64,000 nt of DNA from contig NZ_BLXY01000005.1 of NCBI RefSeq assembly GCF_014193585.1, forward strand, positions 1 to 64,000, written 5' to 3'. Source of the stretch: Geomonas paludis. GTDB taxonomy: Bacteria; Desulfobacterota; Desulfuromonadia; Geobacterales; Geobacteraceae. Under the pieces are notes generated by a model. That model saw only the letters and a program-made list of their open reading frames with translations, did no database searches and had not been told where the DNA came from. A program made the translations under genes and the position numbers. Shown here piece by piece: positions 1-64,000 of the stretch (positions are counted from its first letter, which is position 1; every line of letters begins with the position of its first letter).

Positions 1-143
1 GATGCGGGCTCAGGCCCAGGCAACCGTTCGGGCTGTGAAGAAGAGGACATGGCGTTTTACGCTTTGCGACGGGCTCGAACCCAAGACGCGAACAAACTGC
101 CATGTCCCGGAACAGAAAATCTAGCTGCTTGATCGTAAACATA

Positions 144-251
144 CAAGGCGCAAGGACGCAAAGACAGCATACAACAGCAGCTGCAAAGGCATGAACGGGT
201 GAAGGCTTGCCGTTTCTCTTTGCGCCTCCGCGGCTTTGCGGCTTTGCGTTG
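144..251. repeat. Interspersed GC-rich inverted repeat
   Basis: Two arms built on the word CGCAAAG/CTTTGCG (about 144-165 and 217-250) face each other. The same kind of element recurs at 59690-59815. Together they look like a dispersed non-coding repeat of this genome. Apart from this repeat I see nothing assignable in bases 1-296; the frame open from base 1 to about 135 has no recognisable protein features. Confidence 0.5.
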
Positions 252-296
252 AGGCTTGAGAGAATGCGGAAGTATCTTTTGCAACGGGCATTTTGT

Positions 297-302
297 TATA
301 AT
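297..302 (+). promoter_or_regulatory. Likely -10 box of the ferritin-like gene
   Basis: A perfect TATAAT lies 58 bases before the start codon at 360 in an AT-rich patch. No good -35 box is visible at the usual spacing. Confidence 0.35.
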
Positions 303-359
303 TAATTATCGGCACAAGAGGTGCCTGTCACGCTTTGTCTGAGAGCAAGGGGGAACACC

Positions 360-839
360 ATGAACATTTTCGATTGCGCCATAAAGATAGAGGAAGAAAC
401 CAAGGCATACTATCAAGGTCTGGAAGCCGAAGCGATGGAGCCCGAGATGAAGGTACTCTTCTCGATGCTTGCCGCTTCCGAAGAGGAACACCAAAGGAAA
501 CTGAGAAGGCTCAGAAAGAGAATGGCTGGGGCCAAGCTTGACGGACTGACCGGCAATGTCTGCAGGTTCAGACCGCTGCTCAGCCAGAGAGAACTCCTTG
601 AGGAAACGGGACGCGACCCGAACCTGTACCGCTTCGCGGTGGCCAACGAGGAGCAGGACATCCGCTTCTACGAGGAACTGGCGGCGGCGGAGGAGGACGA
701 GACCACGCGCAAAGGTCTGCTCATGCTGGCTCAGGAAGAACGGCGCCACCTGCAAAAGGTGACCAACATCTACTCTTTCGTGGAGACGCCGAAAACCTTC
801 CTGGCCTGGAGCGAGTTCGGCAACAGGCAGGAACTCTAG
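360..839 (+). CDS. Ferritin-like / rubrerythrin-family protein
   Basis: A 159-residue, highly charged, all-helical protein with the ferritin-like (rubrerythrin) pattern. Residues near the N-terminus read AIKIEEETKAYYQ, followed by EEEHQRKL, and the second half repeats the pattern with NEEQDIRFYEELA and AQEERRHLQK. These Glu and ExxH motifs are the usual di-iron ligands of the four-helix bundle. No C-terminal rubredoxin-like Cys pair is present, so it is a ferritin-like domain only. The start at 360 is preceded by AAGGGGG; an in-frame ATG at 321 would add a non-conserved tail. The likely role is iron or peroxide handling in the cytoplasm, inferred from the family. It is monocistronic and followed by a terminator. 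Confidence 0.85.
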   Translation: MNIFDCAIKIEEETKAYYQGLEAEAMEPEMKVLFSMLAASEEEHQRKLRRLRKRMAGAKLDGLTGNVCRFRPLLSQRELLEETGRDPNLYRFAVANEEQDIRFYEELAAAEEDETTRKGLLMLAQEERRHLQKVTNIYSFVETPKTFLAWSEFGNRQEL

Positions 840-862
840 CACCGTCTGCGTGAAGAAACGAA

Positions 863-895
863 GAAGCCCGCCGGCAACGGCGGGCTTTCTTTTTT
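863..895 (+). terminator. Rho-independent terminator of the ferritin-like gene
   Basis: A GCCCGCCG/CGGCGGGC stem with a short loop is followed by TTTCTTTTTT, 24 bases after the stop codon. Confidence 0.85.
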
Positions 896-903
896 AAGAT
901 CAA

Positions 904-1038
904 AACCATTGGCCACGGAGAAAATCTGAGGAAATCTGAGAAGTCAAAATCAGAAGACGGGTTAAAGGCTTGTGGTTAAACATGGAAGGATTTCCGGTTT
1001 TCTCAGAAGTTCTCAGATTTTCTCCGTGGCCAATGGTT
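904..1038. repeat. Long inverted repeat with perfect 27-bp arms
   Basis: Bases 904-930 are the exact reverse complement of 1012-1038, and the similarity continues imperfectly inwards. The 81-base centre shows no gene. It could form a long hairpin between the convergent genes ending at 839 and 1047, and may be a dispersed non-autonomous element. Confidence 0.7.
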
Positions 1039-1046
1039 CTCGGTTC

Positions 1047-1319
1047 TTATTCGGTCTCGGGCTTGGCGGGGTCGTAGGCACTGTCGGGGTCGCACTCGGG
1101 ACGGAGGTAGCGCTCCAACCCCTCGTAGAGACGGTCGGAGGTCAGCTTGATCGCCATGACCATGTCCATCTCCTGGACGATCCCCTGCTTCAGGTAGCTC
1201 AGGTGCAGCCGGTCCACCAGCCCCTTCAACTGCTGCGACAGGCAGTAGACCTCTTTCAGCATCACGTAGTTGCTCTCGGCAAGCTCCTGCAGCCGTTCGT
1301 CTTTCAGTCCGGATGTCAT
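1047..1319 (-). CDS. Small helical protein of unknown function
   Basis: A 90-residue acidic protein with no domain I recognise. It looks mostly alpha-helical, with a heptad-like stretch around residues 10-70 (LQELAES, LKGLVDRLHLSYLKQ). This resembles small Spo0E-like or aspartyl-phosphate-phosphatase-like helical hairpins, but the similarity is too weak to name. It lies 22 bp downstream of the ferredoxin gene on the same strand and is probably co-transcribed with it. Confidence 0.65.
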   Translation of the reverse strand: MTSGLKDERLQELAESNYVMLKEVYCLSQQLKGLVDRLHLSYLKQGIVQEMDMVMAIKLTSDRLYEGLERYLRPECDPDSAYDPAKPETE

Positions 1320-1341
1320 GGTCCCTCCCCGGCGCCCGGCC

Positions 1342-1530
1342 TCAGCGCCACGCGATGCAGTTGACCGGGCAGCTGTCTATGGCCTGTTGGATCTTCTCCC
1401 TGTCTGCGCCCCCCGGTCCGTGCACCTCGGAGACACCGTCGCCGTTGAGCCGGAACATGTCGGGGAGGATGCTCACGCAAAGCCCACACCCTATGCAGAC
1501 CTGCTGGTCGACGTACACCTGGCTCGGCAT
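1342..1530 (-). CDS. Single-cluster 4Fe-4S ferredoxin
   Basis: A 62-residue ferredoxin of the monocluster type. The N-terminal motif CIGCGLC (Cys12, Cys15, Cys18) and the distal Cys-Pro (Cys55) supply four ligands for one [4Fe-4S] cluster. The acidic body and C-terminal CPVNCIAW are typical of the ferredoxin I-like family. The start at 1530 (ATG) has GGGAGGGA six bases upstream; a GTG two codons earlier overlaps this site. It is a soluble cytoplasmic electron carrier with unknown partner. It sits downstream of the hgcAB group on the same strand but 143 bp from the DUF1540 gene, so co-transcription is uncertain. Confidence 0.85.
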   Translation of the reverse strand: MPSQVYVDQQVCIGCGLCVSILPDMFRLNGDGVSEVHGPGGADREKIQQAIDSCPVNCIAWR

Positions 1531-1673
1531 CTGCACTCCCTCCCAATAGAAGGTGGAAACGGGTTAAAGATACACGAAGATCGGCAAATGTCACCCGTCC
1601 GGGGCAGGGGCGGGAGAGAGTTGCGGCGCTGCGAAGGGGGCTGCGGTTGGTGGGGAATGGTGAACGGCGACGG

Positions 1674-1973
1674 CTATTTCGGCTTGTAGGTGAAGCAGTC
1701 GGGATGCGACTCGTGCATGCCGACGTCGACGGCGGGAGCCGTGCACTCCAGGGACTGGTTGTAGCTGCAGTTCTCCACCTTGCAGGCGCCGATGCCGCCT
1801 TGGACGTCGATGATCCCCCCCCTCTGGCTGCCCTGCATGTAGGTATCGCACTCGGGGCAGAGGTCGCCGGGGCCGCCTACCGTGATGGCGAGCGTGTGGC
1901 AGGAGTTGTGCTTGTTATAGGCGCACTGCGTAACGTTGCAGGAGTTGATCTTGACCATCTGCTTCTCTTCCAT
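1674..1973 (-). CDS. Tandem DUF1540 cysteine-rich protein
   Basis: A 99-residue protein made of two DUF1540 units, each with four cysteines in the order C-x4-C, C, C (CNVTQCAYN ... LCPECDTY and CKVENCSYN ... HPDCFTY). DUF1540 proteins are small and metal-binding in appearance; their function is unknown. The start at 1973 has a strong AAAAGGAGG seven bases upstream; a longer in-frame start at 2042 lacks this. It follows hgcB by 81 bp on the same strand. A link to metal handling is inference from cysteine content and neighbourhood only. Confidence 0.8.
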   Translation of the reverse strand: MEEKQMVKINSCNVTQCAYNKHNSCHTLAITVGGPGDLCPECDTYMQGSQRGGIIDVQGGIGACKVENCSYNQSLECTAPAVDVGMHESHPDCFTYKPK

Positions 1974-2054
1974 GTTTTGCCTCCTTTTAGGCGGCCCCCT
2001 TCGCGCATTAGGAGGTTTTAACAGAACGGCCTTGATAGTCAAGCAGGCAAGGTC

Positions 2055-2348
2055 CTACCCGCAACACCCCCCGCCGCTGAAGCCGGGAAGCTTCTTCTCC
2101 CGGAGCCACTCGTGGATCATGCCGCTGGCGCACCCTACCCCGGCGTCCACCTTGAGGGCCGCTGGCGGGCAGTTGAGCGCGCAGGCGCCGCACTCCATGC
2201 AGGCGTCGCGATCGACGACGACGGCCTTTTTCCCCTCGACGCGAAAGACCTGGTGCGGACAGACCTCGACGCACCTGCCGCAGCCGATGCAGCGCGCAGT
2301 GTCAAGCTCCAGCGTGGCCACCCCTTCCAGATACCTGAATCCTTTCAT
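2055..2348 (-). CDS. hgcB: HgcB, ferredoxin of the mercury methylation system
   Basis: A 97-residue 2[4Fe-4S] ferredoxin. Cluster ligands are C20-x2-C23-x2-C26-x3-C30 and C50-x2-C53-x2-C56-x3-C60. The second motif reads CMECGACALNCP, typical of HgcB, with Cys73 following and a vicinal Cys95-Cys96 pair at the C-terminus (GGGCCG). HgcB is known to supply low-potential electrons to the corrinoid protein HgcA, and its C-terminal cysteines are thought to help pass Hg(II). It starts 10 bp after the hgcA stop, and its ribosome-binding site (GAGGGGG) overlaps the end of hgcA, as expected for translational coupling. Pairing with HgcA makes the call firm. Confidence 0.95.
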   Translation of the reverse strand: MKGFRYLEGVATLELDTARCIGCGRCVEVCPHQVFRVEGKKAVVVDRDACMECGACALNCPPAALKVDAGVGCASGMIHEWLREKKLPGFSGGGCCG

Positions 2349-2358
2349 AGCTTCCCCC

Positions 2359-3519
2359 TCAGACCAACAGACGTCCGGCTACGACGATGAAGAGCGCGGC
2401 GCCCAGGGCAGCCGCCATGACGGGAAGTCCCAGGCGCATCTCCTTCTTCACCCCGGACTTGGACGTGTAGGTGGTGCAGCCGGTGAAGTTGAGGGTGTAG
2501 AAGGAGGAGACGGCGGGCAGCGCCAGGAAACAGCCCAGCGTCGCCGCCACACCCCACCCTGCCCCGCCGGCCAGCGCATAGAGGAGCGCGCAGTAGACCA
2601 CTCCCGCCAAGGCCCCCTTGACCGCGAAGCTCCGCCCGGGGAGCAGCGGCAGCAAAAGCGGGCCGACGGCGATGCCGGTAAAGACGGCGCCCAGAAGGGC
2701 AAGCGCCGCGGCGGCCGCGACGTCGGCACTCCAGAAAAGACGCGCCACGAGGTAGACGAGCGCCGTCACCGGGAGCACGGGCTTCGCGGCCAGCACCAGT
2801 TCCACCGGGACCAGCACCAGGCGGTCGTACCAGTTGAAGCGCAGCTCGCGCATGGCGGGCGTGGCCGCGCCCTGGTCGAGGTAGGCGGGAAGATCGGCCG
2901 CGCGCACGGTGGCGTAGGCGACCTCGAAGCCGCATCTTTGTTTCACCCGGTGCGCCGAGACCCCGGCTGCCCCCAGGATGGGGAGGATCAGGCGCCGGTG
3001 GCTCACCACCTGGGCGAGGCCGGTGTTCTCGATGCGGCGCACCAATTCGCCGGTGCCGAAGGTCCCCTTCCCCGCCGCGCACCAGACGTTGATACCGTAG
3101 GTCTCCAGGACCAGGAGCCACACGTTCCTGCCGCAAAGGGCCCGGCGCACGATGTCGTAGCTCATCTTGTAGTTCGCCGTCACCACGACCGGCGCCTCGC
3201 TGTCGGGTGCGCCGATGGCGTAGAGGCCGGGAGGGACCATGAAGGTCATCCTGTTGATGCCCCAGCGCGCCAGGCAGGCGCCCAGGTGGTCGGCAAGGGT
3301 CAGGGTGCCGCCGATCTGGGGCGCCCGGCCGCTTCCCGCCGCAACCCAGCGCAAAAAGCCGGGAACTTTATCGGTGATTTCTCCGCCGCCGGCGGAGGTG
3401 GGAGGGCCTCAACAGGGAGGCGCATCGGGGTTCGCGCCGGCTTCCGGCGCGCAGGAGGAGGGAGAGGCCTGCTTCACCTCGATCTTCTTGAAGCTGCGCA
3501 TCCTGATCTCTTGGCTCAT
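2359..3519 (-). CDS. hgcA: HgcA, corrinoid methyltransferase for Hg(II), with in-frame TGA (candidate selenoprotein)
   Basis: HgcA transfers a methyl group from its corrinoid cofactor to Hg(II), forming methylmercury. The signature cap-helix motif NVWCAAGK is present (Asn144 to Lys151, Cys147 being the lower cobalt ligand), followed by about five transmembrane helices (residues about 230-386). The reading frame is open from ATG 3519 to the stop at 2359 except for one TGA at 3411-3409 (codon 37), in the context Pro-Pro-Cys-TGA-Gly-Pro-Pro. ATG 3519 has GGGGAGGA upstream and overlaps the arsR stop (ATGA), so it is the natural start. The only alternative is TTG 3354, which has no ribosome-binding site and loses the N-terminal Cys-rich tail. 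A stem-loop lies 11 nt after the TGA. I infer selenocysteine at residue 37 of 386; protein evidence is absent. Confidence 0.9.
3381..3411 (-). promoter_or_regulatory. Putative bacterial SECIS element in hgcA
   Basis: The TGA occupies 3411-3409. Eleven bases later a perfect 7-bp stem CTCCGCC/GGCGGAG closes a GGC loop, so the apical loop begins about 18 nt after the TGA. Bacterial SECIS elements are known to have a small loop with a G in its first two positions at about 16-37 nt from the UGA. This one fits, though GC-rich hairpins are common in this genome. Confidence 0.6.
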
Positions 3520-3919
3520 GGTTCATCCTCCCCGGGGCCGTGCCCCGCGATATCCGTTTTTTTGGATTTACCGTGGTCGGGACAGCAGGCGGGATCGCGG
3601 CGGTCCCGCAGCCGCCCCAGGTCCTCCCGCGCGGTCTCGGTGGTCAGCAGGAAGTTGCGCAAGACCGGGACCAGGAACTGCTGCACCGGTTCCAGCGCGG
3701 TCGCCACCGAGTAGTGGTTCCACGCCCCCACCCGGCGCCCCTGCAGCCAGCCTGCGTTCTTCAGGATGGCGAGCTGCCGGGAGACCGTGGATTGGGGCAG
3801 CCTCAGGACGGTCACCAGGTCGCAGACGCAGAGCTCGCCGGCTTCAAGCAGCAAAGCCAAAAGGCGCAACCGGGTATGGTCATCCAGGGATTGGAACAGG
3901 ATAGCGAGTTTTTCCATGC
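3516..3919 (-). CDS. ArsR-family metalloregulator upstream of hgcAB
   Basis: A winged-helix repressor of the ArsR/SmtB family, 134 residues from ATG 3919. The N-terminal half has the classic MEKLAILFQSLDDHTRLRLL opening, then ELCVCDLV, the paired cysteines of the metal-binding type, and the recognition helix LPQSTVSRQLAILKNAG. The C-terminal tail carries a further Cys-Cys (DPACCPDHG). The stop codon overlaps the hgcA start, so the two are translationally coupled. ArsR-like regulators next to hgcAB are known in other methylators; here it probably senses arsenic or another thiophilic metal and represses its own operon. The start is uncertain: ATG 3931 and TTG 3953 are also in frame and none has a clear ribosome-binding site. 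Confidence 0.85.
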
Positions 3920-3928
3920 ACGGCAGCA

Positions 3929-3948
3929 TATCCAATTTTTCGGATATT
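3929..3948. promoter_or_regulatory. Palindrome at the arsR start, possible operator
   Basis: ATATCC-N8-GGATAT forms a two-fold symmetric site immediately before the likely arsR start. Position and symmetry suit an autoregulatory ArsR operator. This is inference; it does not match the best-known ArsR operator word. Confidence 0.35.
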
Positions 3949-4027
3949 AGCAAGAATCCTTTCCAGAAGGAACTGCCTATAAATGTACAAGCCGATATGT
4001 AACGAAGGGGGGAAACTAAAACAAAGG

Positions 4028-4075
4028 GGCAGGCGGAGGGTTGAGGCTGAGAACATTTCTCAACCTCAACCTGCC
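4028..4075 (-). terminator. Terminator of the parvulin gene
   Basis: A long stem (GGCAGG/CCTGCC, then GGTTGAGG/CCTCAACC, then GAGA/TCTC) begins just downstream of the stop at 4085. On the minus strand it is followed by a T-rich tail (CTTTGTTTTAGTTT). Confidence 0.6.
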
Positions 4076-4084
4076 AAGTAAGTG

Positions 4085-5131
4085 CTACTTGAGGAGAAAA
4101 TCAATCTTCGCATCCTGACGGGCTTTACCAACGTACTGGGCCATAGCCTGGTTAATCTTCTGTGCTTTGAGGTAACCCTCAATCTTTTCCTTGGCGACAG
4201 ATAGGGACACTTTGTCCGCCTTAATACGATCAGTCTGTTTAATTATATGATACCCGTACTCTGTCTCCACCACGCCACTTACCTCGCCCGGCTGCAGGGC
4301 AAAGGCGGCCTGCTCAAAGGCGGGGACCATCTTTCCTTTACCAAAGTAGCCCAGATCGCCACCGGCGTTGCTGCTCGGGCAGGTAGAATTATCCTTGGCG
4401 GCCGCCGCAAAGTCTGCGCCTGCAGCAATTTTTTTCTGCAGTTCATCTGCTTTCTCACGTGCTTTTTTCTTCTCCTCAGGGGTAGCCTTCGCGTCAGCAC
4501 CGATCAGGATATGACTAACACGAACCTGTTCCTGCTGCAGGAACTTGTCGGGATTGTCATCATAGAATTTTTTGATTTCCTCTTCCGACACCTTAACATC
4601 CGGGGCAACCTTAGTGCTTACAAAATTGGCAATGACCAGATCACGTCGCGAATATTCACGCAGCATGCTCTCCGTCATCTTGATGTTCTCAAGCTCCTTT
4701 TCAAACGCTTTCGGATCCTTAAAGCCAGATTTAATCTGCGCTAGCTTTGCATCTGCCTGTTTATCAAGGTCCTTTACCTCCAGCCCCTTCCCTCCCTGGT
4801 ACAAGAGTTCTGCGCTGATAAGCTGGTCGAGGGCCTGCTTCTCGAACTCCTTTTGCATATAAGGGGCAACCTGAACGCCACCGGCCAAAAGAATCTTCTT
4901 GCTACGCTCGAGCTCGTTGCGAGTTATTGCGCTGCCGTTTACACGGGCGACGACGTCCCGCCCATTGTCGACCGGCGCAATCTCGGAGGCGCCTGCAGGC
5001 GGCGTCGGGGTGACTGCAGCAGTCGGTGCGGCAGACTTTTCAGTACTCGTATTCATCCCCGCACATCCGGAAAGTGCTGCGACGAGACATAAAGCCAGCA
5101 GTGAATTCGGTGCTAAGCGGTGATAATGCAT
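4085..5131 (-). CDS. SurA/PrsA-like peptidyl-prolyl isomerase lipoprotein
   Basis: A 348-residue exported foldase. Residues 1-22 are a lipoprotein signal with lipobox LSGC (Cys23), followed by a low-complexity Pro/Ala linker. A SurA N-terminal-like helical chaperone segment runs from about residue 60 to 190 (VNGSAITRNELERSKKIL ... QLISAELLYQGG). Next comes a parvulin rotamase domain at about 200-300, with VRVSHILIGADA, GGDLGYFGKGKMVPAFEQAAFAL and TEYGYHIIK. A short C-terminal helix resembles that of the two other SurA-like proteins in the window (25544-26185 and 26658-27665). Near c-type cytochrome genes it probably helps fold exported multiheme proteins. The start at 5131 has GGAGGAAACC upstream. 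Confidence 0.9.
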   Translation of the reverse strand: MHYHRLAPNSLLALCLVAALSGCAGMNTSTEKSAAPTAAVTPTPPAGASEIAPVDNGRDVVARVNGSAITRNELERSKKILLAGGVQVAPYMQKEFEKQALDQLISAELLYQGGKGLEVKDLDKQADAKLAQIKSGFKDPKAFEKELENIKMTESMLREYSRRDLVIANFVSTKVAPDVKVSEEEIKKFYDDNPDKFLQQEQVRVSHILIGADAKATPEEKKKAREKADELQKKIAAGADFAAAAKDNSTCPSSNAGGDLGYFGKGKMVPAFEQAAFALQPGEVSGVVETEYGYHIIKQTDRIKADKVSLSVAKEKIEGYLKAQKINQAMAQYVGKARQDAKIDFLLK

Positions 5132-5300
5132 TAGGGTTTCCTCCAGTTGTTTGTTCCTCGCCGACGCATATCGCCAGCTGAGGTTGGCATCAATCTGTTA
5201 GACATAGAATCAGAAATGAAAATAATGCAATTGTTATATACTGTTTTTTGTGTTACATCAAGACAATATGATCTTTACTAGCTTGCAGAGGAGGATGAAG

Positions 5301-5726
5301 ATGAGTAAGAAGCATTACCTGTTAGCCGCATTTCTAGTCATGTCCGCAACACCGTCTTTGGCTCAGCAGTGGCAGCAACTCGGGACTTATGATGAGTCAA
5401 CTTATTACTTCATCAATCCGAAGACCTTCTCCATCGGCAAAGACGGCACGGTAAGCACTTGGACGAAGAGAGAGTTTAACGTTGATGTGGCAAAAACTGT
5501 GAAGGAAAGCATCCCACCTGAAAAGATCAAAGGAAAAAAAACGCATGTTTACTACGAGGAGTATGACTGTGCTGGACAGAAAAAGCGCATCCTCACTGGT
5601 ATGACCTACGATAATGAAGCAGCAACCATGAAGGACCAGGAGAAGACCGGATGGCTGCCAATCCCGGTCGGCTTGGAGAAGAACATCTTCGATGGCGTCT
5701 GCCGGAAGGCGAACGCCGGCAAGTAA
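5301..5726 (+). CDS. Adhesin E-like exported protein
   Basis: A 141-residue secreted protein with a signal peptide cleaved near SLAQQ (residues about 1-20). The mature part has the pattern of the surface-adhesin protein E family: an opening WQQLGTYDESTYYFINPKT, a central VSTWTKREF, then YEEYDCAGQKKRIL and a closing VCRKA. The two cysteines (in YDCAG and GVCRK) probably form a disulfide. ATG 5301 has GAGGAGG at ideal spacing; ATG 5295 overlaps it and ATG 5250 lacks one. It stands alone between divergent and convergent genes. The role in this organism is unknown. Confidence 0.75.
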   Translation: MSKKHYLLAAFLVMSATPSLAQQWQQLGTYDESTYYFINPKTFSIGKDGTVSTWTKREFNVDVAKTVKESIPPEKIKGKKTHVYYEEYDCAGQKKRILTGMTYDNEAATMKDQEKTGWLPIPVGLEKNIFDGVCRKANAGK

Positions 5727-5778
5727 AGACTTCATCGTTTCGTCCGCTCTCGTCCCAATTGTGTTTCTATGTCACCTA

Positions 5779-5812
5779 AAAAAGCCCGGAGGGTTTCCCC
5801 TCCGGGCATTTT
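5779..5812. terminator. Bidirectional terminator
   Basis: A GCCCGGAGGG/CCCTCCGGGC stem is flanked by AAAAAA on one side and ATTTTT on the other, between the convergent genes ending at 5726 and 5840. Confidence 0.85.
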
Positions 5813-5839
5813 TAATAGGCATCAAACTAGCATGCTTTG

Positions 5840-8800
5840 TTAGTTGCTGCCGTTCACGGTGATGTTCTTGTAGAAGTACCCCACCTGGGCGGACCCGTTG
5901 TACACATACACCTGAATCAGCTTGGTGCCCGCAGCCAGGTAGGTGTGGGTCTTGCTGATGGTGGTAGCGCCGGAGGTCAGGTAGATGTTGTACTTTGCAT
6001 CGCCCCACATCACCTTCACCTGGGTGTTGGCCGGAAGGCCGGTCAGGGTGAGGGTCCCGCCGAGGTTGCCGGTGGCGTCGTTCCAGGAGATGACGCTAGG
6101 CTGCGGAACCACGGCTTCGAAGGACTTGGTGGTGGAGGTGGACTTCCCTTCCTCGTCCTTCACGACCAGGGTTACGCTCTTGCTGCCAGCGCCGGTGAAG
6201 GTGACGGTCGCCTTCTTCGGATCGGTTGCATCCTGGGCGACGGTGCCGCCTACTGCGCTCCAGGTGTAGGTGGAGAAGCCTTTGCCGCCCTGCGCGTCTG
6301 CTGCATTGAGGGCGAGGCTGTCGGTGGTGAAGACCTGGGTGCCCGGTGCGACCGGGTCGACGTCAGCAATGACGGTGGTGATGCTGGCGGTCGGGTCGAT
6401 GCCGATGCCGGAATCGGTTGCATTGATGCTGGTCAGGTAAGCCTTGAAGTTATCCCGGCTGCCGTGATCCACACCTTTCACGTCGATGAAGTTGACGCCC
6501 GACGCGCTCGGGTACAGTGCCTCGGCACGATCAAGCTCGGTGACGCGCTTGTGGGTGGTGGCGGCGCCAGCGGTGAAGGTGCCATTTTCCCATGCGCCGA
6601 GTTCTTCGAACTTAACCTCTACAGCGCCGCCAGCCTTGGTGGCTACCTCTGCGGCGGTCTCGATATCCTCAGAGTTACCAACAATTTCCATCATTTCGGC
6701 GGGAGACTGCATGAAGTTGCCGCCTGCGGTTGCCCTGATTGCAGTGCCAACCATATTGATGCTGCCGTCGAAAATCGGTGCCTTGGCACTGGCAGCCGGA
6801 GCATGGCAGTCGGCACAGCCGAAGCCGGCCTCGGTTTTCTTGCCCAGGACGAACTTGGCGGTCGGGCGGATGCCGTGGGTCAGCTTGTAGGGGCCGGCAA
6901 CCAACCCAAGCTGGGTGCCGCTCCAGGACTTGCCGTCAACGCTGTCCTTGATGGAGTTGCGCCAATCTTTGTAGGCAGTGATTTCTTCCGGGGTGGAGAA
7001 CATTGCGTTGCCGCCGTAAACGCCGACATACTTGAATGCGCCGGTGAAGGTGCCGTTCGGTGCGTAGGCGCTCTGGAAGCTCCCAGAGCCGAAGCCGACC
7101 GGGATCGGGGCAAAGCCGGAGGGGCCATAGTTCATGCCAGCCTTCATGTCGCGGGACAGCCACGGGTCGTAGTTGGTGCTCGGGGTGACCTCAATCGAGC
7201 CATGGACACTCGGTTGACGTCCCGGGACGCCGTCGCCGTTGGCGTCGACGGAGCCGTCGACGTTGTTCCAGATAGCAGCGGTGATCAGGTTGACCGCGTA
7301 GATCTTACGGCGCCAGTTCGGGTTGACACCGGCCGAGGTGGTCTTGAAGTCGTTGCCGTATTTCTGCCAGGTGTACAGCGGGAACCATTTCTCGAGGTTG
7401 TTGCCGACCGGAGCTCCCTGGCCCATCGGGTCAGAGAACATCCCCATCATGCCGCGCTCCTTTTTGAAGCCAAGCATGTTGGGATAGCGATTCCCGGAGG
7501 TGCAGTCGAGAAGACGCACTACCATCTGCTCGCGTGCCAGGTGGCAGACGGTGCAGTCCATCACGTCGAGGTGGTTACCGGTCACGTCCTGCTCAGCACC
7601 GTTGGCGGGGTTGAGGCCGACAGCCTTGGTTACGTTGGCCAGCAGGCCTGCGTTCTGGTGGGCAATGGTCGGGTTCGGCGCCCCGAAGGTTTCGATGCTG
7701 AGACCGTCGCGGTTCTTGCCGGTGACGTGGCAACCGTCACAGGTCTTGACGGTGTTCTGGCTGTTAACGGTGGCAACTTTCGCCGGGTTGGCCTCTACGC
7801 CGCCGGCGCTGTCATAACCACGACCCGGGTCGCAGGCGCTCTTGCCGTCAAAGTTAACCTTACCCTGCGCGTCGACGGTATCCACCTTGGTGGTGTTGGT
7901 ATTCATGTGGCAACCGGAGCAGTTGAGGGTGATGTGTACGTCATACCCTTCGGCCCAGAGATCGCCACGCTTGAACCACTCTGCACGCGGGAACGGAACG
8001 GTACTCTTCTTAAGCACGTTCTGGTCCTGATGCATTCCGTCGGCAAGGGTGGCCTGGTAGTAGATCGGGCCGGAACCCGCGGGGTTGGCGCCACCCAGGA
8101 AGCCCGGGGTCGCCATGGCAGTGGCCTTGTTGAATTCGGTCATGCCCATGGCAGCCGGCCAGCCTGCCGGAATCATCGGGTTGGAGGGCTGATTGATGCC
8201 AATGCCCGCCTGGGTCATGTACAGGGTCGGAGATGCAGCATAAGGGCCTTTCCAGTCCCAGGTGAAGGCAGTCTGCCCGTCCATGGTCATCGGCGCGTTG
8301 AAGTCGAAGGCCGGCATAGCCAATCCGGTGAAGGACTGGGTGAACTGGCCGGTGTAGATCATCGGAGCGGAAGAGAGGAAGTCCCTCATCATGTCCGGCA
8401 GATCCTTAAGGTTCGACGGGGTGTGGCAGTTGCGGCAGTTCTGGCTGGGGGGATCGTACTTCAGCTTGGAAAGGCCCAGGCTGGAGAGGGACACCACACC
8501 GGTGTCCTTGTCCTTCTGGATCAGGCCGGTAGCGAAGTCGTAGGCCTGGGTGAACATGTTCATGAAACCGGCGCCGAAGGACGGGGTCGCATTATGCGCA
8601 CCGCTGTAGGTCATCACCGAGGACATCAGGTTGCTGTAGCCCTCGAAGTGACACATGAGGCAGTCCATCTCCTTGACGTTAGGCATCATTACCTGCCCAG
8701 CGACCACAGGCATCTTGGAGCCGTCCGGCATAGTCATTTCCATCGGCTGGCCCCACCCGCCCGGAGCGGTCACAGGGGTGGTGCCGTTCCAGATGGGGTA

Positions 8801-9583
8801 GGACCAGGGAGCCGGCTCCACGGTGTGGGCGGGCAGGCCGGTCATGGCGTCATAGCGCTCAAAGATGGTCATGGTGTAGGGCGTGATGCCATCGACGAAG
8901 GGGCTCATCATGCTGAAGCGCTTGCCGGTACGGTCTTTCTCAACGAAGCCGCCACCCGGATGGCAGGAGCCGCAGGTCTGGGACAGGTCCCAGGCAGAGT
9001 AGTCGACCTTGGTGAGCAGCGGGTTTTCTCCCGGGACGGTGCTGAAGCTGGGGGTACCCATGAGCATCGTGGCGAGGCTGCTGACCGTTTCAGAGGTCGG
9101 CTTGCCATCAGCACCAAAAGCAAACGGGCCATAGCTGACGTATTTACCGCTGGAGTCCTTCATGTAGTTCGCCACCTGGCGAAGAGAGGGGCTTCACCAC
9201 TTGCCGACCATTGCGGTCGCTTGGGTCCAGGGCTTGTTCTTGGTCGGGTCAAACTTGCCGTTCGCGGTATCGGGGAATTCGTTGCGCCCCTGGGCCGAGT
9301 GGAAAGAGTGGTCCGAAATGTGGTCGTAGCTGAGGTCTATGCCGTTTTTGCTGGTGTGGCACCCGGAGGTACCGCAGGTCTGCTTCGGGCTGTACGGCAT
9401 ACCCTTGCCGGTGGCATCAACCTGAACCGGCACTTTCTGCCCATTGTTCATCTGATAGCCGATTTCCTCAAACGTGTAGAGGGTGACCGGTGGGTGCGCG
9501 GCGAATGATACGCCCGCCACGAGGACCAAGCTGGCAGCCGCACTGGCTGCAGCCAAGCCGCCCTTGACTTTCTGTTTTTTCAT
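5840..9583 (-). CDS. Large octaheme c-type cytochrome with in-frame TGA (candidate selenoprotein), paralog A
   Basis: One open frame of 1247 codons broken only by a TGA at 9196-9194 (codon 130). Residues 1-28 are a Sec signal peptide (ends VSFAA). Heme sites are one CX4CH (CGTSGCH, before the TGA) and seven CXXCH: CGSCH, CLMCH, CRNCH, CSGCH, CDGCH, CTVCH and CADCH. After the last heme come about 200 residues of two Ig/PKD-like beta domains (from VIADVDPV to the end). The context of the TGA is Gly-Lys-Trp-TGA-Ser-Pro-Ser-Leu-Arg-Gln. Paralog B (12324-15764) has a TGA in the same motif, so a sequencing error or decay is unlikely. The downstream piece has no ribosome-binding site of its own (nearest start GTG 9175). 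Selenocysteine insertion is inferred. It is probably an outer-surface or periplasmic electron carrier. Confidence 0.85.
9168..9196 (-). promoter_or_regulatory. Putative SECIS element in cytochrome paralog A
   Basis: TGA at 9196-9194, a 10-nt spacer, then TTCGCC/GGCGAA closing an AGGT loop (9177-9174). The GG-containing loop 17 nt after the TGA closely resembles known bacterial SECIS loops such as that of E. coli fdhF (AGGUCU). Confidence 0.7.
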
Positions 9584-9703
9584 GAAGTCAGTCTCCTTTG
9601 TTGGGATTTCATCGCTGGCGGCAGTACGCCGCCTATGCCATGTCCTGCTGTTGGTGCGTATGGGGGTACGTCACCAGGGTACAACGAGAGCCTGCCTCGT
9701 TTT

Positions 9704-9721
9704 TAGCAAGACCAAGACCAA
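9704..9721 (-). promoter_or_regulatory. Possible sigma-54 promoter of cytochrome paralog A
   Basis: On the minus strand TTGGTCTTGGTCTTGCTA has the invariant GG and GC separated by 10 bases and a good -12 half (TTGCTA). The -24 half is weak (GGTCT instead of GGCAC). It lies about 120 bp before the start codon. Confidence 0.45.
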
Positions 9722-9951
9722 TAAGGCTCTTTTTGGGACTGCAAAGTATATTTTTATTCGATTTTCTGAATACAACCATACCCCAGCAAGACGACCACGG
9801 TGTAGGTAACTGATATTTATAATTTATTACTGACCGTGCGAAAAACAGAACACTCCTCGAACAACGCAACAGACGCCTAAGGAGAAGTACCCAAAAACCA
9901 GGTAAAGGCACCCCAGCAGTTGAGGTTTGTCCTTAAACCCGCAGCCTGGAG

Positions 9952-9990
9952 TGTGGGTCATCTCCCCCTCCACTGGCGAAATACCCCACC
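9952..9990. promoter_or_regulatory. Two TGGG-N8-CCCA-type sites
   Basis: TGGGTCATCTCCCCCT (from 9954) and TGGCGAAATACCCCA (9974-9988) are two degenerate copies of the palindrome found upstream of other cytochrome genes here. They lie between the cytochrome A gene and the divergent histidine kinase, about 235-285 bp from the putative sigma-54 promoter. The rest of the 9584-10090 gap shows no gene. Confidence 0.5.
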
Positions 9991-10090
9991 CTCTATGCTC
10001 AATCATGTAAAAGAATATATTGCATTTTGAATGCAGACGTTGTCTAATGAGTGGCCCCTACGACCTCATTCCGCCATCACGGAGCACAAC

Positions 10091-11545
10091 GTGATACAGG
10101 ACGCCAAGAAATCCCTCATGCCTATGCCCTCCTTCCCAAATGATGATCTTTTCGCCAGCATAGTCGGCAGCCTCTCGAATGGCATCTACGTCATTCAGGA
10201 TGGCCGTGCCATCTTCCTTAATGACCGGTTGGGTGAAATCTTCGGGTACCAATCCATAGGCGGTCTCATTGGGGAGGACATGTACAGTTCCGTTTACCCG
10301 GACCCTTACAGCGCCGAACTGTTCCGCTCTGTGAACGAGCAGGTGCTGACGGGCAGCATGCAGCCCACCTCCTGGGGTCAACCGTGCAGCAAGGCCGACG
10401 GCACCCCTTTCTGGATCGAGGTGGAAGCCAGACCCATCGAGGTAGGCGGGAAACCGGCCATTTTGGGTCTTTTCCTGGATCATACCGACTGCAAGCTCCT
10501 CGGCCAGGCCATGCACGCATCCCAGGCCACCCTGCACATGCTCCTGGATGCAATGGAGGACCGGGTCTATGTCGTGACCGACGAGTACCGCATCGTCTAT
10601 GCCAATAGAAAGATGATGGAGGGAGTAAACGGAGACATCAAAGATGACCCGTGCTACAAGGTCTGCCGCGGACTCGACGAGCGTTGCACAGACTGCTCGT
10701 CCGAAGAAGTGTTCAGCACCGGGCGCCCCTCATATAAAGAGTTCTTCAATCACCGGGCCCAGCGCTGGTATTCGGTAATCGAACTGGCAGTTCGGATGCC
10801 GGGGATCAACGCCCCCACCAAACTGGCGGTCGCCCGCGACATAACAGTGAGAAAGGATGCAGAAGAAAAGATCCGGGCCCTGTCTCACCGGCTCCTGACA
10901 GCCCAAGAGGACGAGAAAAAGCACCTATCGAGAGAACTCCATGACGACCTCGGGCAACGACTGAACGCGGTTAAGATTGGTGTCGACACCCTGGCAGACG
11001 ACCTCGCAGCCCAAAGTCCGGAAACACAGTCGCGGATAAGCTACCTCTCCAGCATACTGCAGTCATCCATTGACTCGGTACGCAACCTCTGCTCCGGTTT
11101 GCGTCCGGTTACACTTGAGCGCCACGGGTTGGTCAGGGCGATCAACAGCGACTGCACCCAGTTGGCCGCCGTCCACGGCGTCAAGATCGACGTCAAATGC
11201 TCCGGCATGAATAAGATAAAACTGGACCACCATACGGAGATCAACCTGTACCGTATTTTCCAGGAGTCACTCAACAACGTGGTAAAACACTCCGGGGCCA
11301 CAAGAGCATCCGTAACGCTGGTGGCCTCACATCCGATGATACGAATGCGCATCGAGGATAACGGAAAAGGGTTCGACACGCTCCCCTCCGCCCGCGGCAA
11401 ACAGCGCAAGATCGGCTTGGGCCTGGTAAGCATGGCGGAACGGGTGGAACTGATGGGAGGCCGTTTCGACGTGACCTCACGCCCGGGGCTGGGAACGCGT
11501 ATCGTTGTGGAGATTACCTGCGGCGAGCAGAAATCATGTCAGTAG
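10091..11545 (+). CDS. NarX-type PAS sensor histidine kinase
   Basis: A cytoplasmic sensor kinase of about 484 residues. It has two PAS domains (about residues 20-130, IVGSLSNGIYVIQDGRAIFLN, and 140-250, which contains a Cys-rich patch CYKVCRGLDERCTDC). These are followed by a HisKA_3 dimerisation/phosphoacceptor helix (SRELHDDLGQRLNAVK) and an HATPase_c domain with NNVVKHSGA, DNGKGFD and GLGLVSM. There is no membrane segment. The four-cysteine patch in PAS2 could hold a metal or act as a redox sensor (inference). GTG 10091 has GGAG six bases upstream; ATG 10031 is also in frame but sits right behind a TATATT box and an in-frame TGA and would need leaderless translation. The cognate regulator follows 16 bp downstream. 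Confidence 0.85.
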   Translation: MIQDAKKSLMPMPSFPNDDLFASIVGSLSNGIYVIQDGRAIFLNDRLGEIFGYQSIGGLIGEDMYSSVYPDPYSAELFRSVNEQVLTGSMQPTSWGQPCSKADGTPFWIEVEARPIEVGGKPAILGLFLDHTDCKLLGQAMHASQATLHMLLDAMEDRVYVVTDEYRIVYANRKMMEGVNGDIKDDPCYKVCRGLDERCTDCSSEEVFSTGRPSYKEFFNHRAQRWYSVIELAVRMPGINAPTKLAVARDITVRKDAEEKIRALSHRLLTAQEDEKKHLSRELHDDLGQRLNAVKIGVDTLADDLAAQSPETQSRISYLSSILQSSIDSVRNLCSGLRPVTLERHGLVRAINSDCTQLAAVHGVKIDVKCSGMNKIKLDHHTEINLYRIFQESLNNVVKHSGATRASVTLVASHPMIRMRIEDNGKGFDTLPSARGKQRKIGLGLVSMAERVELMGGRFDVTSRPGLGTRIVVEITCGEQKSCQ

Positions 11546-11561
11546 ATATACGAGGGATCCC

Positions 11562-12236
11562 ATGGACAAAAAATGCGTGCTGATCGTCGACGACCACCCC
11601 CTCTTCAGGGAAGGACTGAAAAGCCTTGTAGAGCGCAGCGCCAACTACCGCACTGTCGGAGAGGCTGGTTCGGGTAAGGAAGCCTTAACCCTTGCAGCCG
11701 AACTGAAACCAGACCTGGTAACGATGGACGTATCGCTACCGGATATGAATGGCATAGAGGTGGTGCGGGCCATGCTAAAGGTGATTCCGGAAGCCAAGGT
11801 CCTCATGCTGAGCATGTACCCGAAGTTCGATTATGTCTCGGAAGCTTTTAAGGCGGGGGCAAAGGGATATGTGGTCAAGGAGACAACCAGCGCCCGTCTG
11901 ATTCAGGGATTCGACGCCTTATGCCGCGGCGAATTTTTCGTCGATGGCCAGGTTTCACAAGACCTGGTTGCCAAACTTTCCGCGGCACCGACCAGGGAAG
12001 TGCCAACAATACAGGAAGAACGGTACGCTCTGCTTACCCCGCGGGAGCAGCAGGTGCTGAGACTTGTCGCCGAGGGGGTCAGTACCCGGAAGATAGCAGA
12101 CAGTATGAAGTTGAGCCCAAAGACCGTCGAGAACCATCGCACCAACCTTATGAAGAAACTCGACGTCCACAGCAAAATGGAACTCGTGAAGTACGCAGCC
12201 AGAGTAGGCCTGGTCGACATGGACAGCTGGCGGTAG
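11562..12236 (+). CDS. NarL/FixJ-family response regulator
   Basis: A 224-residue regulator with an N-terminal receiver domain (acidic Asp10-Asp11, phosphoacceptor Asp56 in VTMDVSLPDMNG, Lys in YVVKETTS). A C-terminal LuxR-type helix-turn-helix follows (LTPREQQVLRLVAEGVSTRKIADSMKLSPKTVENHRTNLMKKL). ATG 11562 follows GAGGG. It forms an operon with the kinase just upstream and lies between the two large octaheme cytochrome genes. It is therefore the obvious local candidate for their control, but sigma-54 promoters normally need an AAA+ activator and this protein has no such domain. Confidence 0.9.
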   Translation: MDKKCVLIVDDHPLFREGLKSLVERSANYRTVGEAGSGKEALTLAAELKPDLVTMDVSLPDMNGIEVVRAMLKVIPEAKVLMLSMYPKFDYVSEAFKAGAKGYVVKETTSARLIQGFDALCRGEFFVDGQVSQDLVAKLSAAPTREVPTIQEERYALLTPREQQVLRLVAEGVSTRKIADSMKLSPKTVENHRTNLMKKLDVHSKMELVKYAARVGLVDMDSWR

Positions 12237-12268
12237 CAGGCTACAGCTGTCAAACAAAACCAACAAAA

Positions 12269-12300
12269 TAAGCCCCGGGGGTGTCCTCCCGGGGCTTATT
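12269..12300. terminator. Bidirectional terminator
   Basis: AAGCCCCGGG/CCCGGGGCTT stem between the convergent genes ending at 12236 and 12324, with A- and T-rich flanks. Confidence 0.8.
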
Positions 12301-12323
12301 GCATTGCAGTCAGCGATCAGGTC

Positions 12324-15300
12324 TTAGTTCGCGCCATCTACGGTGATGTTCTTGTAGAAGTAGCCAACCTGAGCGGTCCCGTTGTACACGTACACCTGGA
12401 TCAGCTTGGTGCCCGCAGCCAGATAGGTGTGGGTCTTGCTGATGGTGGTCGCGCCAGAGGTCAGATAGATGTTGTACTTCGCGTCGCCCCACATCACCTT
12501 CACCTGGGTGTTAGCCGGGAGGCCGGTCAGGGTGAGGGTCCCGCCGAGGTTGCCGGCGTTGTCGTTCCAGGAAATTACGCTGGGCTGCGGAACGACGGCT
12601 TCGAAGGACTTGGTGGTGGAGGTGGACTTGCCTTCCTCGTCCTTCACGACCAGGGTTACGCTCTTGCTGCCGGCGCCGGTGAAGGTGACGGTAGCCTTCT
12701 TCGGATCGGTTGCATCCTGGGTGGCGGTGCCTCCTACGGCGGTCCAGGTGTAGGTGGAGAAGCCTTTTCCGCCCTGCGCGTCTGCTGCATTGAGGACGAG
12801 GCTGTCGGTGGTGAATACCTGGGTGCCCGGTGCGACCGGGTCGACGTCTGCGATGACGGTGGTGATGCTTGCTGCCGGGTCGATACCGATGCCGGAGTCG
12901 GTGGCGGTGATCTGGTTAAGGTAGCCGACCCACTCAACCCTGCCTGCGGCTTCGTTGTTGGTGATCTTACCCTTGATGACGGTGCCCTGCTTGGTAGCGG
13001 CGAAGGCATTGCCGCCGAAGCCGAACGGTCCGAAGTCGGTGTCACGGGAGTTGATCTTCACGCGGTAGCCGGAGGCCGGGTTGATGGAGAGCTTGCCGCC
13101 AGCATTGGTGATGGTGAAGCCGAAGCTGTTGGCGTTGCTTGCGAACACGCCCATGCCAGGCTTAGTCGCGTCACCAGCTACGCCGTCGATGAGCGCGTCG
13201 ATGGAAGTGTACTCACCGTTGACGGCCCAGGTGCGGCTCGGCTGGTCTACCCATACCGGAGCCTCAGCGGTGCCCGTGTTCTTTTGAACGTCGATCTTCA
13301 GGATGTGGCCTTTGGTGGAGACACCGCCGTCCGCGCTGGAGTTGGTGCAGCCAGTCGGGACCGCCCCGGCGACGATCGCCGCCTCACTCCAAGTGGTGAG
13401 GGCCGCTGCGGGGGCCTTGAAAGTAGCCTCGTAGATCACAGCGGAACGGTCGATGTCGGTCAGGCTCGTGGAGGTGGCCGGGTCGAAGAGCTGGAAGGCA
13501 ACAGTACGCTTGCCATGCTTGTCCATGATGTTCGGGTGGCCTTCGCTCGGGTCCATTTTACCGTTGACCTTGGTGAAGGTGGCAAGCTGGTTGGGGCCGA
13601 AGGTCCAGCTGATGTTGCCGTTGACCGGGTAGGCACCGTTGTAGAACCCGCCGTTGTCGGCGTGGCACTGGTTGCAGCCGTAGGTGAGCGCACCGGTGGT
13701 CGGGTCGACGGAGGTCTTGCCCCAGGCCTCTGCGGCCGGAGCGACGTTGTGGGTCGCCTTGAACGGCACGGTCAGCATGGAAATACGCGGGGTGAAGTTC
13801 TTCGTTACACCATCGGCTTTCAGCGGGAATGCTACTCCAGTCAAAGCCTCGAGCCCGTTGGTCAGCATGGTCTGGCGAGCCGTGATCTCGGCGGCGTCAA
13901 TGCCGTCCACGGAGAGGGCCTCAACACCATTGATCTTGTTGATCTTGGCAACGTGTGAGGGGAGCAGGGCGTCCATCCCGCCTGCGCGGCCGTCCAGGTT
14001 GGCATCGTAGCCGAAGTCGTTCATGTCGCGCCAGAAGAAGGAGGTCAGCAGGTTGGCGGAGTAGAGCTTCCCGCCCAGCCAGTGCAGCGCGAGGCCGTTG
14101 TTCATATTCTTGGAAACCTGGTTCTCATCGTGCAGCGCCACGCGACCTTCGAGGTCGGTACCGGTGCCGTCGACGAAGGCGCCGCCGGTGATGCCGTCCT
14201 TGTTCTTGGTGTGGCAGGCGGTGCAGTCGATCATGTCGATGTGGCTCTTGGTGGCCACGCCACCCTTCTCACCTGCTGCCTGGAGCAGGATTGCGGTGAG
14301 GCCGGCTTTCTGGTGAGCCTGGTTGGCCTGGGCTGCGCCGTAGGTGTTCCAGGTCGGGGTGGCTGCCGGGGTATGGCAATCTTCGCAGGTTTTGAAGGCC
14401 GCACCGTCAAGGGGGTTCCACAGGGCGTCGTACGGCGACTTGTTACCCTTGGCGGGGTCGCACTGGCCAAGGGCGACTTCGGTGACGAGACCCGTCTTGC
14501 CCACGGCGGTGCCAGGCTTGCGCTCGTGGCAGGCCATGCAGCCCACGCCGTAGTGGACGTCGTTGCCTTCCTTCCACATCTCGCCACGCTTTTTCCAGTC
14601 GACCTGGTGCTCGGCCATGTGACAGGAGGCACAGTTGGTGGAGGTCGGGGTGCCAAGGATCTTGGCGCCGGCGTTGGCGGAGAGCTTGTAGGTCACATCG
14701 CCGGTTGTTTCGTCGGTCACGGCAACGACTTTGGTCGGATCGTAGGTTACGTTGGTACCGGAAACGGCGGTGCCGAACCCTGCGCCTGCGACGCGGGAAG
14801 AGTCGAAGTTGCCTTTGCGCACCTGGTCGCGGCGAGCAGCCCAATCGTAGCCGTCGAGGTGGCAGGAGAGGCAGTCCATTTCGAGAACGCCGGTCTCGGC
14901 GAAGTCGTTGATCTTGGCGTCGTAAGTCGGCTCCTGGGCCGCAGTGCGGGCGACGCCGTTGTGGTCGGTCGGCTCATAACCCAGCCCGTCCAGGCCGAAG
15001 ATGTCGATGTAGGTATTGAAGGCGTTGACGGTGGTGAAGGTTGCGTCGCGGTAGTCGGTACGGTTGTCCGGGTTGTACTGGAACTTCTTGGAGGCGTCCG
15101 CGGAGGAGATGTAGTACTGCATGAAGCCGCCGCCTACGTGGCACTCACCGCAGTCGCGCATCTCGCCGGCAACGGAGTTGTCAGCCTTTTTCATGAAGTT
15201 CTGCAGGCTCGTGTCGGTCGCGGCCAAGCCGGTGCCGATGGTGCCGAAGGAGAACGGGGTGTAGCTGGTGTAAACCGGGTCAGTCGATTTTGCTGCAGCT

Positions 15301-15764
15301 GCGTCATAGGTCGGTGCGCCACCGTCCTGGTACACTCTCGCCAACTGGCGAGCGGAGGGCGGTCACCAACTTCCTACGTGGCCGGGGCTCTGTACCCAGC
15401 TCTTGCCGGGGGCAGCGGCGCCGACACGCCATGCATCGGTGGAATCCGGGTTGTAGGGGTTGAAGCCCCTGAACTCGTTCTGGCCCAGCGAGGCGTGGTA
15501 GTTGTGGCGCTCGATCTCGTTGTAGCTAAGAAGCGTCTTGCCATTGGCCTGGCCTGCATCATTGGTAGCGGTACCGTTGTGGCAGTAGCCGCAGGTACCC
15601 TGCATACTGAAGGCATTCTTAGTGTCGGTGCTCTTGATGGCTACCTTGTTCCGGTCGCGCAGCACGATATTGTCGTGCGTTGCCGCGAATGCGGATCCGG
15701 CAGCCACCCCGATGACAGCCACTGCTGCCACGAGGGGAGCTTTTTTCTGGAAACGCTTGCTCAT
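12324..15764 (-). CDS. Large octaheme c-type cytochrome with in-frame TGA (candidate selenoprotein), paralog B
   Basis: A 1146-codon frame interrupted once, by TGA at 15365-15363 (codon 134). It has an N-terminal signal peptide (to about residue 28, SAFAA) and eight CXXCH sites: CGYCH before the TGA, then CGECH, CLSCH, CASCH, CMACH, CEDCH, CTACH and CNQCH. The C-terminal two Ig/PKD-like domains are almost identical to those of paralog A, while the heme-bearing regions are only distantly similar. The TGA context is Gly-Ser-Trp-TGA-Pro-Pro-Ser-Ala-Arg-Gln, matching paralog A (Trp, Pro, Ser and Arg-Gln conserved). The only downstream start is TTG 15344, without a ribosome-binding site. Selenocysteine at this position is inferred. 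The protein is exported; its electron partners are unknown. Confidence 0.85.
15337..15365 (-). promoter_or_regulatory. Putative SECIS element in cytochrome paralog B
   Basis: TGA at 15365-15363, a 10-nt spacer, then CTCGCC/GGCGAG closing an AGTT loop. Spacer, stem and loop lengths equal those in paralog A, and the outer pair changes from T-A to C-G, a compensatory change that supports a conserved RNA structure. Confidence 0.7.
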
Positions 15765-15892
15765 CCGTGATCTCCTTTTGTAGTAGTGATCTTCTCACAG
15801 TTCTTTTGCCGCTGTGCCTTCGCCCATGGGGGTGGGTTATGAAGGTGAGACGACAATGAGGCAGGCTATGCAAGAGAGCCGTTGCCACTGCT

Positions 15893-15911
15893 AGAGCACG
15901 TAGCATGCCAC
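15893..15911 (-). promoter_or_regulatory. Putative sigma-54 promoter of cytochrome paralog B
   Basis: Minus strand GTGGCATGCTACGTGCTCT: TGGCAT and GTGC with the invariant GG-N10-GC spacing, about 130 bp before the start codon. Confidence 0.55.
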
Positions 15912-16031
15912 CCACTGGATTTAGGATTCACCAATTCAGTAAAGAGCCCGATGGGCGCGGCTCTATGAGCTAATTTAAACATGAGGTTGGAAGAAGGAGA
16001 GGACGATACAGGGTGGGGGAGCCAACCACTA

Positions 16032-16080
16032 CGGGGTAAATCACCCAGGCCATCCCGAATAGCTGGGGTATTTTACCCAG
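16032..16080. promoter_or_regulatory. Two TGGG-N8-CCCA-type palindromes
   Basis: GGGGTAAATCACCCA (16033-16047) and CTGGGGTATTTTACCCAG (16063-16080) lie about 120-190 bp upstream of the putative sigma-54 promoter at 15893-15911. The spacing between their centres is about 32 bp, close to three helical turns. The rest of the 15765-16122 gap contains no gene. Confidence 0.55.
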
Positions 16081-16115
16081 CCCCGCCCACGGACACTCTC
16101 GGGTGGGTGGGGCTG
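16078..16115 (-). terminator. Hairpin after the conduit operon
   Basis: CAGCCCC/GGGGCTG with inner GCCCAC/GTGGGT forms a strong stem just after the stop at 16123. There is no clear T-run, so it may act as a 3' stabiliser or a weak terminator. Confidence 0.5.
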
Positions 16116-16122
16116 AATGGAC

Positions 16123-17772
16123 CTACTGATACAGGTGCGGGTTGCTGGCGTGGCAGCTGACGCTGCAGCTTTTACCGACGGAGTCGTAAACCGCACCACT
16201 GGTGACGAAACGGAGGTCGAAGTTGATCAGGTGGGCATTGGCGTTCGTGTTGCCGCCGCGGATTTTGGGGACCCCATGGGGGTCATGGCAGACCGAACAG
16301 GGCACCTTCTTGGTGATCACATGCCACTGGTGCTGGGGGAACGCCGACCTGGCGGGATCCAGGAGCACGAGTTGATCGTGGCAGCGAAAGCATAGTGCGT
16401 AATTCGACTCACTGTAGTCGAGGGGGTAGGTGTCGGTCTCGTAACGGGCAGCGAGGATGTGCATGAAACTCGAGCCATGTGGCCCCTTGGCCTGGCTGCT
16501 GTCGTTGTTGGAGTGGCAGTCGGTGCAGTAAATCATGCTGCTGGTGCTGTACTGGGTGCGCAGGCTCGGCACGCTGCTCCCCTTGCCAATTGACACCACC
16601 GGATGGTAAGAGGGATTTTGCTGGTCAAAATCAAGCCTTACGTTCAGTTCGTGAATCTGCCGCACCACGTTCTGTGTTCCGAAGAAATTGTTCTCGGCAT
16701 GGCAGCGGTAGCAGACCTCGTACTGGTTCACCGCGTCACCCGGCATCAGTTCCCCGGCACTGGAAACGCCCTTGACGCCGTAGAGGGCGCCGCTAGAGAC
16801 AGGCGGGGCGGCAGGGGCAGCCAGCACCTTGTGGGGGTTGTGGCAGTCCTGGCACTCGACATGCTTCTGAGCGGAGAGGGGGTCTTCCTTAGGGTCGTGG
16901 ATACCGGTGGTGGCCGCCATGGGGTGATTGTAAAACTTTGTCGCCACGCTTTTCACATCCCGCGCTCCGCCCGAGCTGGAGTGGCAGCTGTAGCAGTTAT
17001 CCTCCTCCGCGGCACGGATCATGAGGCGCATGCTCCCTCCGGCGTTGTGGCTCGTGTGGCACAGGTTGCACCGGGCGGACATGCCCGTTGCGCTACCATG
17101 CAAGGACGTGCTGTAGCCGGATATGGTGTGGCAGGTGACGCAGAGCCCGCCTTTTGAGTTGTCCATGACCAGGAATTTGCCGTAGGGGTTGGTGTGCGGA
17201 TTATGGCAGGCGGTGCACTGAAGAATGGTTCCGTCCTCAAGCCTGACCTTCGCCGGAAGGGTCCCCGGCAGGGCAAGTTGCCCGTTTAGGCGCGCCAGTT
17301 CTTCTGTGTAGGCAAAGGAGATGGGATGGTCGTTGGAGAGGTTCTTGCCGCTGCTCCCACCAAGGTTGGAGGCCCGCTCCACAGGAAGCTTTACAATGCC
17401 ACCGGCCATTTCGATGGTGTTCCTGTTGGGGTCGGTGCTGTATAGGGCTCCAAGCGCGATGGTGCCGTCATGGCAACTCAGGCAGAGCCGGGCCGAGCCG
17501 CTGGGTTGGCCCGGCTTCGCTATCAGAGTGGTCGATTGGTACAGATCGTAGACCGTCGTGCTGGTAGGGCGACTCCAAAGAGGTGTCGAGGGATTGGCAT
17601 GGTGCGGGGTATGACAGAAAATACAGACCCTCTCTTCGGTTGTGGCACGTATCTGCCCCGGTCCGGAGATGGAAAGGTTGTGGCTGCTGTTCAGTATCCC
17701 GGTGGCCAGGGCCGGCTGGACGATCGCGAAAGAAACGGCCATCGTCAAGGCTACGCGTGGGATTATAATCAT
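16123..17772 (-). CDS. Dodecaheme c-type cytochrome of a porin-cytochrome cluster
   Basis: A 549-residue exported cytochrome (signal peptide to about residue 24, QPALATG). Eleven CXXCH motifs are visible (CIFCH, CLSCH, CTACH, CVTCH, CNLCH, CYSCH, CQDCH, CYRCH, CTDCH, CFRCH, CSVCH), plus one CX3CH (CSVSCH) close to the C-terminus. Several are followed by the xPH pattern (CHTPHH, CHNPH, CHDPHG) typical of paired-heme cytochromes. The first part resembles the tetraheme protein at 22924-23754. It is the last gene of a five-gene minus-strand operon containing a beta-barrel, a heme lipoprotein and two NHL proteins. It is the likely electron-carrying partner of that outer-membrane conduit. GAGGAG lies at suitable distance before ATG 17772. 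Confidence 0.9.
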   Translation of the reverse strand: MIIIPRVALTMAVSFAIVQPALATGILNSSHNLSISGPGQIRATTEERVCIFCHTPHHANPSTPLWSRPTSTTVYDLYQSTTLIAKPGQPSGSARLCLSCHDGTIALGALYSTDPNRNTIEMAGGIVKLPVERASNLGGSSGKNLSNDHPISFAYTEELARLNGQLALPGTLPAKVRLEDGTILQCTACHNPHTNPYGKFLVMDNSKGGLCVTCHTISGYSTSLHGSATGMSARCNLCHTSHNAGGSMRLMIRAAEEDNCYSCHSSSGGARDVKSVATKFYNHPMAATTGIHDPKEDPLSAQKHVECQDCHNPHKVLAAPAAPPVSSGALYGVKGVSSAGELMPGDAVNQYEVCYRCHAENNFFGTQNVVRQIHELNVRLDFDQQNPSYHPVVSIGKGSSVPSLRTQYSTSSMIYCTDCHSNNDSSQAKGPHGSSFMHILAARYETDTYPLDYSESNYALCFRCHDQLVLLDPARSAFPQHQWHVITKKVPCSVCHDPHGVPKIRGGNTNANAHLINFDLRFVTSGAVYDSVGKSCSVSCHASNPHLYQ

Positions 17773-17802
17773 CGCTTTTCTCCTCGATGCTAAAGCCGCT
17801 TC

Positions 17803-18864
17803 TTATTCTTCTGAATGGTCGGGGAGCAGTTGGAAGACCTGGATTCTGTTGTTGTAGGTATCGGCCACGTAGATGGTGTCGTTCGCATCGATGAAAAGAC
17901 CGGAAGGCATCCAGAGCTGGCCGTTGCCGCTCCCCCTGGTGCCATAGCTCAGCAGCAACTCCCCTTTCTTGTTGAATACCTGCACCGTGTCGAAAAGCGT
18001 GTCGCACACGTGCAGATGGCCTTTGCTGTCGATGGCAACCCCCTTGGGCTTGGCGAAGGTGCCGGACACGTCGCCGCGCTCACCGAACCCTCTGAGATAG
18101 GCACCGGTGCTGGAAAAGATCTGCATGCGTCCGTTCAGGGAGTCGGTGACCACGATACTCCCGTCTGTGCCCACGGCCAAGTCGGTGGGGCGGTTGAAAC
18201 TGCCGGCCGCCTCTCCGGACGCCCCGAAACGGAGTACCTCCTTACCGGCACGGTCGAAACCGACGACCTGCCCCGCCAAGGTATCGCTTACGTAAAGGAG
18301 GCGCCGGCCCGGGCTGTAAGCGATGCCGGTCGGGCGCAAAAGCCCCTTGGTCACGAAAGGCTGGACCTTTAGGTCGTCGAGCGCGAAACGGTAGATGGCC
18401 CCCTTTGCTGAGTCGGTAACGTACACCATCTCATCAGCATCCTGCGCGATCCCTATGGGAGAGGCGAAGGATTGCTCCCCCTCCCCCACCACCACAAGGT
18501 AGCGCCCCTCGAGGGGATCTATAACGTGCACGCTCCTGGCGCCTGGATCGGCGATGAAGGTCCGTTTTTTGCTGTCGGCGTAGACGCCGTAGGGGCGAGC
18601 TATCTTCACCACCTCCTCGCCGAGCAACAGGTCACGAACCCTTGACAGTACCCCTTTTTGGATGTTTGCGTCCCTTGAACTGGAAATGGAGCGAACCCAC
18701 GCCACGCGTGGCTCTTGAGGAGGGGGAGGCCAGACGATGCTGTCCAGTGCCTGCACCTGCCCTTTCGGCACGACACTGCACCCCGAAAGCAGCAACAACG
18801 CCGCTACTATGACAACGGCAAAAATGTACACTAAGTCGCGGTGGGCAGGCGTGGAACATCGCAT
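17803..18864 (-). CDS. NHL-repeat beta-propeller lipoprotein
   Basis: A 353-residue lipoprotein: a hydrophobic signal ends in lipobox LSGC (Cys29), followed by the motif IVWPPPPQEPRVAWVRSI. At least five to six NHL repeats follow, each with a PxGIAxD.../VTDSxxxxIxxF pattern (for example PTDLAVGTDGSIVVTDSLNGRMQIF). This predicts a six-bladed propeller in the periplasm or at the outer membrane. Its start overlaps the stop of the beta-barrel gene (TGATG), showing tight coupling. NHL proteins are known companions of Geobacter cytochrome conduits; the job here, perhaps a docking scaffold, is not established. A paralog is encoded at 21542-22789. Confidence 0.85.
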   Translation of the reverse strand: MRCSTPAHRDLVYIFAVVIVAALLLLSGCSVVPKGQVQALDSIVWPPPPQEPRVAWVRSISSSRDANIQKGVLSRVRDLLLGEEVVKIARPYGVYADSKKRTFIADPGARSVHVIDPLEGRYLVVVGEGEQSFASPIGIAQDADEMVYVTDSAKGAIYRFALDDLKVQPFVTKGLLRPTGIAYSPGRRLLYVSDTLAGQVVGFDRAGKEVLRFGASGEAAGSFNRPTDLAVGTDGSIVVTDSLNGRMQIFSSTGAYLRGFGERGDVSGTFAKPKGVAIDSKGHLHVCDTLFDTVQVFNKKGELLLSYGTRGSGNGQLWMPSGLFIDANDTIYVADTYNNRIQVFQLLPDHSEE

Positions 18865-20879
18865 CAGAAGGATCTCCTTATGTTGAACGCCAGCGACTGA
18901 TTGAGTGACCGTCCGCTCGTGGAGAAGCTGTAGTTGACTGCACTATCGAGGGTAAAGGTGGTCTTGCCGTAGCCCCCCTCCAGGGCGAACTGGGCTCCCA
19001 GTTTGTTGCTTCGGGCAGCTTCGGTGAGCAGGTTGTAATAGCTGAGGGTAAGCTTCCCCTTGGTATTGAGCACCATCAACCGCGTATAGGTGGATGAAAC
19101 CATCAGCGTGTTGTCCCAGGAAGTGCCCCCCGCCTCACCGCTGTATGAGGACCGGGAATAGAGGTCCTGTACCCGCGTAACCAAGGTCGCGCCCCTGCGT
19201 CCGGACATCGTATGGTTCCAGTTAGCCTCAACGGCCTTCACCCGGCTCTTCGGGGCCTGCTCGTCAGAATACCCGAGAGAAGCGTAATGCGGGTAGAAGT
19301 TCCACTCGGCTCCGAGCTTCAAGGAGGTCCTGTCCCCGATGGTGGAGCTCAGGTCGGTTCCCGAAAGGACGGTCTGGTCGGCCCAGGCGTAGCTGGCATT
19401 TAGCGCATAGCGATTTCCCAAAAAAGAAAGGTAGCTGCCAACGCCTTGGGCCAGGGTGGAGTATTTCACCTGTGGACTTTGACTATAGGAGTAACTCAGG
19501 TAGAGTCGGCCGGTCCCGGGATCTGTGTTTAGCAACACCCTGGTCTGCGTGCCAGAGGGGAGCACGGTGAAATCGGTGTAGGGGGCGGTGTGGGCCTCAT
19601 CCAGGTAGAGCCGCACGCTCCCGGCTACGACGTCTCCCCTGGGGATGGTGTGGAACTGCGGAAAGACCCCGCTCAGGCTGATGCTGTCCCGTACGTCGAT
19701 CACCACATCCGTCCTCATGCGCTCCATGACATTGTAACTGCAGTTGTAGTTCGCGGTGAGACTGCTTTCCCTTGGCAGGCGGTTAGTATACCTTATCCCG
19801 GCGCTCGCCGACTTCGAGTCGTCTTTGCCATCGTTATAACTACCCTTGGTGATGTTTCCGGCCAAGTTGACCCCGATAGCCCGCAGAAAGTTCTGCGTCA
19901 GAGTTCCCGAGATGCTCTGCAGATCGCTTTTGGCATTGACATCCTCGTTTCTGTTCCGGTTGTAGCTTAAACGGCCGTCCAAAGCTTTGCCGATCTTCCA
20001 ATCCAGGTTCGAACCGAGTCCCTCCTGCATCCCTTCGAACCGTCCGCCTTTGTCACGGAAGGTGTACCTGGTGTCGATCCTGCGGGTCAGATCCCTTTCG
20101 TTTTTCCAGGTGAGCGCGTTGTGGATGCTGATGGTGGCATCCCTGTTCTCTTCCGACGTCCCACTTTCAATATCCTGACGGGTCGAACTCAAATCGAGGG
20201 AGGCCTCGGTCTGGCTCACCGTCCCACCCTGATGCTCCACCCCCGCATGGAAGGTGCACGAGGAAGTCTCAGTGTTCGTTTCCAGGCCGGAAGTCTTGCT
20301 GTGTCCGTTGGTGAGGGAAATATTCGCGGGGAGCAGGTCGTTCTTGATGATGAGGAAGAGGTTCTCGTGTTTGGAATCAACGGTATAGGTCCTGCCAAAG
20401 GGGGGGCTGACGGTCAGCAGGGACGAGTTCAGGTTGAAGTGGAGAGGAACCGGGCTACGGTCCAGTATCGTGCCGTTTACCTTGTAGGCGACACCATTGT
20501 CTTGAGTCCAGTGCTGGGCCTGGCTGGTGCGTTTGTTGAATTCCTGGTCGGCGGTCAAGGAGGCCTCGGCATCACCGAAGATGATCCTTGGATGCAGGAT
20601 GTAGTAGCCGGCGCCCAGAGAGTAGGTTTCGGCAAAGCCGTGCTGGGTAGAGGTGCTCTTCCCGGACTCGTAGCTGTTCATACTACCCTGGTAGTGGTAG
20701 GCGAAACCCGCATACTGGCGGAGGCTTGACACCCCGAGCAGGTTGAACTGGGCGGCCTGAGCCTCGCCTTGTGCGCCCCAAGCTATCACAGTGAGAGAAC
20801 AGCAGATAAAGCGTGCCAACGGCGACGGCAATGGGAGTTGATACCGCCTGTTCTTGGGGCCGTACGTCATCAGCATCAT
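18864..20879 (-). CDS. Outer-membrane beta-barrel of a porin-cytochrome conduit
   Basis: About 671 residues with a signal peptide (ends GEAQAAQ) and a body of alternating polar and aromatic beta-strands. It ends in Phe (FNIRRSF), the usual outer-membrane signature. Many strands contain Tyr/Trp girdle residues and turns rich in Gly, Asn and Asp. Length and genetic company (multiheme cytochromes on both sides) fit the MtrB/OmbB/Ext-type barrels that hold cytochromes across the outer membrane. Sequence similarity to a named family cannot be judged by eye. The start is uncertain (ATG 20879, 20876 or 20870 after GCAGGAG). It overlaps the following NHL gene by one base. Confidence 0.75.
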   Translation of the reverse strand: MMLMTYGPKNRRYQLPLPSPLARFICCSLTVIAWGAQGEAQAAQFNLLGVSSLRQYAGFAYHYQGSMNSYESGKSTSTQHGFAETYSLGAGYYILHPRIIFGDAEASLTADQEFNKRTSQAQHWTQDNGVAYKVNGTILDRSPVPLHFNLNSSLLTVSPPFGRTYTVDSKHENLFLIIKNDLLPANISLTNGHSKTSGLETNTETSSCTFHAGVEHQGGTVSQTEASLDLSSTRQDIESGTSEENRDATISIHNALTWKNERDLTRRIDTRYTFRDKGGRFEGMQEGLGSNLDWKIGKALDGRLSYNRNRNEDVNAKSDLQSISGTLTQNFLRAIGVNLAGNITKGSYNDGKDDSKSASAGIRYTNRLPRESSLTANYNCSYNVMERMRTDVVIDVRDSISLSGVFPQFHTIPRGDVVAGSVRLYLDEAHTAPYTDFTVLPSGTQTRVLLNTDPGTGRLYLSYSYSQSPQVKYSTLAQGVGSYLSFLGNRYALNASYAWADQTVLSGTDLSSTIGDRTSLKLGAEWNFYPHYASLGYSDEQAPKSRVKAVEANWNHTMSGRRGATLVTRVQDLYSRSSYSGEAGGTSWDNTLMVSSTYTRLMVLNTKGKLTLSYYNLLTEAARSNKLGAQFALEGGYGKTTFTLDSAVNYSFSTSGRSLNQSLAFNIRRSF

Positions 20880-20911
20880 GAAACGATCAAACTCCTGCAA
20901 GCCCGGCAGGG

Positions 20912-21523
20912 CTATTTCAAAAAGAAACGTGTGTCTCCCGAGTGGGGATCGTGGCAGTTGATGCAGGGCATATTCTTATCGCTGAACTGCGCGTGCATGC
21001 GCGCAGCCGCCCTAGCTTCGGTATGGCACTTTTTGCAGAGGCCATCCTTGCCCAGAACCAGCAGGGCCGCATTTTCAGAATCATGGGGAAGATGACAGGC
21101 CAAGCATTCGCCCACAGCGGCGGGGCCATGGTGGAAGGGCTTGTTCAGAAGCCCCTTGTGGCACATGAAACAGAGTTCCTCGGGCGATTTGAGCAGGCCG
21201 CCTTCGTCGCCGGCATCGGAGGCCGATTTATCCGCCTTGTGGCAATCATTGCAGCGCTTCTCCAGATAGGGCAGGTGCGTAGAACGTACTGGGGCCTGCC
21301 CCGCCGCAGCCGCAACCACCTCCTGCTTTTTCAGGGCCGCCTCTACCGCCTGCGCAGCGCTGTCCCGGCAGAGGTCCTCGACAGGAGGAAGAGTAGGATA
21401 GCCATCAAGCACCGACACCAGGACCTGGTGCCTCGTAACCGGGTCGCAGCCGCAAAGGACGAGCGTCAATAGAAAGGGCAGCGCTCTGCGCACGCCAGAA
21501 TGAAAAAGCACATCAAACCTCAT
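20912..21523 (-). CDS. Pentaheme c-type cytochrome lipoprotein
   Basis: A 203-residue lipoprotein with lipobox LVLCGC (Cys at about residue 26) and five CXXCH motifs: CNDCH, CFMCH, CLACH, CKKCH and CINCH. The last is followed by DPHSG. The first third is a heme-free helical linker. Size and order resemble the periplasm-facing cytochromes that feed outer-membrane conduits. It lies 18 bp below the NHL gene and about 32 bp above the beta-barrel gene, all on the minus strand, so it is part of one operon. The sequence ends with RFFLK directly after the fifth heme. Confidence 0.88.
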   Translation of the reverse strand: MRFDVLFHSGVRRALPFLLTLVLCGCDPVTRHQVLVSVLDGYPTLPPVEDLCRDSAAQAVEAALKKQEVVAAAAGQAPVRSTHLPYLEKRCNDCHKADKSASDAGDEGGLLKSPEELCFMCHKGLLNKPFHHGPAAVGECLACHLPHDSENAALLVLGKDGLCKKCHTEARAAARMHAQFSDKNMPCINCHDPHSGDTRFFLK

Positions 21524-21541
21524 CTCGATCGGCTTCGCAGC

Positions 21542-22789
21542 CTAGCGCTCCTGCGGCGTCGAGGAGGCTGCACCTGGGACGGAAGTTGCTCCCTTCTCGT
21601 TTTTTTCCTTCTCCGCCTCCTCAACCTTGCGCTTCTTTTCCACCTCTATAGCCTTCTTCTCTATCTCCAGCAGCGTCTTTTTGACATCAGCGTCGTAATC
21701 GGCTCCTTCTTTTTTCCCCAACCCGTATATATTCACGAGGTGCTCGCCCACCTGGCTCACCACGAAGACCACCTTTTCCAGCTTGAAACCCGGCTCGGCG
21801 AGACTTTGAAAGTAATCCAAGTTCTCGCTGCTGACGGCGATGCCTGCCGGTATGTTCAACGACCCGGCAGTTCCAGGCGCACCGAAGTACATCAAAAGCC
21901 GCATCTTGTCGTCAAAAATCTGCACGAGCTGCGCTGCCGCGTCTACCACATAAACAAGCCCCTGTTCGTCCACCGCAATCCCCCGGGGGCGGCCGAAGGT
22001 GCCGAAATCAACCCCCATCTTGCCATGCCCCATGAGGAAGTTGCCGTCGCGATCCAGCTTGATGATTCGGGCGTTGCCAAAGTTGGAGATGTAGATGGCG
22101 CCCTTGCCGTCGGACGCCATATTGGTCGGCAGCGACAGCGAGTTCTTCGGGTCCGAGTTCTGCCCTATGGACTTCAGCAAGTCGCCGCTCGTGATATCGA
22201 AGACCTTCACCAGGCTGCTGCTTTTGTCCAGCACATAGAGGAAGTTTTCCTCCACACGCACATCCACAGGGGTGAGGTTCAGTTCCCGGCCATAGCTGCG
22301 CAGGAAAGTGCCATCAGGGCCATACTGGAGCACCTCCTGCCGCGAAATGTCAGAAACGTACAGATTCCCTTTGGCATCCACGGCAACGTTGATCGGCTTT
22401 TTCAAGCGCCCAGCGTTCACGTTGCCTGCCAGGCGGTACATTTTCTTGTTGGGCAGGTCTATGATGACAACTTGCCCGCCCACCGAATCACATACGTAGA
22501 TCTTCCCATCTCTCACGGCAATACCGTACGGCTTCACCAAACCAACGAACTCCTCCGGCTTCTCACCCATATCGAACAGAGAGAGTTTCTTGGTCTCGAC
22601 CACATCGTTTGAGTCTTTGATTGCTTTGAGGAATTGGACGCGGGGCAAATTCGGGGCAGGGGGCCAGAACACGTGCTTTTTGCTTGAAGGCCCGGTACAC
22701 GCTGTCAGGCTCACACAAAGCATCACCATTGCTAGCAGCTTCATCATCGCCGCTATCGTTACATGGCTATGAGTCTTCCGTTTCCTCAT
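21542..22789 (-). CDS. NHL-repeat lipoprotein with charged C-terminal tail
   Basis: 415 residues from ATG 22789 (GGGGAGGAACT upstream). The lipoprotein signal has lipobox LTAC, then the same HVFWPPAPNLPRVQFLKAI motif as the other NHL protein of this operon (17803-18864). Five to six NHL repeats follow (KPINVAVDAKGNLYVSDIS, RPRGIAVDEQGLVYVVDAA). The last 50 or so residues are a strongly charged helix of Glu and Lys (LLEIEKKAIEVEKKRKVEEAE), likely coiled coil, which the paralog lacks. It is the first gene of the conduit operon after the hairpin at 22877-22898. The role is inferred as a scaffold for the conduit. Confidence 0.85.
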   Translation of the reverse strand: MRKRKTHSHVTIAAMMKLLAMVMLCVSLTACTGPSSKKHVFWPPAPNLPRVQFLKAIKDSNDVVETKKLSLFDMGEKPEEFVGLVKPYGIAVRDGKIYVCDSVGGQVVIIDLPNKKMYRLAGNVNAGRLKKPINVAVDAKGNLYVSDISRQEVLQYGPDGTFLRSYGRELNLTPVDVRVEENFLYVLDKSSSLVKVFDITSGDLLKSIGQNSDPKNSLSLPTNMASDGKGAIYISNFGNARIIKLDRDGNFLMGHGKMGVDFGTFGRPRGIAVDEQGLVYVVDAAAQLVQIFDDKMRLLMYFGAPGTAGSLNIPAGIAVSSENLDYFQSLAEPGFKLEKVVFVVSQVGEHLVNIYGLGKKEGADYDADVKKTLLEIEKKAIEVEKKRKVEEAEKEKNEKGATSVPGAASSTPQER

Positions 22790-22874
22790 AGTTCCTCCCC
22801 TCCTGGTACAGGTGTTCCATCCACCCAAAATCAATACTTCCTTATATCCAGAAATCACGAAAAAGGAAAGGGAA

Positions 22875-22898
22875 AAGGGCCGCCAATGTGACGGCCCT
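22875..22898 (-). terminator. Hairpin after the tetraheme gene
   Basis: GGGCCG/CGGCCC stem with a TTTTCCC tail on the minus strand. It may partly separate the tetraheme gene from the conduit operon, allowing read-through. Confidence 0.55.
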
Positions 22899-22923
22899 CA
22901 TGTAAAACGGATGTCTCTATGAC

Positions 22924-23754
22924 TTACCTGTTCTTGTCGTGGCAGGAGAGGCAAAGTTTGGAACCTTCCTGAGTAGCGTACAGGAAGTAGCCGTTGCCGG
23001 ATGCCGGTGCGGTGTTGCCTACGGCCGGGCCGTTGTGCACATCGTGGCAGGAAGCGCAGGTCATGACCCTGCCTTGTGCCCCATCGACATAGGTAAGAAC
23101 GGAGTCGATGGTCCTGGTAGCGTTGCCAATGAAGCCTTCGGAAGAAGCACGCAGTTCATAGGTGGGGTTGGAAACCATCTCATCATAGACGAAACCTACC
23201 GGATGGTCGTTGGTAAGGCCGGAGCCGTTCTTGTCAGCGATGGCGAAGTGGCTGCCGCTGGCGAACATGTTGATCTGGTCGTCACCCTTCTTGGTGGCGG
23301 CACCGGTCTGGCCGTAGTAGGAGTCAACCGCGATGTTGCCGTCGTGGCAGGTCATGCAGAGACGGGAAGGACCGGCCATAGGGTCGTAGAACTTGCCATC
23401 GGCACCCGGATCGAAGGTGGAGGTATTGTACTGGCTATAGCCACCAGCCGGTACATCGCGGCTCCAAAGCGGCAGGTAGGTGGTGTAATTGACGGTAGTC
23501 CCAACACCAGTAGCCGGATCCGTGATGACAGTAGTTTGCTGCAACTGCGTATCCTTCGCATGGTGCGGGGTGTGGCAGAAGGCGCAGACGCGGAGTTCAG
23601 TGTCAGCCTTTCCGCCGTTGGCGGCGATGAAGACGTTCATGTCGTGCTTGGAGCCGACGATACCGCCACCTTTGGAGCCGCTGGCAGCGTGTGCGAGTGT
23701 TGCGCCGGCTGCGAGGCCAGCAAGAGCGATAACGGCAACGAATTGCTTTTTCAT
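22924..23754 (-). CDS. Tetraheme c-type cytochrome
   Basis: A 276-residue periplasmic cytochrome with a Sec signal peptide (ATLAHAA). It carries four CXXCH motifs: CAFCH (followed by TPHH), CMTCH, CASCH and CLSCH close to the C-terminus. The N-terminal block (GSKHDMNVF, RVCAFCHTPHHA, LWSRD) matches the N-terminal part of the dodecaheme protein at 16123-17772, indicating common descent. It is the first gene behind a well-formed sigma-54 promoter and an upstream palindrome, so it is probably the best-regulated member of the cluster. The conduit operon lies directly downstream on the same strand. Confidence 0.9.
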   Translation of the reverse strand: MKKQFVAVIALAGLAAGATLAHAASGSKGGGIVGSKHDMNVFIAANGGKADTELRVCAFCHTPHHAKDTQLQQTTVITDPATGVGTTVNYTTYLPLWSRDVPAGGYSQYNTSTFDPGADGKFYDPMAGPSRLCMTCHDGNIAVDSYYGQTGAATKKGDDQINMFASGSHFAIADKNGSGLTNDHPVGFVYDEMVSNPTYELRASSEGFIGNATRTIDSVLTYVDGAQGRVMTCASCHDVHNGPAVGNTAPASGNGYFLYATQEGSKLCLSCHDKNR

Positions 23755-23879
23755 GGGTACTTCCTCCTGGTGAGATTTCGTAATTGAGTGTCGGCTCTCT
23801 TAGCTACACTGCAATCTTTCGGAAACAGGGACTTCCCCCAAAGGCACCTGCTCCCTTGCAAAAACATTTGGGACACTTA

Positions 23880-23897
23880 CAGCAAATGCAGTGCCAA
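23880..23897 (-). promoter_or_regulatory. Strong sigma-54 (-24/-12) promoter
   Basis: Minus strand TTGGCACTGCATTTGCTG matches the consensus TGGCAC-N5-TTGC at every key base with GG-N10-GC spacing. It lies about 125 bp before the tetraheme start. Confidence 0.8.
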
Positions 23898-24022
23898 TCT
23901 TAGCGGGTGCCTCACATGTGATCCAAATCACTGGTATCAATAAGAATTCACCTCACCCGCTTCAAGCACCGCGGCCGGCGGTCTCCATACTGCGGGGGCG
24001 ACTTGCCCCAACAACACCTCGC

Positions 24023-24044
24023 GTGTGGGTCATTTCCCCCACAC
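24023..24044. promoter_or_regulatory. TGGG-N8-CCCA palindrome
   Basis: TGGGTCATTTCCCCCA extended by GTG/CAC arms, about 125 bp upstream of the sigma-54 promoter, the usual place of an enhancer for an AAA+ activator. The rest of the 23755-24120 gap has no gene. Confidence 0.6.
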
Positions 24045-24057
24045 AAACTTCTTCCAG

Positions 24058-24087
24058 ACAAAAAAAACCCTGCCAGGGCAGGCAGGG
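24058..24087 (-). terminator. Terminator of the 24121-25458 cytochrome gene
   Basis: CCCTGCC/GGCAGGG stem followed on the minus strand by TTTTTTT, about 35 bp after the stop. Confidence 0.85.
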
Positions 24088-24120
24088 TCGGGAAATCAGC
24101 TGAGGAGTGTAGCAGCTTTA

Positions 24121-25458
24121 CTATTTAAATGATGTCGCCGCACCCTTTTTGAATGCGGTGCGATCATAGTTGTAGCGCCTGTGACACCCGGGGGCGCAGC
24201 TGCCGCCATTGGTTGTCTGCTTGAAGCGGCTGCGCACCCGCCAGTCGCCAAACTTGCTCCCCTCCACACCGATAAGCATTTTGCCCGTAGATGCGTGCGG
24301 TTCATGGCAGGCGCTGCAACTGCGCCCCTTGCTGCTGTTAACGTGGAGGTAGTGCAGGTTTCTACTGCCGTCACGAAACTTGGTATAAATGGTTGTTTCA
24401 GCGAACCCAACCATTTTCCTGTCATGGCATTTAAAGCATAAGTTGTAGCTATCACCCTGAAAGGGAACATAGAAGTCGAGCGAGTATTTCGCTGCGAGGA
24501 TGCGCGGGAAGTCCGAGCCATGCGGGTCGTGACACCCAGTGCAACGCCCTTTCTGAACCGGGCCATGCAAATTCGTTTTGCCGGCCAGTTCCTTCTGCAT
24601 GTTCCTAAGGGGGGGGGAGCCAAGACCTTCGGTTGCGTGACAGGAAAGACAAGAGGTTTTCTCGTCAGGAAATGACAGCAACCCGGGGCCGTTGGAGAAA
24701 TGGCTTGAATGACAGTTGCTGCAGAGTCTTCCCTGCACAACCGGCTTATGCGGCACCTTGGCTCCCTTGATCTTTTTGCCGACCTCTTTGTGACAACTGA
24801 CGCACAACTCGGGCATCGGGCGCTTCAATAGGCTCGCGGAGTCGGAGCCGTGCGGATCGTGGCAAGAGGTGCATGGCTCCTTCCTGACCGGAGGATGCAC
24901 CACGGAGGCTTTCCCCATCTTGATCGCGAAGTCTTGGTGGCAGCCTAGGCACAGCTCACGTTCACCCTTCTTCAGCAGCTTTCTCGCGTCCGTTTCGTGC
25001 GGATCATGGCAGGCATCGCAACTCCCTTCCGCAACGGGTCCATGAAGGTTCTTTTTTTGGAAGGCGGCTTGGTCGTGACAGGTGAAGCATAGCTCGCTTA
25101 GGCTCTCCGACTCGGCAAGCAACTTGGGCTTTGCACTCCCGTGAGGCGCATGGCAGGACAGACATTCCCCTTCCTTGACCGGCGGGTGCACCACCTTCTT
25201 CTTGCCCATCAGCTCGTGGCAGCTCACGCAAAGGGCGCCTCCTTTCGCGCTCAGCACGAAGCTCTTCCCCCCCGTAACGGGGTGCTCTTTTCTTTCCTGT
25301 CGATGGCAGGAAAGGCAGTCACCATCGGCGACAGGCTGGTGCATGCTTTTAACGGAGGTGATTTTTGGGTGGCAACCGGAAGTAAGACACCCTTCAGCTC
25401 CAAAGAGTTCCGTGGCAGGGAGTGCCACCAATGCCGCGACAACGAGATACCTGATCAT
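24121..25458 (-). CDS. Multiheme c-type cytochrome with up to 15 hemes
   Basis: 445 residues with a short signal peptide (ends LFGAEG). Thirteen CXXCH motifs occur at regular 25-45 residue spacing, most as pairs in which one is followed by xPH (CHAPHGS, CHDPHE, CHDPHGS, CHEPHA). In addition there is a CX4CH at the N-terminus (CLTSGCH) and a CX3CH near the C-terminus (CAPGCH), giving up to 15 hemes. The first part is a tandem repeat of about 40-50 residues (ELCxxCHxxxG ... VHxPVxxGxCxxCHxPHGS), so the protein should be a long molecular wire. ATG 25458 is chosen; a TTG nine codons earlier is also in frame. It lies 85 bp below the SurA-like gene, probably in its transcript. Confidence 0.9.
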   Translation of the reverse strand: MIRYLVVAALVALPATELFGAEGCLTSGCHPKITSVKSMHQPVADGDCLSCHRQERKEHPVTGGKSFVLSAKGGALCVSCHELMGKKKVVHPPVKEGECLSCHAPHGSAKPKLLAESESLSELCFTCHDQAAFQKKNLHGPVAEGSCDACHDPHETDARKLLKKGERELCLGCHQDFAIKMGKASVVHPPVRKEPCTSCHDPHGSDSASLLKRPMPELCVSCHKEVGKKIKGAKVPHKPVVQGRLCSNCHSSHFSNGPGLLSFPDEKTSCLSCHATEGLGSPPLRNMQKELAGKTNLHGPVQKGRCTGCHDPHGSDFPRILAAKYSLDFYVPFQGDSYNLCFKCHDRKMVGFAETTIYTKFRDGSRNLHYLHVNSSKGRSCSACHEPHASTGKMLIGVEGSKFGDWRVRSRFKQTTNGGSCAPGCHRRYNYDRTAFKKGAATSFK

Positions 25459-25543
25459 AGACTTGCCCTTTTGGTGGTTCGACAACTCAGGGACAGGGTG
25501 GGATCCCAGGACTTACTGATTCCCACAACCACATCCCGGGAAG

Positions 25544-26185
25544 CTACACCTTTTCTATCTTGGCCTTACCCCGTAACTGTTCAACGAAATCAGCAACCGC
25601 CTTTCTCACCTTTGCCTGCTTGAGGAATTCCGCCACCTGCCCCTTAACCTCTTCAAAACCGGCGCCACGGAACAACCTTTCCTTGTTGTCCTGATAAAAG
25701 TTTTGGATCTCCACATCCGAGACAACCGCCTTGGGCAGGAAAACGCCCTCGATCATCGAGTCAATGACAATGTCCTTACCCACCGCGATCCTGATCTCCT
25801 TTTCGGTCATGTTCACCGATTTCTGTGCCTGCTCATAAGCGGCCTGTGATGGATAACGGGCCCTGCTCTGTGCCATTCTTTCGGAAACCTTGCGGTCCAG
25901 GTCCTTAACCTCGAGCCTGCTTGCAGCTTGGTAGAGCAGTTCCGCAGCAACCAGTTGATTTACGGCAGTCTCGGTGACCTGCTTCATGATCTCCGGCGTT
26001 ACGGGCTGTGCTGTATTGCTTTTGGCAATAAGGGCTTTCGCCGCCCGTTCCACCTCGGCTCTTGTGATGGGGGCGCCGTTGACTATCACTGGCACCTCCT
26101 GCGAGAGCTTGGGCGCATTGGCGCAGCCCGTCAAGACGGCAAAGAATATAACGGCGGCGATGGTACGTAGCTTCGGGAACTGCAT
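25544..26185 (-). CDS. SurA-like lipoprotein lacking the parvulin domain
   Basis: 213 residues with lipobox LTGC. The SurA N-terminal chaperone segment (VIVNGAPITRAEVERAAKALI ... QLVAAELLYQAASRLEVKDLD) aligns along its length with the parvulin lipoprotein at 26658-27665. After FYQDNKERLF, however, it jumps directly to the C-terminal helix (FLKQAKVRKAVADFVEQLRGKAKIEKV). The roughly 110-residue rotamase domain between those points is absent, with no frameshift. It is therefore a chaperone-only form, not a peptidyl-prolyl isomerase. The start at 26185 has AGGAGGAAAT upstream. It heads an operon with the 15-heme cytochrome, suggesting a dedicated chaperone for it (inference). Confidence 0.85.
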   Translation of the reverse strand: MQFPKLRTIAAVIFFAVLTGCANAPKLSQEVPVIVNGAPITRAEVERAAKALIAKSNTAQPVTPEIMKQVTETAVNQLVAAELLYQAASRLEVKDLDRKVSERMAQSRARYPSQAAYEQAQKSVNMTEKEIRIAVGKDIVIDSMIEGVFLPKAVVSDVEIQNFYQDNKERLFRGAGFEEVKGQVAEFLKQAKVRKAVADFVEQLRGKAKIEKV

Positions 26186-26234
26186 AGATTTCCTCCTATG
26201 GTCGATTGAAAGCGTAACGAGAACCCGCATCGCA

Positions 26235-26253
26235 CAGCAAGAGCCATACCCAA
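26235..26253 (-). promoter_or_regulatory. Putative sigma-54 promoter (leftward)
   Basis: Minus strand TTGGGTATGGCTCTTGCTG: GG-N10-GC with a perfect TTGCT half, 50 bp before the start of the parvulin-less gene. The -24 half deviates (GGTAT). Confidence 0.5.
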
Positions 26254-26349
26254 CCTTCAAACGGTCTAACCTCTCCTCGACAATTCTGAAGGCGCCTGAT
26301 CAACCATCGTGCAACAGGACGTGAGAGATTCCATGCAGCAGCCTGTGGC

Positions 26350-26365
26350 TGGGTTAAATCCCCCA
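26350..26365. promoter_or_regulatory. TGGG-N8-CCCA palindrome
   Basis: TGGGTTAAATCCCCCA, about 100 bp from the leftward and 225 bp from the rightward putative sigma-54 promoter. Confidence 0.5.
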
Positions 26366-26465
26366 CGCACCCCCGACCGCTATCGCGGCTTCAGCTTGCA
26401 TTTAATTATTTCAATATTTCGATACGCGTGTAACGCATCGGCTCTCGAAAGTCAACTTCAAAAGC

Positions 26466-26489
26466 AGAGTGGGTCATTTGCCCCACTCT
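26466..26489. promoter_or_regulatory. TGGG-N8-CCCA palindrome, longest copy
   Basis: Core TGGGTCATTTGCCCCA with AGAG/CTCT extensions makes this the most symmetric copy. It lies about 100 bp upstream of the rightward sigma-54 promoter and 210 bp from the leftward one. The rest of the gap between the divergent genes holds no gene. Confidence 0.6.
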
Positions 26490-26589
26490 TGACTCCCCGT
26501 GCTGTCAGGGCTGCGGTGTTTCCCGCACCGGACTTACGGCACTGCCACTCCAACCGTTTACATTCAGGCATTTAAGCACCGCAGTAACA

Positions 26590-26607
26590 TGGCCCGGGAA
26601 TTGCTAA
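26590..26607 (+). promoter_or_regulatory. Putative sigma-54 promoter (rightward)
   Basis: TGGCCCGGGAATTGCTAA has GG-N10-GC, a good -24 half (TGGCC) and a perfect TTGCTA, 50 bp before the start at 26658. Confidence 0.65.
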
Positions 26608-26657
26608 ACGTTTCAAAGCGTACGCCTGGGAGAGGCGCCAATGGAGGAGCCTGTAAA

Positions 26658-27665
26658 ATGAATAGAGCCACAAAGGGTATCGTCTCAACCACGGCCGTGC
26701 TGCTCTGCCTTGCTGCCTGCACCGGCGTGAAGGGAAGCGCCGCTCCCGTATCGGTGCAGCTTGCTCATGCTGCCACTGAAGCACAGGACACCGTCCAGTT
26801 GGTCAATGGAGTAGCCATCAGCCGGGCCGAGGTACACCGCGTTAGCCGACTGCTCCTCTCACAAGCAGGGAGCTTCGAGCAAATTTCACCCGAAACGATG
26901 CAGAGGTCGAATTTGGCAGCCCTTGACCAGCTCACCGTGGCCGAACTCCTCTACCAGGAGGCAGCCAAGATCGAAATCAAAGACCTGGATCTGCAGGTGG
27001 AAAAAAAGGTGGCAGAGACCAGGGCGCTCTACCCGGGTCCCGACGCGTTCGAGCATGCCCTAAAAGCGAGCGGACTTACCTTCGGAGAGATGGTTAGGAA
27101 CGCACGCAAGAGCATCGTGATCAACACCTTCATTGACCAACGCTTCACCTCCAAGGTCGAAGTGAGTGATGCAGAGGCGCGGAGCTTCTACCAGGAGAAT
27201 CAGGACAAGTACTTCATTCGCATGGAAAATGCCCGGGCGAGCCACATCCTGGTGAAGGTGGACGAAAAGATGAAGCCGGAGGAGAAGCAAAAGGCCAGGG
27301 AGAAGGCGGAGGCGCTTTTGACTCGGGTGAAGGAGGGCGAGGACTTCGCGGCGGTGGCCGAGTCCGAATCGGGCTGTCCCAGCGCAACGGCGGGCGGCGA
27401 CCTGGGGACCTTCGGCCGGGGCCAGATGGTCGCCCCTTTCGAGAAGGCGGTCTTCGACCTGAAGCCGGGGGAAATCAGTTCCGTGGTGGAGAGCCAGTTC
27501 GGCTTCCATATCATCAAGCTGGCCGAAAAGCACGAGGCGGGCAAGGTAAGTTACGAGGAGGCGAAGCAGAAGATCGTCGAGTTCCTGAAGGCGGAGAAGG
27601 TAAGAAAAGCGGTGATGAGCTTCGTGGACGAGCTGAAGAGCAAGGCGAAGATCACCAGGGTGTAA
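26658..27665 (+). CDS. SurA/PrsA-like peptidyl-prolyl isomerase lipoprotein
   Basis: 335 residues from ATG 26658 (GGAGGAG upstream; earlier in-frame ATGs fall inside the promoter). It has a lipoprotein signal with lipobox LAAC. The SurA-N-like helical part occupies about residues 40-180 (LVNGVAISRAEVHRVSRLLL ... QLTVAELLYQEAAKIEIKDLD). The parvulin domain is at about 185-290 (ARASHILVKVDE, GGDLGTFGRGQMVAPFEKAVFDL, SQFGFHIIK), followed by the C-terminal helix KVRKAVMSFVDELKSKAKI. It is divergent from, and paralogous to, the parvulin-less gene. It probably folds exported cytochromes or outer-membrane proteins. Confidence 0.9.
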   Translation: MNRATKGIVSTTAVLLCLAACTGVKGSAAPVSVQLAHAATEAQDTVQLVNGVAISRAEVHRVSRLLLSQAGSFEQISPETMQRSNLAALDQLTVAELLYQEAAKIEIKDLDLQVEKKVAETRALYPGPDAFEHALKASGLTFGEMVRNARKSIVINTFIDQRFTSKVEVSDAEARSFYQENQDKYFIRMENARASHILVKVDEKMKPEEKQKAREKAEALLTRVKEGEDFAAVAESESGCPSATAGGDLGTFGRGQMVAPFEKAVFDLKPGEISSVVESQFGFHIIKLAEKHEAGKVSYEEAKQKIVEFLKAEKVRKAVMSFVDELKSKAKITRV

Positions 27666-27716
27666 CGACAGCGCAGGGGAGAAAAGCCCCTATCACCATA
27701 CCTGTTATACATTGTG

Positions 27717-27756
27717 CAGCCAGCGCCGACTCTCTCCCGGCCTGGCTGCTTTTTTA
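27717..27756. terminator. Terminator between convergent genes
   Basis: GCAGCCAG/CTGGCTGC stem with TTTTTT. The T-run touches the stop codon of the minus-strand kinase, so it mainly serves the plus-strand gene. Confidence 0.75.
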
Positions 27757-30111
27757 TGCGGAGCGCAAGCCGTCCAGCAGCCGGCACAGCTGGTCCGGGT
27801 CGTAGGGCTTCACCGTGGCGGCGCAGAAGCCGTAGGCACGGAAGTCCTGCATGACCACGTCGTCGCTGTAGCCGCTGGAGACGATCAGGCGGGCGGCGGG
27901 ATCCCGTGCCAGGATCTTCTGGGCCGCCTCCTTCCCCCCCATGCCCCCGGGGACGGTCAGGTCGAGGACCACGGCCAGGAAGGGGGCGCCGCTGTCGAGC
28001 GCCTGGTGGTACAACTCCACCGCCTCCTGGCCGGTGCCGCAGACGGTGACGCGGTAGCCCTGCTCGGAGAGGGTCCCCTCGGCGACCTCTCTGATCATCT
28101 CGTCGTCGTCCATGACCAGCACCGCGTTGCCGGGGACCGCCTCCCGCTCCGGGCGCTCGTCGATGACCGGCGCCGCGACCGGCTCGACGCTGAACACCGG
28201 CAGGTACAGGGTGAAGGTGGTCCCCCTCCCCCACTGGCTGTCGAAGCTGATCACGCCGCCGTGCCTGGTGACGATGGAGTGCACCGTGGCAAGCCCAAGC
28301 CCCGTCCCCAGCTGCGCCTTGGTGGTGAAGTAGGGGGTGAAGATGCTCGACTTGTGCTCGTCGCGGATACCGCACCCCTCGTCGCGGAAGCAAAGTTCCA
28401 CGTAACAGCCGCACAACGGCGCCGGCAGCCGCTCCCGCTCGCTGGAAACCGCTCTCCCGGTTATGGTGAGGGTCCCCCCTTCCGGCATGGCCTGCACCGC
28501 GTTGATGCAGATGCAGTTGAAGGCCTGGCGCATCTGCCCGTCGTCCACGTACACCGGCGGGAGCTCCGGGGGGAGTTCGATGCTGGCGCGGACGTTGCTC
28601 CCCTTGGTGGAGAACTGCACCGACTCCTCGACCAGCGCCGCCACCGGCACCCCCTTGCGCAGGGGCGCCCCGCCGCGGGCGAAGGAGAGGAGCTGGTTGG
28701 CGAAGCCGGCGGCGCGCATGGTGGCCTTTTCCGCCTGCAGCAGCAGTTCGTGGGAGCCGTGGCCGGGGTCGAGGAACTTCTTGGCGAAGGAGATGTAGCC
28801 CAGCACGCCGGTCAGGGCGTTGTTGAAGTTGTGGGCGATGCCGCCGGCCAGCACCCCGATCGATTCCAGTTTCTGGTTGCGGACGATCTGCTGCTGCAAA
28901 AGCTCGCGCTCGGTCATGTCGATCATGATGTCGACGATCCTGGTGCCGGAGCGCTGGTTGCTGCAGTTGAGGTGGCGCGTGGAGCCGTCCCGGCACAGGG
29001 CGCGCACCTCGTAGAAGGTGACCAGGTTCCCCTGCTCCCACGCCGCGATGGCCGCGCGCCGCCGCTCGAGCACCTCCTCGCGGTAGTCCCGGTCCGGGCA
29101 GATCAGGGCGAAGAGCACCTCCAGGTCGGGCGCCTGCTCCGCGCTGTAGCCGAAGGTGTCCAGCATGAAGGAGTTGAGGTACTCGATCTCGCCGCGCTCG
29201 TCGGACCAGACGATGCCCAGCGGGAGCTGCTGCACCAGGTTCTTCAGCTCCTGGCGTGCCTGGGTCCTCTGCTCGATCTCCTTTTCCAGGTCCAGGTTGA
29301 TGGAAACCAGCTGCTCCTTGGAGGCGATCTCGAAGTCCATGGCCGCCATGAGCTCCGCGTGCAGGCGGCGGTTCTCCTGCTCGCGCAGTCTAAGCGACTC
29401 GGCCAACTCGTTCAGCGACGCCGAAGCCCGCCCCGGCTCGTCGTCGGCGACGACCTCGATGCGCGAGACGTAGTCGCCGCCATGAACCTTTTCCATGCCG
29501 CGCATCAAGGTATTGAAGGAAGCGGTCACGCGTCTCAGGATCACGTAGCAGGAGAGGCTCACGAAGAGCCAGCAGGCGGCGGCCAGCACCACGCTCAGGG
29601 CCGCCAGGCTGCGCCCCTCCCGCCACAGGTCGTCGGTGCCCCGGTACAGGCGCACCTCCCCGACCAGGTCCCCGGGCGCCCCCTGCTCCCCGGCCAGGAC
29701 CTGTTCCGGCGACAGGCTCAGGGGATGGCCGTGCACCTCGGCGGTCTGGCTGATCAACTCCTCGGACGCGCCGTGCGGGGAGGAGGTGAGCCGGACCAGC
29801 ACCTTGCCGCGGGCGTTCGCGATCTCCACGCCGCGGATCTCCGGCAGGCGCAGGGTGTCGGCGGCGTGTCCCTCCAGCAGTTCCATGCTCTCGGCGTACA
29901 GGGGAAGACGCACCGCGTCGGCCAGGGCGTGCGCCTGCAGTTGCAGCATCTGCTCGGCGTGGCTCTTGTTCTGGCGGATCTGGTGCAGCACGAACAGCGT
30001 GCCGCAGACCACGGCGATCACCGCGGAGAAGAGCGTGAAACGCAGGAAGAGCTTGAACTGAAAGCTGGAACGGAAGGTGCAGAAACGCTGGGGCAACGAC
30101 AACCTGTTCAT
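27754..30111 (-). CDS. Membrane-bound hybrid sensor histidine kinase
   Basis: 785 residues from ATG 30111 (GGGAAGG upstream). A first membrane helix (about 20-45) and a second (about 165-190) enclose a periplasmic sensor region of about 120 residues. A HAMP-like segment and coiled coil follow, then a PAS domain (NLVQQLPLGIVWSDERGEIEYLN). A HisKA box has the less usual LAGGIAHNFNNALTGVLGYI, and an HATPase_c domain follows (CICINAVQAMPEGG, DEGCGIRDEH, GTGLGLATVHSIV). A C-terminal receiver domain contains VLVMDDDEM and VVLDLTVPGGMGG. It is divergent from a TonB receptor and a periplasmic binding protein, so it may sense their substrate (inference). Confidence 0.88.
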   Translation of the reverse strand: MNRLSLPQRFCTFRSSFQFKLFLRFTLFSAVIAVVCGTLFVLHQIRQNKSHAEQMLQLQAHALADAVRLPLYAESMELLEGHAADTLRLPEIRGVEIANARGKVLVRLTSSPHGASEELISQTAEVHGHPLSLSPEQVLAGEQGAPGDLVGEVRLYRGTDDLWREGRSLAALSVVLAAACWLFVSLSCYVILRRVTASFNTLMRGMEKVHGGDYVSRIEVVADDEPGRASASLNELAESLRLREQENRRLHAELMAAMDFEIASKEQLVSINLDLEKEIEQRTQARQELKNLVQQLPLGIVWSDERGEIEYLNSFMLDTFGYSAEQAPDLEVLFALICPDRDYREEVLERRRAAIAAWEQGNLVTFYEVRALCRDGSTRHLNCSNQRSGTRIVDIMIDMTERELLQQQIVRNQKLESIGVLAGGIAHNFNNALTGVLGYISFAKKFLDPGHGSHELLLQAEKATMRAAGFANQLLSFARGGAPLRKGVPVAALVEESVQFSTKGSNVRASIELPPELPPVYVDDGQMRQAFNCICINAVQAMPEGGTLTITGRAVSSERERLPAPLCGCYVELCFRDEGCGIRDEHKSSIFTPYFTTKAQLGTGLGLATVHSIVTRHGGVISFDSQWGRGTTFTLYLPVFSVEPVAAPVIDERPEREAVPGNAVLVMDDDEMIREVAEGTLSEQGYRVTVCGTGQEAVELYHQALDSGAPFLAVVLDLTVPGGMGGKEAAQKILARDPAARLIVSSGYSDDVVMQDFRAYGFCAATVKPYDPDQLCRLLDGLRSA

Positions 30112-30369
30112 GGCAAGACCTTCCCGGGGCGGACCCGGCAGCGCCCCCTGCCCGCGCGGCGGGAAGTGGTGCGATGGGGAGGTGGTGTTCGACGCATGAT
30201 CCGGGGCCACCTTGCCTGCACGAGATGTGCGTGATCCGGATCGAGTGACGCTTTGCTGTATGACAAACTGTATGTGGAACGAAAAAACTATAGCTTGTGG
30301 TCCGGGCATCGACAAAGCTGAGGACAACAGACCACAAAACAGCTCTAGATTCTATTAATGGAAATTGTT

Positions 30370-30398
30370 TTGACAGCAAACCCTTAAGCTGATAGGTA
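30370..30398 (+). promoter_or_regulatory. Likely sigma-70 promoter of the TonB receptor gene
   Basis: TTGACA, a 17-base spacer and TAGGTA, about 75 bp before the start. The remaining 30112-30473 gap is AT-rich with no gene; no B12-box-like conserved leader is visible. Confidence 0.5.
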
Positions 30399-30473
30399 TA
30401 CGGCCAGTTTTGTGTCAGTTTTTCCAGAAAAAGATGCTGCTGTCAATGTTCTTTTTTCGATCGGGCAGGTTAT

Positions 30474-32351
30474 TTGACAGGTAAGTTCCTCCGCAAAATT
30501 TTGCTCGCCTCGCTGATGCTCCTGATCCCGCTGACGCCGCTATGCGCCAGGGGAGAGGAGGGGGACGAGGTGACCCGCTCGCTGGGCCTCTCCGAGGATC
30601 AGCCTGGCGGCGTCTCGCGCCTGCCCCGCCCCGCATCCCTCATCGCCGAAAACGTCACCGCAGTCACCGCCGAAGAGATCGCCCGCCTGAACGCCCACAC
30701 CGTGGCCGACGTGCTGCAGACCGTCCCGGGCGTGCAACTGGACCTGTTGCAGACCCCCGGCGGCATCATGCTCTACGACATCCTCGGCTCGCCGAACCGG
30801 CACATCCTGGTGCAGATCGACGGGGTGCCGCAGAACTTCGTCTCCGCGGAGAACCTGGCCCACGTGGGCATGATCCCGGTCCAGATGGTCGAGCGCATCG
30901 AGGTGATCAAGGGTGCGGCCTCGGCGGCCTGGGGGTCGGCGCTGGGGGGAGTCATCAACATCGTCACCAAGTTGCCGGTGGCCGACCGCGGCGCCGCCGG
31001 CCTCGCCTCCGCCTCCATCGGCAAGAAGGCGACCAGCGACTTGAGAGGCGAAGTAAGCGGCACCAGCGACGGGTTCGGCTATTACCTGACCGGGGGGACC
31101 ATCCGCTCCGACGGGCTCAGGTCCGGCAACGACGTCGATTTCAGCCACGGCTTCGGCAAGATCACCTACGATTTCCCGGGCGGCGCCAGGGCCACCCTGG
31201 GCCTCGACGCCCGCTACAACGACACCGGCACCGCGAGCTCGACCCGCTACGACTTCTTCCAGACCGGCATGGTGCGCTACCTGAACGGCTCCCTCGCCCT
31301 GCAGGTGCCGCTCGCCGAGCGCGCGAGCCTCGACCTCACCGGCCGTGGCGGCACGCGCGAGATGGCGGACCAGCGCGGTCTCCTGTCCCGGGACTTCCTT
31401 TTCTTCAATGCCCACGTGCGCGAAGTGCACCAGGGGTACACGGCCGCCATCAACCTGGGCGACGCCCGGCAGGGGGTGACTACCGGGCTCGAGTTCGAGA
31501 GGATCGGGGTGACCCAGCGCGAACTGGTGCGGCACGCCCCCGGCAGCGACGCCGACCTCACCCTTACCCGTTACTCCGCCTACGCCAACGGCACCTTCAC
31601 CCTGGGGCGCCTGTCGCTGCTCCCCGGCGTGCGCGTCGACCACCTGAACCTGCTCGACGACCCGTTCAGCGCCACCCTGGGTGCCACAGTGCGTCTGGGC
31701 GAGAGCACCCTGATGCGCGGCTATGCCGCGCGCGGCTACAGCATGCCGCTGATCAGCTTCTTCGGCTCGACCAACGGCGAGGTGCAGCACGAACTGCAGC
31801 AGGTGACCACGGTGCAATGGGGGATGGAGAGCGGCGCTGTCCCCTACCTGTGGCTCAAGGGGATGCTGTTTCACAACAACGTCTGGAACGTCCAGGAGTA
31901 CGACTACCAGGCCGGGGTGATCCGCAAGCAGCGCCAGCGCCGCCACGGCGTCGACCTGGAACTGCGCACCTCCCCCTGGCACGGCTTCGCGCTCACCGGC
32001 GCCTACACCTTCACCGACGCCAGAAAAAGCAGCACCGGGGCGGAACTCGACGGCAGCATAAGCGGCCCCCGCCACGCCGTCAAGGGATCGCTCAGCTACG
32101 ACAACACCGCAGCCGGCCTCACCTGCGTGCTGACCGGCAACTACGCCGACTGGAAGCTCGACACCCCGGGCGCCCACCCGGTGGCGACCTTTTTCGACCT
32201 GCACGTGAACCAGAAGCTGGCGCCGTCCCGGGAGAACTCGCCGGAACTGTTCTTCTCGCTGCGCAACATCCTCGACGCCAAGCTGTACCAGTACGACTTC
32301 CACCAGGCCGCGCCGCGCTGGTTCGAAATCGGGGGGAGGTTCCGCTTCTGA
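30474..32351 (+). CDS. TonB-dependent outer-membrane receptor
   Basis: 625 residues with a signal peptide (ends PLCARG). A plug domain spans about residues 50-160 (VTAVTAEEIARLNAHTVADVL, VERIEVIKGAASAAWGSALGGVINIVTK), followed by a 22-strand-type beta-barrel ending in Phe (FEIGGRFRF). No TonB box is evident by eye. The start is probably TTG 30474 with GGCAGGT upstream; no ATG occurs before the hydrophobic stretch. It overlaps by one base with the following binding-protein gene. Substrate unknown: metal chelates, corrinoids or similar are possible. The arrangement receptor plus ABC substrate-binding protein plus divergent kinase suggests one uptake/sensing unit. Confidence 0.88.
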   Translation: MTGKFLRKILLASLMLLIPLTPLCARGEEGDEVTRSLGLSEDQPGGVSRLPRPASLIAENVTAVTAEEIARLNAHTVADVLQTVPGVQLDLLQTPGGIMLYDILGSPNRHILVQIDGVPQNFVSAENLAHVGMIPVQMVERIEVIKGAASAAWGSALGGVINIVTKLPVADRGAAGLASASIGKKATSDLRGEVSGTSDGFGYYLTGGTIRSDGLRSGNDVDFSHGFGKITYDFPGGARATLGLDARYNDTGTASSTRYDFFQTGMVRYLNGSLALQVPLAERASLDLTGRGGTREMADQRGLLSRDFLFFNAHVREVHQGYTAAINLGDARQGVTTGLEFERIGVTQRELVRHAPGSDADLTLTRYSAYANGTFTLGRLSLLPGVRVDHLNLLDDPFSATLGATVRLGESTLMRGYAARGYSMPLISFFGSTNGEVQHELQQVTTVQWGMESGAVPYLWLKGMLFHNNVWNVQEYDYQAGVIRKQRQRRHGVDLELRTSPWHGFALTGAYTFTDARKSSTGAELDGSISGPRHAVKGSLSYDNTAAGLTCVLTGNYADWKLDTPGAHPVATFFDLHVNQKLAPSRENSPELFFSLRNILDAKLYQYDFHQAAPRWFEIGGRFRF

Positions 32352-33202
32352 TGCGCCCCCTCACCCTGTGCATACTGCTCCTGGTGTTGGCCTCGGCCGC
32401 CCCGGCGCTCGCCTCGGACCTCCTGATCCTGCAGTCCAACCGCAGCCCGATCTACTCCGAGGCCCTGCGCGGCTTCCGCGCCGCGGCGAGAACCGGCGAG
32501 CAGCCCCTGGTGCTCTCCGACTACGCCGAGGTGGACGTGCAGCGCCTGGTCCGCGAGGAGCGCCCGAGGCTGGTGGTCGCCCTGGGGGACAAGGCGTTGA
32601 GCGCCTGCCGCAAGATCAGGGAGGTGCCGGTGGTCTCCATGCTCGCCCTGGCGCTGTCGCAAAAGTCCCAGCCCGACCACGTGGGCGGGGTGACCATGGT
32701 CGCCCCCCCCGAGCGCTACCTCGAACTCTTCGGCCAACTCGGCGTGAAGCGGGTCGGGGTCCTTTACGACCCGAAGCTGTCGGGCCCGTACGTGAAACGG
32801 GCCGGCGCCGATGCCGCAGATTACGGGATCACCCTGAACACGGAGCCGGTGCGCAACTCGCGCGACCTGCAGGGAAAACTGGAGAAACTCAAGGGAGAGG
32901 TGGACCTGTTGTGGCTGCTCCCCGACAGCACCGTGGTCACCACGGTGAACATGGAGGCGCTGCTCCTTTTTTCCATGACCGAAGGGATCCCTGCCGTCAC
33001 CTTCACCAGCCAGTACTTGAAGAACGGCGCCGCCGCCTCGCTGGACATCGACCCCCACGACATCGGGGTGCAGGCGGGGGAGTTGGCCCTCTCCCTGCTG
33101 AGAAACGGGGTCTACCACAAGGTCCCCGTGCTGGACCCGCGCAAGGCAAGGCTCCAGGTGAACGAAAGCGTGCTGCGCAAGCTGCGCCTGAAGATGCCGT
33201 AG
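32351..33202 (+). CDS. ABC transporter substrate-binding protein-like (TrpX/ABC_sub_bind family)
   Basis: 283 residues with a signal peptide (ends APALAS). The fold pattern is that of the ABC_sub_bind (PF04392-type) periplasmic binding proteins: ALRGFRAAAR near the start, PRLVVALGDKAL, a central YLELFGQLGVKRVGVLYDPKLSGPYVKR, then VDLLWLLPDSTVV and IPAVTFTSQYLKNGAAASLDIDPHDIGVQAGELA. No permease or ATPase gene follows. It may therefore act as a ligand sensor for the neighbouring kinase rather than a transporter part (inference). The start overlaps the receptor stop (TGATG). Confidence 0.82.
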   Translation: MRPLTLCILLLVLASAAPALASDLLILQSNRSPIYSEALRGFRAAARTGEQPLVLSDYAEVDVQRLVREERPRLVVALGDKALSACRKIREVPVVSMLALALSQKSQPDHVGGVTMVAPPERYLELFGQLGVKRVGVLYDPKLSGPYVKRAGADAADYGITLNTEPVRNSRDLQGKLEKLKGEVDLLWLLPDSTVVTTVNMEALLLFSMTEGIPAVTFTSQYLKNGAAASLDIDPHDIGVQAGELALSLLRNGVYHKVPVLDPRKARLQVNESVLRKLRLKMP

Positions 33203-33225
33203 CGGCGGCAGCAGAAGGAGCAGAA

Positions 33226-33330
33226 GGGACAGGCTCCGTCAGGTGCCTGTCCCTCTCGCGGAACGCTCCTTTCCGCCCAGCCGGCTTGCCGAAGCCTCAA
33301 GGGGACAGGCACCTGGCGGAGCCAGTCCCC
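33226..33330. repeat. Inverted repeat pair built on GGGACAGGC
   Basis: 33226-33253 and 33301-33330 are inverted near-copies, and each is itself imperfectly palindromic (GGGACAGGC ... GCCTGTCCC). Likely a dispersed repeat in the intergenic region after the binding-protein gene. Confidence 0.6.
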
Positions 33331-33356
33331 CCTTTAGCATCGTGATCCGCAAACGA

Positions 33357-33391
33357 GAAGAGGCCAGCCGTGATTCGGCTGGCCTCTTCTT
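33357..33391. terminator. Bidirectional terminator
   Basis: GAAGAGGCCAGCCG/CGGCTGGCCTCTTC stem just after the convergent stop at 33416. Confidence 0.8.
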
Positions 33392-33415
33392 GTTACTGCC
33401 GGCAAGGTGCCCCGC

Positions 33416-34531
33416 TTAGCCGAGCACCTCGTCCACCGGGGTGTACTCGAGCCCGAAGGCCTCGGCGACGCCGCGGTAGGTGACCTGCCCCAAGGCGATG
33501 TTGATCCCTTCCCTGACGCCGGCGTTGCTGCGCGCCACGTCGCGCCAGCCGCGGTCCGCCAGCGCCACCGCGTAGGGAAGCGTGGCGTTGGTGAGCGCCG
33601 CCGTCGAGGTGAGCGGCACCGCGCCGGGCATGTTGGCGACGCAGTAGTGCAGCACCCCTTGCTCCAGATAGGTCGGCTCGCGGTGCGTGGTCGGGCGCGA
33701 GGTCTCGAAGCAGCCCCCCTGGTCGATGGCCACGTCCACCAGCACCGCCCCCGGTTTCATGGTCTTCAGCATGTCGCGGGTGACCAGCTTGGGGGCCTTG
33801 GCGCCGTGCACCAGCACCGCCCCGATCACCACGTCCGCCTCCTTGACCAGCTCGCGGATGGTGGCCGGAGACGACATCACCGGGAAGCAGTTCTTCGGCA
33901 TCACCTCGGAGAGGTGGCGCAGGCGCTCCAGGCTCATGTCCAGGAGGTAGACCTTGGCCCCCATGCCGCAGGCCATCTGCGCCGCGTGGGTGCCGACCAC
34001 GCCGCCGCCGATGACCACCACGGTGGCAGGCGCCACACCCGGCACCCCGCCCAGCAGGATGCCGCGCCCCCCCTGGGCCCGCTCCGCGTACTTGGCCGCC
34101 TGCTGGGCCGCCATGCGGCCGGCGACCTCACTCATCGGGGTCAGCAGCGGCAGCGAGTTGCCCGGGCCGGTGATGGTCTCGTAGGCGACCGCGACCCCGC
34201 GGCTCTTGATGAAGGCGCGGGTCAGCCCCTCGGCCGCGGCGAAGTGGAAGTAGGTGAAGACGATCTGCCCCTCGCGGATCAGGTCGTACTCGCTGGGCTG
34301 GGGCTCCTTGACGTGAATGACCATGTCGCTGCGGCGGTAGATTTCGGCGGGCGTTGCCACGATCTCGGCGCCGGCTTTCTGGTAGGCCTCGTCGGCGAAG
34401 CCGCTGCCGGCGCCGGCGCCGGCCTCCACCAGCATGGTGTGCCCGTGTCCCACCATGACCTCCACCCCCGCCGGGGTCATACTGACGCGATTTTCCTCTA
34501 CCTTGATTTCCTTGAGAATTCCGACGATCAT
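33416..34531 (-). CDS. ald: Alanine dehydrogenase
   Basis: 371 residues, full length for the family. It catalyses NAD-dependent interconversion of L-alanine with pyruvate and ammonia in the cytoplasm. Visible family motifs are the opening [64 protein letters not shown] with the catalytic Lys-Glu-Pro and His region, the dinucleotide fold [17 protein letters not shown], and the Asp-Gln-Gly-Gly-Cys loop ([19 protein letters not shown]). It is divergent from an Lrp-type regulator, the classic arrangement for amino-acid-responsive control of ald. Confidence 0.95.
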
Positions 34532-34688
34532 CTTCGTTTCCTTTCCTTTTTGGTCGGCGCCAGGGCTGTGCCGCGGCCGGAGTTTCTAAACCTGTAGCTA
34601 GCATACCAAAAAAGGGCCCGTTTTTTCTTGCGAATCACGGACAAAGAGGATATTTTTTCGCAGGATATTTCAAGAAAGAGGAGAAGCG

Positions 34689-35162
34689 ATGAAGGATCTT
34701 GCGCCAGGAGCCGTAGACAAGATTGATCGGGCCATTCTCAACGAGCTGCAAAAGGACGGCAGGCTCTCCAACGTGCAGCTCGCCGAGCTGGTCGGCCTCT
34801 CCGAATCCGCCTGCCTGCGCCGGGTGCGCCTTCTGGAGCAAAACGGCATCATCGACCGCTACGTGATGCTGGTGGACCAGGGGGCGATCGGCAAGCCGGG
34901 CAACGTCTTCGTGCGGGTCACCCTGGACGGGCAGCAGCGCGAGAAGCTGTCGAGCTTCGAGGAGGCGATCACGACCGTGCCCGAGGTGATGGAGTGCTAC
35001 CTCATGTCCGGCGACGTCGACTACCTTTTGCGGGTGATCGTCAAGGACACCGACGACTACCTGCGCCTGCACAACAAGCTGACCGGGCTTCCCGGCGTGC
35101 TGCGGGTGCAGTCCTCCTTCGCGCTGCGCACCGTGGTGAGCAGGACCTCCCTGCCGCTGTAG
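34689..35162 (+). CDS. Lrp/AsnC-family transcriptional regulator
   Basis: 157 residues. An N-terminal helix-turn-helix (VDKIDRAILNELQKDGRLSNVQLAELVGLSESACLRRVRLLEQNGII) is followed by a RAM/AsnC ligand-binding domain (VFVRVTLDG, VMECYLMSGDVDYLLRVIVKD). The Gly-Asp-Val-Asp-Tyr motif is the usual effector-pocket signature. GAGGAG lies before ATG 34689. Divergent from ald with a 157-bp shared promoter region, it probably activates ald in response to alanine or another amino acid (inference from family and position). Confidence 0.92.
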   Translation: MKDLAPGAVDKIDRAILNELQKDGRLSNVQLAELVGLSESACLRRVRLLEQNGIIDRYVMLVDQGAIGKPGNVFVRVTLDGQQREKLSSFEEAITTVPEVMECYLMSGDVDYLLRVIVKDTDDYLRLHNKLTGLPGVLRVQSSFALRTVVSRTSLPL

Positions 35163-35521
35163 CCCGCTGCCGGCAATTATTTTTTTAGAATGTAGGCGTA
35201 ACCTTTTCGTAGCGACTTCATAAATATACTGTTACAACCGGCACCCGTGACAGTGTGAAATTGAAAAAGACTTTCACAGCAGACATCTTCCATTCTCATT
35301 AGCCGACCGGCTATTGTATTCCACAAGTTAAGGCAATGGCACTGCGGCTCGCCAGCCCCTCATTTCCCACCTTTTTTTGCTCATTGCTACGAGGTCCGCT
35401 GACACTGCGCTCGCCCTGCGACAGAAACCCCATTTTTGCATGTAGCTAATTCTTGCTGTTTTTTTCTTGTTGACCATTTTTGTCGTGATGGGATATATCG
35501 GATTCAGCATCTATAAAACTT

Positions 35522-35638
35522 GTGGTACACGATAATACTAAACCACCCGCGAGGGTGGGACGGAAAGCCTAAGGGTCTCACCGAGACAGCCGGGTCGCCG
35601 AAATATCACTCACGATACTCGCGCCCGGCTTTTTTTGC
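35522..35638 (+). promoter_or_regulatory. GEMM-I riboswitch 1 (cGAMP-type) with terminator
   Basis: The aptamer shows the conserved GEMM features: ACTAAACC, a CACCC/GGGTG hairpin capped by GCGA, GGGACGGAAAGCCT, a second hairpin GGGTCTC/GAGAC, and GCCGGGTCGCC. It is followed by an intrinsic terminator whose 3' arm GCCCGGC pairs with GCCGGG of the aptamer and ends in TTTTTTT. The ATACTAAACC word, with A where c-di-GMP aptamers have the key G, is as I recall typical of the Geobacter GEMM-Ib aptamers that bind 3',3'-cGAMP. The ligand class is inferred. Confidence 0.85.
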
Positions 35639-35714
35639 GCGCGTTTTCGGAGGGAATTTCCTTGTCATAACGTCCACGCAGGACATATCCGCAGCCCCCT
35701 GCGGAGCCCAAGCA

Positions 35715-35830
35715 ACCGATACACGATAATACTAAACCACCCGCGAGGGTGGGACGGAAAGCCTACAGGGTCTCACCGAGACAGCCGGGTCGCCGAAATA
35801 TCTTCACGATGTTCGCGCCCGGCTTTTTTC
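35715..35830 (+). promoter_or_regulatory. GEMM-I riboswitch 2 (cGAMP-type) with terminator
   Basis: A second aptamer nearly identical to the first over the whole conserved core (one extra base in the second hairpin), again followed by GCCCGGC-TTTTTT. It lies 200 bp upstream of the diheme protein gene, so transcripts must pass two ligand-dependent terminators. The rest of the 35163-36026 gap shows no convincing gene. Confidence 0.85.
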
Positions 35831-36026
35831 GTGCCCGAACCAAACCGGTACCAGCGCAGTCGCAGTCCTTATGCTTCCGGAGTTACAGCCTGTACCCACG
35901 CCACCAGGTAGCGGCAGGCAATGCTAGAGGAGGAGATAGACACTCCGGATGTCCCGAAGCTGTATGAGGAAAAACTGCAGTATCTCAAACAAACACAAAA
36001 GGTTTCTTACAACCGAAGGAGAAAGC

Positions 36027-38303
36027 ATGACTCAAAAAAATCAAGGAAGATTAATGGTGTTGTTCGTCTTCGCACTGTCCCTGCTGTCCTTTCAGCTCTG
36101 GCGCAACGAGGCACAGGCACAGTCGTCCTACTATACCACCATGGGGTGCGTGAACTGCCACACCACGACCTCAACCTGCAACGGCTGCCACGCCCACGGC
36201 ACTCATGCCACCAGCACCAAGAACACCATCAACGTAAGCGGCACCACCAACAAGACCTCCTACGCTCCCGGTGAGACCGTGTCCGTCACCATAGCCGGCG
36301 GCTACCGTACCGGCTGGGTCCGCGCCGTGCTGCTCGACCAAAGCGGCACCCAGGTCGCCATCTCCAGCGGCACCGCCAGCGGCATGGGGAGCTCCACCAC
36401 CCTTCCGGCCATCCTGACCGCGCCGGCGCCGGCCACGGCGGGAACCTACACCTGGCAGGTGGGGTGGTACGGCAACCAGTACGACACATCTTCCGCCGCA
36501 TTCGGCAACTGGGTCCCCGACGCCAACAACCCCAACCACGGCTACGAGATGGTCAACACCAACTCCTTCACCGTGGCAGCGGCTCCCGCAGCCGACACCA
36601 CCGCGCCCGTCGTGGGCACCTTCACCCTGCCGGCCACGGCGACCAGCCTGACCGTGCCGGTCTCCGCCTTCACCGCCACCGACAACGTCGCCGTCACCGG
36701 CTACCTGATCAGCACCAGCTCCGCGGCACCGGCCGCCTCCGCAGCAGGTTGGAGCGCCACCGCACCGGCCAGCGTCACCGCCGTCGCCGGGGTTAACACC
36801 TTCTACGCCTGGGCCAAAGACGCCGCCGGGAACGTCTCCGCCGCGAAGAGCGCCAGCGTGACCGTCACCCTCCCCGACACCACCGCGCCCGTCGTGGGGA
36901 CCTTCACCCTGCCGGCTACCGCCACCACCCTGACCGTGCCGGTTTCCGCCTTTACCGCCACCGACAACGTCGCCGTCACCGGCTACCTGATCAGCACCAG
37001 CTCCGCGGCGCCGGCCGCCTCCGCAGCGGGTTGGAGCGCCACCGCACCGGCCAGCGTCACCGCCGTCGCCGGGGTTAACACCTTCTACGCCTGGGCCAAA
37101 GACGCCGCCGGCAACGTTTCCGCCGCGAAGAGCGCCAGCGTGACCGTCACCCTCCCCGACACCACCGCGCCCGTCGTGGGGAGCTTCACCCTGCCGGCTA
37201 CCGCCACCACCCTGACCGTGCCGGTTTCCGCCTTTACCGCCACCGACAACGTCGCCGTCACCGGCTACCTGATCAGCACCAGCTCCGCGGCGCCCTCCGC
37301 CGGCGCCATGGGCTGGAGCATGGCGCCCCCGGCAGTGGTGAACGCCGTCGAGGGGAGCAACACCTTCTACGCCTTCGCCAAGGACGCGGCGGGCAACGTA
37401 TCGATCGGCAAGAGCGCATCGGTCACCGTGACCATCCCCGCCCCGGCCGCCGACACCACCAACCCGACCCTGGTCGTCTCGACCCTGGCCGACGGTTCCT
37501 ACACCAACAAGGTGACCCTCAACATCAGCGGCAGCGCGACCGACGCCGGCGGGCTGCAGTCCCTTACCATCAACGGCCAGCCCGTCACCGTCAACGCCGA
37601 CGGCTCCTTCAGCGCGGCCGTCACCCTGGTGGCCGGCGCCAACGTGATCACCGTGGTGGCCGTGGACCAGGCCGGCAACGCCCAAAGCGACGTCCGCACC
37701 ATCACCTTCGACCCCACCGCGCCAGTGCTCGCCATCACCGCCCCCGGCGACAACAGCGACTCCGCCCAGTCCTACATCACCGTGACCGGGACCGTCGACG
37801 AGAGCTCCACCGTCACCGTGACCGACAACAGCGGTAACCAGACCTCGGCCTCCATCAGCGGCAACACCTTCACTGCCACCGTGAACCTGGTGGCCGGCGT
37901 CAACACCATCACCATCACCGCGGCCGACCTGGCCGGCAACGTCACCAGCGCCAAGCGCACCGTGACCTACACCCCGACCGGCGCCCTCACCATGGCGGTC
38001 ACCTATCCGGCGCAGGACATCACCACCAGCAAGAGCAGCATCGTCCTCACCGGCACCGTGGCAGACACCGTCGGCAAGGCCACCGTCCTGGTGAAGATGA
38101 GCGGCCGCACCTACAAGCCCAGGGTCGACAGCACCGGCGTCTTCAAGCAGCAGCTCAGGTTCCTGAAAAACGGCACCTACGTGATCACCGTGACCGCCAC
38201 CGACGCCGCCGGCAACAGCAGCACCGTCACCCGCAACGTCATCTACCGCAAGGCGACCCTGAGCGAGTTGAGGCTCAAGCGCAAGGAGCGCTACGACGAC
38301 TGA
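36027..38303 (+). CDS. Riboswitch-controlled diheme protein with Ig-like repeats
   Basis: 758 residues from ATG 36027 (GAAGGAG upstream). The signal peptide ends NEAQAQ. Two heme motifs follow at once (CVNCH at about residue 40 and CNGCH at about 52) with His-rich surroundings (CHAHGTHAT). A beta-rich domain with PGETVSVTIAG comes next. Then there are three almost identical 94-residue repeats (DTTAPVVGTFTLPATAT ... SASVTVTLP), the third diverging in its last third, and two or three Ig-like domains of the type YTNKVTLNISGSATDAGG ... AVDQAGNAQSDV. A short basic C-terminus follows. It is probably secreted or surface-anchored; heme-bearing head plus long repeat stalk suggests electron transfer or attachment outside the cell (inference). 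Confidence 0.85.
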   Translation: MTQKNQGRLMVLFVFALSLLSFQLWRNEAQAQSSYYTTMGCVNCHTTTSTCNGCHAHGTHATSTKNTINVSGTTNKTSYAPGETVSVTIAGGYRTGWVRAVLLDQSGTQVAISSGTASGMGSSTTLPAILTAPAPATAGTYTWQVGWYGNQYDTSSAAFGNWVPDANNPNHGYEMVNTNSFTVAAAPAADTTAPVVGTFTLPATATSLTVPVSAFTATDNVAVTGYLISTSSAAPAASAAGWSATAPASVTAVAGVNTFYAWAKDAAGNVSAAKSASVTVTLPDTTAPVVGTFTLPATATTLTVPVSAFTATDNVAVTGYLISTSSAAPAASAAGWSATAPASVTAVAGVNTFYAWAKDAAGNVSAAKSASVTVTLPDTTAPVVGSFTLPATATTLTVPVSAFTATDNVAVTGYLISTSSAAPSAGAMGWSMAPPAVVNAVEGSNTFYAFAKDAAGNVSIGKSASVTVTIPAPAADTTNPTLVVSTLADGSYTNKVTLNISGSATDAGGLQSLTINGQPVTVNADGSFSAAVTLVAGANVITVVAVDQAGNAQSDVRTITFDPTAPVLAITAPGDNSDSAQSYITVTGTVDESSTVTVTDNSGNQTSASISGNTFTATVNLVAGVNTITITAADLAGNVTSAKRTVTYTPTGALTMAVTYPAQDITTSKSSIVLTGTVADTVGKATVLVKMSGRTYKPRVDSTGVFKQQLRFLKNGTYVITVTATDAAGNSSTVTRNVIYRKATLSELRLKRKERYDD
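36594..37440 (+). repeat. Three tandem 282-bp repeats within the diheme gene
   Basis: Units start at 36594, 36876 and 37158 (period exactly 282 bp, 94 codons). Units 1 and 2 are nearly identical in DNA; unit 3 diverges after about 37290. Recent duplication and possible copy-number change are implied. Confidence 0.85.
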
Positions 38304-38330
38304 CCCGGGCCACGCCCCGGCATGAAAAAA

Positions 38331-38396
38331 GGCCACCTCCGCCAGGAGGTGGCCCACTTCGCCCCGCTTCCTCGCCCGGAAGCGGGTTTTTTTTTT
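38331..38396 (+). terminator. Double hairpin terminator
   Basis: GGCCACCTCC/GGAGGTGGCC is followed by CCCGCTTCC/GGAAGCGGG and a run of ten T, shortly after the stop at 38303. Confidence 0.88.
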
Positions 38397-38503
38397 GCTC
38401 CACCTCGGCGGCGTCCTCAAGCGGGGCGCCGCGGGACGCGCAAGCCACAGGCGCGGGCCTGGCGGGGGCTCCTGGTACCTGCATCAGTATCTGATTCTGC
38501 ATA

Positions 38504-38539
38504 ACAAAAAAGCCAGCTAGCTGTCTAAGCTAACTGGCT
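38504..38539 (-). terminator. Terminator of the initiator tRNA
   Basis: AGCCAG-TTAGCT/AGCTAG-CTGGCT stem with TTTTTT on the minus strand, 11 bases after the tRNA 3' end. Confidence 0.75.
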
Positions 38540-38549
38540 GTTGTCGTTT

Positions 38550-38626
<77 letters not shown>

Positions 38627-38768
38627 TCATTGAGTCCCAACTTGTACCACAGCCTTTCCGGTGCCGTCAACCCTTTTCTCCGAAAAAGTTTGAATGGACC
38701 AAAAAATTCCGGCTCGTCGTGAACCGGCCGGGACAAATGAGAACCTGATTAGCGACAATCCTCCGCTA

Positions 38769-38896
38769 TTTCCCTCTCCCTCTGGGAGAGGGTGCCCGAA
38801 GGGCGGGTGAGGGAGGTGCCACGAAGCGGGATCATTGCCTATTGCAGCGCCCTCCCCCCAGCCCTCCCCCCAGCCCTCTCCCAGAGGGAGAGGGGG
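38769..38896. repeat. Intergenic inverted repeat of CCCTCTCCCTCTGGGAGAGGG type
   Basis: Two palindromic arms at about 38770-38792 and 38873-38894 flank a short direct repeat (CCCCCCAGCCCTC). This is the common dispersed repeat of many proteobacteria. Together with the tRNA it fills the 38304-38996 gap; no gene is seen. Confidence 0.65.
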
Positions 38897-38941
38897 ATGG
38901 GCATCGTGGCGGAAGATCATCGCTAGTTGATGAATGAGAAC

Positions 38942-38968
38942 GGGGGAGATGCCTGAGGCACCTCCCCC
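38942..38968 (-). terminator. Hairpin after the outer-membrane barrel gene
   Basis: GGGGGAG/CTCCCCC with inner GTGCC/GGCA-like pairing, 29 bp after the stop at 38997. It has no clear T-run. Confidence 0.5.
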
Positions 38969-38996
38969 GTCCCGTGCGCGCTGCTGTTACGCCACT

Positions 38997-39740
38997 TTAG
39001 GGGAAGTTGATGTCGACCTGGGTGGTGAAGGTGTTCTTGCCGGCCAGCTGCTGATCGTTGTAGATGTCGTAGCCGAAGATCACCGAGACGTTCTTGGAGA
39101 AGGCCCAGGAAGCGCCGAAGCTGAAGGCGCCGACGGTGTTCTTGCCACCCTGGTAATCGGCGGCCAGCCACAGCTTGTCGGAAATCTCGCTCATGGTGCG
39201 GTCCCAGGAGAGAAGCACGCCGTCATCCTTGGGCCCGATCACCTTGTCGTTGCCGAAGTAGTAGCCCGCGGAAAGCCGGCCGATCACCGGCAGGGTCTTG
39301 GCGGCCAGGCCGTACACGATGTTCTGGTCGGTACGGAACGCGCTGTTCTTGTCGCCGTTGGTCCCGAAACCGTAGCCGCCGACCGCCAGGGCCGGGGAGA
39401 GCTCGAACAGGGAGCCTTCCGGGGTACCGATCTTGGCGTTGAAGTAGATCGGCCTGCTGTCGTAACCGTTCGAGCCGCTGGTGATGTAGTCCACACCGAC
39501 CTCGGCCTGCAGCTTCTCGAAGGGGAGCACGCCGGCGGTGACGCCGAGGTCATAGACGTTGCCTACGCTGGAGTTGTTGGAGGTGCGGGTGTAATTGTCG
39601 ATGCCGAGGTGCAGGCTCTTGAAGCCCTGGACGTCGGTGGAGGGGATCCAGATCTGGGTGGAGGGGGTCGCCATTGCGATCCCGCTGGTTACGATGGTCA
39701 GCGCCGTTGCCAAGATGAGGCTTTTGATGGTTCTTTTCAT
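38997..39740 (-). CDS. Outer-membrane beta-barrel protein of unknown function
   Basis: 247 residues from ATG 39740 (AAAGGAG upstream). The signal peptide ends GIAMATP. The rest reads as about 10-12 antiparallel strands with alternating hydrophobic residues (FKSLHLGIDNYTR, LQAEVGVDYITSG, PIYFNAKIGTPEG, KLWLAADYQGGKN, AFSFGASWAFSKNVSVIFGYDIYND). It ends in VDINFP, a near-terminal Phe strand. There is no plug or OmpA domain. It could be a small porin; I do not recognise a named family. It stands alone. Confidence 0.75.
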   Translation of the reverse strand: MKRTIKSLILATALTIVTSGIAMATPSTQIWIPSTDVQGFKSLHLGIDNYTRTSNNSSVGNVYDLGVTAGVLPFEKLQAEVGVDYITSGSNGYDSRPIYFNAKIGTPEGSLFELSPALAVGGYGFGTNGDKNSAFRTDQNIVYGLAAKTLPVIGRLSAGYYFGNDKVIGPKDDGVLLSWDRTMSEISDKLWLAADYQGGKNTVGAFSFGASWAFSKNVSVIFGYDIYNDQQLAGKNTFTTQVDINFP

Positions 39741-39848
39741 GTCCTTACTCCTTTGTAATGTATTTCCTTCTGATATTGGTGCTGCGTAATCTCTTCCAAA
39801 CTGCCAACCTTTGTGACTGAACCTCCCCCTTTCACTGGATTGCATAAA

Positions 39849-39885
39849 AAAAGGCGCCTCTCACCCATCGTGGAGAGGCGCCTTT
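39849..39885 (-). terminator. Strong hairpin with T-run on the minus strand
   Basis: AAGGCGCCTCTC/GAGAGGCGCCTT followed by TTTTTTT on the minus strand. No protein gene on that strand lies just upstream, so it may end antisense transcription or a small RNA made between about 39890 and 40210. Confidence 0.6.
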
Positions 39886-39995
39886 GCCTGTCTTGCCTGC
39901 GGTCCCGTGCACTTCGTTGTGCTTCGGCACCTGACCACCCATTAGCAGAAGCTATGCCACATTGCCCCATGCAGCAAAAACTACAAGGAGTGCAC

Positions 39996-40178
39996 ATGGT
40001 TACACCAAAAGGTCGTTCAGGCCCCCAAGCGGGCCTGACCCAGAAAAAGGCAGAGCAGCCTAATAGTTGTGCAGCGGCAGGAACTCGCGCTGCCGTTTCG
40101 ACGACCCGCGGCGAAGCCGCGCACCCGCGGGCGCAAGCCGCCGGGATACCCGGTTTGCGACCCTTTATTTATTTGTAA
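39996..40178 (+). CDS. Possible small protein (60 aa)
   Basis: A short frame with a good ribosome-binding site (CAAGGAG five bases before ATG). It encodes a basic, Ala/Gly/Arg-rich 60-residue peptide starting MVTPKGRSGPQAGL. No signal peptide or domain. The downstream half overlaps a GC-rich repeat-like stretch (CCCGCGG/GCCGCG), so it may be chance. Otherwise the 39886-40246 stretch shows nothing assignable. Confidence 0.25.
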   Translation: MVTPKGRSGPQAGLTQKKAEQPNSCAAAGTRAAVSTTRGEAAHPRAQAAGIPGLRPFIYL

Positions 40179-40246
40179 AGCGGGTCAAGAAAAGGTAGAT
40201 TGTCCCGGTCAAAATGATCCGGCAGACGCCGGGGCGGAGGACGTAC

Positions 40247-41083
40247 GTGGTCATTACCTTCATAACCATTTTCGCGATAGGAATCGCGGCCGGCGTGGTC
40301 GGGGCGATACTTGGCCTTGGCGGCGGCATCATCATCGTCCCCGCCCTCACCCTTGGCTTCGGCATGTCGATGCGCACGGCGGTGGCAGCCTCGACGGTCT
40401 GCATCATCGCCACCTCGACCGGTGCCGCCGTGGCCTTCCTGAGAGACCGTCTCACCAACACCCGCGTGGCGATCTGGCTCGAGATGGGGACCTCGCTGGG
40501 GGCGCTGACCGGAGCCCTGGTGGCCGCCCTGGTGAACCAGCGCGTCCTGTTCGTCCTCTTCGGCCTGCTGCTCGCCTATTCCGCCTACAACATGTTCCGC
40601 ACCCGGAAAGAGCACACCAGGCCCGAGGTGGTCCCGGACGCCATCTCCAGCAAGCTCAGGCTGGGCGGCTCCTACTACGACAAGGCGCTGGGACGCCGGG
40701 TGGAGTACCAGGTGACCCGGACGCTGCCGGGGCTGATCATCATGTACTTCTCGGGGGCGGCTGCCGGGCTGTTGGGCATCGGGGCGGGGATCTTCAAGGT
40801 GCCGGCCATGGACCAGGTGATGGGGATGCCTTTCAAGGCGTCCAGCGCCACCTCCAATTTCATGATCGGGGTGACCGCGGCCTCGGGGGCGGTGGTGTAC
40901 TTCGCGCGCGGCGACGTGAAGCCGCTGGTGGCGGGGCCGGTGGTGCTCGGGGTGCTGCTCGGGGCCATCCTGGGGGCGCGCCTGATGATGCGCATGCCGG
41001 CCAGCAAGATCAGGCTGTTCTTCATGCCGATCCTGGCCTACACGGCGATTGAGATGATCTACAAGGGGGTGAAGTGGTGGTAG
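40247..41083 (+). CDS. TSUP (TauE/SafE) family membrane permease
   Basis: About 278 residues with eight or so transmembrane helices. The duplicated TauE/SafE signature is clear: GVVGAILGLGGGIIIVPALTLGFG near the N-terminus and GAAAGLLGIGAGIFKVPAMDQVMGMPFKASSATSNFMIGVTA in the second half. The family exports or imports sulfur-containing or organic anions; the substrate here is unknown. GTG 40247 has GGCGGAGG at ideal distance; ATG 40214 is in frame without one. The next gene (DUF1634) overlaps by 10 bp, a frequent pairing, suggesting a two-component transporter. Confidence 0.88.
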   Translation: MVITFITIFAIGIAAGVVGAILGLGGGIIIVPALTLGFGMSMRTAVAASTVCIIATSTGAAVAFLRDRLTNTRVAIWLEMGTSLGALTGALVAALVNQRVLFVLFGLLLAYSAYNMFRTRKEHTRPEVVPDAISSKLRLGGSYYDKALGRRVEYQVTRTLPGLIIMYFSGAAAGLLGIGAGIFKVPAMDQVMGMPFKASSATSNFMIGVTAASGAVVYFARGDVKPLVAGPVVLGVLLGAILGARLMMRMPASKIRLFFMPILAYTAIEMIYKGVKWW

Positions 41084-41388
41084 CAATCGAGCCGGAGGAA
41101 AAGGCCGAGCACCCGATCGAGCTGGTGCTGGCGAGGCTGTTGCGGTTAGGGTCCCTGGTGGCGGCGGCGCTTCTTGCCGTCGGGATCGCGCTCATGGTGC
41201 TGGGGCAGACCGTGCTCGCGCCCAAGCTGATCACCGCCGGGCTCCTGGTGCTGCTCGGCACCCCGGTCCTGCGCGTCACGGCGGCCGCCGTGATCTTCGT
41301 GAAGGAGCGCGACTGGCACTTCGCCCTGTTCTCCCTGGTGGTGCTCTGTGCCGTCGCCGCCGGGATCTACTTCGGCAAGGGGATGTGA
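41074..41388 (+). CDS. DUF1634 membrane protein
   Basis: 104 residues with three transmembrane helices (LLRLGSLVAAALLAVGIALMV, LITAGLLVLLGTPVLRVTAAAVIF, WHFALFSLVVLCAVAAGIYFG) and the DUF1634 motif GTPVLRVxxxxxxFxxERD. GTG 41074 follows AAGGGGGTGA and overlaps the end of the TSUP gene. DUF1634 proteins typically accompany TSUP permeases and probably form a complex with them. Confidence 0.88.
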   Translation: MVVAIEPEEKAEHPIELVLARLLRLGSLVAAALLAVGIALMVLGQTVLAPKLITAGLLVLLGTPVLRVTAAAVIFVKERDWHFALFSLVVLCAVAAGIYFGKGM

Positions 41389-41395
41389 CGGGAAA

Positions 41396-41569
41396 CTACT
41401 GCTTTTCCCCTTCCCCTTCCCTGGCACCGCTGCCGGCCAGCTTCTGGCGCGCCCTTTCGGCGATCTGGCGCCTGCGCGGCCCGCTCACCAGCTTTTCTTC
41501 CAAAAAGGCGATCATGGCGATCCCCGCCGTGACCAGCACCCCGATACCCAACAGCTTCAACACAAACAT
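41396..41569 (-). CDS. Small single-pass membrane protein (57 aa)
   Basis: A 57-residue frame: N-terminal transmembrane helix (LKLLGIGVLVTAGIAMIAFLE), then a basic helical tail (GPRRRQIAERARQKLAG) and a charged end (GEGEKQ). It occupies the gap after the convergent DUF1634 gene almost exactly, and its base usage is like that of its neighbours. Its ribosome-binding site is weak (GGGGTAAGCG). Function unknown. Confidence 0.55.
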   Translation of the reverse strand: MFVLKLLGIGVLVTAGIAMIAFLEEKLVSGPRRRQIAERARQKLAGSGAREGEGEKQ

Positions 41570-41803
41570 CGCTTACCCCGCTTTTCCCGTGTCGCTACGC
41601 CTGCCCAATCTGCCTGAAGCGCCGGCGGTTGTCAACCTTCCCTTCCCCACGCCTGTTCACGGGACGCAAAATTAAACTGGCGTAATGTGAGTTTTCATGT
41701 AAAATGGGCCGCCCCTTTATTTCATGTTTTGCAATGGCCCCACGAACCAGGGGCTGGACCAGCTTCGGGAGCCCACCCGGACCACATCAAAGGAGGAAGG
41801 ACT

Positions 41804-42493
41804 ATGAAGAGCAGCAAGGTAGCACGCAGCATCGCAGCAGTGGCAGCAGCCGTGACCGCAACCGTCGGCCTCGCTTTCGCTTCCGGCGCGGTGAGCGGGA
41901 TCACGGCTGACCAGGCACTTCAGAAACTGGTGGACGGCAACAGCCGCTACGTGGAGAGCAAGATGTCGGCAACGGCGCTGTGCGACGCCACAGCCCGCGG
42001 CAAACTGGCCAAGAGCCAGCACCCCTACGCCATCATCCTCTCCTGCTCCGACTCCCGCGTCCCCCCGGAGATCATCTTCGACCAGGCCCTGGGCGAAGTC
42101 TTCGTGGTGCGCGTGGCCGGCAACGTCGCCGACCCGCTGGTCCTGGGGAGCGTGGAGTACGCGGCCGAACACCTCGGGAGCCCGCTCATCATGGTGCTCG
42201 GGCACGAGCGCTGCGGAGCGGTCACCGCAACCGTCGCCGGGGGCAAGCCGGAAGGGAACATCGGCGCCATCGTGAAGGAGATCGCTCCTGCCGCCAAGAA
42301 AGCCAAGGCGACCTGCAAAGGAAAGGCTAAGGAGGAGATCGTGGAGTGTGCGGTCGAGTTGAACGCCAAGGCCGTTGCCGCCGAATTGCCCAAGAGGTCC
42401 AAGATGCTGGCCAAGGAAGTGAAGGAAGGCAAGATCAAGATCGTCGCCGCCAAGTACGACCTGGACGACGGCAAGGTCACCCTGCTCAAGTAG
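41804..42493 (+). CDS. Periplasmic beta-class carbonic anhydrase
   Basis: 229 residues from ATG 41804 (AAAGGAGGAAGG upstream). It interconverts CO2 and bicarbonate. Zinc ligands are in place: Cys81 and the Asp83-Arg85 dyad in ILSCSDSRVPPE, and His134 and Cys137 in VLGHERCGAV. Residues 1-28 form a signal peptide (ATVGLAFASGA), so the enzyme is exported, unlike most beta-class enzymes. An insertion with CKGKAKEEIVEC brings two extra cysteines that may make a disulfide. It stands alone with its own terminator. Confidence 0.93.
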   Translation: MKSSKVARSIAAVAAAVTATVGLAFASGAVSGITADQALQKLVDGNSRYVESKMSATALCDATARGKLAKSQHPYAIILSCSDSRVPPEIIFDQALGEVFVVRVAGNVADPLVLGSVEYAAEHLGSPLIMVLGHERCGAVTATVAGGKPEGNIGAIVKEIAPAAKKAKATCKGKAKEEIVECAVELNAKAVAAELPKRSKMLAKEVKEGKIKIVAAKYDLDDGKVTLLK

Positions 42494-42510
42494 CCCCTGC
42501 CGCGCCCCAA

Positions 42511-42546
42511 TAAAAAAGCCGCCTCCCGGTCCGGGGGGCGGCTTTT
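42511..42546. terminator. Terminator between carbonic anhydrase and DUF309 genes
   Basis: AAAAAAGCCGCC/GGCGGCTTTTT stem with A- and T-runs, usable in both directions. Confidence 0.85.
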
Positions 42547-42572
42547 TCAGTTTCTGCGGCGATGCTGCCGGT

Positions 42573-42992
42573 TCAGGCTTGCGGCCGGTGCAGTTTCGGG
42601 ATCAGGGCCTGGTTCACTTCGGCCATGCGCTCTTCTCCCAGGGTGAGCAGCGCCTCGCGCAGCACCCCCGCCTCCGCCACCAGGCGCGCGACGTCCACGC
42701 CGAGACAGGTGTCGGGGACCCGTCTCAGCAGGTCGGGTCCCCGCTGCAACAGCCCCTCGGCCCCCTTGAAGTTGCCGTTATGCCAGTGGTAAAGCGCCAC
42801 GGCGACCTGCAACAGCCCCTGGTAGAAATCCCGCAGCTCCCCCTTCTCGCCCACCCAGAGTTCTTCGAGGGTCTCGTGGCAGGCAAACCACTCCCGCAGG
42901 TTGAACTCGTCGATGGCCTGTTGCAGCTCCGGCGGAGGCGCCTGCCGGCAGGTTCCGGCATCCCGCGTATCCCGCGTATCCGGCGTGGCCAC
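42573..42992 (-). CDS. DUF309 protein
   Basis: 139 residues with the DUF309 signature: IDEFNLREWFACHETLEELW, then LRDFYQGLLQVAVALYHWHNGNFKGAEGLL. The conserved His-Glu and Tyr-Gln-Gly suggest a metal or small-ligand site, but no activity is established for the family. It starts with GTG 42992 two bases after the stop of the TadG-like gene, so it is translated from the same transcript. The shared operon does not reveal a function. Confidence 0.85.
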   Translation of the reverse strand: MATPDTRDTRDAGTCRQAPPPELQQAIDEFNLREWFACHETLEELWVGEKGELRDFYQGLLQVAVALYHWHNGNFKGAEGLLQRGPDLLRRVPDTCLGVDVARLVAEAGVLREALLTLGEERMAEVNQALIPKLHRPQA

Positions 42993-42994
42993 CG

Positions 42995-44173
42995 CTAGTC
43001 CACCAGCACCGGGCGCAGTCCCGGCAGGAGTTTTCTCGCCTGGCTGTCACATCCCACGCAGCTGATCCGGTCGATGTAGAGCCCGTCGGCGCCCGGGGTG
43101 CAGGAGGCGGCCGGCAGGTCGGGCTGGCTGGCGGACTTGCCGCAGCCGGCAGCGCCGCTGGTGCAGATCCTGCTGATGCGCACCAGGGAGTACCTGGTCA
43201 CCACATGCTGCTGGTAGCTCTCGCCGGGGAGGAACCCGGAGCAGTCCGTGGCCGGGACGATCACCCACCAGCCGATCAGTCTGCCGTCCTTGTCGTACTC
43301 CTTGTTGGAGCGGTCCACCTGGGGATCGTACATCATCGCCTTGATGTCGCGCAAAACGGTGTCGCTGCTGCTGGCCGCAGCGAAGATGGGGAGGCCGCAG
43401 ACTTCCTGGACCGGCATCTCCTGGCAGACCAGGTCGGACATGGCGTTGGTGATGGTCACCGGATGCAGCAGCGAGGTGTAGAGGTAGCGGTCGGAGAGCG
43501 AGCCCCCGGATTTCGGGTCCCAGGCGGCATGGCTCATGCGCCGCTCGGGCACGCTGCAGATCTGGGGGAAGGTGCAGGAGGGCTGGCACGCCTCGGAGCA
43601 GATGGCTATGTTGGAGCGGGTCCCCGGCACCAGTGCGGCGGTCGCAACCGGCGTAGAGCCGAAGTCCTCGGTGCCGCTGATCTTGGCGATGAAGGTCCCC
43701 AGGGTGCCAAGCCCCACCGAACTGCTCTCGGCGGTGCGCCTGGTCCTGATCTGTATGGCGTTCACCGGGGTGGCGCCGGGGGTGTAGCTGCGGCTGCTCA
43801 TGTTCCAGAAGCCGACCGTGATGTCGTTGTCGCCGGTCAAGGCGTTGCCGTTGTTGTTCAAAAGACCGACCAGGGCCGCGGCATCGTGCTTGCCGGTGAC
43901 CAGGTCCACCGCGGCGGCGCGCGCCTGGGCCTGGACGACATCACGGGAGATGTCGGGCAACCGCGCCGGGTCGGTCTGCGCCTGCAGCAGGTAGCGCTGC
44001 TTGATGTTCTGGGCAGCGGTCAGGGCCGCCGTCTCCGCGGAGTGCTGCAGGTCCTCCTCGCTGACGTACATGTACCCGATGTCGATGGCAAGACCTGTCA
44101 CCACCAGGAAGACGACCAGCATGATGGTGACGTAACTGGTATCGAAGGCGGACTCTTCTTCGGACACGATCAT
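42995..44173 (-). CDS. TadE/TadG-like pilus-assembly or surface protein
   Basis: 392 residues. The N-terminus has one transmembrane segment (TSYVTIMLVVFLVVTGLAIDIGYMY) preceded by an acidic leader, then QHSAETAALTAAQNIK, the pattern of TadG/Flp pilus-assembly proteins. The remaining exported part contains about 17 cysteines in clusters (CSEACQPSCTFPQIC, CSGF, CTSGAAGC, CVGCD), which is unusual and suggests disulfides or metal binding. No other tad genes are nearby, so a pilus role is uncertain. Confidence 0.72.
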   Translation of the reverse strand: MIVSEEESAFDTSYVTIMLVVFLVVTGLAIDIGYMYVSEEDLQHSAETAALTAAQNIKQRYLLQAQTDPARLPDISRDVVQAQARAAAVDLVTGKHDAAALVGLLNNNGNALTGDNDITVGFWNMSSRSYTPGATPVNAIQIRTRRTAESSSVGLGTLGTFIAKISGTEDFGSTPVATAALVPGTRSNIAICSEACQPSCTFPQICSVPERRMSHAAWDPKSGGSLSDRYLYTSLLHPVTITNAMSDLVCQEMPVQEVCGLPIFAAASSSDTVLRDIKAMMYDPQVDRSNKEYDKDGRLIGWWVIVPATDCSGFLPGESYQQHVVTRYSLVRISRICTSGAAGCGKSASQPDLPAASCTPGADGLYIDRISCVGCDSQARKLLPGLRPVLVD

Positions 44174-44225
44174 CTCCAGAGAGGGCAGTGTTTGTTACGG
44201 GTGCGACATAATAGCATCATCGCGA

Positions 44226-44268
44226 AAAAAAGGGCCATGCAGAATCGCATGGCCCTTCATTTTTTTTA
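44226..44268 (-). terminator. Terminator of the OFA transporter gene
   Basis: AAGGGCCATGC/GCATGGCCCTT stem with an A-run and a T-run on its two sides, about 20 bp after the stop at 44287. Confidence 0.8.
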
Positions 44269-44286
44269 ACCTCGCGGCAAGACCAC

Positions 44287-45588
44287 TTAAGCGGAAACCT
44301 TGACGGTTGCCTTCTCGCCAGCCAGTTCGGTGGCCTCGACCTCGACCGCCTTCTTCTCACGCAGGAAGAAGGTGATCACGGTGCCCAGGGCCAGGCAGGA
44401 ACCTGCCAGGATGAAGGACTTGTTCAGGCCGCCGGGCTGCGCGTTCATCATCTCGGAGACACGCCCCATGACCAGACCGCCGACGCCCCAGGCCGAGAAC
44501 AGCACGCCGTAGTTGAGGCCGTAGTTCTTGAAGCCCCAGTAGTCCTTGGCGAAGGAGGGGAACAGGGTCAGGTTGGAGCCGTAGTTGAAGCCGATCAGCG
44601 AGGCGAGCAGTACCAGCATGGCAGCGGAGCCGGAGCCGACCACCGGGACGGCGGCGAACATCAGGATGGCCTGGAAGCCGAGCATGATGGTCAGGGTGGC
44701 GCGACGGCCGATCTTGTCGGAGAGCACGCCGGCTACCACGCGGCCGGAGGCGTTGCCGATGGCCATGATGGCCACAGCCACGAAGGCCATGGGGCCCATG
44801 CTCTTCTTGGCCAGGCCTGCGACCGAGCCGATCACCATGAGGCCGGCGCCGGCGCCGATGAAGAAGGTGGCCCACAGCATGTAGAATTTCGGGGATTTCA
44901 GCATCTCGCTCACGGTGGCGTCGTAGCCGGACTTCTTGGCCGGGGCCGCTTTCTCGTCGCCCTTCAGGGCTGGCTCGGCGGGGACGTACCCCTTGGGCGG
45001 GTTAACCAGTGCGAAGGAGAGGCCGCAGACGATGACCGCGAAGCCGGCCGCCAGGATGTACATGGACTGCTGGATGCCGTAGGCGCCCAGGAGGTAGCTG
45101 GAGAGCGGCGCGATGTAGACCGGGGCCAGGCCGAAGCCGGCGACCACGATGCCGGCGATGAGGCCGGTTTTCTTGGAGGAGAACCATTTCAGCGCCGGCG
45201 GGGTGGCGGCGGAGTAGCCGAAGCCGAAGCCGGAGCCGGCCAGGACGCCGAAGCCGGTGACCCAGGCGGCGTAGCTGTTGGAGTAGCCCATGAGGCAGAA
45301 ACCGGCGCCCACCAGGATGCCGCCGATCAGCGCGGTACGCGCCGGGCCGATCTTGTCCTGGCACTTGCCGGCCAGGATCATGGAGAAGGCGAAGGCGAGA
45401 CAGCAGAGGGCGTACGGGTCGTTGATGGAAGCCTTGTCCCACTGGAAGGCGTCCGGGGCGTGAGACTCGATGGACGCCTTGATGGCACCCTTGAAGATAC
45501 TCCAGGCATACAGCACCCCGAGCGCCAGGTTGATTCCGGTTCCGGCGAAAACTACCTGCCAGCCCTTGTTAGATGTTGTCTGTGTCAT
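44287..45588 (-). CDS. OFA-family MFS transporter (oxalate/formate antiporter type)
   Basis: 433 residues from ATG 45588 (GGAGGTATAAAGGC). Twelve transmembrane helices are predicted by eye. The OFA signature appears at the start (GTGINLALGVLYAWSIFKGAI) and in VTGFGVLAGSGFGFGYSAATPPALKWFSSKKTGLIAGIVVAGFGLAPVYIAPL; the second half has NASGRVVAGVLSDKIGRRATL. A cytoplasmic loop of about 30 residues with a Lys-rich stretch divides the halves. Family members exchange small carboxylates (oxalate, formate, acetate, pyruvate). A monocarboxylate carrier fits this metabolism, but the substrate is not determined. Confidence 0.9.
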   Translation of the reverse strand: MTQTTSNKGWQVVFAGTGINLALGVLYAWSIFKGAIKASIESHAPDAFQWDKASINDPYALCCLAFAFSMILAGKCQDKIGPARTALIGGILVGAGFCLMGYSNSYAAWVTGFGVLAGSGFGFGYSAATPPALKWFSSKKTGLIAGIVVAGFGLAPVYIAPLSSYLLGAYGIQQSMYILAAGFAVIVCGLSFALVNPPKGYVPAEPALKGDEKAAPAKKSGYDATVSEMLKSPKFYMLWATFFIGAGAGLMVIGSVAGLAKKSMGPMAFVAVAIMAIGNASGRVVAGVLSDKIGRRATLTIMLGFQAILMFAAVPVVGSGSAAMLVLLASLIGFNYGSNLTLFPSFAKDYWGFKNYGLNYGVLFSAWGVGGLVMGRVSEMMNAQPGGLNKSFILAGSCLALGTVITFFLREKKAVEVEATELAGEKATVKVSA

Positions 45589-45743
45589 GCCTTTATACCT
45601 CCATGTTGGGATTGACCGCTCTTGCCACAGACCATAGCAACTCGCATACCAATGTTTTACAATTTCGTATATTTTTACAAACCCCGCAAAAACAGACACT
45701 TGCACGGTCGCCGCCTACCTACCCTGCGCGAAGACCGACGTCC

Positions 45744-45870
45744 CCTTTTCGCACAACAGCAAAAGGTCGCTGCGCTGATAAAACCGCCGGACCTGCCTGA
45801 TGCGGCGTGATATCAGCACGTTGATCACTGCTGCCGTGCCGCCGGATCCCTTTCGCACAAATGCAAAAGG
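45744..45870. promoter_or_regulatory. Two near-palindromes upstream of the OFA gene
   Basis: 45744-45766 and 45848-45870 share CTTTTCGCACAA/CCTTTCGCACAA followed by CAGCAAAAGG or ATGCAAAAGG, each with CCTTT/AAAGG ends, 104 bp apart (about ten helical turns). Related words GCAAAATTGTAAAT (near 45886) and, inverted, CGAAATTGTAAAAC (near 45655) also occur. They look like regulator-binding sites in an otherwise gene-free stretch (45589-45950). Confidence 0.45.
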
Positions 45871-45950
45871 CCCGTTCGTGTTTTGCAAAATTGTAAATAG
45901 GATCTTATTTGTATAACAGGCGGGATATCGAAATTTGGGGAGACCAAAAG

Positions 45951-45982
45951 CAAAGGCCGGCTCAACGAAGAAGGCCGGCCTT
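45951..45982 (-). terminator. Terminator of the small gene at 46007
   Basis: GGCCGGC/GCCGGCC stem followed on the minus strand by TTTGCTTTT. Confidence 0.75.
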
Positions 45983-46006
45983 GTCTCTTGCCATGCGGGG
46001 GCAGGC

Positions 46007-46210
46007 TCAGCAGAACAGGACGTTACCTCTGCGCTCGGGGCCGCGATAGGTTCTCCCCCCCATCCCTCTCACACTGTCGACGCCGACCTGCACGCACTCA
46101 CCGTCGCTGCGCAAGAAGGATACGATGGCTGCCTGCTCTATCAGTTCCTGGAGTTCCTCTGCCTTTACCAGCCCGCGTCTCTCATCAGCAAACACAACCG
46201 GAATCTTCAT
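46007..46210 (-). CDS. Small conserved-looking hypothetical protein (67 aa)
   Basis: 67 residues from ATG 46210, which has GGAGGAGGGT at ideal distance; the ATG at 46225 overlaps that site. The sequence opens MKIPVVFADERRGLVKAEELQELIEQ, then IVSFLRSDGECVQVG, and ends in a PilZ-like or RGPERRG motif with a final Cys. No signal or membrane segment. This type of short protein with a C-terminal YRGPERR is seen in Geobacter-like genomes as I recall; the function is unknown. Confidence 0.65.
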   Translation of the reverse strand: MKIPVVFADERRGLVKAEELQELIEQAAIVSFLRSDGECVQVGVDSVRGMGGRTYRGPERRGNVLFC

Positions 46211-46476
46211 AGCACCCTCCTCCATGGCCGTTCAGGGTAGTTCCATCTTTGTTAGTGTATTTTAGCAATACCGACCGGGATGGCAAGAACGGCTCTGGTA
46301 AAATTCCCACCTCCACAGTCATATCCATTCCGGTCAGAGCATCCGCCACCCTCTCGAGAGCACAGGGTTACGATTTCCTCATTTCCTTCACATTACCTTC
46401 ATAATCGGCAGGTACCGTATCTTCATACCACAGCCGAAAGAGCCGCAACTAAGCCTGATCAACAAGGAGAACTGAC

Positions 46477-46974
46477 ATGAAAACACAGCTAAAACAACTG
46501 GCACTGTTCACCTGCATCACCGCGTCAGCCGTTTTGGGGAGTCACAACGCCTTCGCCGGCTACGGCCCCATGCAGGGGGAAGGGGGCAAGGGGTGCGTCG
46601 AGCAGCAAAAACATGGCGGGCGCCGGGGCATGTTCATGAAGATGGCCAAGGAGCTGGGGCTCTCGGACCGGCAAAAGAGCGAGGCACGGGCCATCTTCGA
46701 GGCAGGCCGCGCCAGGAATGCCCCGCTGTTCGCTTCCCTGAGACACGAACGGCAGGAACTGCAGGCGCTGGTACGCTCCGGCAGCGCCGACGAAGCCGCC
46801 ATCCGCGCCCAGTCGGCACGAGTGGCGGCACTGCAGGCTGACTTCGCGGTGCAGCGAGCAGCGCAGAGCAGGCAGTTCATCGCCCTGCTGACACCGGAGC
46901 AGGCCGCCAGGTTCAAAGCCATGCGCGACGTGCGCCACGGGGACCGGGGCCCGTCTCCCCGTCACGACCGATAA
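46477..46974 (+). CDS. Spy/CpxP-like periplasmic protein
   Basis: 165 residues with a signal peptide (ends HNAFAGYG). The mature helical protein carries the LTxxQ family pattern twice: LGLSDRQKSEARAIF and IALLTPEQAARFKAMR. A Gly/His/Arg-rich start (QQKHGGRRGMFM) and a His/Arg-rich end (RHGDRGPSPRHDR) may bind metal. Spy/CpxP proteins are periplasmic chaperones or stress sensors often linked to envelope or metal stress. ACAAGGAG precedes ATG 46477. No two-component partner lies adjacent upstream; the 46211-46476 gap shows no gene. Confidence 0.82.
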   Translation: MKTQLKQLALFTCITASAVLGSHNAFAGYGPMQGEGGKGCVEQQKHGGRRGMFMKMAKELGLSDRQKSEARAIFEAGRARNAPLFASLRHERQELQALVRSGSADEAAIRAQSARVAALQADFAVQRAAQSRQFIALLTPEQAARFKAMRDVRHGDRGPSPRHDR

Positions 46975-47150
46975 CCGCAACAGGCGCTGCCGCAGGGCGG
47001 CAGCGCCTCCCCTGAGAGTTGCTCCTCCCTCGACAGCTGCTCCAACAGCTTCTCCTCACCAGGCTTCCCCTCCTGCTGTACAAATTCCTTGCCGCGTTGT
47101 GCATTACCCTCCAGTGGCGTAAAATAAGGGCTGGTTCAAGGAGGTGTCCC

Positions 47151-47609
47151 ATGAGACTGCTGCACCCCATCTTTCTAATACTCTTCCTTCTCGTCGGCGC
47201 CTGCACGACCTATCCCGACCTGCAGCAGCAACGGATGGCGGCTCTGCCGCAGCACTACAAGCAATTCGACGTCCTGATGGGCTATGAAGTGCTTCCTGCC
47301 GGCGGGCACACCGTCGTCCAGGGGGTGGTGAAGAACGTGCGCTACTTCCGGATGCGCAACCTGGAGATCTGGGCGGCGCAGTTGGATGACCGGGGCAAGG
47401 TGCGGGCGCAGGGGATGACCTTCATCATGCCGTCGGAGCTGGGGCTGGACGAGAGCACGGACTTCAGCATCAAGATCCCGGCCCCACTGGCTGCGGGAGA
47501 CCGGCTCCGCATTACCTACAAGTACTTCGGCACCGACGGCGGCAGCCACGGCCTTGGTGACGGCACCAACTGGATGCAGAATTTCGAGACCATCATTCCG
47601 GCGCGGTAG
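47151..47609 (+). CDS. Small lipoprotein with a single beta domain
   Basis: 152 residues from ATG 47151 (AAGGAGG upstream). The lipoprotein signal has lipobox LVGAC (Cys at about residue 18), then a beta-rich domain (FDVLMGYEVLPAGGHTVVQGVVKNVRYFRMRNLEIWAAQLD ... DFSIKIPAPLAAGDRLRITYKYFG). The VVQGVVKNVRYFRMRNLEI stretch resembles extracellular FxLYD or transglutaminase-accessory Ig-like domains, but I cannot name it safely. It lies 53 bp before a PAS kinase on the same strand. Confidence 0.7.
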   Translation: MRLLHPIFLILFLLVGACTTYPDLQQQRMAALPQHYKQFDVLMGYEVLPAGGHTVVQGVVKNVRYFRMRNLEIWAAQLDDRGKVRAQGMTFIMPSELGLDESTDFSIKIPAPLAAGDRLRITYKYFGTDGGSHGLGDGTNWMQNFETIIPAR

Positions 47610-47662
47610 CCGGCGTTGCGCAACAGGCACGGTAACGGCAGCGACAGGCATAGGCACAGGCA

Positions 47663-49216
47663 ATGGCCAACAAACGGGACGAAGACAAGACCATCGACGA
47701 CGTTCAGGACCCCGCTCAGCGGGCCCGGGACCATTACTTCCGCCTGATGGCGGAGCAGGTGAAGGATTACGCCCTGATCCTGCTCAACGCCAAGGGTGAG
47801 ATCGTGTCCTGGAACACCGGCGCCGAGCGCATCACCCGCTATCTCGCCCACGAGATCCTTGGAAGGCACTTCTCCGTGCTGCACCCCAAGGAGGAGATCC
47901 GTTCCGGAGCACCGCAGCGGGAGCTCTCCATCGCCGACACCATGGGGAGCCTCGAGTTGCAGGGGTGGCGTCTGCGCAAGGACGGCAGCCGTTTCTGGGC
48001 CTCCATCGCGCTGAACGAATTGCGCGATCCGGACGGCGACCGTGCCGGGTACGTGCTGATCCTGCACGACAACACCGAGCGGCGCGCCTCCGAGGAGGCG
48101 ATGGTGAAGAGCCGCACCATGCTGGAGCGTCTCTTCGAAACAGCACCCGACGCCATCGTGGTAGTGGACGGCGGGGGTGTGATCCGGAAAGTGAATCAGC
48201 AGGCCGAGGTGATCTTCGGCTACATGCGCGAGGAATTGGTAGGGCAGCGCATCGAGATCCTCATCCCCAAGCGCTTCCACAAACGGCACCGCCAGCACCT
48301 GCGCAACTACTTCGGCGATCCCAGGGCCCGGAAAATGGGTATTGGCCTGGAGTTGTACGGGCGCCACAAAAACGGCTCCGAAATCCCCGTGGACATCATG
48401 TTGAACCCCATCGAGGCCCAGGAATCGACCTGGGTATTCGCCGTGATCCGGGACATCACCCTGCAGAAGCAGGGGGAAGCGAAGATCATGGAACTGAACC
48501 TCGCCCTCAGGACCCAACTGGAGCAGCTGGCGGCGACCAACCGCGAACTGGAATCTTTCAGCTATTCCGTGTCTCACGACCTGCGTGCGCCGCTGCGGCA
48601 CATCATCGGCTTCGTGGACCTTCTCAACGCGAAGGCGGGGACGGGACTGGACGAAAAGAGCCGCCACTACCTCGAGGTCATCGGCGGCGCGGCCAAGAAG
48701 ATGGGGCTGCTCATCGACGACCTGCTGGCGTTCTCCAGGATGGGGCGCAGCGAAATGATGAGGGGGTGGGTGGACCTGGGGCTTTTAGTGCGGGAGATCC
48801 AGGCCGATCTGCAGGGGGACTTGCAAGGGAGGGAGGTGCAATGGGATATCGGGCCGCTCCCGGTGGTGCTGGGTGACGCCGCCATGCTGCGCCAGGTGCT
48901 GATCAACCTGATCGGCAACGCCGTCAAGTTCACCCGGTCCCGTGCTACGGCCACGATAGCCATCGGCGCGGTGGAGCGGGAAAACGAGCAGGAGATTTAC
49001 GTCAGGGATAACGGGGTCGGTTTCGACGAGGCCTACGCCAACAAGCTGTTCGGACTGTTCCAGCGCCTGCACGCCAACGAGGAGTTCGAGGGGACCGGCG
49101 TCGGGCTCGCCATCGTGCAGCGCATCGTGCTCAGGCATGGCGGCAGGGTCTGGGCCGAAGGTGGAGTGGGCACAGGGGCCTGCTTCTGGTTCTCCCTCCC
49201 CAAGAAGATCGAGTAG
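47663..49216 (+). CDS. Soluble PAS sensor histidine kinase
   Basis: 517 residues, no membrane segments. PAS1 (YFRLMAEQVKDYALILLNAKGEIVSWNTGAERI, about 28-150) is followed by PAS2 (ETAPDAIVVVDGGGVIRKVNQQAEVIFGYMREELVG, about 155-280) and a short coiled coil. HisKA has phospho-His in SYSVSHDLRAPLRHIIGFVD. HATPase_c shows NLIGNAVKFTRSR, DNGVGFDEAY and GTGVGLAIVQRIV. This resembles bacteriophytochrome/Cph1-type kinases without the chromophore domain. No response-regulator gene is adjacent, so it is an orphan kinase. The ribosome-binding site is weak. Confidence 0.9.
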   Translation: MANKRDEDKTIDDVQDPAQRARDHYFRLMAEQVKDYALILLNAKGEIVSWNTGAERITRYLAHEILGRHFSVLHPKEEIRSGAPQRELSIADTMGSLELQGWRLRKDGSRFWASIALNELRDPDGDRAGYVLILHDNTERRASEEAMVKSRTMLERLFETAPDAIVVVDGGGVIRKVNQQAEVIFGYMREELVGQRIEILIPKRFHKRHRQHLRNYFGDPRARKMGIGLELYGRHKNGSEIPVDIMLNPIEAQESTWVFAVIRDITLQKQGEAKIMELNLALRTQLEQLAATNRELESFSYSVSHDLRAPLRHIIGFVDLLNAKAGTGLDEKSRHYLEVIGGAAKKMGLLIDDLLAFSRMGRSEMMRGWVDLGLLVREIQADLQGDLQGREVQWDIGPLPVVLGDAAMLRQVLINLIGNAVKFTRSRATATIAIGAVERENEQEIYVRDNGVGFDEAYANKLFGLFQRLHANEEFEGTGVGLAIVQRIVLRHGGRVWAEGGVGTGACFWFSLPKKIE

Positions 49217-49239
49217 CCCGCCACAAGCACAACCGCCGG

Positions 49240-49416
49240 CTAAAGCTTGTTCCTGAGCGTTTCCTTAAGTTCCAGGATCGCGAGGGTCTGCATGTACTCA
49301 CCTAGAAAGTCGATGTTCTTGAAGGCAACTCCTTCGCCGAAATAGTCGTCGATCTCATGGATCGCCTGCTTCATCAACTTCTGCCCCGGGGTCAATCTAG
49401 CCAGATCTGGGTTCAT
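49240..49416 (-). CDS. Small acidic helical protein (58 aa)
   Basis: A 58-residue frame (MNPDLARLTPGQKLMKQ at the start, ending LKETLRNKL) with a good ribosome-binding site, GGAG six bases before ATG 49416. It is predicted all-helical, with no signal, cysteines or membrane segment. It fills the gap between the kinase and the divergent glycosyltransferase and shows the codon bias of its neighbours. Function unknown. Confidence 0.6.
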   Translation of the reverse strand: MNPDLARLTPGQKLMKQAIHEIDDYFGEGVAFKNIDFLGEYMQTLAILELKETLRNKL

Positions 49417-49613
49417 CGTTCGCTCCGCGTTCTGGAATGAGTGTTGGGCCGATTAGGTAATTCTAAAGAGCCGGCCCGTTGTGTCAACAACTCCGACGCC
49501 AAACGGCAAGGAGATTTGTCTTTACCCGCCGCCGCAATCGGGGTACCCTGTGCCGCATTCAACGTTATCCCGGCGGTCGCCTGGCACCGCCTTTGAAGTG
49601 CGAGCGCGGCCAC

Positions 49614-50852
49614 ATGAAGATCCTGTTCGTCTCTCTTTTCCTGCCGCAGCAGAAGGCCTACCATGCCGGGGGGCGCTACGTAAACGAGCTGGTGCGGCGC
49701 CTGTCGCAGCACCACGAGGTCCACCTCGCCACCCGGTTCGAGCAGGGAGAGGAACCGCTTTTGGCGGAACTTGCCCCCTACTGCGCCAGCATCCACCCCT
49801 TCAGCTATCCCCGCCTCCCCAAGCGCGGCCTCCTCGCTTCGCTGCGCCTGGCAGCGAACTACCTTGCCTTCAGCCTCTTTGCCAACCGGCTGATCCAGCA
49901 CGGGGACTACGACCTGGTCCAGGTGGAATGGGTCGAGACCGCCCTCATGATCCGCCGCGGCAAGATGCCGATGGTCCTGGACGCCCATGACGTCATCACC
50001 AAACCCGCATGGCGCTCCTACCTGCGCGGCCGGAGTGCGGCGCGCCTGGCACAGTGGGCCCGCTGGCGGGTGGTGCGCTTGCTGGAACTGAGCATCATGG
50101 CGCGCTTCGACCGTGTCTTCACCATGTCCGACTTCGACCGGCGCTACCTGCTCGATCTCGCCCCCGGCCTGCCGGTGACCACCATCCCCATCCCGGCGGG
50201 GATGGATCTCACCACGACCAGCTACCCGCGGGTGCCGGGGCGGCTGCTGTTCCTGGCCTCCTACAAGTACCGCCCCACCAACGTCGAAGCCGCCCTGTGG
50301 TTCCACGCCGAAGTTCTGCCGCTGGTGCGTCGCGAGGTCCCGGAGGCGGAGTTCGTCATCGCCGGCTTCGGGCCGCCGCCGCGGCTATTGGAACTCGCGC
50401 AGCGGGACAAGGCGACCGTCGTTACCGGGTTCGTGGACGACACCGACCAGTTCTACAAGAGCGCCAGCGTTTTCGTGGCGCCGATATTAACCGGAGGCGG
50501 CATCATCGTCAAGGTCTTGGATGCCTTGGCTGCCGGCACCCCGGTGGTCACCACCTCCTTCGGCAACGAGGGGATCGAGGCCGCCCCGGGGGTGGACCTG
50601 CTCGTCGCCGACTCGGCGCATGATTTCGCCCGGGCCGTAGTCACCCTTTTGCGCGACCGGGAGCAGGCCGAGCGGCTGGGGGCAAGCGGTGCCGCCTTCG
50701 TGGCAGCCAACTACAGCATCGGCGCCATACTGCAGCGGATCGAGACCGCCTACCGCGAGCTCGCCGCGGACCCGGCCAACCCATCCCTGAAACCGAAGCT
50801 CCCGCCTGCCCCCGAAGAGGGAGACGCTGCAAACGTAGAACGTAGAACGTAG
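49614..50852 (+). CDS. Glycosyltransferase family 4-type (GT-B) enzyme
   Basis: 412 residues from ATG 49614. The N-terminal domain starts MKILFVSLFLPQQKAYHAGGRYVNELVRRL, the usual GT4 opening with Gly-Gly for donor binding, then DLVQVEWVET and VLDAHDV. The C-terminal nucleotide-sugar domain has RLLFLASYKYRPTNVEAALWF, FVIAGFGPP, VVTGFVDD and the donor-site segment SVFVAPILTGGGIIVKVLDALAAGTPVVTTSFGNEGIE. It probably adds a sugar in surface polysaccharide or glycoprotein synthesis; acceptor unknown. The Pro-rich tail after residue 390 is dispensable-looking. No SD is seen close to the start. Confidence 0.88.
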   Translation: MKILFVSLFLPQQKAYHAGGRYVNELVRRLSQHHEVHLATRFEQGEEPLLAELAPYCASIHPFSYPRLPKRGLLASLRLAANYLAFSLFANRLIQHGDYDLVQVEWVETALMIRRGKMPMVLDAHDVITKPAWRSYLRGRSAARLAQWARWRVVRLLELSIMARFDRVFTMSDFDRRYLLDLAPGLPVTTIPIPAGMDLTTTSYPRVPGRLLFLASYKYRPTNVEAALWFHAEVLPLVRREVPEAEFVIAGFGPPPRLLELAQRDKATVVTGFVDDTDQFYKSASVFVAPILTGGGIIVKVLDALAAGTPVVTTSFGNEGIEAAPGVDLLVADSAHDFARAVVTLLRDREQAERLGASGAAFVAANYSIGAILQRIETAYRELAADPANPSLKPKLPPAPEEGDAANVERRT

Positions 50853-50933
50853 AACGGCTGTATCAAAATTAGGGTTGCCTCGCAGAAGGCGTCGTTGCTA
50901 TAGTGCGCTGGCATTTTTCAGCGGGGGTGAGGC

Positions 50934-51314
50934 ATGTCGGACTTGGAAAACCAGATGGGGCTGTTCGAACTGGCGGGGATCGTGGAAACGCCCGTGCCAC
51001 AAGCTCCGCCTGCGCCTGCATCTGCATCTGCACCTGCACCCAAACCCGAGCCGAAGGCTCGTCCCAAGCAGACCCGGGAAGCCGTCGCCGCTCCACCTGC
51101 ACCTAAGGCGCATGCTCCCGCGGCGCAGGGGCGCAAGCGCGGTCGCCTCCCCAAAGGAGCCGTGAAGGCGGTCTCCGGGCTCGTGCCGGAAGGGGACGTG
51201 CGGCTGACCGCCAACATCCGGCAGGATTTGCACCTCAAACTGAAGATAGCGTCCGCCTACCGCAGGATCACCATCGGTGAGATCATAGAGGAACTGGTGG
51301 AGAAGTACGTCTGA
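50934..51314 (+). CDS. Ribbon-helix-helix-like protein with Pro/Ala-rich linker
   Basis: 126 residues. A short N-terminal segment (MSDLENQMGLFELAGIVE) is followed by a disordered Ala/Pro/Lys linker (about 20-85, APAPKPEPKARPK ... GRKRGRLPKG). The compact C-terminal domain reads VRLTANIRQDLHLKLKIASAYRRITIGEIIEELVEKYV. This C-terminus has the strand-helix-helix shape of MetJ/Arc (RHH) DNA-binding proteins, with the basic linker possibly contacting DNA. It could be a ParG-like or nucleoid-associated protein. No partner gene is adjacent. Confidence 0.7.
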   Translation: MSDLENQMGLFELAGIVETPVPQAPPAPASASAPAPKPEPKARPKQTREAVAAPPAPKAHAPAAQGRKRGRLPKGAVKAVSGLVPEGDVRLTANIRQDLHLKLKIASAYRRITIGEIIEELVEKYV

Positions 51315-51419
51315 GCCGGCCCAACAACTCCCCTCCCCCCGGCATCATTTTTTGCCGGCCTCCTGTCGACCAGTAACATCCGGGGATCTTTCCCACAATC
51401 CGTATCTGACCTGAAAAAC

Positions 51420-51452
51420 GAATCCCGAACCGGACGGACCGGCTCGGGATCT
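51420..51452 (-). terminator. Terminator of the triheme cytochrome gene
   Basis: ATCCCGA-CCGG/CCGG-TCGGGAT stem with GTTTTTC on the minus strand, about 30 bp after the stop at 51483. Confidence 0.6.
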
Positions 51453-51482
51453 AAGGGAGGATGCGGTCACAGCGTTTGCTGC

Positions 51483-52181
51483 TTACTTGTCGTGGCAGGT
51501 CTTGCAGAGCGCGCTGCCGTTGTCGCTCATTACCAGGTGCCCCCTCTCGGTGTTCAGCGGGTCGTGGCAGGAAAGGCAGCCGACCTTGCCGTTGACGAAG
51601 ATCATCTTGGTATTGGAGCCGACGTCCTTGTAACCGCGACCGGCGGCGACGTAGGCGTCATAGGTCATCCCCAGCGGGTGATCACTGGTGAAAGAATTCA
51701 CCATCGACCTGCGGTCCAGGGGACGATCCCTGAGTTCGACGTTGATCTGGGAACCACCGATACCGTCATGGCAGCTAAGGCAGTTCGCCGACAGCTGGTC
51801 GAGGGTAGCCGTAGTGTTGGTAGTGGTCCTGGTCCTGGACGTGGTCGTCCCTTTGGTCAGCGCCTTGAAGATGATGGTGAGGCCGCCGGTGGGCTGGTCG
51901 TCGGAATAGGTAGCGGGAACCACGTTGCCGTACATGTCGTCCACCGCGCCGCCGGCAGCGTAGGTCGAGCCGCGCACCTCGTCGATCTTGACCAGGTAAT
52001 CCCTGCGTGCCTGCACCGAGTTCTGCAGCAGCAGCGTATAGGCGCAGGTCTCACCGTTCGAACTGGAACCAGCAGTCCCGAAAGCACCAGCACCCTGGGC
52101 CAGGCCCAGGATCATCGCTGCCGCACATGCCAACCCGGTCATCCTCTGCATCGCGCTTTTTTTGCTTTGTTCGGTTCTCAT
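51483..52181 (-). CDS. Triheme c-type cytochrome
   Basis: 232 residues, with a signal peptide (ends AQGAGAFG) and three CXXCH motifs: CLSCH (followed by DGIGG), CLSCH (followed by DPLNTERGHLV) and CKTCH at the very C-terminus. A heme-free N-terminal half contains a Thr-rich stretch (TKGTTTSRTRTTTNTTAT). The arrangement FTSDHPLGMTYDAY before the second heme echoes the Asn-Asp-His-Pro motif of the tetraheme and dodecaheme proteins (NDHPVGF, NDHPISF), so it belongs to the same family. Start 52181 has GGGAGGTGG upstream. The regulator is unknown and no cytochrome partner lies beside it. Confidence 0.9.
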   Translation of the reverse strand: MRTEQSKKSAMQRMTGLACAAAMILGLAQGAGAFGTAGSSSNGETCAYTLLLQNSVQARRDYLVKIDEVRGSTYAAGGAVDDMYGNVVPATYSDDQPTGGLTIIFKALTKGTTTSRTRTTTNTTATLDQLSANCLSCHDGIGGSQINVELRDRPLDRRSMVNSFTSDHPLGMTYDAYVAAGRGYKDVGSNTKMIFVNGKVGCLSCHDPLNTERGHLVMSDNGSALCKTCHDK

Positions 52182-52523
52182 GGCCCACCTCCCGGTTCGT
52201 TACCTAACCAATTACAAGCGGGATACCATTTGCGAACAAAGCTAAAAAAAAGCGGCAACACACGGGAATATAACGGTTAATTTCTTGCACGCCCGAAGAG
52301 ATTGAACTCCCTTTTCAAAAACCAGCTGTGCAAGTGTTGAACATCTGAACAGGCGCTATTTTGAGACTGATCAGGAAAGGCCCGCGGGACGGGGGACAGG
52401 CGGCGGTCAAGGATTGAACAGAGGGGTGGCCTACGCTGGCAACGAACAGGCAGCGCTAGACACCATGATGGAAGCAGGTGGCGTAAACAGTTTGAATTGC
52501 TGTTGCGACTGCAGGATTAGTGG

Positions 52524-52550
52524 TTGAAGTAAGCGTTTACTTGGTATAAG
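52524..52550 (+). promoter_or_regulatory. Likely promoter of the OmpA-like gene
   Basis: TTGAAG and TATAAG separated by 15 bases. Transcription would begin near 52557, which argues against ATG 52551 as the start codon. The 52182-52523 stretch holds no gene that I can support. Confidence 0.4.
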
Positions 52551-52586
52551 ATGCGACAATCACACGTCTTGTATGGGAGTGGGAAG

Positions 52587-53975
52587 TTGCCCCAATTCTT
52601 TTGCCGCCTGATGACCGTTCTCAGCCTGTCCCTGTTATTTTCATCCCCCGGACATGCAGTGACTACAGTACCAAAGACAGTGAAGCCGATAACCTCCATC
52701 GGCCTTTCCCCTGTCGTGGGCGGCTATTACTTTTCCTCCTCCCAATCACTGGATCCCGCGCCGACGTATGGCCTGAGACTGAGCTACGACCACATCGGCA
52801 AGGGCGTCGTCGACAGCATCGGCGTCGAGGCCACCTTCAACTACCTCAGCACCACCGCCAAAAACCAGGACAAGAAGGCAAGCGCCTACCTGTTCCGCAC
52901 CGATGCCATCTACTCGTTCGACCCCAGGAGCAAGTGGGTTCCCTTCCTGGCGCTTGGCGCCGGTGGCATCTTCGTCGACCGCGAAGGGGTCAAGGACAAC
53001 AGCCCGTTCCTCGACTTCGGCATCGGGATCAAGTACTACTTCGACGACTACCTCGCCATCCGGGCAGACCTGCGCCAGCTCATGGTGTACAGCAACGTCA
53101 ACACCAACAGCGACTTCGAGCTGACCACCGGCCTGACCTACTACTTCGGCAAGGAGCGCAAGAAGAAGGGACCTCCCCCGGCGCCGCCCAAGCCGCAGGC
53201 CGCGATACCGACCATCTCCGAGGAAGAACCGGCACCCGCGCCCACAGTAGCGCAGGCACCGGTTGTCGCTGCGCCGCCGCCGGACATCCTCCAGCTTCTG
53301 GGAGCAACGGGGGCAGCGGCCTTGGGCCTCAACACCCTGCCGCCCCAGTTCCAGCCCGGCACGGCGTCCCAGGCCCAGCCCAAGGTCCCGGCCAAGGCAC
53401 GCAAGTCCACGCTCAAGGAGATGCCCAAGGCAGCGGCACCGCCGAAGGCTGCACCGGTCCCCGCACCGGCGCCGCCCAAGCCCAAAGCGCCTGAGGTTGC
53501 TGCGGCACCGGCACCGGCACCGGCTCCGGCTCCGGTACAGCCGCCTGCGGCCGTGCAACCGCCGCCGGCACCGGTGGCGCCCCAGCCGGCACCGCAGCAA
53601 CAGGAACCGGCGCGCCAGCCGCAGCGTTCGATCAGGACCCTGACCATCGAGTTCCTGTTCAGCAGCCCGGCGATACGTCCGGTCTACCAGGCCCAGCTGG
53701 CGGCGTTTGCCGCCTTGATGAAGACCAACACCGAGTCGACTGCGCTCATCGAAGGGCACACGGACAACGTGGGCGACAGCCGGTCCAACATCGAACTGTC
53801 GCAACAAAGGGCGCAGAACGTGAAGAACGAGCTGCTCAAGTACGGCGTGGATCCGGCCAAGGTCAGCATCAAGGGGTATGGCTTCAGCAAGCCCCGGGCG
53901 AGCAACAAGACCAACGAGGGCCGGCAGAAAAACCGCCGCGCGGTGGTCACGCTCACCCTTGTCATCACGCAGTAA
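52587..53975 (+). CDS. OmpA-family outer-membrane protein (OprF-like)
   Basis: About 462 residues with a signal peptide (LSLLFSSPGHAV). An N-terminal eight-strand OmpA/OprF-type barrel spans about 30-190 (SPVVGGYYFSSSQSLDPAPTYGLRLSYDHIG ... LTTGLTYYFGKERKKKG). A very long Pro/Ala-rich linker of about 170 residues follows (many PAPAP blocks). The C-terminal OmpA peptidoglycan-binding domain reads LTIEFLFSSPAIRPVYQAQLAAFAALM, IEGHTDNVGDSRSNIELSQQRAQNVKNELLKYGV and GYGFSKPRASNKTNEGRQKNRRAVV. It anchors the outer membrane to the cell wall. TTG 52587 has GGGAG upstream; ATG 52551 probably precedes the transcript start. Confidence 0.88.
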   Translation: MPQFFCRLMTVLSLSLLFSSPGHAVTTVPKTVKPITSIGLSPVVGGYYFSSSQSLDPAPTYGLRLSYDHIGKGVVDSIGVEATFNYLSTTAKNQDKKASAYLFRTDAIYSFDPRSKWVPFLALGAGGIFVDREGVKDNSPFLDFGIGIKYYFDDYLAIRADLRQLMVYSNVNTNSDFELTTGLTYYFGKERKKKGPPPAPPKPQAAIPTISEEEPAPAPTVAQAPVVAAPPPDILQLLGATGAAALGLNTLPPQFQPGTASQAQPKVPAKARKSTLKEMPKAAAPPKAAPVPAPAPPKPKAPEVAAAPAPAPAPAPVQPPAAVQPPPAPVAPQPAPQQQEPARQPQRSIRTLTIEFLFSSPAIRPVYQAQLAAFAALMKTNTESTALIEGHTDNVGDSRSNIELSQQRAQNVKNELLKYGVDPAKVSIKGYGFSKPRASNKTNEGRQKNRRAVVTLTLVITQ

Positions 53976-54049
53976 GACGCACCACGACGACCGGCGCGAG
54001 GCGGCACGTCAAGATATCCGGCTGGAGAGCCGGACACGAGGAGTTGTAA

Positions 54050-55117
54050 ATGAAAAAGATGAAGACGCTTACCACCGCAACGGCACTGACCATACTGGCA
54101 GCCTGCGCGGGTTGCTCCCTTCTTCCGGGCCAGGCTGCCAAGCCCGCCCCTTCCCCGACCCAGGGGATGACACTTCTCTCCGGAAAGGTAGTCGAGACCT
54201 TCGACGGCGGGGGATACACCTACGTCAACCTGCTGAAGGACGGCCAGAACACCTGGGTTGCCGCACCTGTGATGAAGGTCGTCGTTGGTCAGCAACTGGA
54301 ACTGCTGCCCGGCGCCGTCATGCCCAACTTCACCAGCAAGTCCCTGGGCCGCACCTTTGACAACATCGTCTTCTCCGGGGGGCTTCCCTCGCAGCTGAAC
54401 GCGCCGGCAAAACCTGCAGCCGGTGCAGCAGCAAGCACTGCGGCAGTTGCCGACAACGGCCCTGCTGAGGCTGAAGAAGCCATCCTGGCCGGCACGGTAA
54501 TCGAGACCATCACCGCCAGCAACTACATCTACCTGCGCATCGAAAAAGACGGGAAAGCGTCCTGGGCGGCAGTGCCGAGGACCGAGATCGCGGTAGGCGA
54601 CGAGGTCGAGCTCGCCCCGGGCACCCCCATGGGTGAGTTCAGCAGCAAGACACTGAACCGCACTTTCAGGTCCATCTATTTTGCCGGCGGTGTCGAGGTG
54701 ACCAAGAAGAGCGCAAAGGCGCCGGCGTCGCCGCAGGCGAAGCCCGCCGCGGCTGAGCCTGCCGCCGCCACGGCCACGGCCGCTGACGCCAACAACTCAC
54801 CGCTCCCCTCCGGCCATCCGAAGATCGATGCAGCCGAGATGGACAAAGCCATGGAAAAGGCGGCTGCGGCAGCCGCGGCAGCCGCAGCGGCTCCCATCAC
54901 CGGCAAGGTGACCGAGACCGCCAATGCCGGCGGTTATACCTACATCTGCGTCGAGAAGGACGCCGTGAAGACCTGGGTTGCCGTTCCGACCATGGAGGTG
55001 AAAGTCGGTGAAGAGGTAGCCCTCAACCCGGGCAACGTCATGACCAACTTCTCCAGCAAGACCCTGAATCGCACCTTCGACAAAATCATCTTCTCCAGCG
55101 GCCCCGCCGCGAAATAA
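54050..55117 (+). CDS. Lipoprotein with three NrfJ-like repeats
   Basis: 355 residues with lipobox LAAC or CAGC near residue 20. Three copies of a roughly 75-residue beta domain are present (about 40-115, 145-220, 275-350), each with the pattern GKVVETxxxGGYTYVxLxKDGxxTWVAxP, then VGxxxxLxPGxxMxNFxSKxLxRTFDxIxFSxG. They are separated by Ala-rich linkers, the last containing a run of alanines. The unit resembles the small periplasmic protein sometimes annotated NrfJ beside nitrite-reductase genes; its role is not known. It lies 75 bp after the OmpA gene and before the 22-heme cytochrome, both on the same strand. Confidence 0.78.
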   Translation: MKKMKTLTTATALTILAACAGCSLLPGQAAKPAPSPTQGMTLLSGKVVETFDGGGYTYVNLLKDGQNTWVAAPVMKVVVGQQLELLPGAVMPNFTSKSLGRTFDNIVFSGGLPSQLNAPAKPAAGAAASTAAVADNGPAEAEEAILAGTVIETITASNYIYLRIEKDGKASWAAVPRTEIAVGDEVELAPGTPMGEFSSKTLNRTFRSIYFAGGVEVTKKSAKAPASPQAKPAAAEPAAATATAADANNSPLPSGHPKIDAAEMDKAMEKAAAAAAAAAAAPITGKVTETANAGGYTYICVEKDAVKTWVAVPTMEVKVGEEVALNPGNVMTNFSSKTLNRTFDKIIFSSGPAAK

Positions 55118-55139
55118 CCGATTTATCAAAGCAAAATGC

Positions 55140-55173
55140 CCCGGGGGCGGAGATTGTTCTCCGCCCCCTTTTC
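55140..55173 (+). terminator. Terminator after the triple-repeat lipoprotein
   Basis: GGGGGCGGAG/CTCCGCCCCC stem followed by TTTTC. Confidence 0.8.
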
Positions 55174-55318
55174 GTGCGCCCCGGTCCGTCGCGCCGCACC
55201 CGCGGCAGCGTCGCACGGCGCCACTTCTCCCCGCCCGCCTCTTTCATCAGCCGCGATATCACCAGCCATACATCCCTATACCTTTGAAAAATATAATATT
55301 TTCAGCAGACCAGCCTTC

Positions 55319-55347
55319 TTGACAACCTGTTTCGTCCCTTTATTAAT
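55319..55347 (+). promoter_or_regulatory. Likely sigma-70 promoter of the 22-heme gene
   Basis: TTGACA and TATTAAT with 16 bases between, about 70 bp before the start. This AT-rich island stands out in the 301-bp gap. Confidence 0.5.
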
Positions 55348-55418
55348 TACCCGTAGCAATTTGCACTGGACTGTAATGAAGGAGGTGTTACGGGCAATCT
55401 CGGAAAGGGAGGGTTCGT

Positions 55419-58400
55419 ATGGCCAAGAAGTCACTGCTGTTGCTTGCCGCTTTGCTGCCTGTCTCCGTCGCAGTGTTATGCTGGAGTGCCACCACCTGGC
55501 AGTTGCAAACCAAGCTCGCCAGCGCCGGGGGGGTGCTCCAGGTAAGGGACAAGGTCCCGCAAACTACCGCCGGCATCACCGCGTACCACAATTTCACTAC
55601 CTCGGCCCCGGTTCCGGTGACCGTCACCGCCAACACCGGCTACAAGATCTCCTCGCTCACCAGGAACGGGACCGCCGTCCCCGTCGGGAACTACACCTCG
55701 CACTACGTCACCACCTTCCAGAAGAGCGGCACCACCCAGGCGCTGGTGGCAGGGTTCACCGCGCAGCAAGTGACCGTGACCGCCGTGGTATCCGGGCCGG
55801 GAAGCATCACCCCCGCCAGCGCCAGGGTGAGCTACGGCGGAAGCGTAGTTTTCACGAGCAGCCCCAACGCCGCCGGGTGCTTTCTCACCTCGGTGACCGG
55901 GGGGAGTGTCACCGACCTCAGCGGTGTCCCGGTCACCCTCCCCTACTCGCGGTCGGTCAAGATTACCGCCAGCAACGTCATCACGCCCCGTACCGTGACC
56001 GCCAACTACGCCTCCTACAGCGTGAACGCGGGTGTCGACCAACTGGCCCAGAAGAACGCTGTCGTGCAGCTTTCCGGAACCCTGGTCGGTGGCGGCACCC
56101 CATCATGGAGCCAGGTCTCCGGCGCCACAGTGTCCCTGACCGGTGCGGGCACGCTTACCCCGAGCTTTGTAGCGCCGGCGGCGGGCACCTACCAGTTCCG
56201 GCTCACCCAGTTCGTCTCCGGCGTTGCCGTTGCCGCGGCCACCACCCAGGTCACCGTGGTCGACTCCCTGGTGAACGACATGCGCCTGCGTTGCATGGGG
56301 TGCCACGGCATCACCGGGGTTTTCCCCACCCCGTACGTATTCCCGGGCTGGTCCTCGTCGCGCCACGAGTCCGCCGGGGTCTCCTGCATCACCTGCCACA
56401 CCGATGGCGCCATGCCGACACCGGTCAACTCGTCGACCGTTGATGCAAACAGCTTTGCCTACCGCTCCGGCGCCGGCAGCTTCTGCCTCAACGGCAGCTG
56501 CCACCAGCCAGGCAGCACACACCGCAGCATCGGCATGACCTGCTCGGGGTGCCACGGCAGCTACCGGAACCACAACCCGGCGACCACCTTCTCCGCGGCC
56601 TTGAGCGCCTGCTTCTCCTGCCACGGCGCGGCCAACTCCACCCATTACCAGGTGAGAAGCAGCCTTTCCGCAGGCGACTGCCTGACCTGCCACAACCCCG
56701 CCGGACACAACCCTGCTCCTGATGCGGCGGTAACCCCGGCGCATTTCAACGGCTACACCTCCTACGCCAATCCCTCCTATGCCGCGGCCTACGTCACCCC
56801 GGTCACCGCCTGCGCCGACTGCCATGTAAGCGGCAACCCCAGGGGGAGCGCGGACAAGGCACTGCTGCAGTTCCGCACCGATTGGGCCGCGTCGGGACAC
56901 GGCAACGGCAACGCTGCCCCATGGAAGAACTCGGCCTACTTCAACTGGAAGAGCGCCGGTACCGCGGGGGCCGCGGCCAAGGAGAGCGCCGGGGTGGCGA
57001 CCGACTGCCAACGCTGCCACAGCGCCTCCGGCTACCTCAGGTTTGCCCTCTACACAAGCATCGCCCCGCTGGCCACCACGGCCGACCGCTACAGCGAGCC
57101 GCTGGCCTGCAACGCCTGTCACCAAAGCGGTGACTTCGCCGCCCCGCGAGCCGTCTCCCCGCGCACCGGCTACTACAGCTACTCCGGAGCGGCCACCGGA
57201 AGGGTGAAGGTCAGCACAGCCTATCCCGATGCCGGCCGCTCCAATATCTGCCTGGGATGCCACGTCGGCCGCAAGTCGGGCGCCACCGTCCAGGCGCTTG
57301 CCCAGGTAACGGCGCAAAAGAACTACTCGAGCGCCTTCTGGCGCAACCTCCCCTTCGTCGACGCCCACTACCTCTCCGCCGGCGGGCAACTCTACGGCGC
57401 CACCGGTTACCACTATCCCGGCCTCTCCTACGGCAACGCCGCGGTGAACCATGTGGCCATCGGCGGCACCGGCGCCGGCCCCTGCGTCGCCTGCCACCTG
57501 CCGGCCAGCTCGCACACCCTCTCGGCCGCCGCTGGGAACTTCACGCTCTGCAACGGCTGCCATATCGACGCAGGCACGGTGAGCGCCGCCTTCCTGGCCC
57601 GGCGCGGCGACGAGTTCGCCTCGGGGCTGAAGGCGTTGGCCGCGGCCCTGGCAGCCAAGGGCTTCACTCCGCTCACCGACGCCGGCGGAAAGCCGCAGTA
57701 CCCCTACTTCAGCACGACCAACTGGGGCGGACACGGCGACGGGCCGGGCAACATGGGCGCCGCCTTCAACTACAACCTCCTGGTGCACGACCCGGGCGCC
57801 TTCGCCCACAACCCCGCCTACGTCAAGCGCCTGGTGCGGGACTCCATCGATTTCCTGATTTTTGGCAGCGTCGACCGCGGCCGCGACTTGAGCACCACCA
57901 TCGAGAGCCTGCTCAGCTCGAGCAGTGACAGGGAAAAGGCCGCCGCCTTCCTCTCCCAGTCCGGCAGCGGCGCCTCCGCCTGCCAGGTCTGCCACGGGAC
58001 GGCCACCGACCCGCTGACCGGCGGCAACATCATTGCCGACTACGGCGCGAGCAAGCACGCCAAGAAGAGCGGCGGGGCCGCCTGCGTCTCCTGCCATGCA
58101 CCGACCGCCACCAGCGCCCATCCCAACGGGGAGCCGATGCTGAAGGCAACGACGGAGATCAACCCGAAGTGCCTCAACTGCCATCCGGTGCACCCCTGGC
58201 CCAGCGAAGGGATCTGCACCAACTGCCATAACGGCCATCGCCTGAAGGCGGTGCTGCCGGCGCCGCACCTGGCCAACTTCAGCACCGCGCAATACGTCAC
58301 GACGCAGGTCAAGTGCGACAAGTGCCATTACACCGCGGTGAGCCCCGGTGTGGACAGCTTCGTGCTGCTGCAGGAACACCGCGACTGGGCCAAGAGCGCC

Positions 58401-59624
58401 AAGGGAGACTACCGCTCGGCGGCACTCACGAGCTTTGACTTCAAGACCATGGGAACCGCCGGGGCCTCTCCCGCCACCACCGTGCAGAAGGATTGCGTGC
58501 GCTGCCATACCACCACCGGCTTCAACAACTACGTGAACTCCGGTTTCACCGATATCGCCCCCTTCGGCGTCCCGGGCGACGCCCCCGATGGCGACCGCAC
58601 CCGGGAGATGATCGGCTGTCCCGCCTGTCACGCACCGACCCCGTTCAGTTCCAACTACGGCAGGCTCAGTGTCGGCATCGTGGACGACATCACCGGGACG
58701 CCGGACGTGAGGTCCTGGTACAACTACTCTTCTGCCGCCACAGGCAAAATAATCAGGTCGAAGCTGTTCCTGGACAGCAACGCCTACCAACTGGGCGACT
58801 CCAACATCTGCATCACCTGCCACGCCGGCAGGTTGGCCGGCGACGTGATCAAGCAGGTCACCACCAACGCCTCGACCGGCGCAGTCAGTTGCTCCACGCT
58901 CCCCTCCATCGTCTGCCGCCTCGGCAACGGCGCCGTTGCAGATGGGCTCATCAACGACTTCTGGGGGAACGTCGACTTCATCGATCCCCACGGCGGAGTG
59001 GCCGCCAACATGATCTATCCCGACAACCTGCGCCCGGGTTACGAGTTCCGCCCGGCGTCCTCCAGCACCGCCCACGCCAATGTCGGCATGCCCGAGAAAG
59101 GTCCCTGCGTCGGATGCCACATGGGCTCGCCTTCCGCCAAGCACGCCTTCACCGCCTTGTCCACGGCCAGCAACGGCGTGATCGGTGCCATCAGGAGCGA
59201 GGCCTGCGCCAACTGCCACGGGATTGGTGCTGTGGCAATCGACCCGAACGAGTTGCAGAAGAAAAAGGAGGCGTACAACGCCGCCCTTTCCTTCATCGCC
59301 ACGCAACTCACGGCCCGGGGTATCCACTACAACCGGGAGAAATCCCCGTACTTCTTCAACACCGCTGCGGCGGAGGAACAAACGCAGGCTGCCCGCGTCA
59401 CTAACTGGAACAAGTCCGCCACCTTCCGGGGCGCCGACCTGATGGGGGCGGCGTTCAACCTGCGGCTGCTGGACTCGGGGAGTGGCTGGGTCCACAACGG
59501 CGTCTACGCCAAGCGGCTGCTCTACGACACCATCGACTACCTGGATGACGGACAGTTAAACAAGTCGGTGGTCATCACTGTCCAGGAAAAGAAGATCCTG
59601 GACTACATCGACCCGCGGCGTTAG
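55419..59624 (+). CDS. Giant 22-heme c-type cytochrome with beta domains
   Basis: 1401 residues. The signal peptide (about 1-24) is followed by about 260 residues of Ig/bacterial-repeat-like domains (VTVTAVVSGPGSITPASARVSYGGSV; FVAPAAGTYQFRLTQ). From residue 290 on there are 21 CXXCH motifs plus one CX4CH (CLNGSCH). The heme part contains an internal duplication: DCQRCHSASGYL ... ICLGCHVGR ... PCVACHLPASSH ... LCNGCH (about 530-710) is matched by DCVRCHTTTGFN ... ICITCHAGR ... PCVGCHMGSPSAKH ... ACANCH (about 1025-1270). Each block is followed by a heme-free helix containing a NMGAAFN or LMGAAFN motif and VKRLVRDSIDFL or AKRLLYDTIDYL. GGGAGGG precedes the start. It probably acts as a surface electron conduit. 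Confidence 0.92.
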   Translation: MAKKSLLLLAALLPVSVAVLCWSATTWQLQTKLASAGGVLQVRDKVPQTTAGITAYHNFTTSAPVPVTVTANTGYKISSLTRNGTAVPVGNYTSHYVTTFQKSGTTQALVAGFTAQQVTVTAVVSGPGSITPASARVSYGGSVVFTSSPNAAGCFLTSVTGGSVTDLSGVPVTLPYSRSVKITASNVITPRTVTANYASYSVNAGVDQLAQKNAVVQLSGTLVGGGTPSWSQVSGATVSLTGAGTLTPSFVAPAAGTYQFRLTQFVSGVAVAAATTQVTVVDSLVNDMRLRCMGCHGITGVFPTPYVFPGWSSSRHESAGVSCITCHTDGAMPTPVNSSTVDANSFAYRSGAGSFCLNGSCHQPGSTHRSIGMTCSGCHGSYRNHNPATTFSAALSACFSCHGAANSTHYQVRSSLSAGDCLTCHNPAGHNPAPDAAVTPAHFNGYTSYANPSYAAAYVTPVTACADCHVSGNPRGSADKALLQFRTDWAASGHGNGNAAPWKNSAYFNWKSAGTAGAAAKESAGVATDCQRCHSASGYLRFALYTSIAPLATTADRYSEPLACNACHQSGDFAAPRAVSPRTGYYSYSGAATGRVKVSTAYPDAGRSNICLGCHVGRKSGATVQALAQVTAQKNYSSAFWRNLPFVDAHYLSAGGQLYGATGYHYPGLSYGNAAVNHVAIGGTGAGPCVACHLPASSHTLSAAAGNFTLCNGCHIDAGTVSAAFLARRGDEFASGLKALAAALAAKGFTPLTDAGGKPQYPYFSTTNWGGHGDGPGNMGAAFNYNLLVHDPGAFAHNPAYVKRLVRDSIDFLIFGSVDRGRDLSTTIESLLSSSSDREKAAAFLSQSGSGASACQVCHGTATDPLTGGNIIADYGASKHAKKSGGAACVSCHAPTATSAHPNGEPMLKATTEINPKCLNCHPVHPWPSEGICTNCHNGHRLKAVLPAPHLANFSTAQYVTTQVKCDKCHYTAVSPGVDSFVLLQEHRDWAKSAKGDYRSAALTSFDFKTMGTAGASPATTVQKDCVRCHTTTGFNNYVNSGFTDIAPFGVPGDAPDGDRTREMIGCPACHAPTPFSSNYGRLSVGIVDDITGTPDVRSWYNYSSAATGKIIRSKLFLDSNAYQLGDSNICITCHAGRLAGDVIKQVTTNASTGAVSCSTLPSIVCRLGNGAVADGLINDFWGNVDFIDPHGGVAANMIYPDNLRPGYEFRPASSSTAHANVGMPEKGPCVGCHMGSPSAKHAFTALSTASNGVIGAIRSEACANCHGIGAVAIDPNELQKKKEAYNAALSFIATQLTARGIHYNREKSPYFFNTAAAEEQTQAARVTNWNKSATFRGADLMGAAFNLRLLDSGSGWVHNGVYAKRLLYDTIDYLDDGQLNKSVVITVQEKKILDYIDPRR

Positions 59625-59642
59625 AGGAGCGACTTAAAACGC

Positions 59643-59684
59643 AAAGAAGGCTTCGAGGATCATTCCTCGAAGCCTTCTTTTTTA
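59643..59684. terminator. Terminator after the 22-heme gene
   Basis: AAGAAGGCTTCGAGG/CCTCGAAGCCTTCTT long stem followed by TTT. Confidence 0.88.
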
Positions 59685-59689
59685 CCCCA

Positions 59690-59815
59690 AAAAGCGGTTA
59701 CGCAAAGCACCCGAAGCTGCCGCGAAGTACGCCAAGAAAGCCTTCCCGGGGGACTCCCCAAAGCATCTCTTAGCGCTCTTCGCGGATACTTGGCGCACTT
59801 TGCGTAACCGCTTTT
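59690..59815. repeat. Interspersed repeat with perfect 18-bp inverted arms
   Basis: AAAAGCGGTTACGCAAAG at 59690-59707 is the exact reverse complement of 59798-59815. Inner GCGAAG/CTTCGC and CGCCAAG/CTTGGCG words also pair. Related to the element at 144-251. Confidence 0.7.
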
Positions 59816-59826
59816 AAAGTCTCTTT

Positions 59827-60186
59827 TCAGCCTTTCTTGCTCTCTTCCTTCAGATCCTCGACCTGTTTTCTCAAAAGTGCCACTTCCTGGGCGAGGTTGT
59901 GGTTGCTCTCGGAGAGCCTGGAAAGGGTGACGGAGTGCCCGATGGCCACCAGCAGCAGGAACAGCACGCCGACCAGGAACAGCAGGGAGGGAGGGTAGTA
60001 GATACCGATGGCAAGGGCCGCGACCTCGAGGATGCGGCGCGACACGGTAAGGAGGATGACGAAGACGGAGGTGCACAGCCAGAGCAGGGCGTACTTCTCA
60101 CGCAGGCGACGCTCCCTGACCAGCCAGACCACGAAGCAGAAGATGCCGACGCTGAGCCCCAGCGACGCAATTTTGGTTAGATCCAC
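59827..60186 (-). CDS. DUF2304 membrane protein
   Basis: 119 residues with three transmembrane helices (LGLSVGIFCFVVWLV, YALLWLCTSVFVILLTV, SLLFLVGVLFLLLVAIGHSVTL) and a C-terminal coiled coil (LSESNHNLAQEVALLRKQVEDLKEE). The DUF2304 motif REKYALLWL is present. DUF2304 genes usually lie next to dolichol-phosphate-type glycosyltransferases, as here, where it starts 3 bp after the GT2 stop. It is likely an accessory membrane anchor for that enzyme. Confidence 0.88.
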   Translation of the reverse strand: MDLTKIASLGLSVGIFCFVVWLVRERRLREKYALLWLCTSVFVILLTVSRRILEVAALAIGIYYPPSLLFLVGVLFLLLVAIGHSVTLSRLSESNHNLAQEVALLRKQVEDLKEESKKG

Positions 60187-60189
60187 AGG

Positions 60190-60891
60190 TTATGATTCCC
60201 CGACGAGGTCCCTGCCGCGCATGGCGTCCACCACCATCGCCAGCGTGACCTTCAGCATGTAGTAGGCGGACTTTCTCCTGGTGATGGAAGAGTGACCGGA
60301 AAGCCTCCCCCGCATCAGCACCGGGACCTCCACCACGCGCAGCCCGTTGCGTGCGGCGGTGATGATCGACTCGACCTCGGGGTAGTCGTCGGTGTAAAAG
60401 CGCGAGAAAAGACGAATGGTCTTCTTGCCGTAGCAGCGAAACCCTGAAGTCGGGTCGTGAATAGCCTTTCCCGCCAGACAGCGGATCAGGCAGTGGAAGA
60501 TGCGCGAACCGATGAAGCGGGTGATCCCCATCTTGTAGCCGCCGGGCAGCGTGCGCGAACCGATCACCAGGTCCGCCTCCCCCTTTTGCACCAGTTCGAG
60601 GATCTTGAAAACCTGGTCGCCGCGGTGCTGGCCGTCGCCGTCGAACTGGATGGCCATGTCGTAGCCATGCTCGTAGGCGTACCTGAGACCGGTCTGCACG
60701 GTGCCGCCGATGCCCAGGTTGAAGGGATGGCTGACCACTTCCGCGCCGAGGCTCTTGGCAATGGCGGCGGTTTCATCCGTCGAGCCGTCGTTCACCACCA
60801 GGATGTCGCCGCGAAAAGACTTGAGGTCCTCGATGACTGCCGTGATATTACGAGCCTCGTTATAGGCTGGTATTATTGCAAGAATCCTCAT
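60190..60891 (-). CDS. Polyprenyl-phosphate glycosyltransferase (GT2, DPM1/DPG synthase-like)
   Basis: 233 residues, one GT-A domain and no membrane helix: MRILAIIPAYNEARNITAVIEDL opening, ILVVNDGSTDETAAIA (donor site), QFDGDGQHRGDQVFKI (Asp-x-Asp metal site) and DLVIGSRTLPGG. It should transfer a hexose from a nucleotide sugar to a polyprenyl phosphate at the cytoplasmic face. The conserved FRCYGKKTI and EVESIITAARNGLRVVEVPVLMRGRLSGHSSI match the family. It forms a two-gene unit with DUF2304. The 60892-61167 gap to the divergent GT2 holds hairpins (GCCATATGGC near 60910, CCCGATA/TATCGGG near 61015) but no gene. Confidence 0.9.
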   Translation of the reverse strand: MRILAIIPAYNEARNITAVIEDLKSFRGDILVVNDGSTDETAAIAKSLGAEVVSHPFNLGIGGTVQTGLRYAYEHGYDMAIQFDGDGQHRGDQVFKILELVQKGEADLVIGSRTLPGGYKMGITRFIGSRIFHCLIRCLAGKAIHDPTSGFRCYGKKTIRLFSRFYTDDYPEVESIITAARNGLRVVEVPVLMRGRLSGHSSITRRKSAYYMLKVTLAMVVDAMRGRDLVGES

Positions 60892-61167
60892 ATCCCCACC
60901 TATGCCAACGCCATATGGCGTAAAAAAAAGCCGAAAACGGATCGTTTCTGAGTGAATACAAGATCCGCACCAACTTTAACAGGCACAGTACTGGAGATAA
61001 CGCTTGCCAAGCGACCCGATACTAATATAAATATCGGGCCGGTAGCAATTAAAAAAAATACAGAGAGAGAAGGGAAACTCCCCGGCAACGCGTCATGCTG
61101 TGGAACTCGACGCTATGCCGTTCCCAGGTTCCCGCTGTTTGATAAAGCAAGTCTAACCGGAGCAGTC

Positions 61168-62187
61168 GTGCGCGTATCCGTCATCATCGTCAACTGGAAC
61201 GGCCTTGGTCATTTGCCGGAATGCCTGGACAGCCTGCAAGAGCAGACCTTCGGGGATTTCGAGACCATCGTGGTGGACAACGGCTCCAGCGACGGCTCGC
61301 TGGCGTACCTGCAGCAGCGCAAAGATGTCCGGTTGGTCCCGCTCCAGGAGAACGTCGGCTTCGCCGCCGGCAACAACGCCGCCCTCCCCTTCGCGCGGGG
61401 GGAATACCTGGTCACCCTGAACAACGACACCAAGGCGCAACCCGACTGGCTGGAAAAGCTGGTCGAGGTCGCTGGCCGTCACCCCGAGGCGGGCATGGTC
61501 GGTTGCCGGATCCTCAGCTACTCCGAACCCGAGCGGATCGATTCGCTGGGGATGGCGATCTGCAAAGACGGCATGTCCCGCGGCAACTACCGGGGGCGCC
61601 GGTTTGCCGAGCTGGCCATCGAGCCCGATGTGGAAATCCTCTTCCCTTCCGCCTGCGTCGCCCTGTACCGGCGCGCCATGATCGACGAGATCGGTTTCTT
61701 CGACGGCGACTTCTTCGCCTACTGCGAGGACAGCGACCTGGGGCTGCGGGGACGGCTGGCCGGGTGGCAGGCCGTTCTGGCCCGCGACGCCGTGGTGTAC
61801 CACAAGTACTCCATGACCGCCGGCTCGCTCTCCCCTTTGAAGCTCTACCTGGTCGAGCGCAACCATTTCTACGCGGTGGTGAAGAACTTCCCGCTGCTCC
61901 TGCTCCTCACGCTCCCCCTGTACACCCTGCTGCGCTACCTGGTACAGGCCCGGGTGGTGCTGCATGGCAGGGGGACCGGGGGGGAGTTCATGACCGGCGG
62001 CAGCAGGAACGAGTGCGTGCTCGCCCTCTTGCGCGGGATGCGCGACGCCCTGCTCGCCCTCCCCACCCTGGCCAGGAAACGCGCCGGGGTGATGCGGCAC
62101 AAGAAGATTTCCAGCCGCGACATGCGCAGGCTGCTCAGACGCCACAGCTTGACGTTCCACGAGCTTCTGGATGCGGGGAACAGCTAA
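61168..62187 (+). CDS. Rhamnosyltransferase-like GT2 enzyme
   Basis: 339 residues from GTG 61168 (CCGGAG upstream); longer frames upstream lack family features. GT-A domain: RVSVIIVNWNGLGHLPECLDSLQEQTF, ETIVVDNGSSDGS, NVGFAAGNNAAL, LVTLNNDTKAQPDW (metal site), FPSACVALYRRAMIDEIGFFDGDFFAYCEDSDLGLRGRLAGW (acceptor/catalytic). This is the WcaE/rhamnosyltransferase-type subset (dTDP-rhamnose users). A C-terminal hydrophobic helix (LLLLLTLPLYTLLRYL) suggests membrane attachment. It stands first in a rightward group with an ABC polysaccharide exporter. Confidence 0.9.
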   Translation: MRVSVIIVNWNGLGHLPECLDSLQEQTFGDFETIVVDNGSSDGSLAYLQQRKDVRLVPLQENVGFAAGNNAALPFARGEYLVTLNNDTKAQPDWLEKLVEVAGRHPEAGMVGCRILSYSEPERIDSLGMAICKDGMSRGNYRGRRFAELAIEPDVEILFPSACVALYRRAMIDEIGFFDGDFFAYCEDSDLGLRGRLAGWQAVLARDAVVYHKYSMTAGSLSPLKLYLVERNHFYAVVKNFPLLLLLTLPLYTLLRYLVQARVVLHGRGTGGEFMTGGSRNECVLALLRGMRDALLALPTLARKRAGVMRHKKISSRDMRRLLRRHSLTFHELLDAGNS

Positions 62188-62337
62188 ACCACGGCAAGCC
62201 GCCGGCTCAAACTCCTATTATTTCAGCTGATTAGAGCAGCGCGCAGAAGAGACCGCCCGGAAAATTGGCCTTGTGTTCTAAAGGGAACTGGAGTATTGTT
62301 CGCTCAGTGTCCACCCTTACTGTACTTTTCCTAATCT

Positions 62338-63156
62338 ATGGCCAGCATGCAAAACATTAAAATGTTCTCCGGCTTCATCAGAGAGCTCTCTGAGAAGAAG
62401 AATGTCATTTACGAGCTGACCAAGCGGGACTTCAAAGCAAACTATCTCGGTTCATATCTGGGCATGATCTGGGCGTTTCTTCTTCCGATCGCCAATATCT
62501 TCATCTTCTGGTTCGTTTTCCAGATAGGCTTTCGTTCCAAGCCGGTACAGGACTTCCCCTACATACTCTGGTACATCGTGGGGATGATCATTTGGAACTT
62601 CTTCAGCGATTCAGTTAACAACGGCATGAACTCGGTAGCGCAAAACGCCTTCGTCGTGAAGAAGGTGGCTTTCAGCATCGGCATACTGCCCATCATCAAG
62701 ATTCTGTCGGCCCTCGCCATCCATGCCTTCTTCCTCGTCTTCGTCGGCATCCTCTTCGCCTGCTACGGCTACCCCCCGGACCTCTACTGGCTCCAGGTGC
62801 TTTACTACCTCCTGGCCACCCTGGTCCTGGTTACCGGCCTTTCCTGGCTCACGGCCTCGGTGGTGATCTTCTTCCGTGACCTGAGGCAGATCATCGCCAT
62901 CCTGCTCCAGTTCGGCTTCTTTCTTACCCCGATCTTCTGGAGCGTCACCATTTTGCCCCCCAAATATCAGGCGGTGGTCAAGTTCAACCCGATCTTCTAC
63001 CTGGTGAACGGCTACAGGGACAGCTTCATTCACAAAGTCTGGTTCTGGGAAAACATCGGGGCTGCATTGTTCTTCTGGTCTTTCACGGTGGCGACCTTCA
63101 TCCTGGGTGCCCTGGTGTTCCGGAGACTCAGGCCCCATTTTGCGGATGTAATTTGA
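62338..63156 (+). CDS. ABC-2 type polysaccharide export permease
   Basis: 272 residues with six transmembrane helices, matching the Wzm/TagG/KpsM family that passes lipid-linked O-antigen or capsule across the inner membrane. Visible landmarks are YELTKRDFKANYLGSYLGMIWAFLLPIANIFIFWFVF, the amphipathic N-terminal interface helix and the FNPIFYLVNGYRDSFI motif before the last helices. ATG 62338 or 62347 (MQNIKMF) may be the start. The ATPase gene follows 55 bp later. Confidence 0.92.
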   Translation: MASMQNIKMFSGFIRELSEKKNVIYELTKRDFKANYLGSYLGMIWAFLLPIANIFIFWFVFQIGFRSKPVQDFPYILWYIVGMIIWNFFSDSVNNGMNSVAQNAFVVKKVAFSIGILPIIKILSALAIHAFFLVFVGILFACYGYPPDLYWLQVLYYLLATLVLVTGLSWLTASVVIFFRDLRQIIAILLQFGFFLTPIFWSVTILPPKYQAVVKFNPIFYLVNGYRDSFIHKVWFWENIGAALFFWSFTVATFILGALVFRRLRPHFADVI

Positions 63157-63211
63157 CCTTGCCGGCAGCTTTTTTTTCGGCTGGCAGGGCAAAAGGCAAC
63201 AAGGACGCGAT

Positions 63212-64000
63212 TTGCACAACCCGATCATAAAGATACGCAACCTCTCCAAGGTCTATAAACTTTACGATTCCCCGACCGAGCGGTTGAAGGAGGCTCTGCA
63301 CCCCTTCGGCAAAAAGTACCACCGCGAGTTCTACGCGCTGCAGGGGATCGACCTGGACGTGGCCAGCGGGGAGACCATTGGCCTGATCGGCCCCAACGGC
63401 GCCGGCAAGTCCACCCTGCTGAAGGCAATCACCGGTGTCATCGCCCCCACCACGGGGTCGGTCGAAGTAACGGGAAAGATCTCGGCGCTGCTGGAGCTGG
63501 GGGCCGGCTTCAACCCCGACATCAGCGGCCTCGAGAACGTCTATTTCAACGGGGCCATCCTGGGCTTCTCCCGCGACGCCATGGACCGCAAGCTGGACGA
63601 GATACTCTCCTTCGCCGACATCGGCGACTTCATCCACCAGCCGGTCAAGACCTATTCCAGCGGGATGATGGTGCGCCTTGCCTTCGCGGTCGCCGCCAGC
63701 GTCGAGCCCGACATCCTCATCGTCGACGAAGCCCTGAGCGTCGGAGACAGCAGGTTCAAACAAAAGTGCCTGCGCAAGATCAACGAGTTCATCGACAAAG
63801 GGGTGACGGTGCTCTTCGTCTCGCACGACATGGCATCGATAAAGACCTTCTGCCGCAAGGCCATCTGGATCGGGAACGGGAAGATCGTCGAAATGGGCGA
63901 CTCCAAGGAAGTGTGCAAGCGCTTCGCGAATTTCATGGCCTACGACATGGTGCCGACCCAGATCCAGGCAGATGCGGCGGCCGCTTCAGGCGCGCCGGCC
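63212..64000 (+). CDS. ABC polysaccharide exporter ATPase (Wzt/TagH-like), cut by the window end
   Basis: The first 263 codons are visible. Walker A is GLIGPNGAGKST, the signature loop TYSSGMMVRLAFAVA, Walker B ILIVDEALSVGD and the switch FVSHD. The family-typical GKISALLELGAGFNPDISGLENVYFNGAILG is present. The start is probably TTG 63212 with AAGGA upstream; no ATG occurs before the conserved IIKIRNLSKVYKLYD. After residue 240 an Ala-rich linker starts, so a C-terminal carbohydrate-binding domain (as in Wzt) may lie beyond the window. Pairs with the permease just upstream. Confidence 0.9.
   Translation, partial: MHNPIIKIRNLSKVYKLYDSPTERLKEALHPFGKKYHREFYALQGIDLDVASGETIGLIGPNGAGKSTLLKAITGVIAPTTGSVEVTGKISALLELGAGFNPDISGLENVYFNGAILGFSRDAMDRKLDEILSFADIGDFIHQPVKTYSSGMMVRLAFAVAASVEPDILIVDEALSVGDSRFKQKCLRKINEFIDKGVTVLFVSHDMASIKTFCRKAIWIGNGKIVEMGDSKEVCKRFANFMAYDMVPTQIQADAAAASGAPA

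What the first reader, a model, noticed from the sequence alone, without database searches (positions are those of the whole stretch)
2359..3519. HgcA appears to be a selenoprotein: in-frame TGA in a Cys-Sec-Gly motif
Seen: the natural start (ATG 3519, good ribosome-binding site, ATGA overlap with arsR) leads through 36 codons into a single TGA and then, in the same frame, into a full HgcA. The TGA sits in Pro-Pro-Cys-TGA-Gly-Pro-Pro. Known: HgcA proteins have a Cys-rich N-terminal tail, as I recall often with Cys-Cys-Gly, so Sec would replace a Cys. A hairpin with SECIS geometry follows. Inference: a selenolate next to a thiolate would be a very strong Hg(II) ligand, which would tie selenium to mercury methylation. 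Standard annotation would start the gene at TTG 3354 and lose this tail.
Basis: partly seen in the sequence, partly recalled or inferred. Interest (0 to 1): 0.95.

Follow-up and report, generated by a model that had tools for sequence, protein, structure and literature searches.

The report
Selenium-containing tail on mercury-methylating protein HgcA
A Geomonas-like bacterium's mercury-methylating protein HgcA very probably carries the rare amino acid selenocysteine in a floppy tail that a mechanical gene call would cut off; this was already predicted in print for the HgcA family, and no bench test of it turned up in the papers searched.

Summary
On the minus strand, ATG 3519 (GGGGAGGA ribosome-binding site, ATGA overlap with arsR) leads through 36 codons to one in-frame TGA (3411-3409) in Pro-Pro-Cys-TGA-Gly-Pro-Pro, then a full HgcA (437 bits, cut-off 275) and HgcB. 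The selenoprotein reading is strongly supported: selA, selB, selC and selD are present, and selD itself has a TGA at GUAAK. Of 236 distinct sequences read (window included), 163 have the TGA, 162 after Cys; the others are mostly Cys-rich. A hairpin fitting the bacterial SECIS model follows the TGA in 116 of 130 loci tested, but in 1 of 13 CCGP-type Cys loci. It is not new: a 2026 review lists HgcA (NF040863, motif 'CU') and HgcB as predicted selenoproteins, citing Zhang & Gladyshev 2008 and Haft & Gwadz 2023. Not found stated in what I could read: Sec tails have almost no Cys-Cys pairs (mean 0.09) where non-Sec tails have 2.7; the form seems to have switched repeatedly; and the C93 numbering of the studied ND132 enzyme implies, in relatives with this layout, a start after the Sec. 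Hg(II) binding by the Cys-Sec pair is plausible but unshown.

The parts
2359..3519 (-). hgcA, full frame with TGA codon 37 read as selenocysteine (386 aa plus stop)
   Evidence: NF040863 437.2 bits against cut-off 275
3409..3411 (-). in-frame TGA, codon 37: selenocysteine codon
   Evidence: TGA at the homologous place in 163 of 236 distinct sequences
3412..3414 (-). Cys36 codon, partner of Sec37
   Evidence: Cys precedes Sec in 162 of 163 sequences
3381..3397 (-). bacterial SECIS-type hairpin: 7-bp stem, GGC loop, loop 18 nt after the TGA
3526..3533 (-). ribosome-binding site GGGGAGGA of hgcA
3412..3519 (-). codons 1-36: the N-terminal tail before the Sec; residues 1-41 of the model are disordered (pLDDT < 50)
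3079..3081 (-). Cys147 in NVWCAAGK, the conserved cap-helix motif of HgcA (C93 in ND132 numbering)
   Evidence: invariant in the 33-sequence alignment; C93 from PMC11588087; that C93 is this Cys is recalled
3352..3354 (-). TTG that mechanical gene calling uses as start, losing the tail; rejected
2055..2348 (-). hgcB, ferredoxin partner (GVGC; C-terminal CCG); Cys form, not Sec
3516..3953 (-). arsR/smtB-type regulator directly upstream, stop overlapping the hgcA ATG

Best explanation
hgcA here encodes a selenoprotein. The ribosome starts at ATG 3519; at UGA 37, SelB with Sec-tRNA(Sec), bound to the hairpin just downstream, inserts selenocysteine, and translation goes on into the normal HgcA. 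This gives a flexible N-terminal tail with a vicinal Cys36-Sec37 pair ahead of the corrinoid-binding domain. Shown by sequence: frame, motif conservation, Cys/Sec exchange, hairpin, machinery. Inferred: that the Cys-Sec pair (or the several Cys-Cys pairs of Cys-type homologs) captures Hg(II), or another soft metal or metalloid, and hands it to the methyl-corrinoid centre, in concert with the C-terminal Cys pair of HgcB.
For: TGA in 163 of 236 distinct sequences, most from two lineages (the window's class and the order of a Desulfovibrio MAG); Cys before it in 162 of 163, GP after it in 151, PP in 10; 5 of 5 Cys loci have TGC at the same codon. SECIS-model hairpin at -7.5 kcal/mol or better in 116 of 130 TGA loci against 1 of 13 CCGP/CCGGP loci (Fisher p 1e-9; with identical stretches removed 107 of 119 against 1 of 13); at most 5 of 100 synonymous-codon shuffles do as well in 79 of 130 TGA loci and 0 of 13 Cys loci. 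Stem pairs hold through changes on both sides (pair 15-29: U-A 65, C-G 11, A-U 2; pair 14-30: C-G 62, U-A 11; 90 distinct 36-mers). Own genome: selB 394.6 bits, tRNA-Sec, selA 603.8 bits, selD 364.8 bits with its own TGA in GUAAK. selB over its cut-off in 38 of 41 TGA-type genomes against 4 of 9 others (p 0.003). Tail disordered in the model.
Against: No selenium was detected; all is sequence. The folding energy of the window hairpin is ordinary for its composition, and 14 of 130 TGA loci do not pass the SECIS model. Codons 1-36 show little third-position excess of differences against three Geomonas relatives (3/2/9, 10/3/6, 8/2/7 at positions 1/2/3) and many amino-acid changes (6, 11 and 10 of 36 codons), so the part before the motif is only weakly constrained. 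selB has no hit over its cut-off in 6 of 81 TGA-type genomes of the class, two of them listed as 99% complete (G612, G623), and there selB does not separate the forms (75 of 81 against 42 of 49, p 0.24) because 236 of 277 genomes have it. The Hg(II)-ligand role has no direct evidence here; HgcA made in E. coli gave methylmercury although, if the C93 numbering means what I infer, it lacked this tail.
Confidence: 0.9

Rival explanations
1. Sec37 is real, but its job is not Hg(II) capture: the tail serves redox chemistry or another native substrate, for example an arsenical (the operon has an ArsR-type regulator).
For: arsR overlaps hgcA; PMC10349881 (passages) reports ArsR control of hgcAB and its response to arsenic in ND132. 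Vicinal Cys-Sec pairs are also redox motifs (general knowledge).
Against: 55 of 65 non-Sec tails counted carry 2-5 Cys-Cys pairs, often in a Pro-rich stretch, which looks more like metal binding than a redox active site; the family is named for mercury methylation.
Confidence: 0.35
2. The TGA is a true stop: codons 1-36 are a leader peptide and HgcA starts downstream (TTG 3354 or thereabouts).
For: A downstream open frame with TTG exists; the curated HgcA model matches only from residue 67; codons 1-36 are weakly constrained.
Against: No ribosome-binding site before TTG 3354; the motif around the TGA is conserved, and Cys orthologs read straight through it; the SECIS-type hairpin goes with TGA.
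Confidence: 0.03
3. Sequencing error or pseudogene.
For: A single in-frame stop; nothing else.
Against: The same TGA in 162 other distinct sequences and an intact remainder of the frame.
Confidence: 0.005

Closest known systems
HgcA selenoprotein form as listed in PMC13188914 (NF040863, motif CU, WP_250697417.1), citing Zhang & Gladyshev 2008 and Haft & Gwadz 2023
   Same: Same family model, same Cys-Sec dipeptide, one Sec; predicted from sequence.
   Different: Nothing essential. The window gene is a further member; I could not read Haft & Gwadz (not held) to compare residues, taxa or proposed role.
Cys-type HgcA with CCPP-repeat or CCGP tails (for example L016, L025, L169)
   Same: Same core and tail position; Cys at the Sec codon in the CCGP ones.
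   Different: Usually several Cys-Cys pairs instead of one Cys-Sec; SECIS-model hairpin in 1 of the 13 CCGP/CCGGP ones.
HgcB selenoprotein form (NF040864, motif GVGU; PMC13188914)
   Same: Partner protein, also predicted to use Sec in some organisms.
   Different: HgcB of the window has GVGC; of 68 HgcB read beside these hgcA, 67 show Cys there, none Sec, and one was not located by the pattern.
Selenoproteins SaoC and MbdU with CU motifs (listed in PMC13188914)
   Same: Vicinal Cys-Sec; the review names SaoC among those whose Sec may be a metal ligand.
   Different: Other families; compared only through the review's table and text.

Membership tests
HgcA (NF040863) | score over the curated cut-off | tested here: met
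   437.2 bits against 275
HgcA (NF040863) | cap-helix motif N-V/I-W-C-A-A/G-G-K (recalled) and C-terminal helical membrane part | tested here: met
   NVWCAAGK at 144-151, its Cys and N-V-W invariant in 33 aligned sequences; five long helices from residue 230 on in the model
HgcA (NF040863) | hgcB directly downstream | tested here: met
   NF040864 129.5 bits against 99, window 2055-2348
HgcA (NF040863) | methylates Hg(II) | not testable with these tools
   needs an assay
bacterial selenoprotein | in-frame UGA with the coding frame kept on both sides | tested here: met
   the part before the motif is weakly constrained
bacterial selenoprotein | Cys-containing homologs at the UGA position | tested here: met
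   TGC in 5 of 5 Cys-type loci; further Cys tails
bacterial selenoprotein | bSECIS: loop 3-9 nt, stem 4-16 bp, G in first two loop positions, 16-37 nt from UGA, energy at most -7.5 kcal/mol (model quoted in PMC13188914) | tested here: met
   7 bp, loop GGC, 18 nt, -11.5 kcal/mol for the stem
bacterial selenoprotein | selA, selB, selC and selD in the genome | tested here: met
bacterial selenoprotein | selenium in the protein | not testable with these tools
   needs 75Se labelling or mass spectrometry

The most novel reading that the evidence does not exclude
The N-terminal tail is a mercury-capturing arm in which one Cys-Sec pair does the work of several Cys-Cys pairs: lineages have swapped repeatedly between a multi-dithiol tail and a single selenothiol tail. 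Published biochemistry on an HgcA numbered from a start after the Sec codon (C93 numbering) would then describe a core enzyme without its native metal-capture arm.
Probability: 0.35. Interest if true: 0.75.

Novelty: already known. Interest (0 to 1): 0.45.

Why it matters
Microbial methylation is a main source of methylmercury in food webs (general knowledge), and how Hg(II) reaches the HgcA corrinoid is open. If HgcA of many Geobacter- and Desulfovibrio-type bacteria carries a Cys-Sec pair, then start sites and mutant designs that begin after the UGA miss a conserved part, and selenium supply could limit or tune the enzyme. That link is testable in native strains by selenium labelling and selB deletion.

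Tried and rejected
Tested and rejected: TTG 3354 start (no ribosome-binding site); pseudogene or sequencing error (homologs); a wider change of genetic code (the gene itself ends on TGA, and near homologs have Cys, not Trp, there). Sec in HgcB: 67 of 68 HgcB read have Cys at GVGx, none Sec; the TGA after a C-terminal CCS in many of them looks like an ordinary stop, judged by eye. selB as a discriminator within the class: weak (p 0.24). Third-position excess in codons 1-36 as proof of coding: not found. One of three folds (L056) used wrong coordinates and is not used. Single-sequence folding gave no support. One search shows only that residues 1-41 are disordered; no fold search was run.

Rows dropped before counts: one search covered 180 loci (window, L009-L082, L094-L198), dropped 37 without a recognisable site (mostly Cys-rich tails without CCGP, plus tail-less and cut ones), and its 130 TGA loci include duplicates. 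One search read 278 of 280 loci (no cap-helix motif in L147, L168) and removed 42 that are identical over the last 125 residues up to the cap Cys; its non-Sec set of 73 includes 4 tail-less Bacteroidota and sequences cut by contig ends; the Cys-pair count used 161 of 163 Sec and 65 of 73 non-Sec rows (tail stretch of at least 45 residues). From, 75 of 76 over-cut-off hits were read, 130 of 156. In one search, 50 of the 74 loci were used. The selB tallies for the class were matched by hand.

Full report
What is there. On the minus strand of the window, hgcA runs from ATG 3519 to the stop at 2361-2359, with one in-frame TGA at codon 37 (3411-3409) in DAPPC-U-GPPTSAGGGEI. The start has GGGGAGGA upstream and overlaps the stop of an ArsR-type regulator gene as ATGA; TTG 3354, where mechanical calling starts, has no such site in the 25 bases before it. 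The protein scores 437.2 bits against the curated HgcA model (cut-off 275); the match begins at residue 67, so the model does not cover the tail. hgcB follows at 2348-2055. The nearest named relatives are Geomonas species (90% identity to G. anaerohicana).

Is the TGA read as selenocysteine? (1) Conservation. Of 74 loci from a scan of genome contigs plus the window, 65 have TGA at this codon, 5 have TGC, 4 (Bacteroidota) lack the tail and 1 is cut by a contig end. That scan favours close relatives, so two wider surveys were made. In the window's class, 156 of 277 genomes have HgcA over the cut-off; of the 130 that I read, 81 have TGA and 49 do not. In the order of a Desulfovibrio MAG, 76 of 348 genomes have it; of 75 read, 2 showed no cap-helix motif, and of the other 73, 53 have C-TGA-GP, 5 CCGP and 15 other tails. 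Pooled, with rows identical over their last 125 residues removed, 163 of 236 sequences carry the TGA; Cys precedes it in 162; GP follows in 151, PP in 10, DP and AP in one each.

(2) SECIS. The bacterial model quoted in PMC13188914 asks for a 3-9 nt loop, 4-16 bp, G in the first two loop positions, 16-37 nt after the UGA and at most -7.5 kcal/mol. The window has 7 bp, loop GGC, 18 nt and -11.5 kcal/mol for the stem. 116 of 130 TGA loci pass, against 1 of 13 loci with CCGP or CCGGP. Against 100 synonymous-codon shuffles with each gene's own codon usage, at most 5 do as well in 79 of 130 TGA loci and in 0 of 13 Cys loci (window: 1). In 90 distinct 36-mers with the window's spacing, six of the seven pairs form in 84-90 of 90 and the innermost in 75; the outer pairs change on both sides (U-A to C-G or A-U; C-G to U-A). 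A branch with a different peptide (TPAVSG instead of TSAGGG, L056 and kin) keeps a stem at the same place. In the other order the hairpins differ in sequence, and 51 of 55 pass. Against: the window's folding energy is not unusual for its composition, and 14 of 130 TGA loci do not pass.

(3) Machinery. The own genome has selB (394.6 bits, cut-off 242.25), tRNA-Sec (74.9 bits; ARAGORN calls tRNA-SeC, anticodon TCA), selA (603.8 bits) and selD (364.8 bits). selD carries one TGA inside its match, in AAGUAAKLG, a positive control for Sec decoding in this genome. Among 50 genomes behind the loci (of 74; the tool takes at most 50), selB is over its cut-off in 38 of 41 TGA-type, 4 of 5 Cys-type and 0 of 4 tail-less ones. 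Across the class selB is nearly universal (236 of 277), so there it does not separate the forms (75 of 81 against 42 of 49, p 0.24); 6 TGA-type genomes lack a hit over the cut-off, of which G612 and G623 are listed as 99% complete.

(4) Coding signal before the TGA. Against three Geomonas relatives, codons 1-36 differ at positions 1/2/3 by 3/2/9, 10/3/6 and 8/2/7, with amino-acid changes in 6, 11 and 10 of 36 codons; codons 38 on and the core are better kept. The stretch before the PPCU motif is therefore weakly constrained, which gives little support of its own.

What the tail looks like. AlphaFold puts residues 1-41 below pLDDT 50; the core from about residue 50 on is mostly confident. Cys-type tails are often Pro-rich with repeated Cys pairs (for example CCPPPEPETSCCPP, L169). 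Over the stretch 150 to 88 residues before the cap-helix Cys, Sec-type tails hold a mean of 0.09 Cys-Cys pairs (149 of 161 have none), non-Sec tails 2.66 (4 of 65 have none; mean Cys 6.4 against 2.4). So one Cys-Sec appears to stand in for several Cys-Cys pairs. On a quick tree of 114 core columns, Sec and non-Sec need at least 21 changes (62.8 for shuffled labels), but well-supported branches force only 3: the form has probably switched several times, and the exact number is not resolved.

A consequence for known work, inferred. PMC11588087 (found passages) describes the P. mercurii ND132 enzyme with C93 as an important Cys and a 37 kDa HgcA. Taking C93 as the cap-helix Cys (recalled), the annotated protein starts 92 residues before it. 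Among loci L096-L116, 18 of 21 have the Sec, always 114 residues before the cap Cys, and residue -92 is Val in these 18 (GTG in 12). If ND132 has the same layout, the studied protein begins 22 codons after the UGA. ND132 itself was not found among held genomes.

How it most likely works. Shown: a conserved Cys-Sec (or multi-Cys) tail, disordered in the model, on a corrinoid protein with a ferredoxin partner. Inferred: the tail binds Hg(II), or another soft metal or metalloid, and delivers it to the corrinoid, working with the Cys pair of HgcB; PMC11588087 reports that C73, C94 and C95 of HgcB appear crucial for activity. The arsR neighbour and the reported ArsR control of hgcAB in ND132 (PMC10349881) leave an arsenic-related role open.

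What is already known. PMC13188914, table in section 7: 'Mercury methylation corrinoid protein HgcA ... NF040863, CU, 1' with references 61 and 63, and HgcB (NF040864, GVGU) with reference 63. Reference 61 is Zhang & Gladyshev 2008 (four search terms gave no occurrence in its main text); reference 63 is Haft & Gwadz 2023, J Bacteriol 205:e0025922, not held here. [quoted passage not shown] So the central claim of the finding is already in print as a prediction. The searches listed no title or abstract reporting an experimental test or the Cys-pair trade-off, but the library lacks the key paper and I did not open most listed papers, so I claim no priority.

Noticed in passing
L092 (own genome, G000:C16:38667-39584): selD is itself a selenoprotein gene: one TGA in AAGUAAKLG.
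   Followed up: yes
L212, L216, L217, L225, L244, L248, L270, L278, L282 (class survey): A second Sec layout in HgcA tails, CUPP(K/S)APPGA or near it, 131-140 residues before the cap-helix Cys instead of 110; it resembles one CCPP repeat of Cys-type tails with the second Cys replaced.
   Followed up: partly
L294, L128, L149: Odd Sec contexts: PPCUAPE (L294), Gly-Sec-Gly-Pro without the vicinal Cys (L128), Cys-Sec-Asp-Pro (L149).
   Followed up: no
G140:C3:558862-559833: An HgcA hit of 387.6 bits reported with one TGA inside the match; not examined whether this is a second Sec, a stop or an error.
   Followed up: no
G612 and G623 (L237, L243): TGA-type hgcA in genomes listed as 99% complete without a selB hit over the cut-off.
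   Followed up: no
L049 (Nitrospirae MAG GWC2_56_14): TGA-type hgcA on a contig binned to Nitrospirae, in a genome without a selB hit over the cut-off: transfer or misbinning.
   Followed up: no
window 1674-2042 (-): Gene with two DUF1540 stretches just downstream of hgcB, and a small ferredoxin at 1342-1536.
   Followed up: partly
window 5840-9175 (-): Protein of 1111 aa with several CxxCH motifs and weak MtrC/MtrF-like and PKD matches: probable multihaem cytochrome.
   Followed up: no
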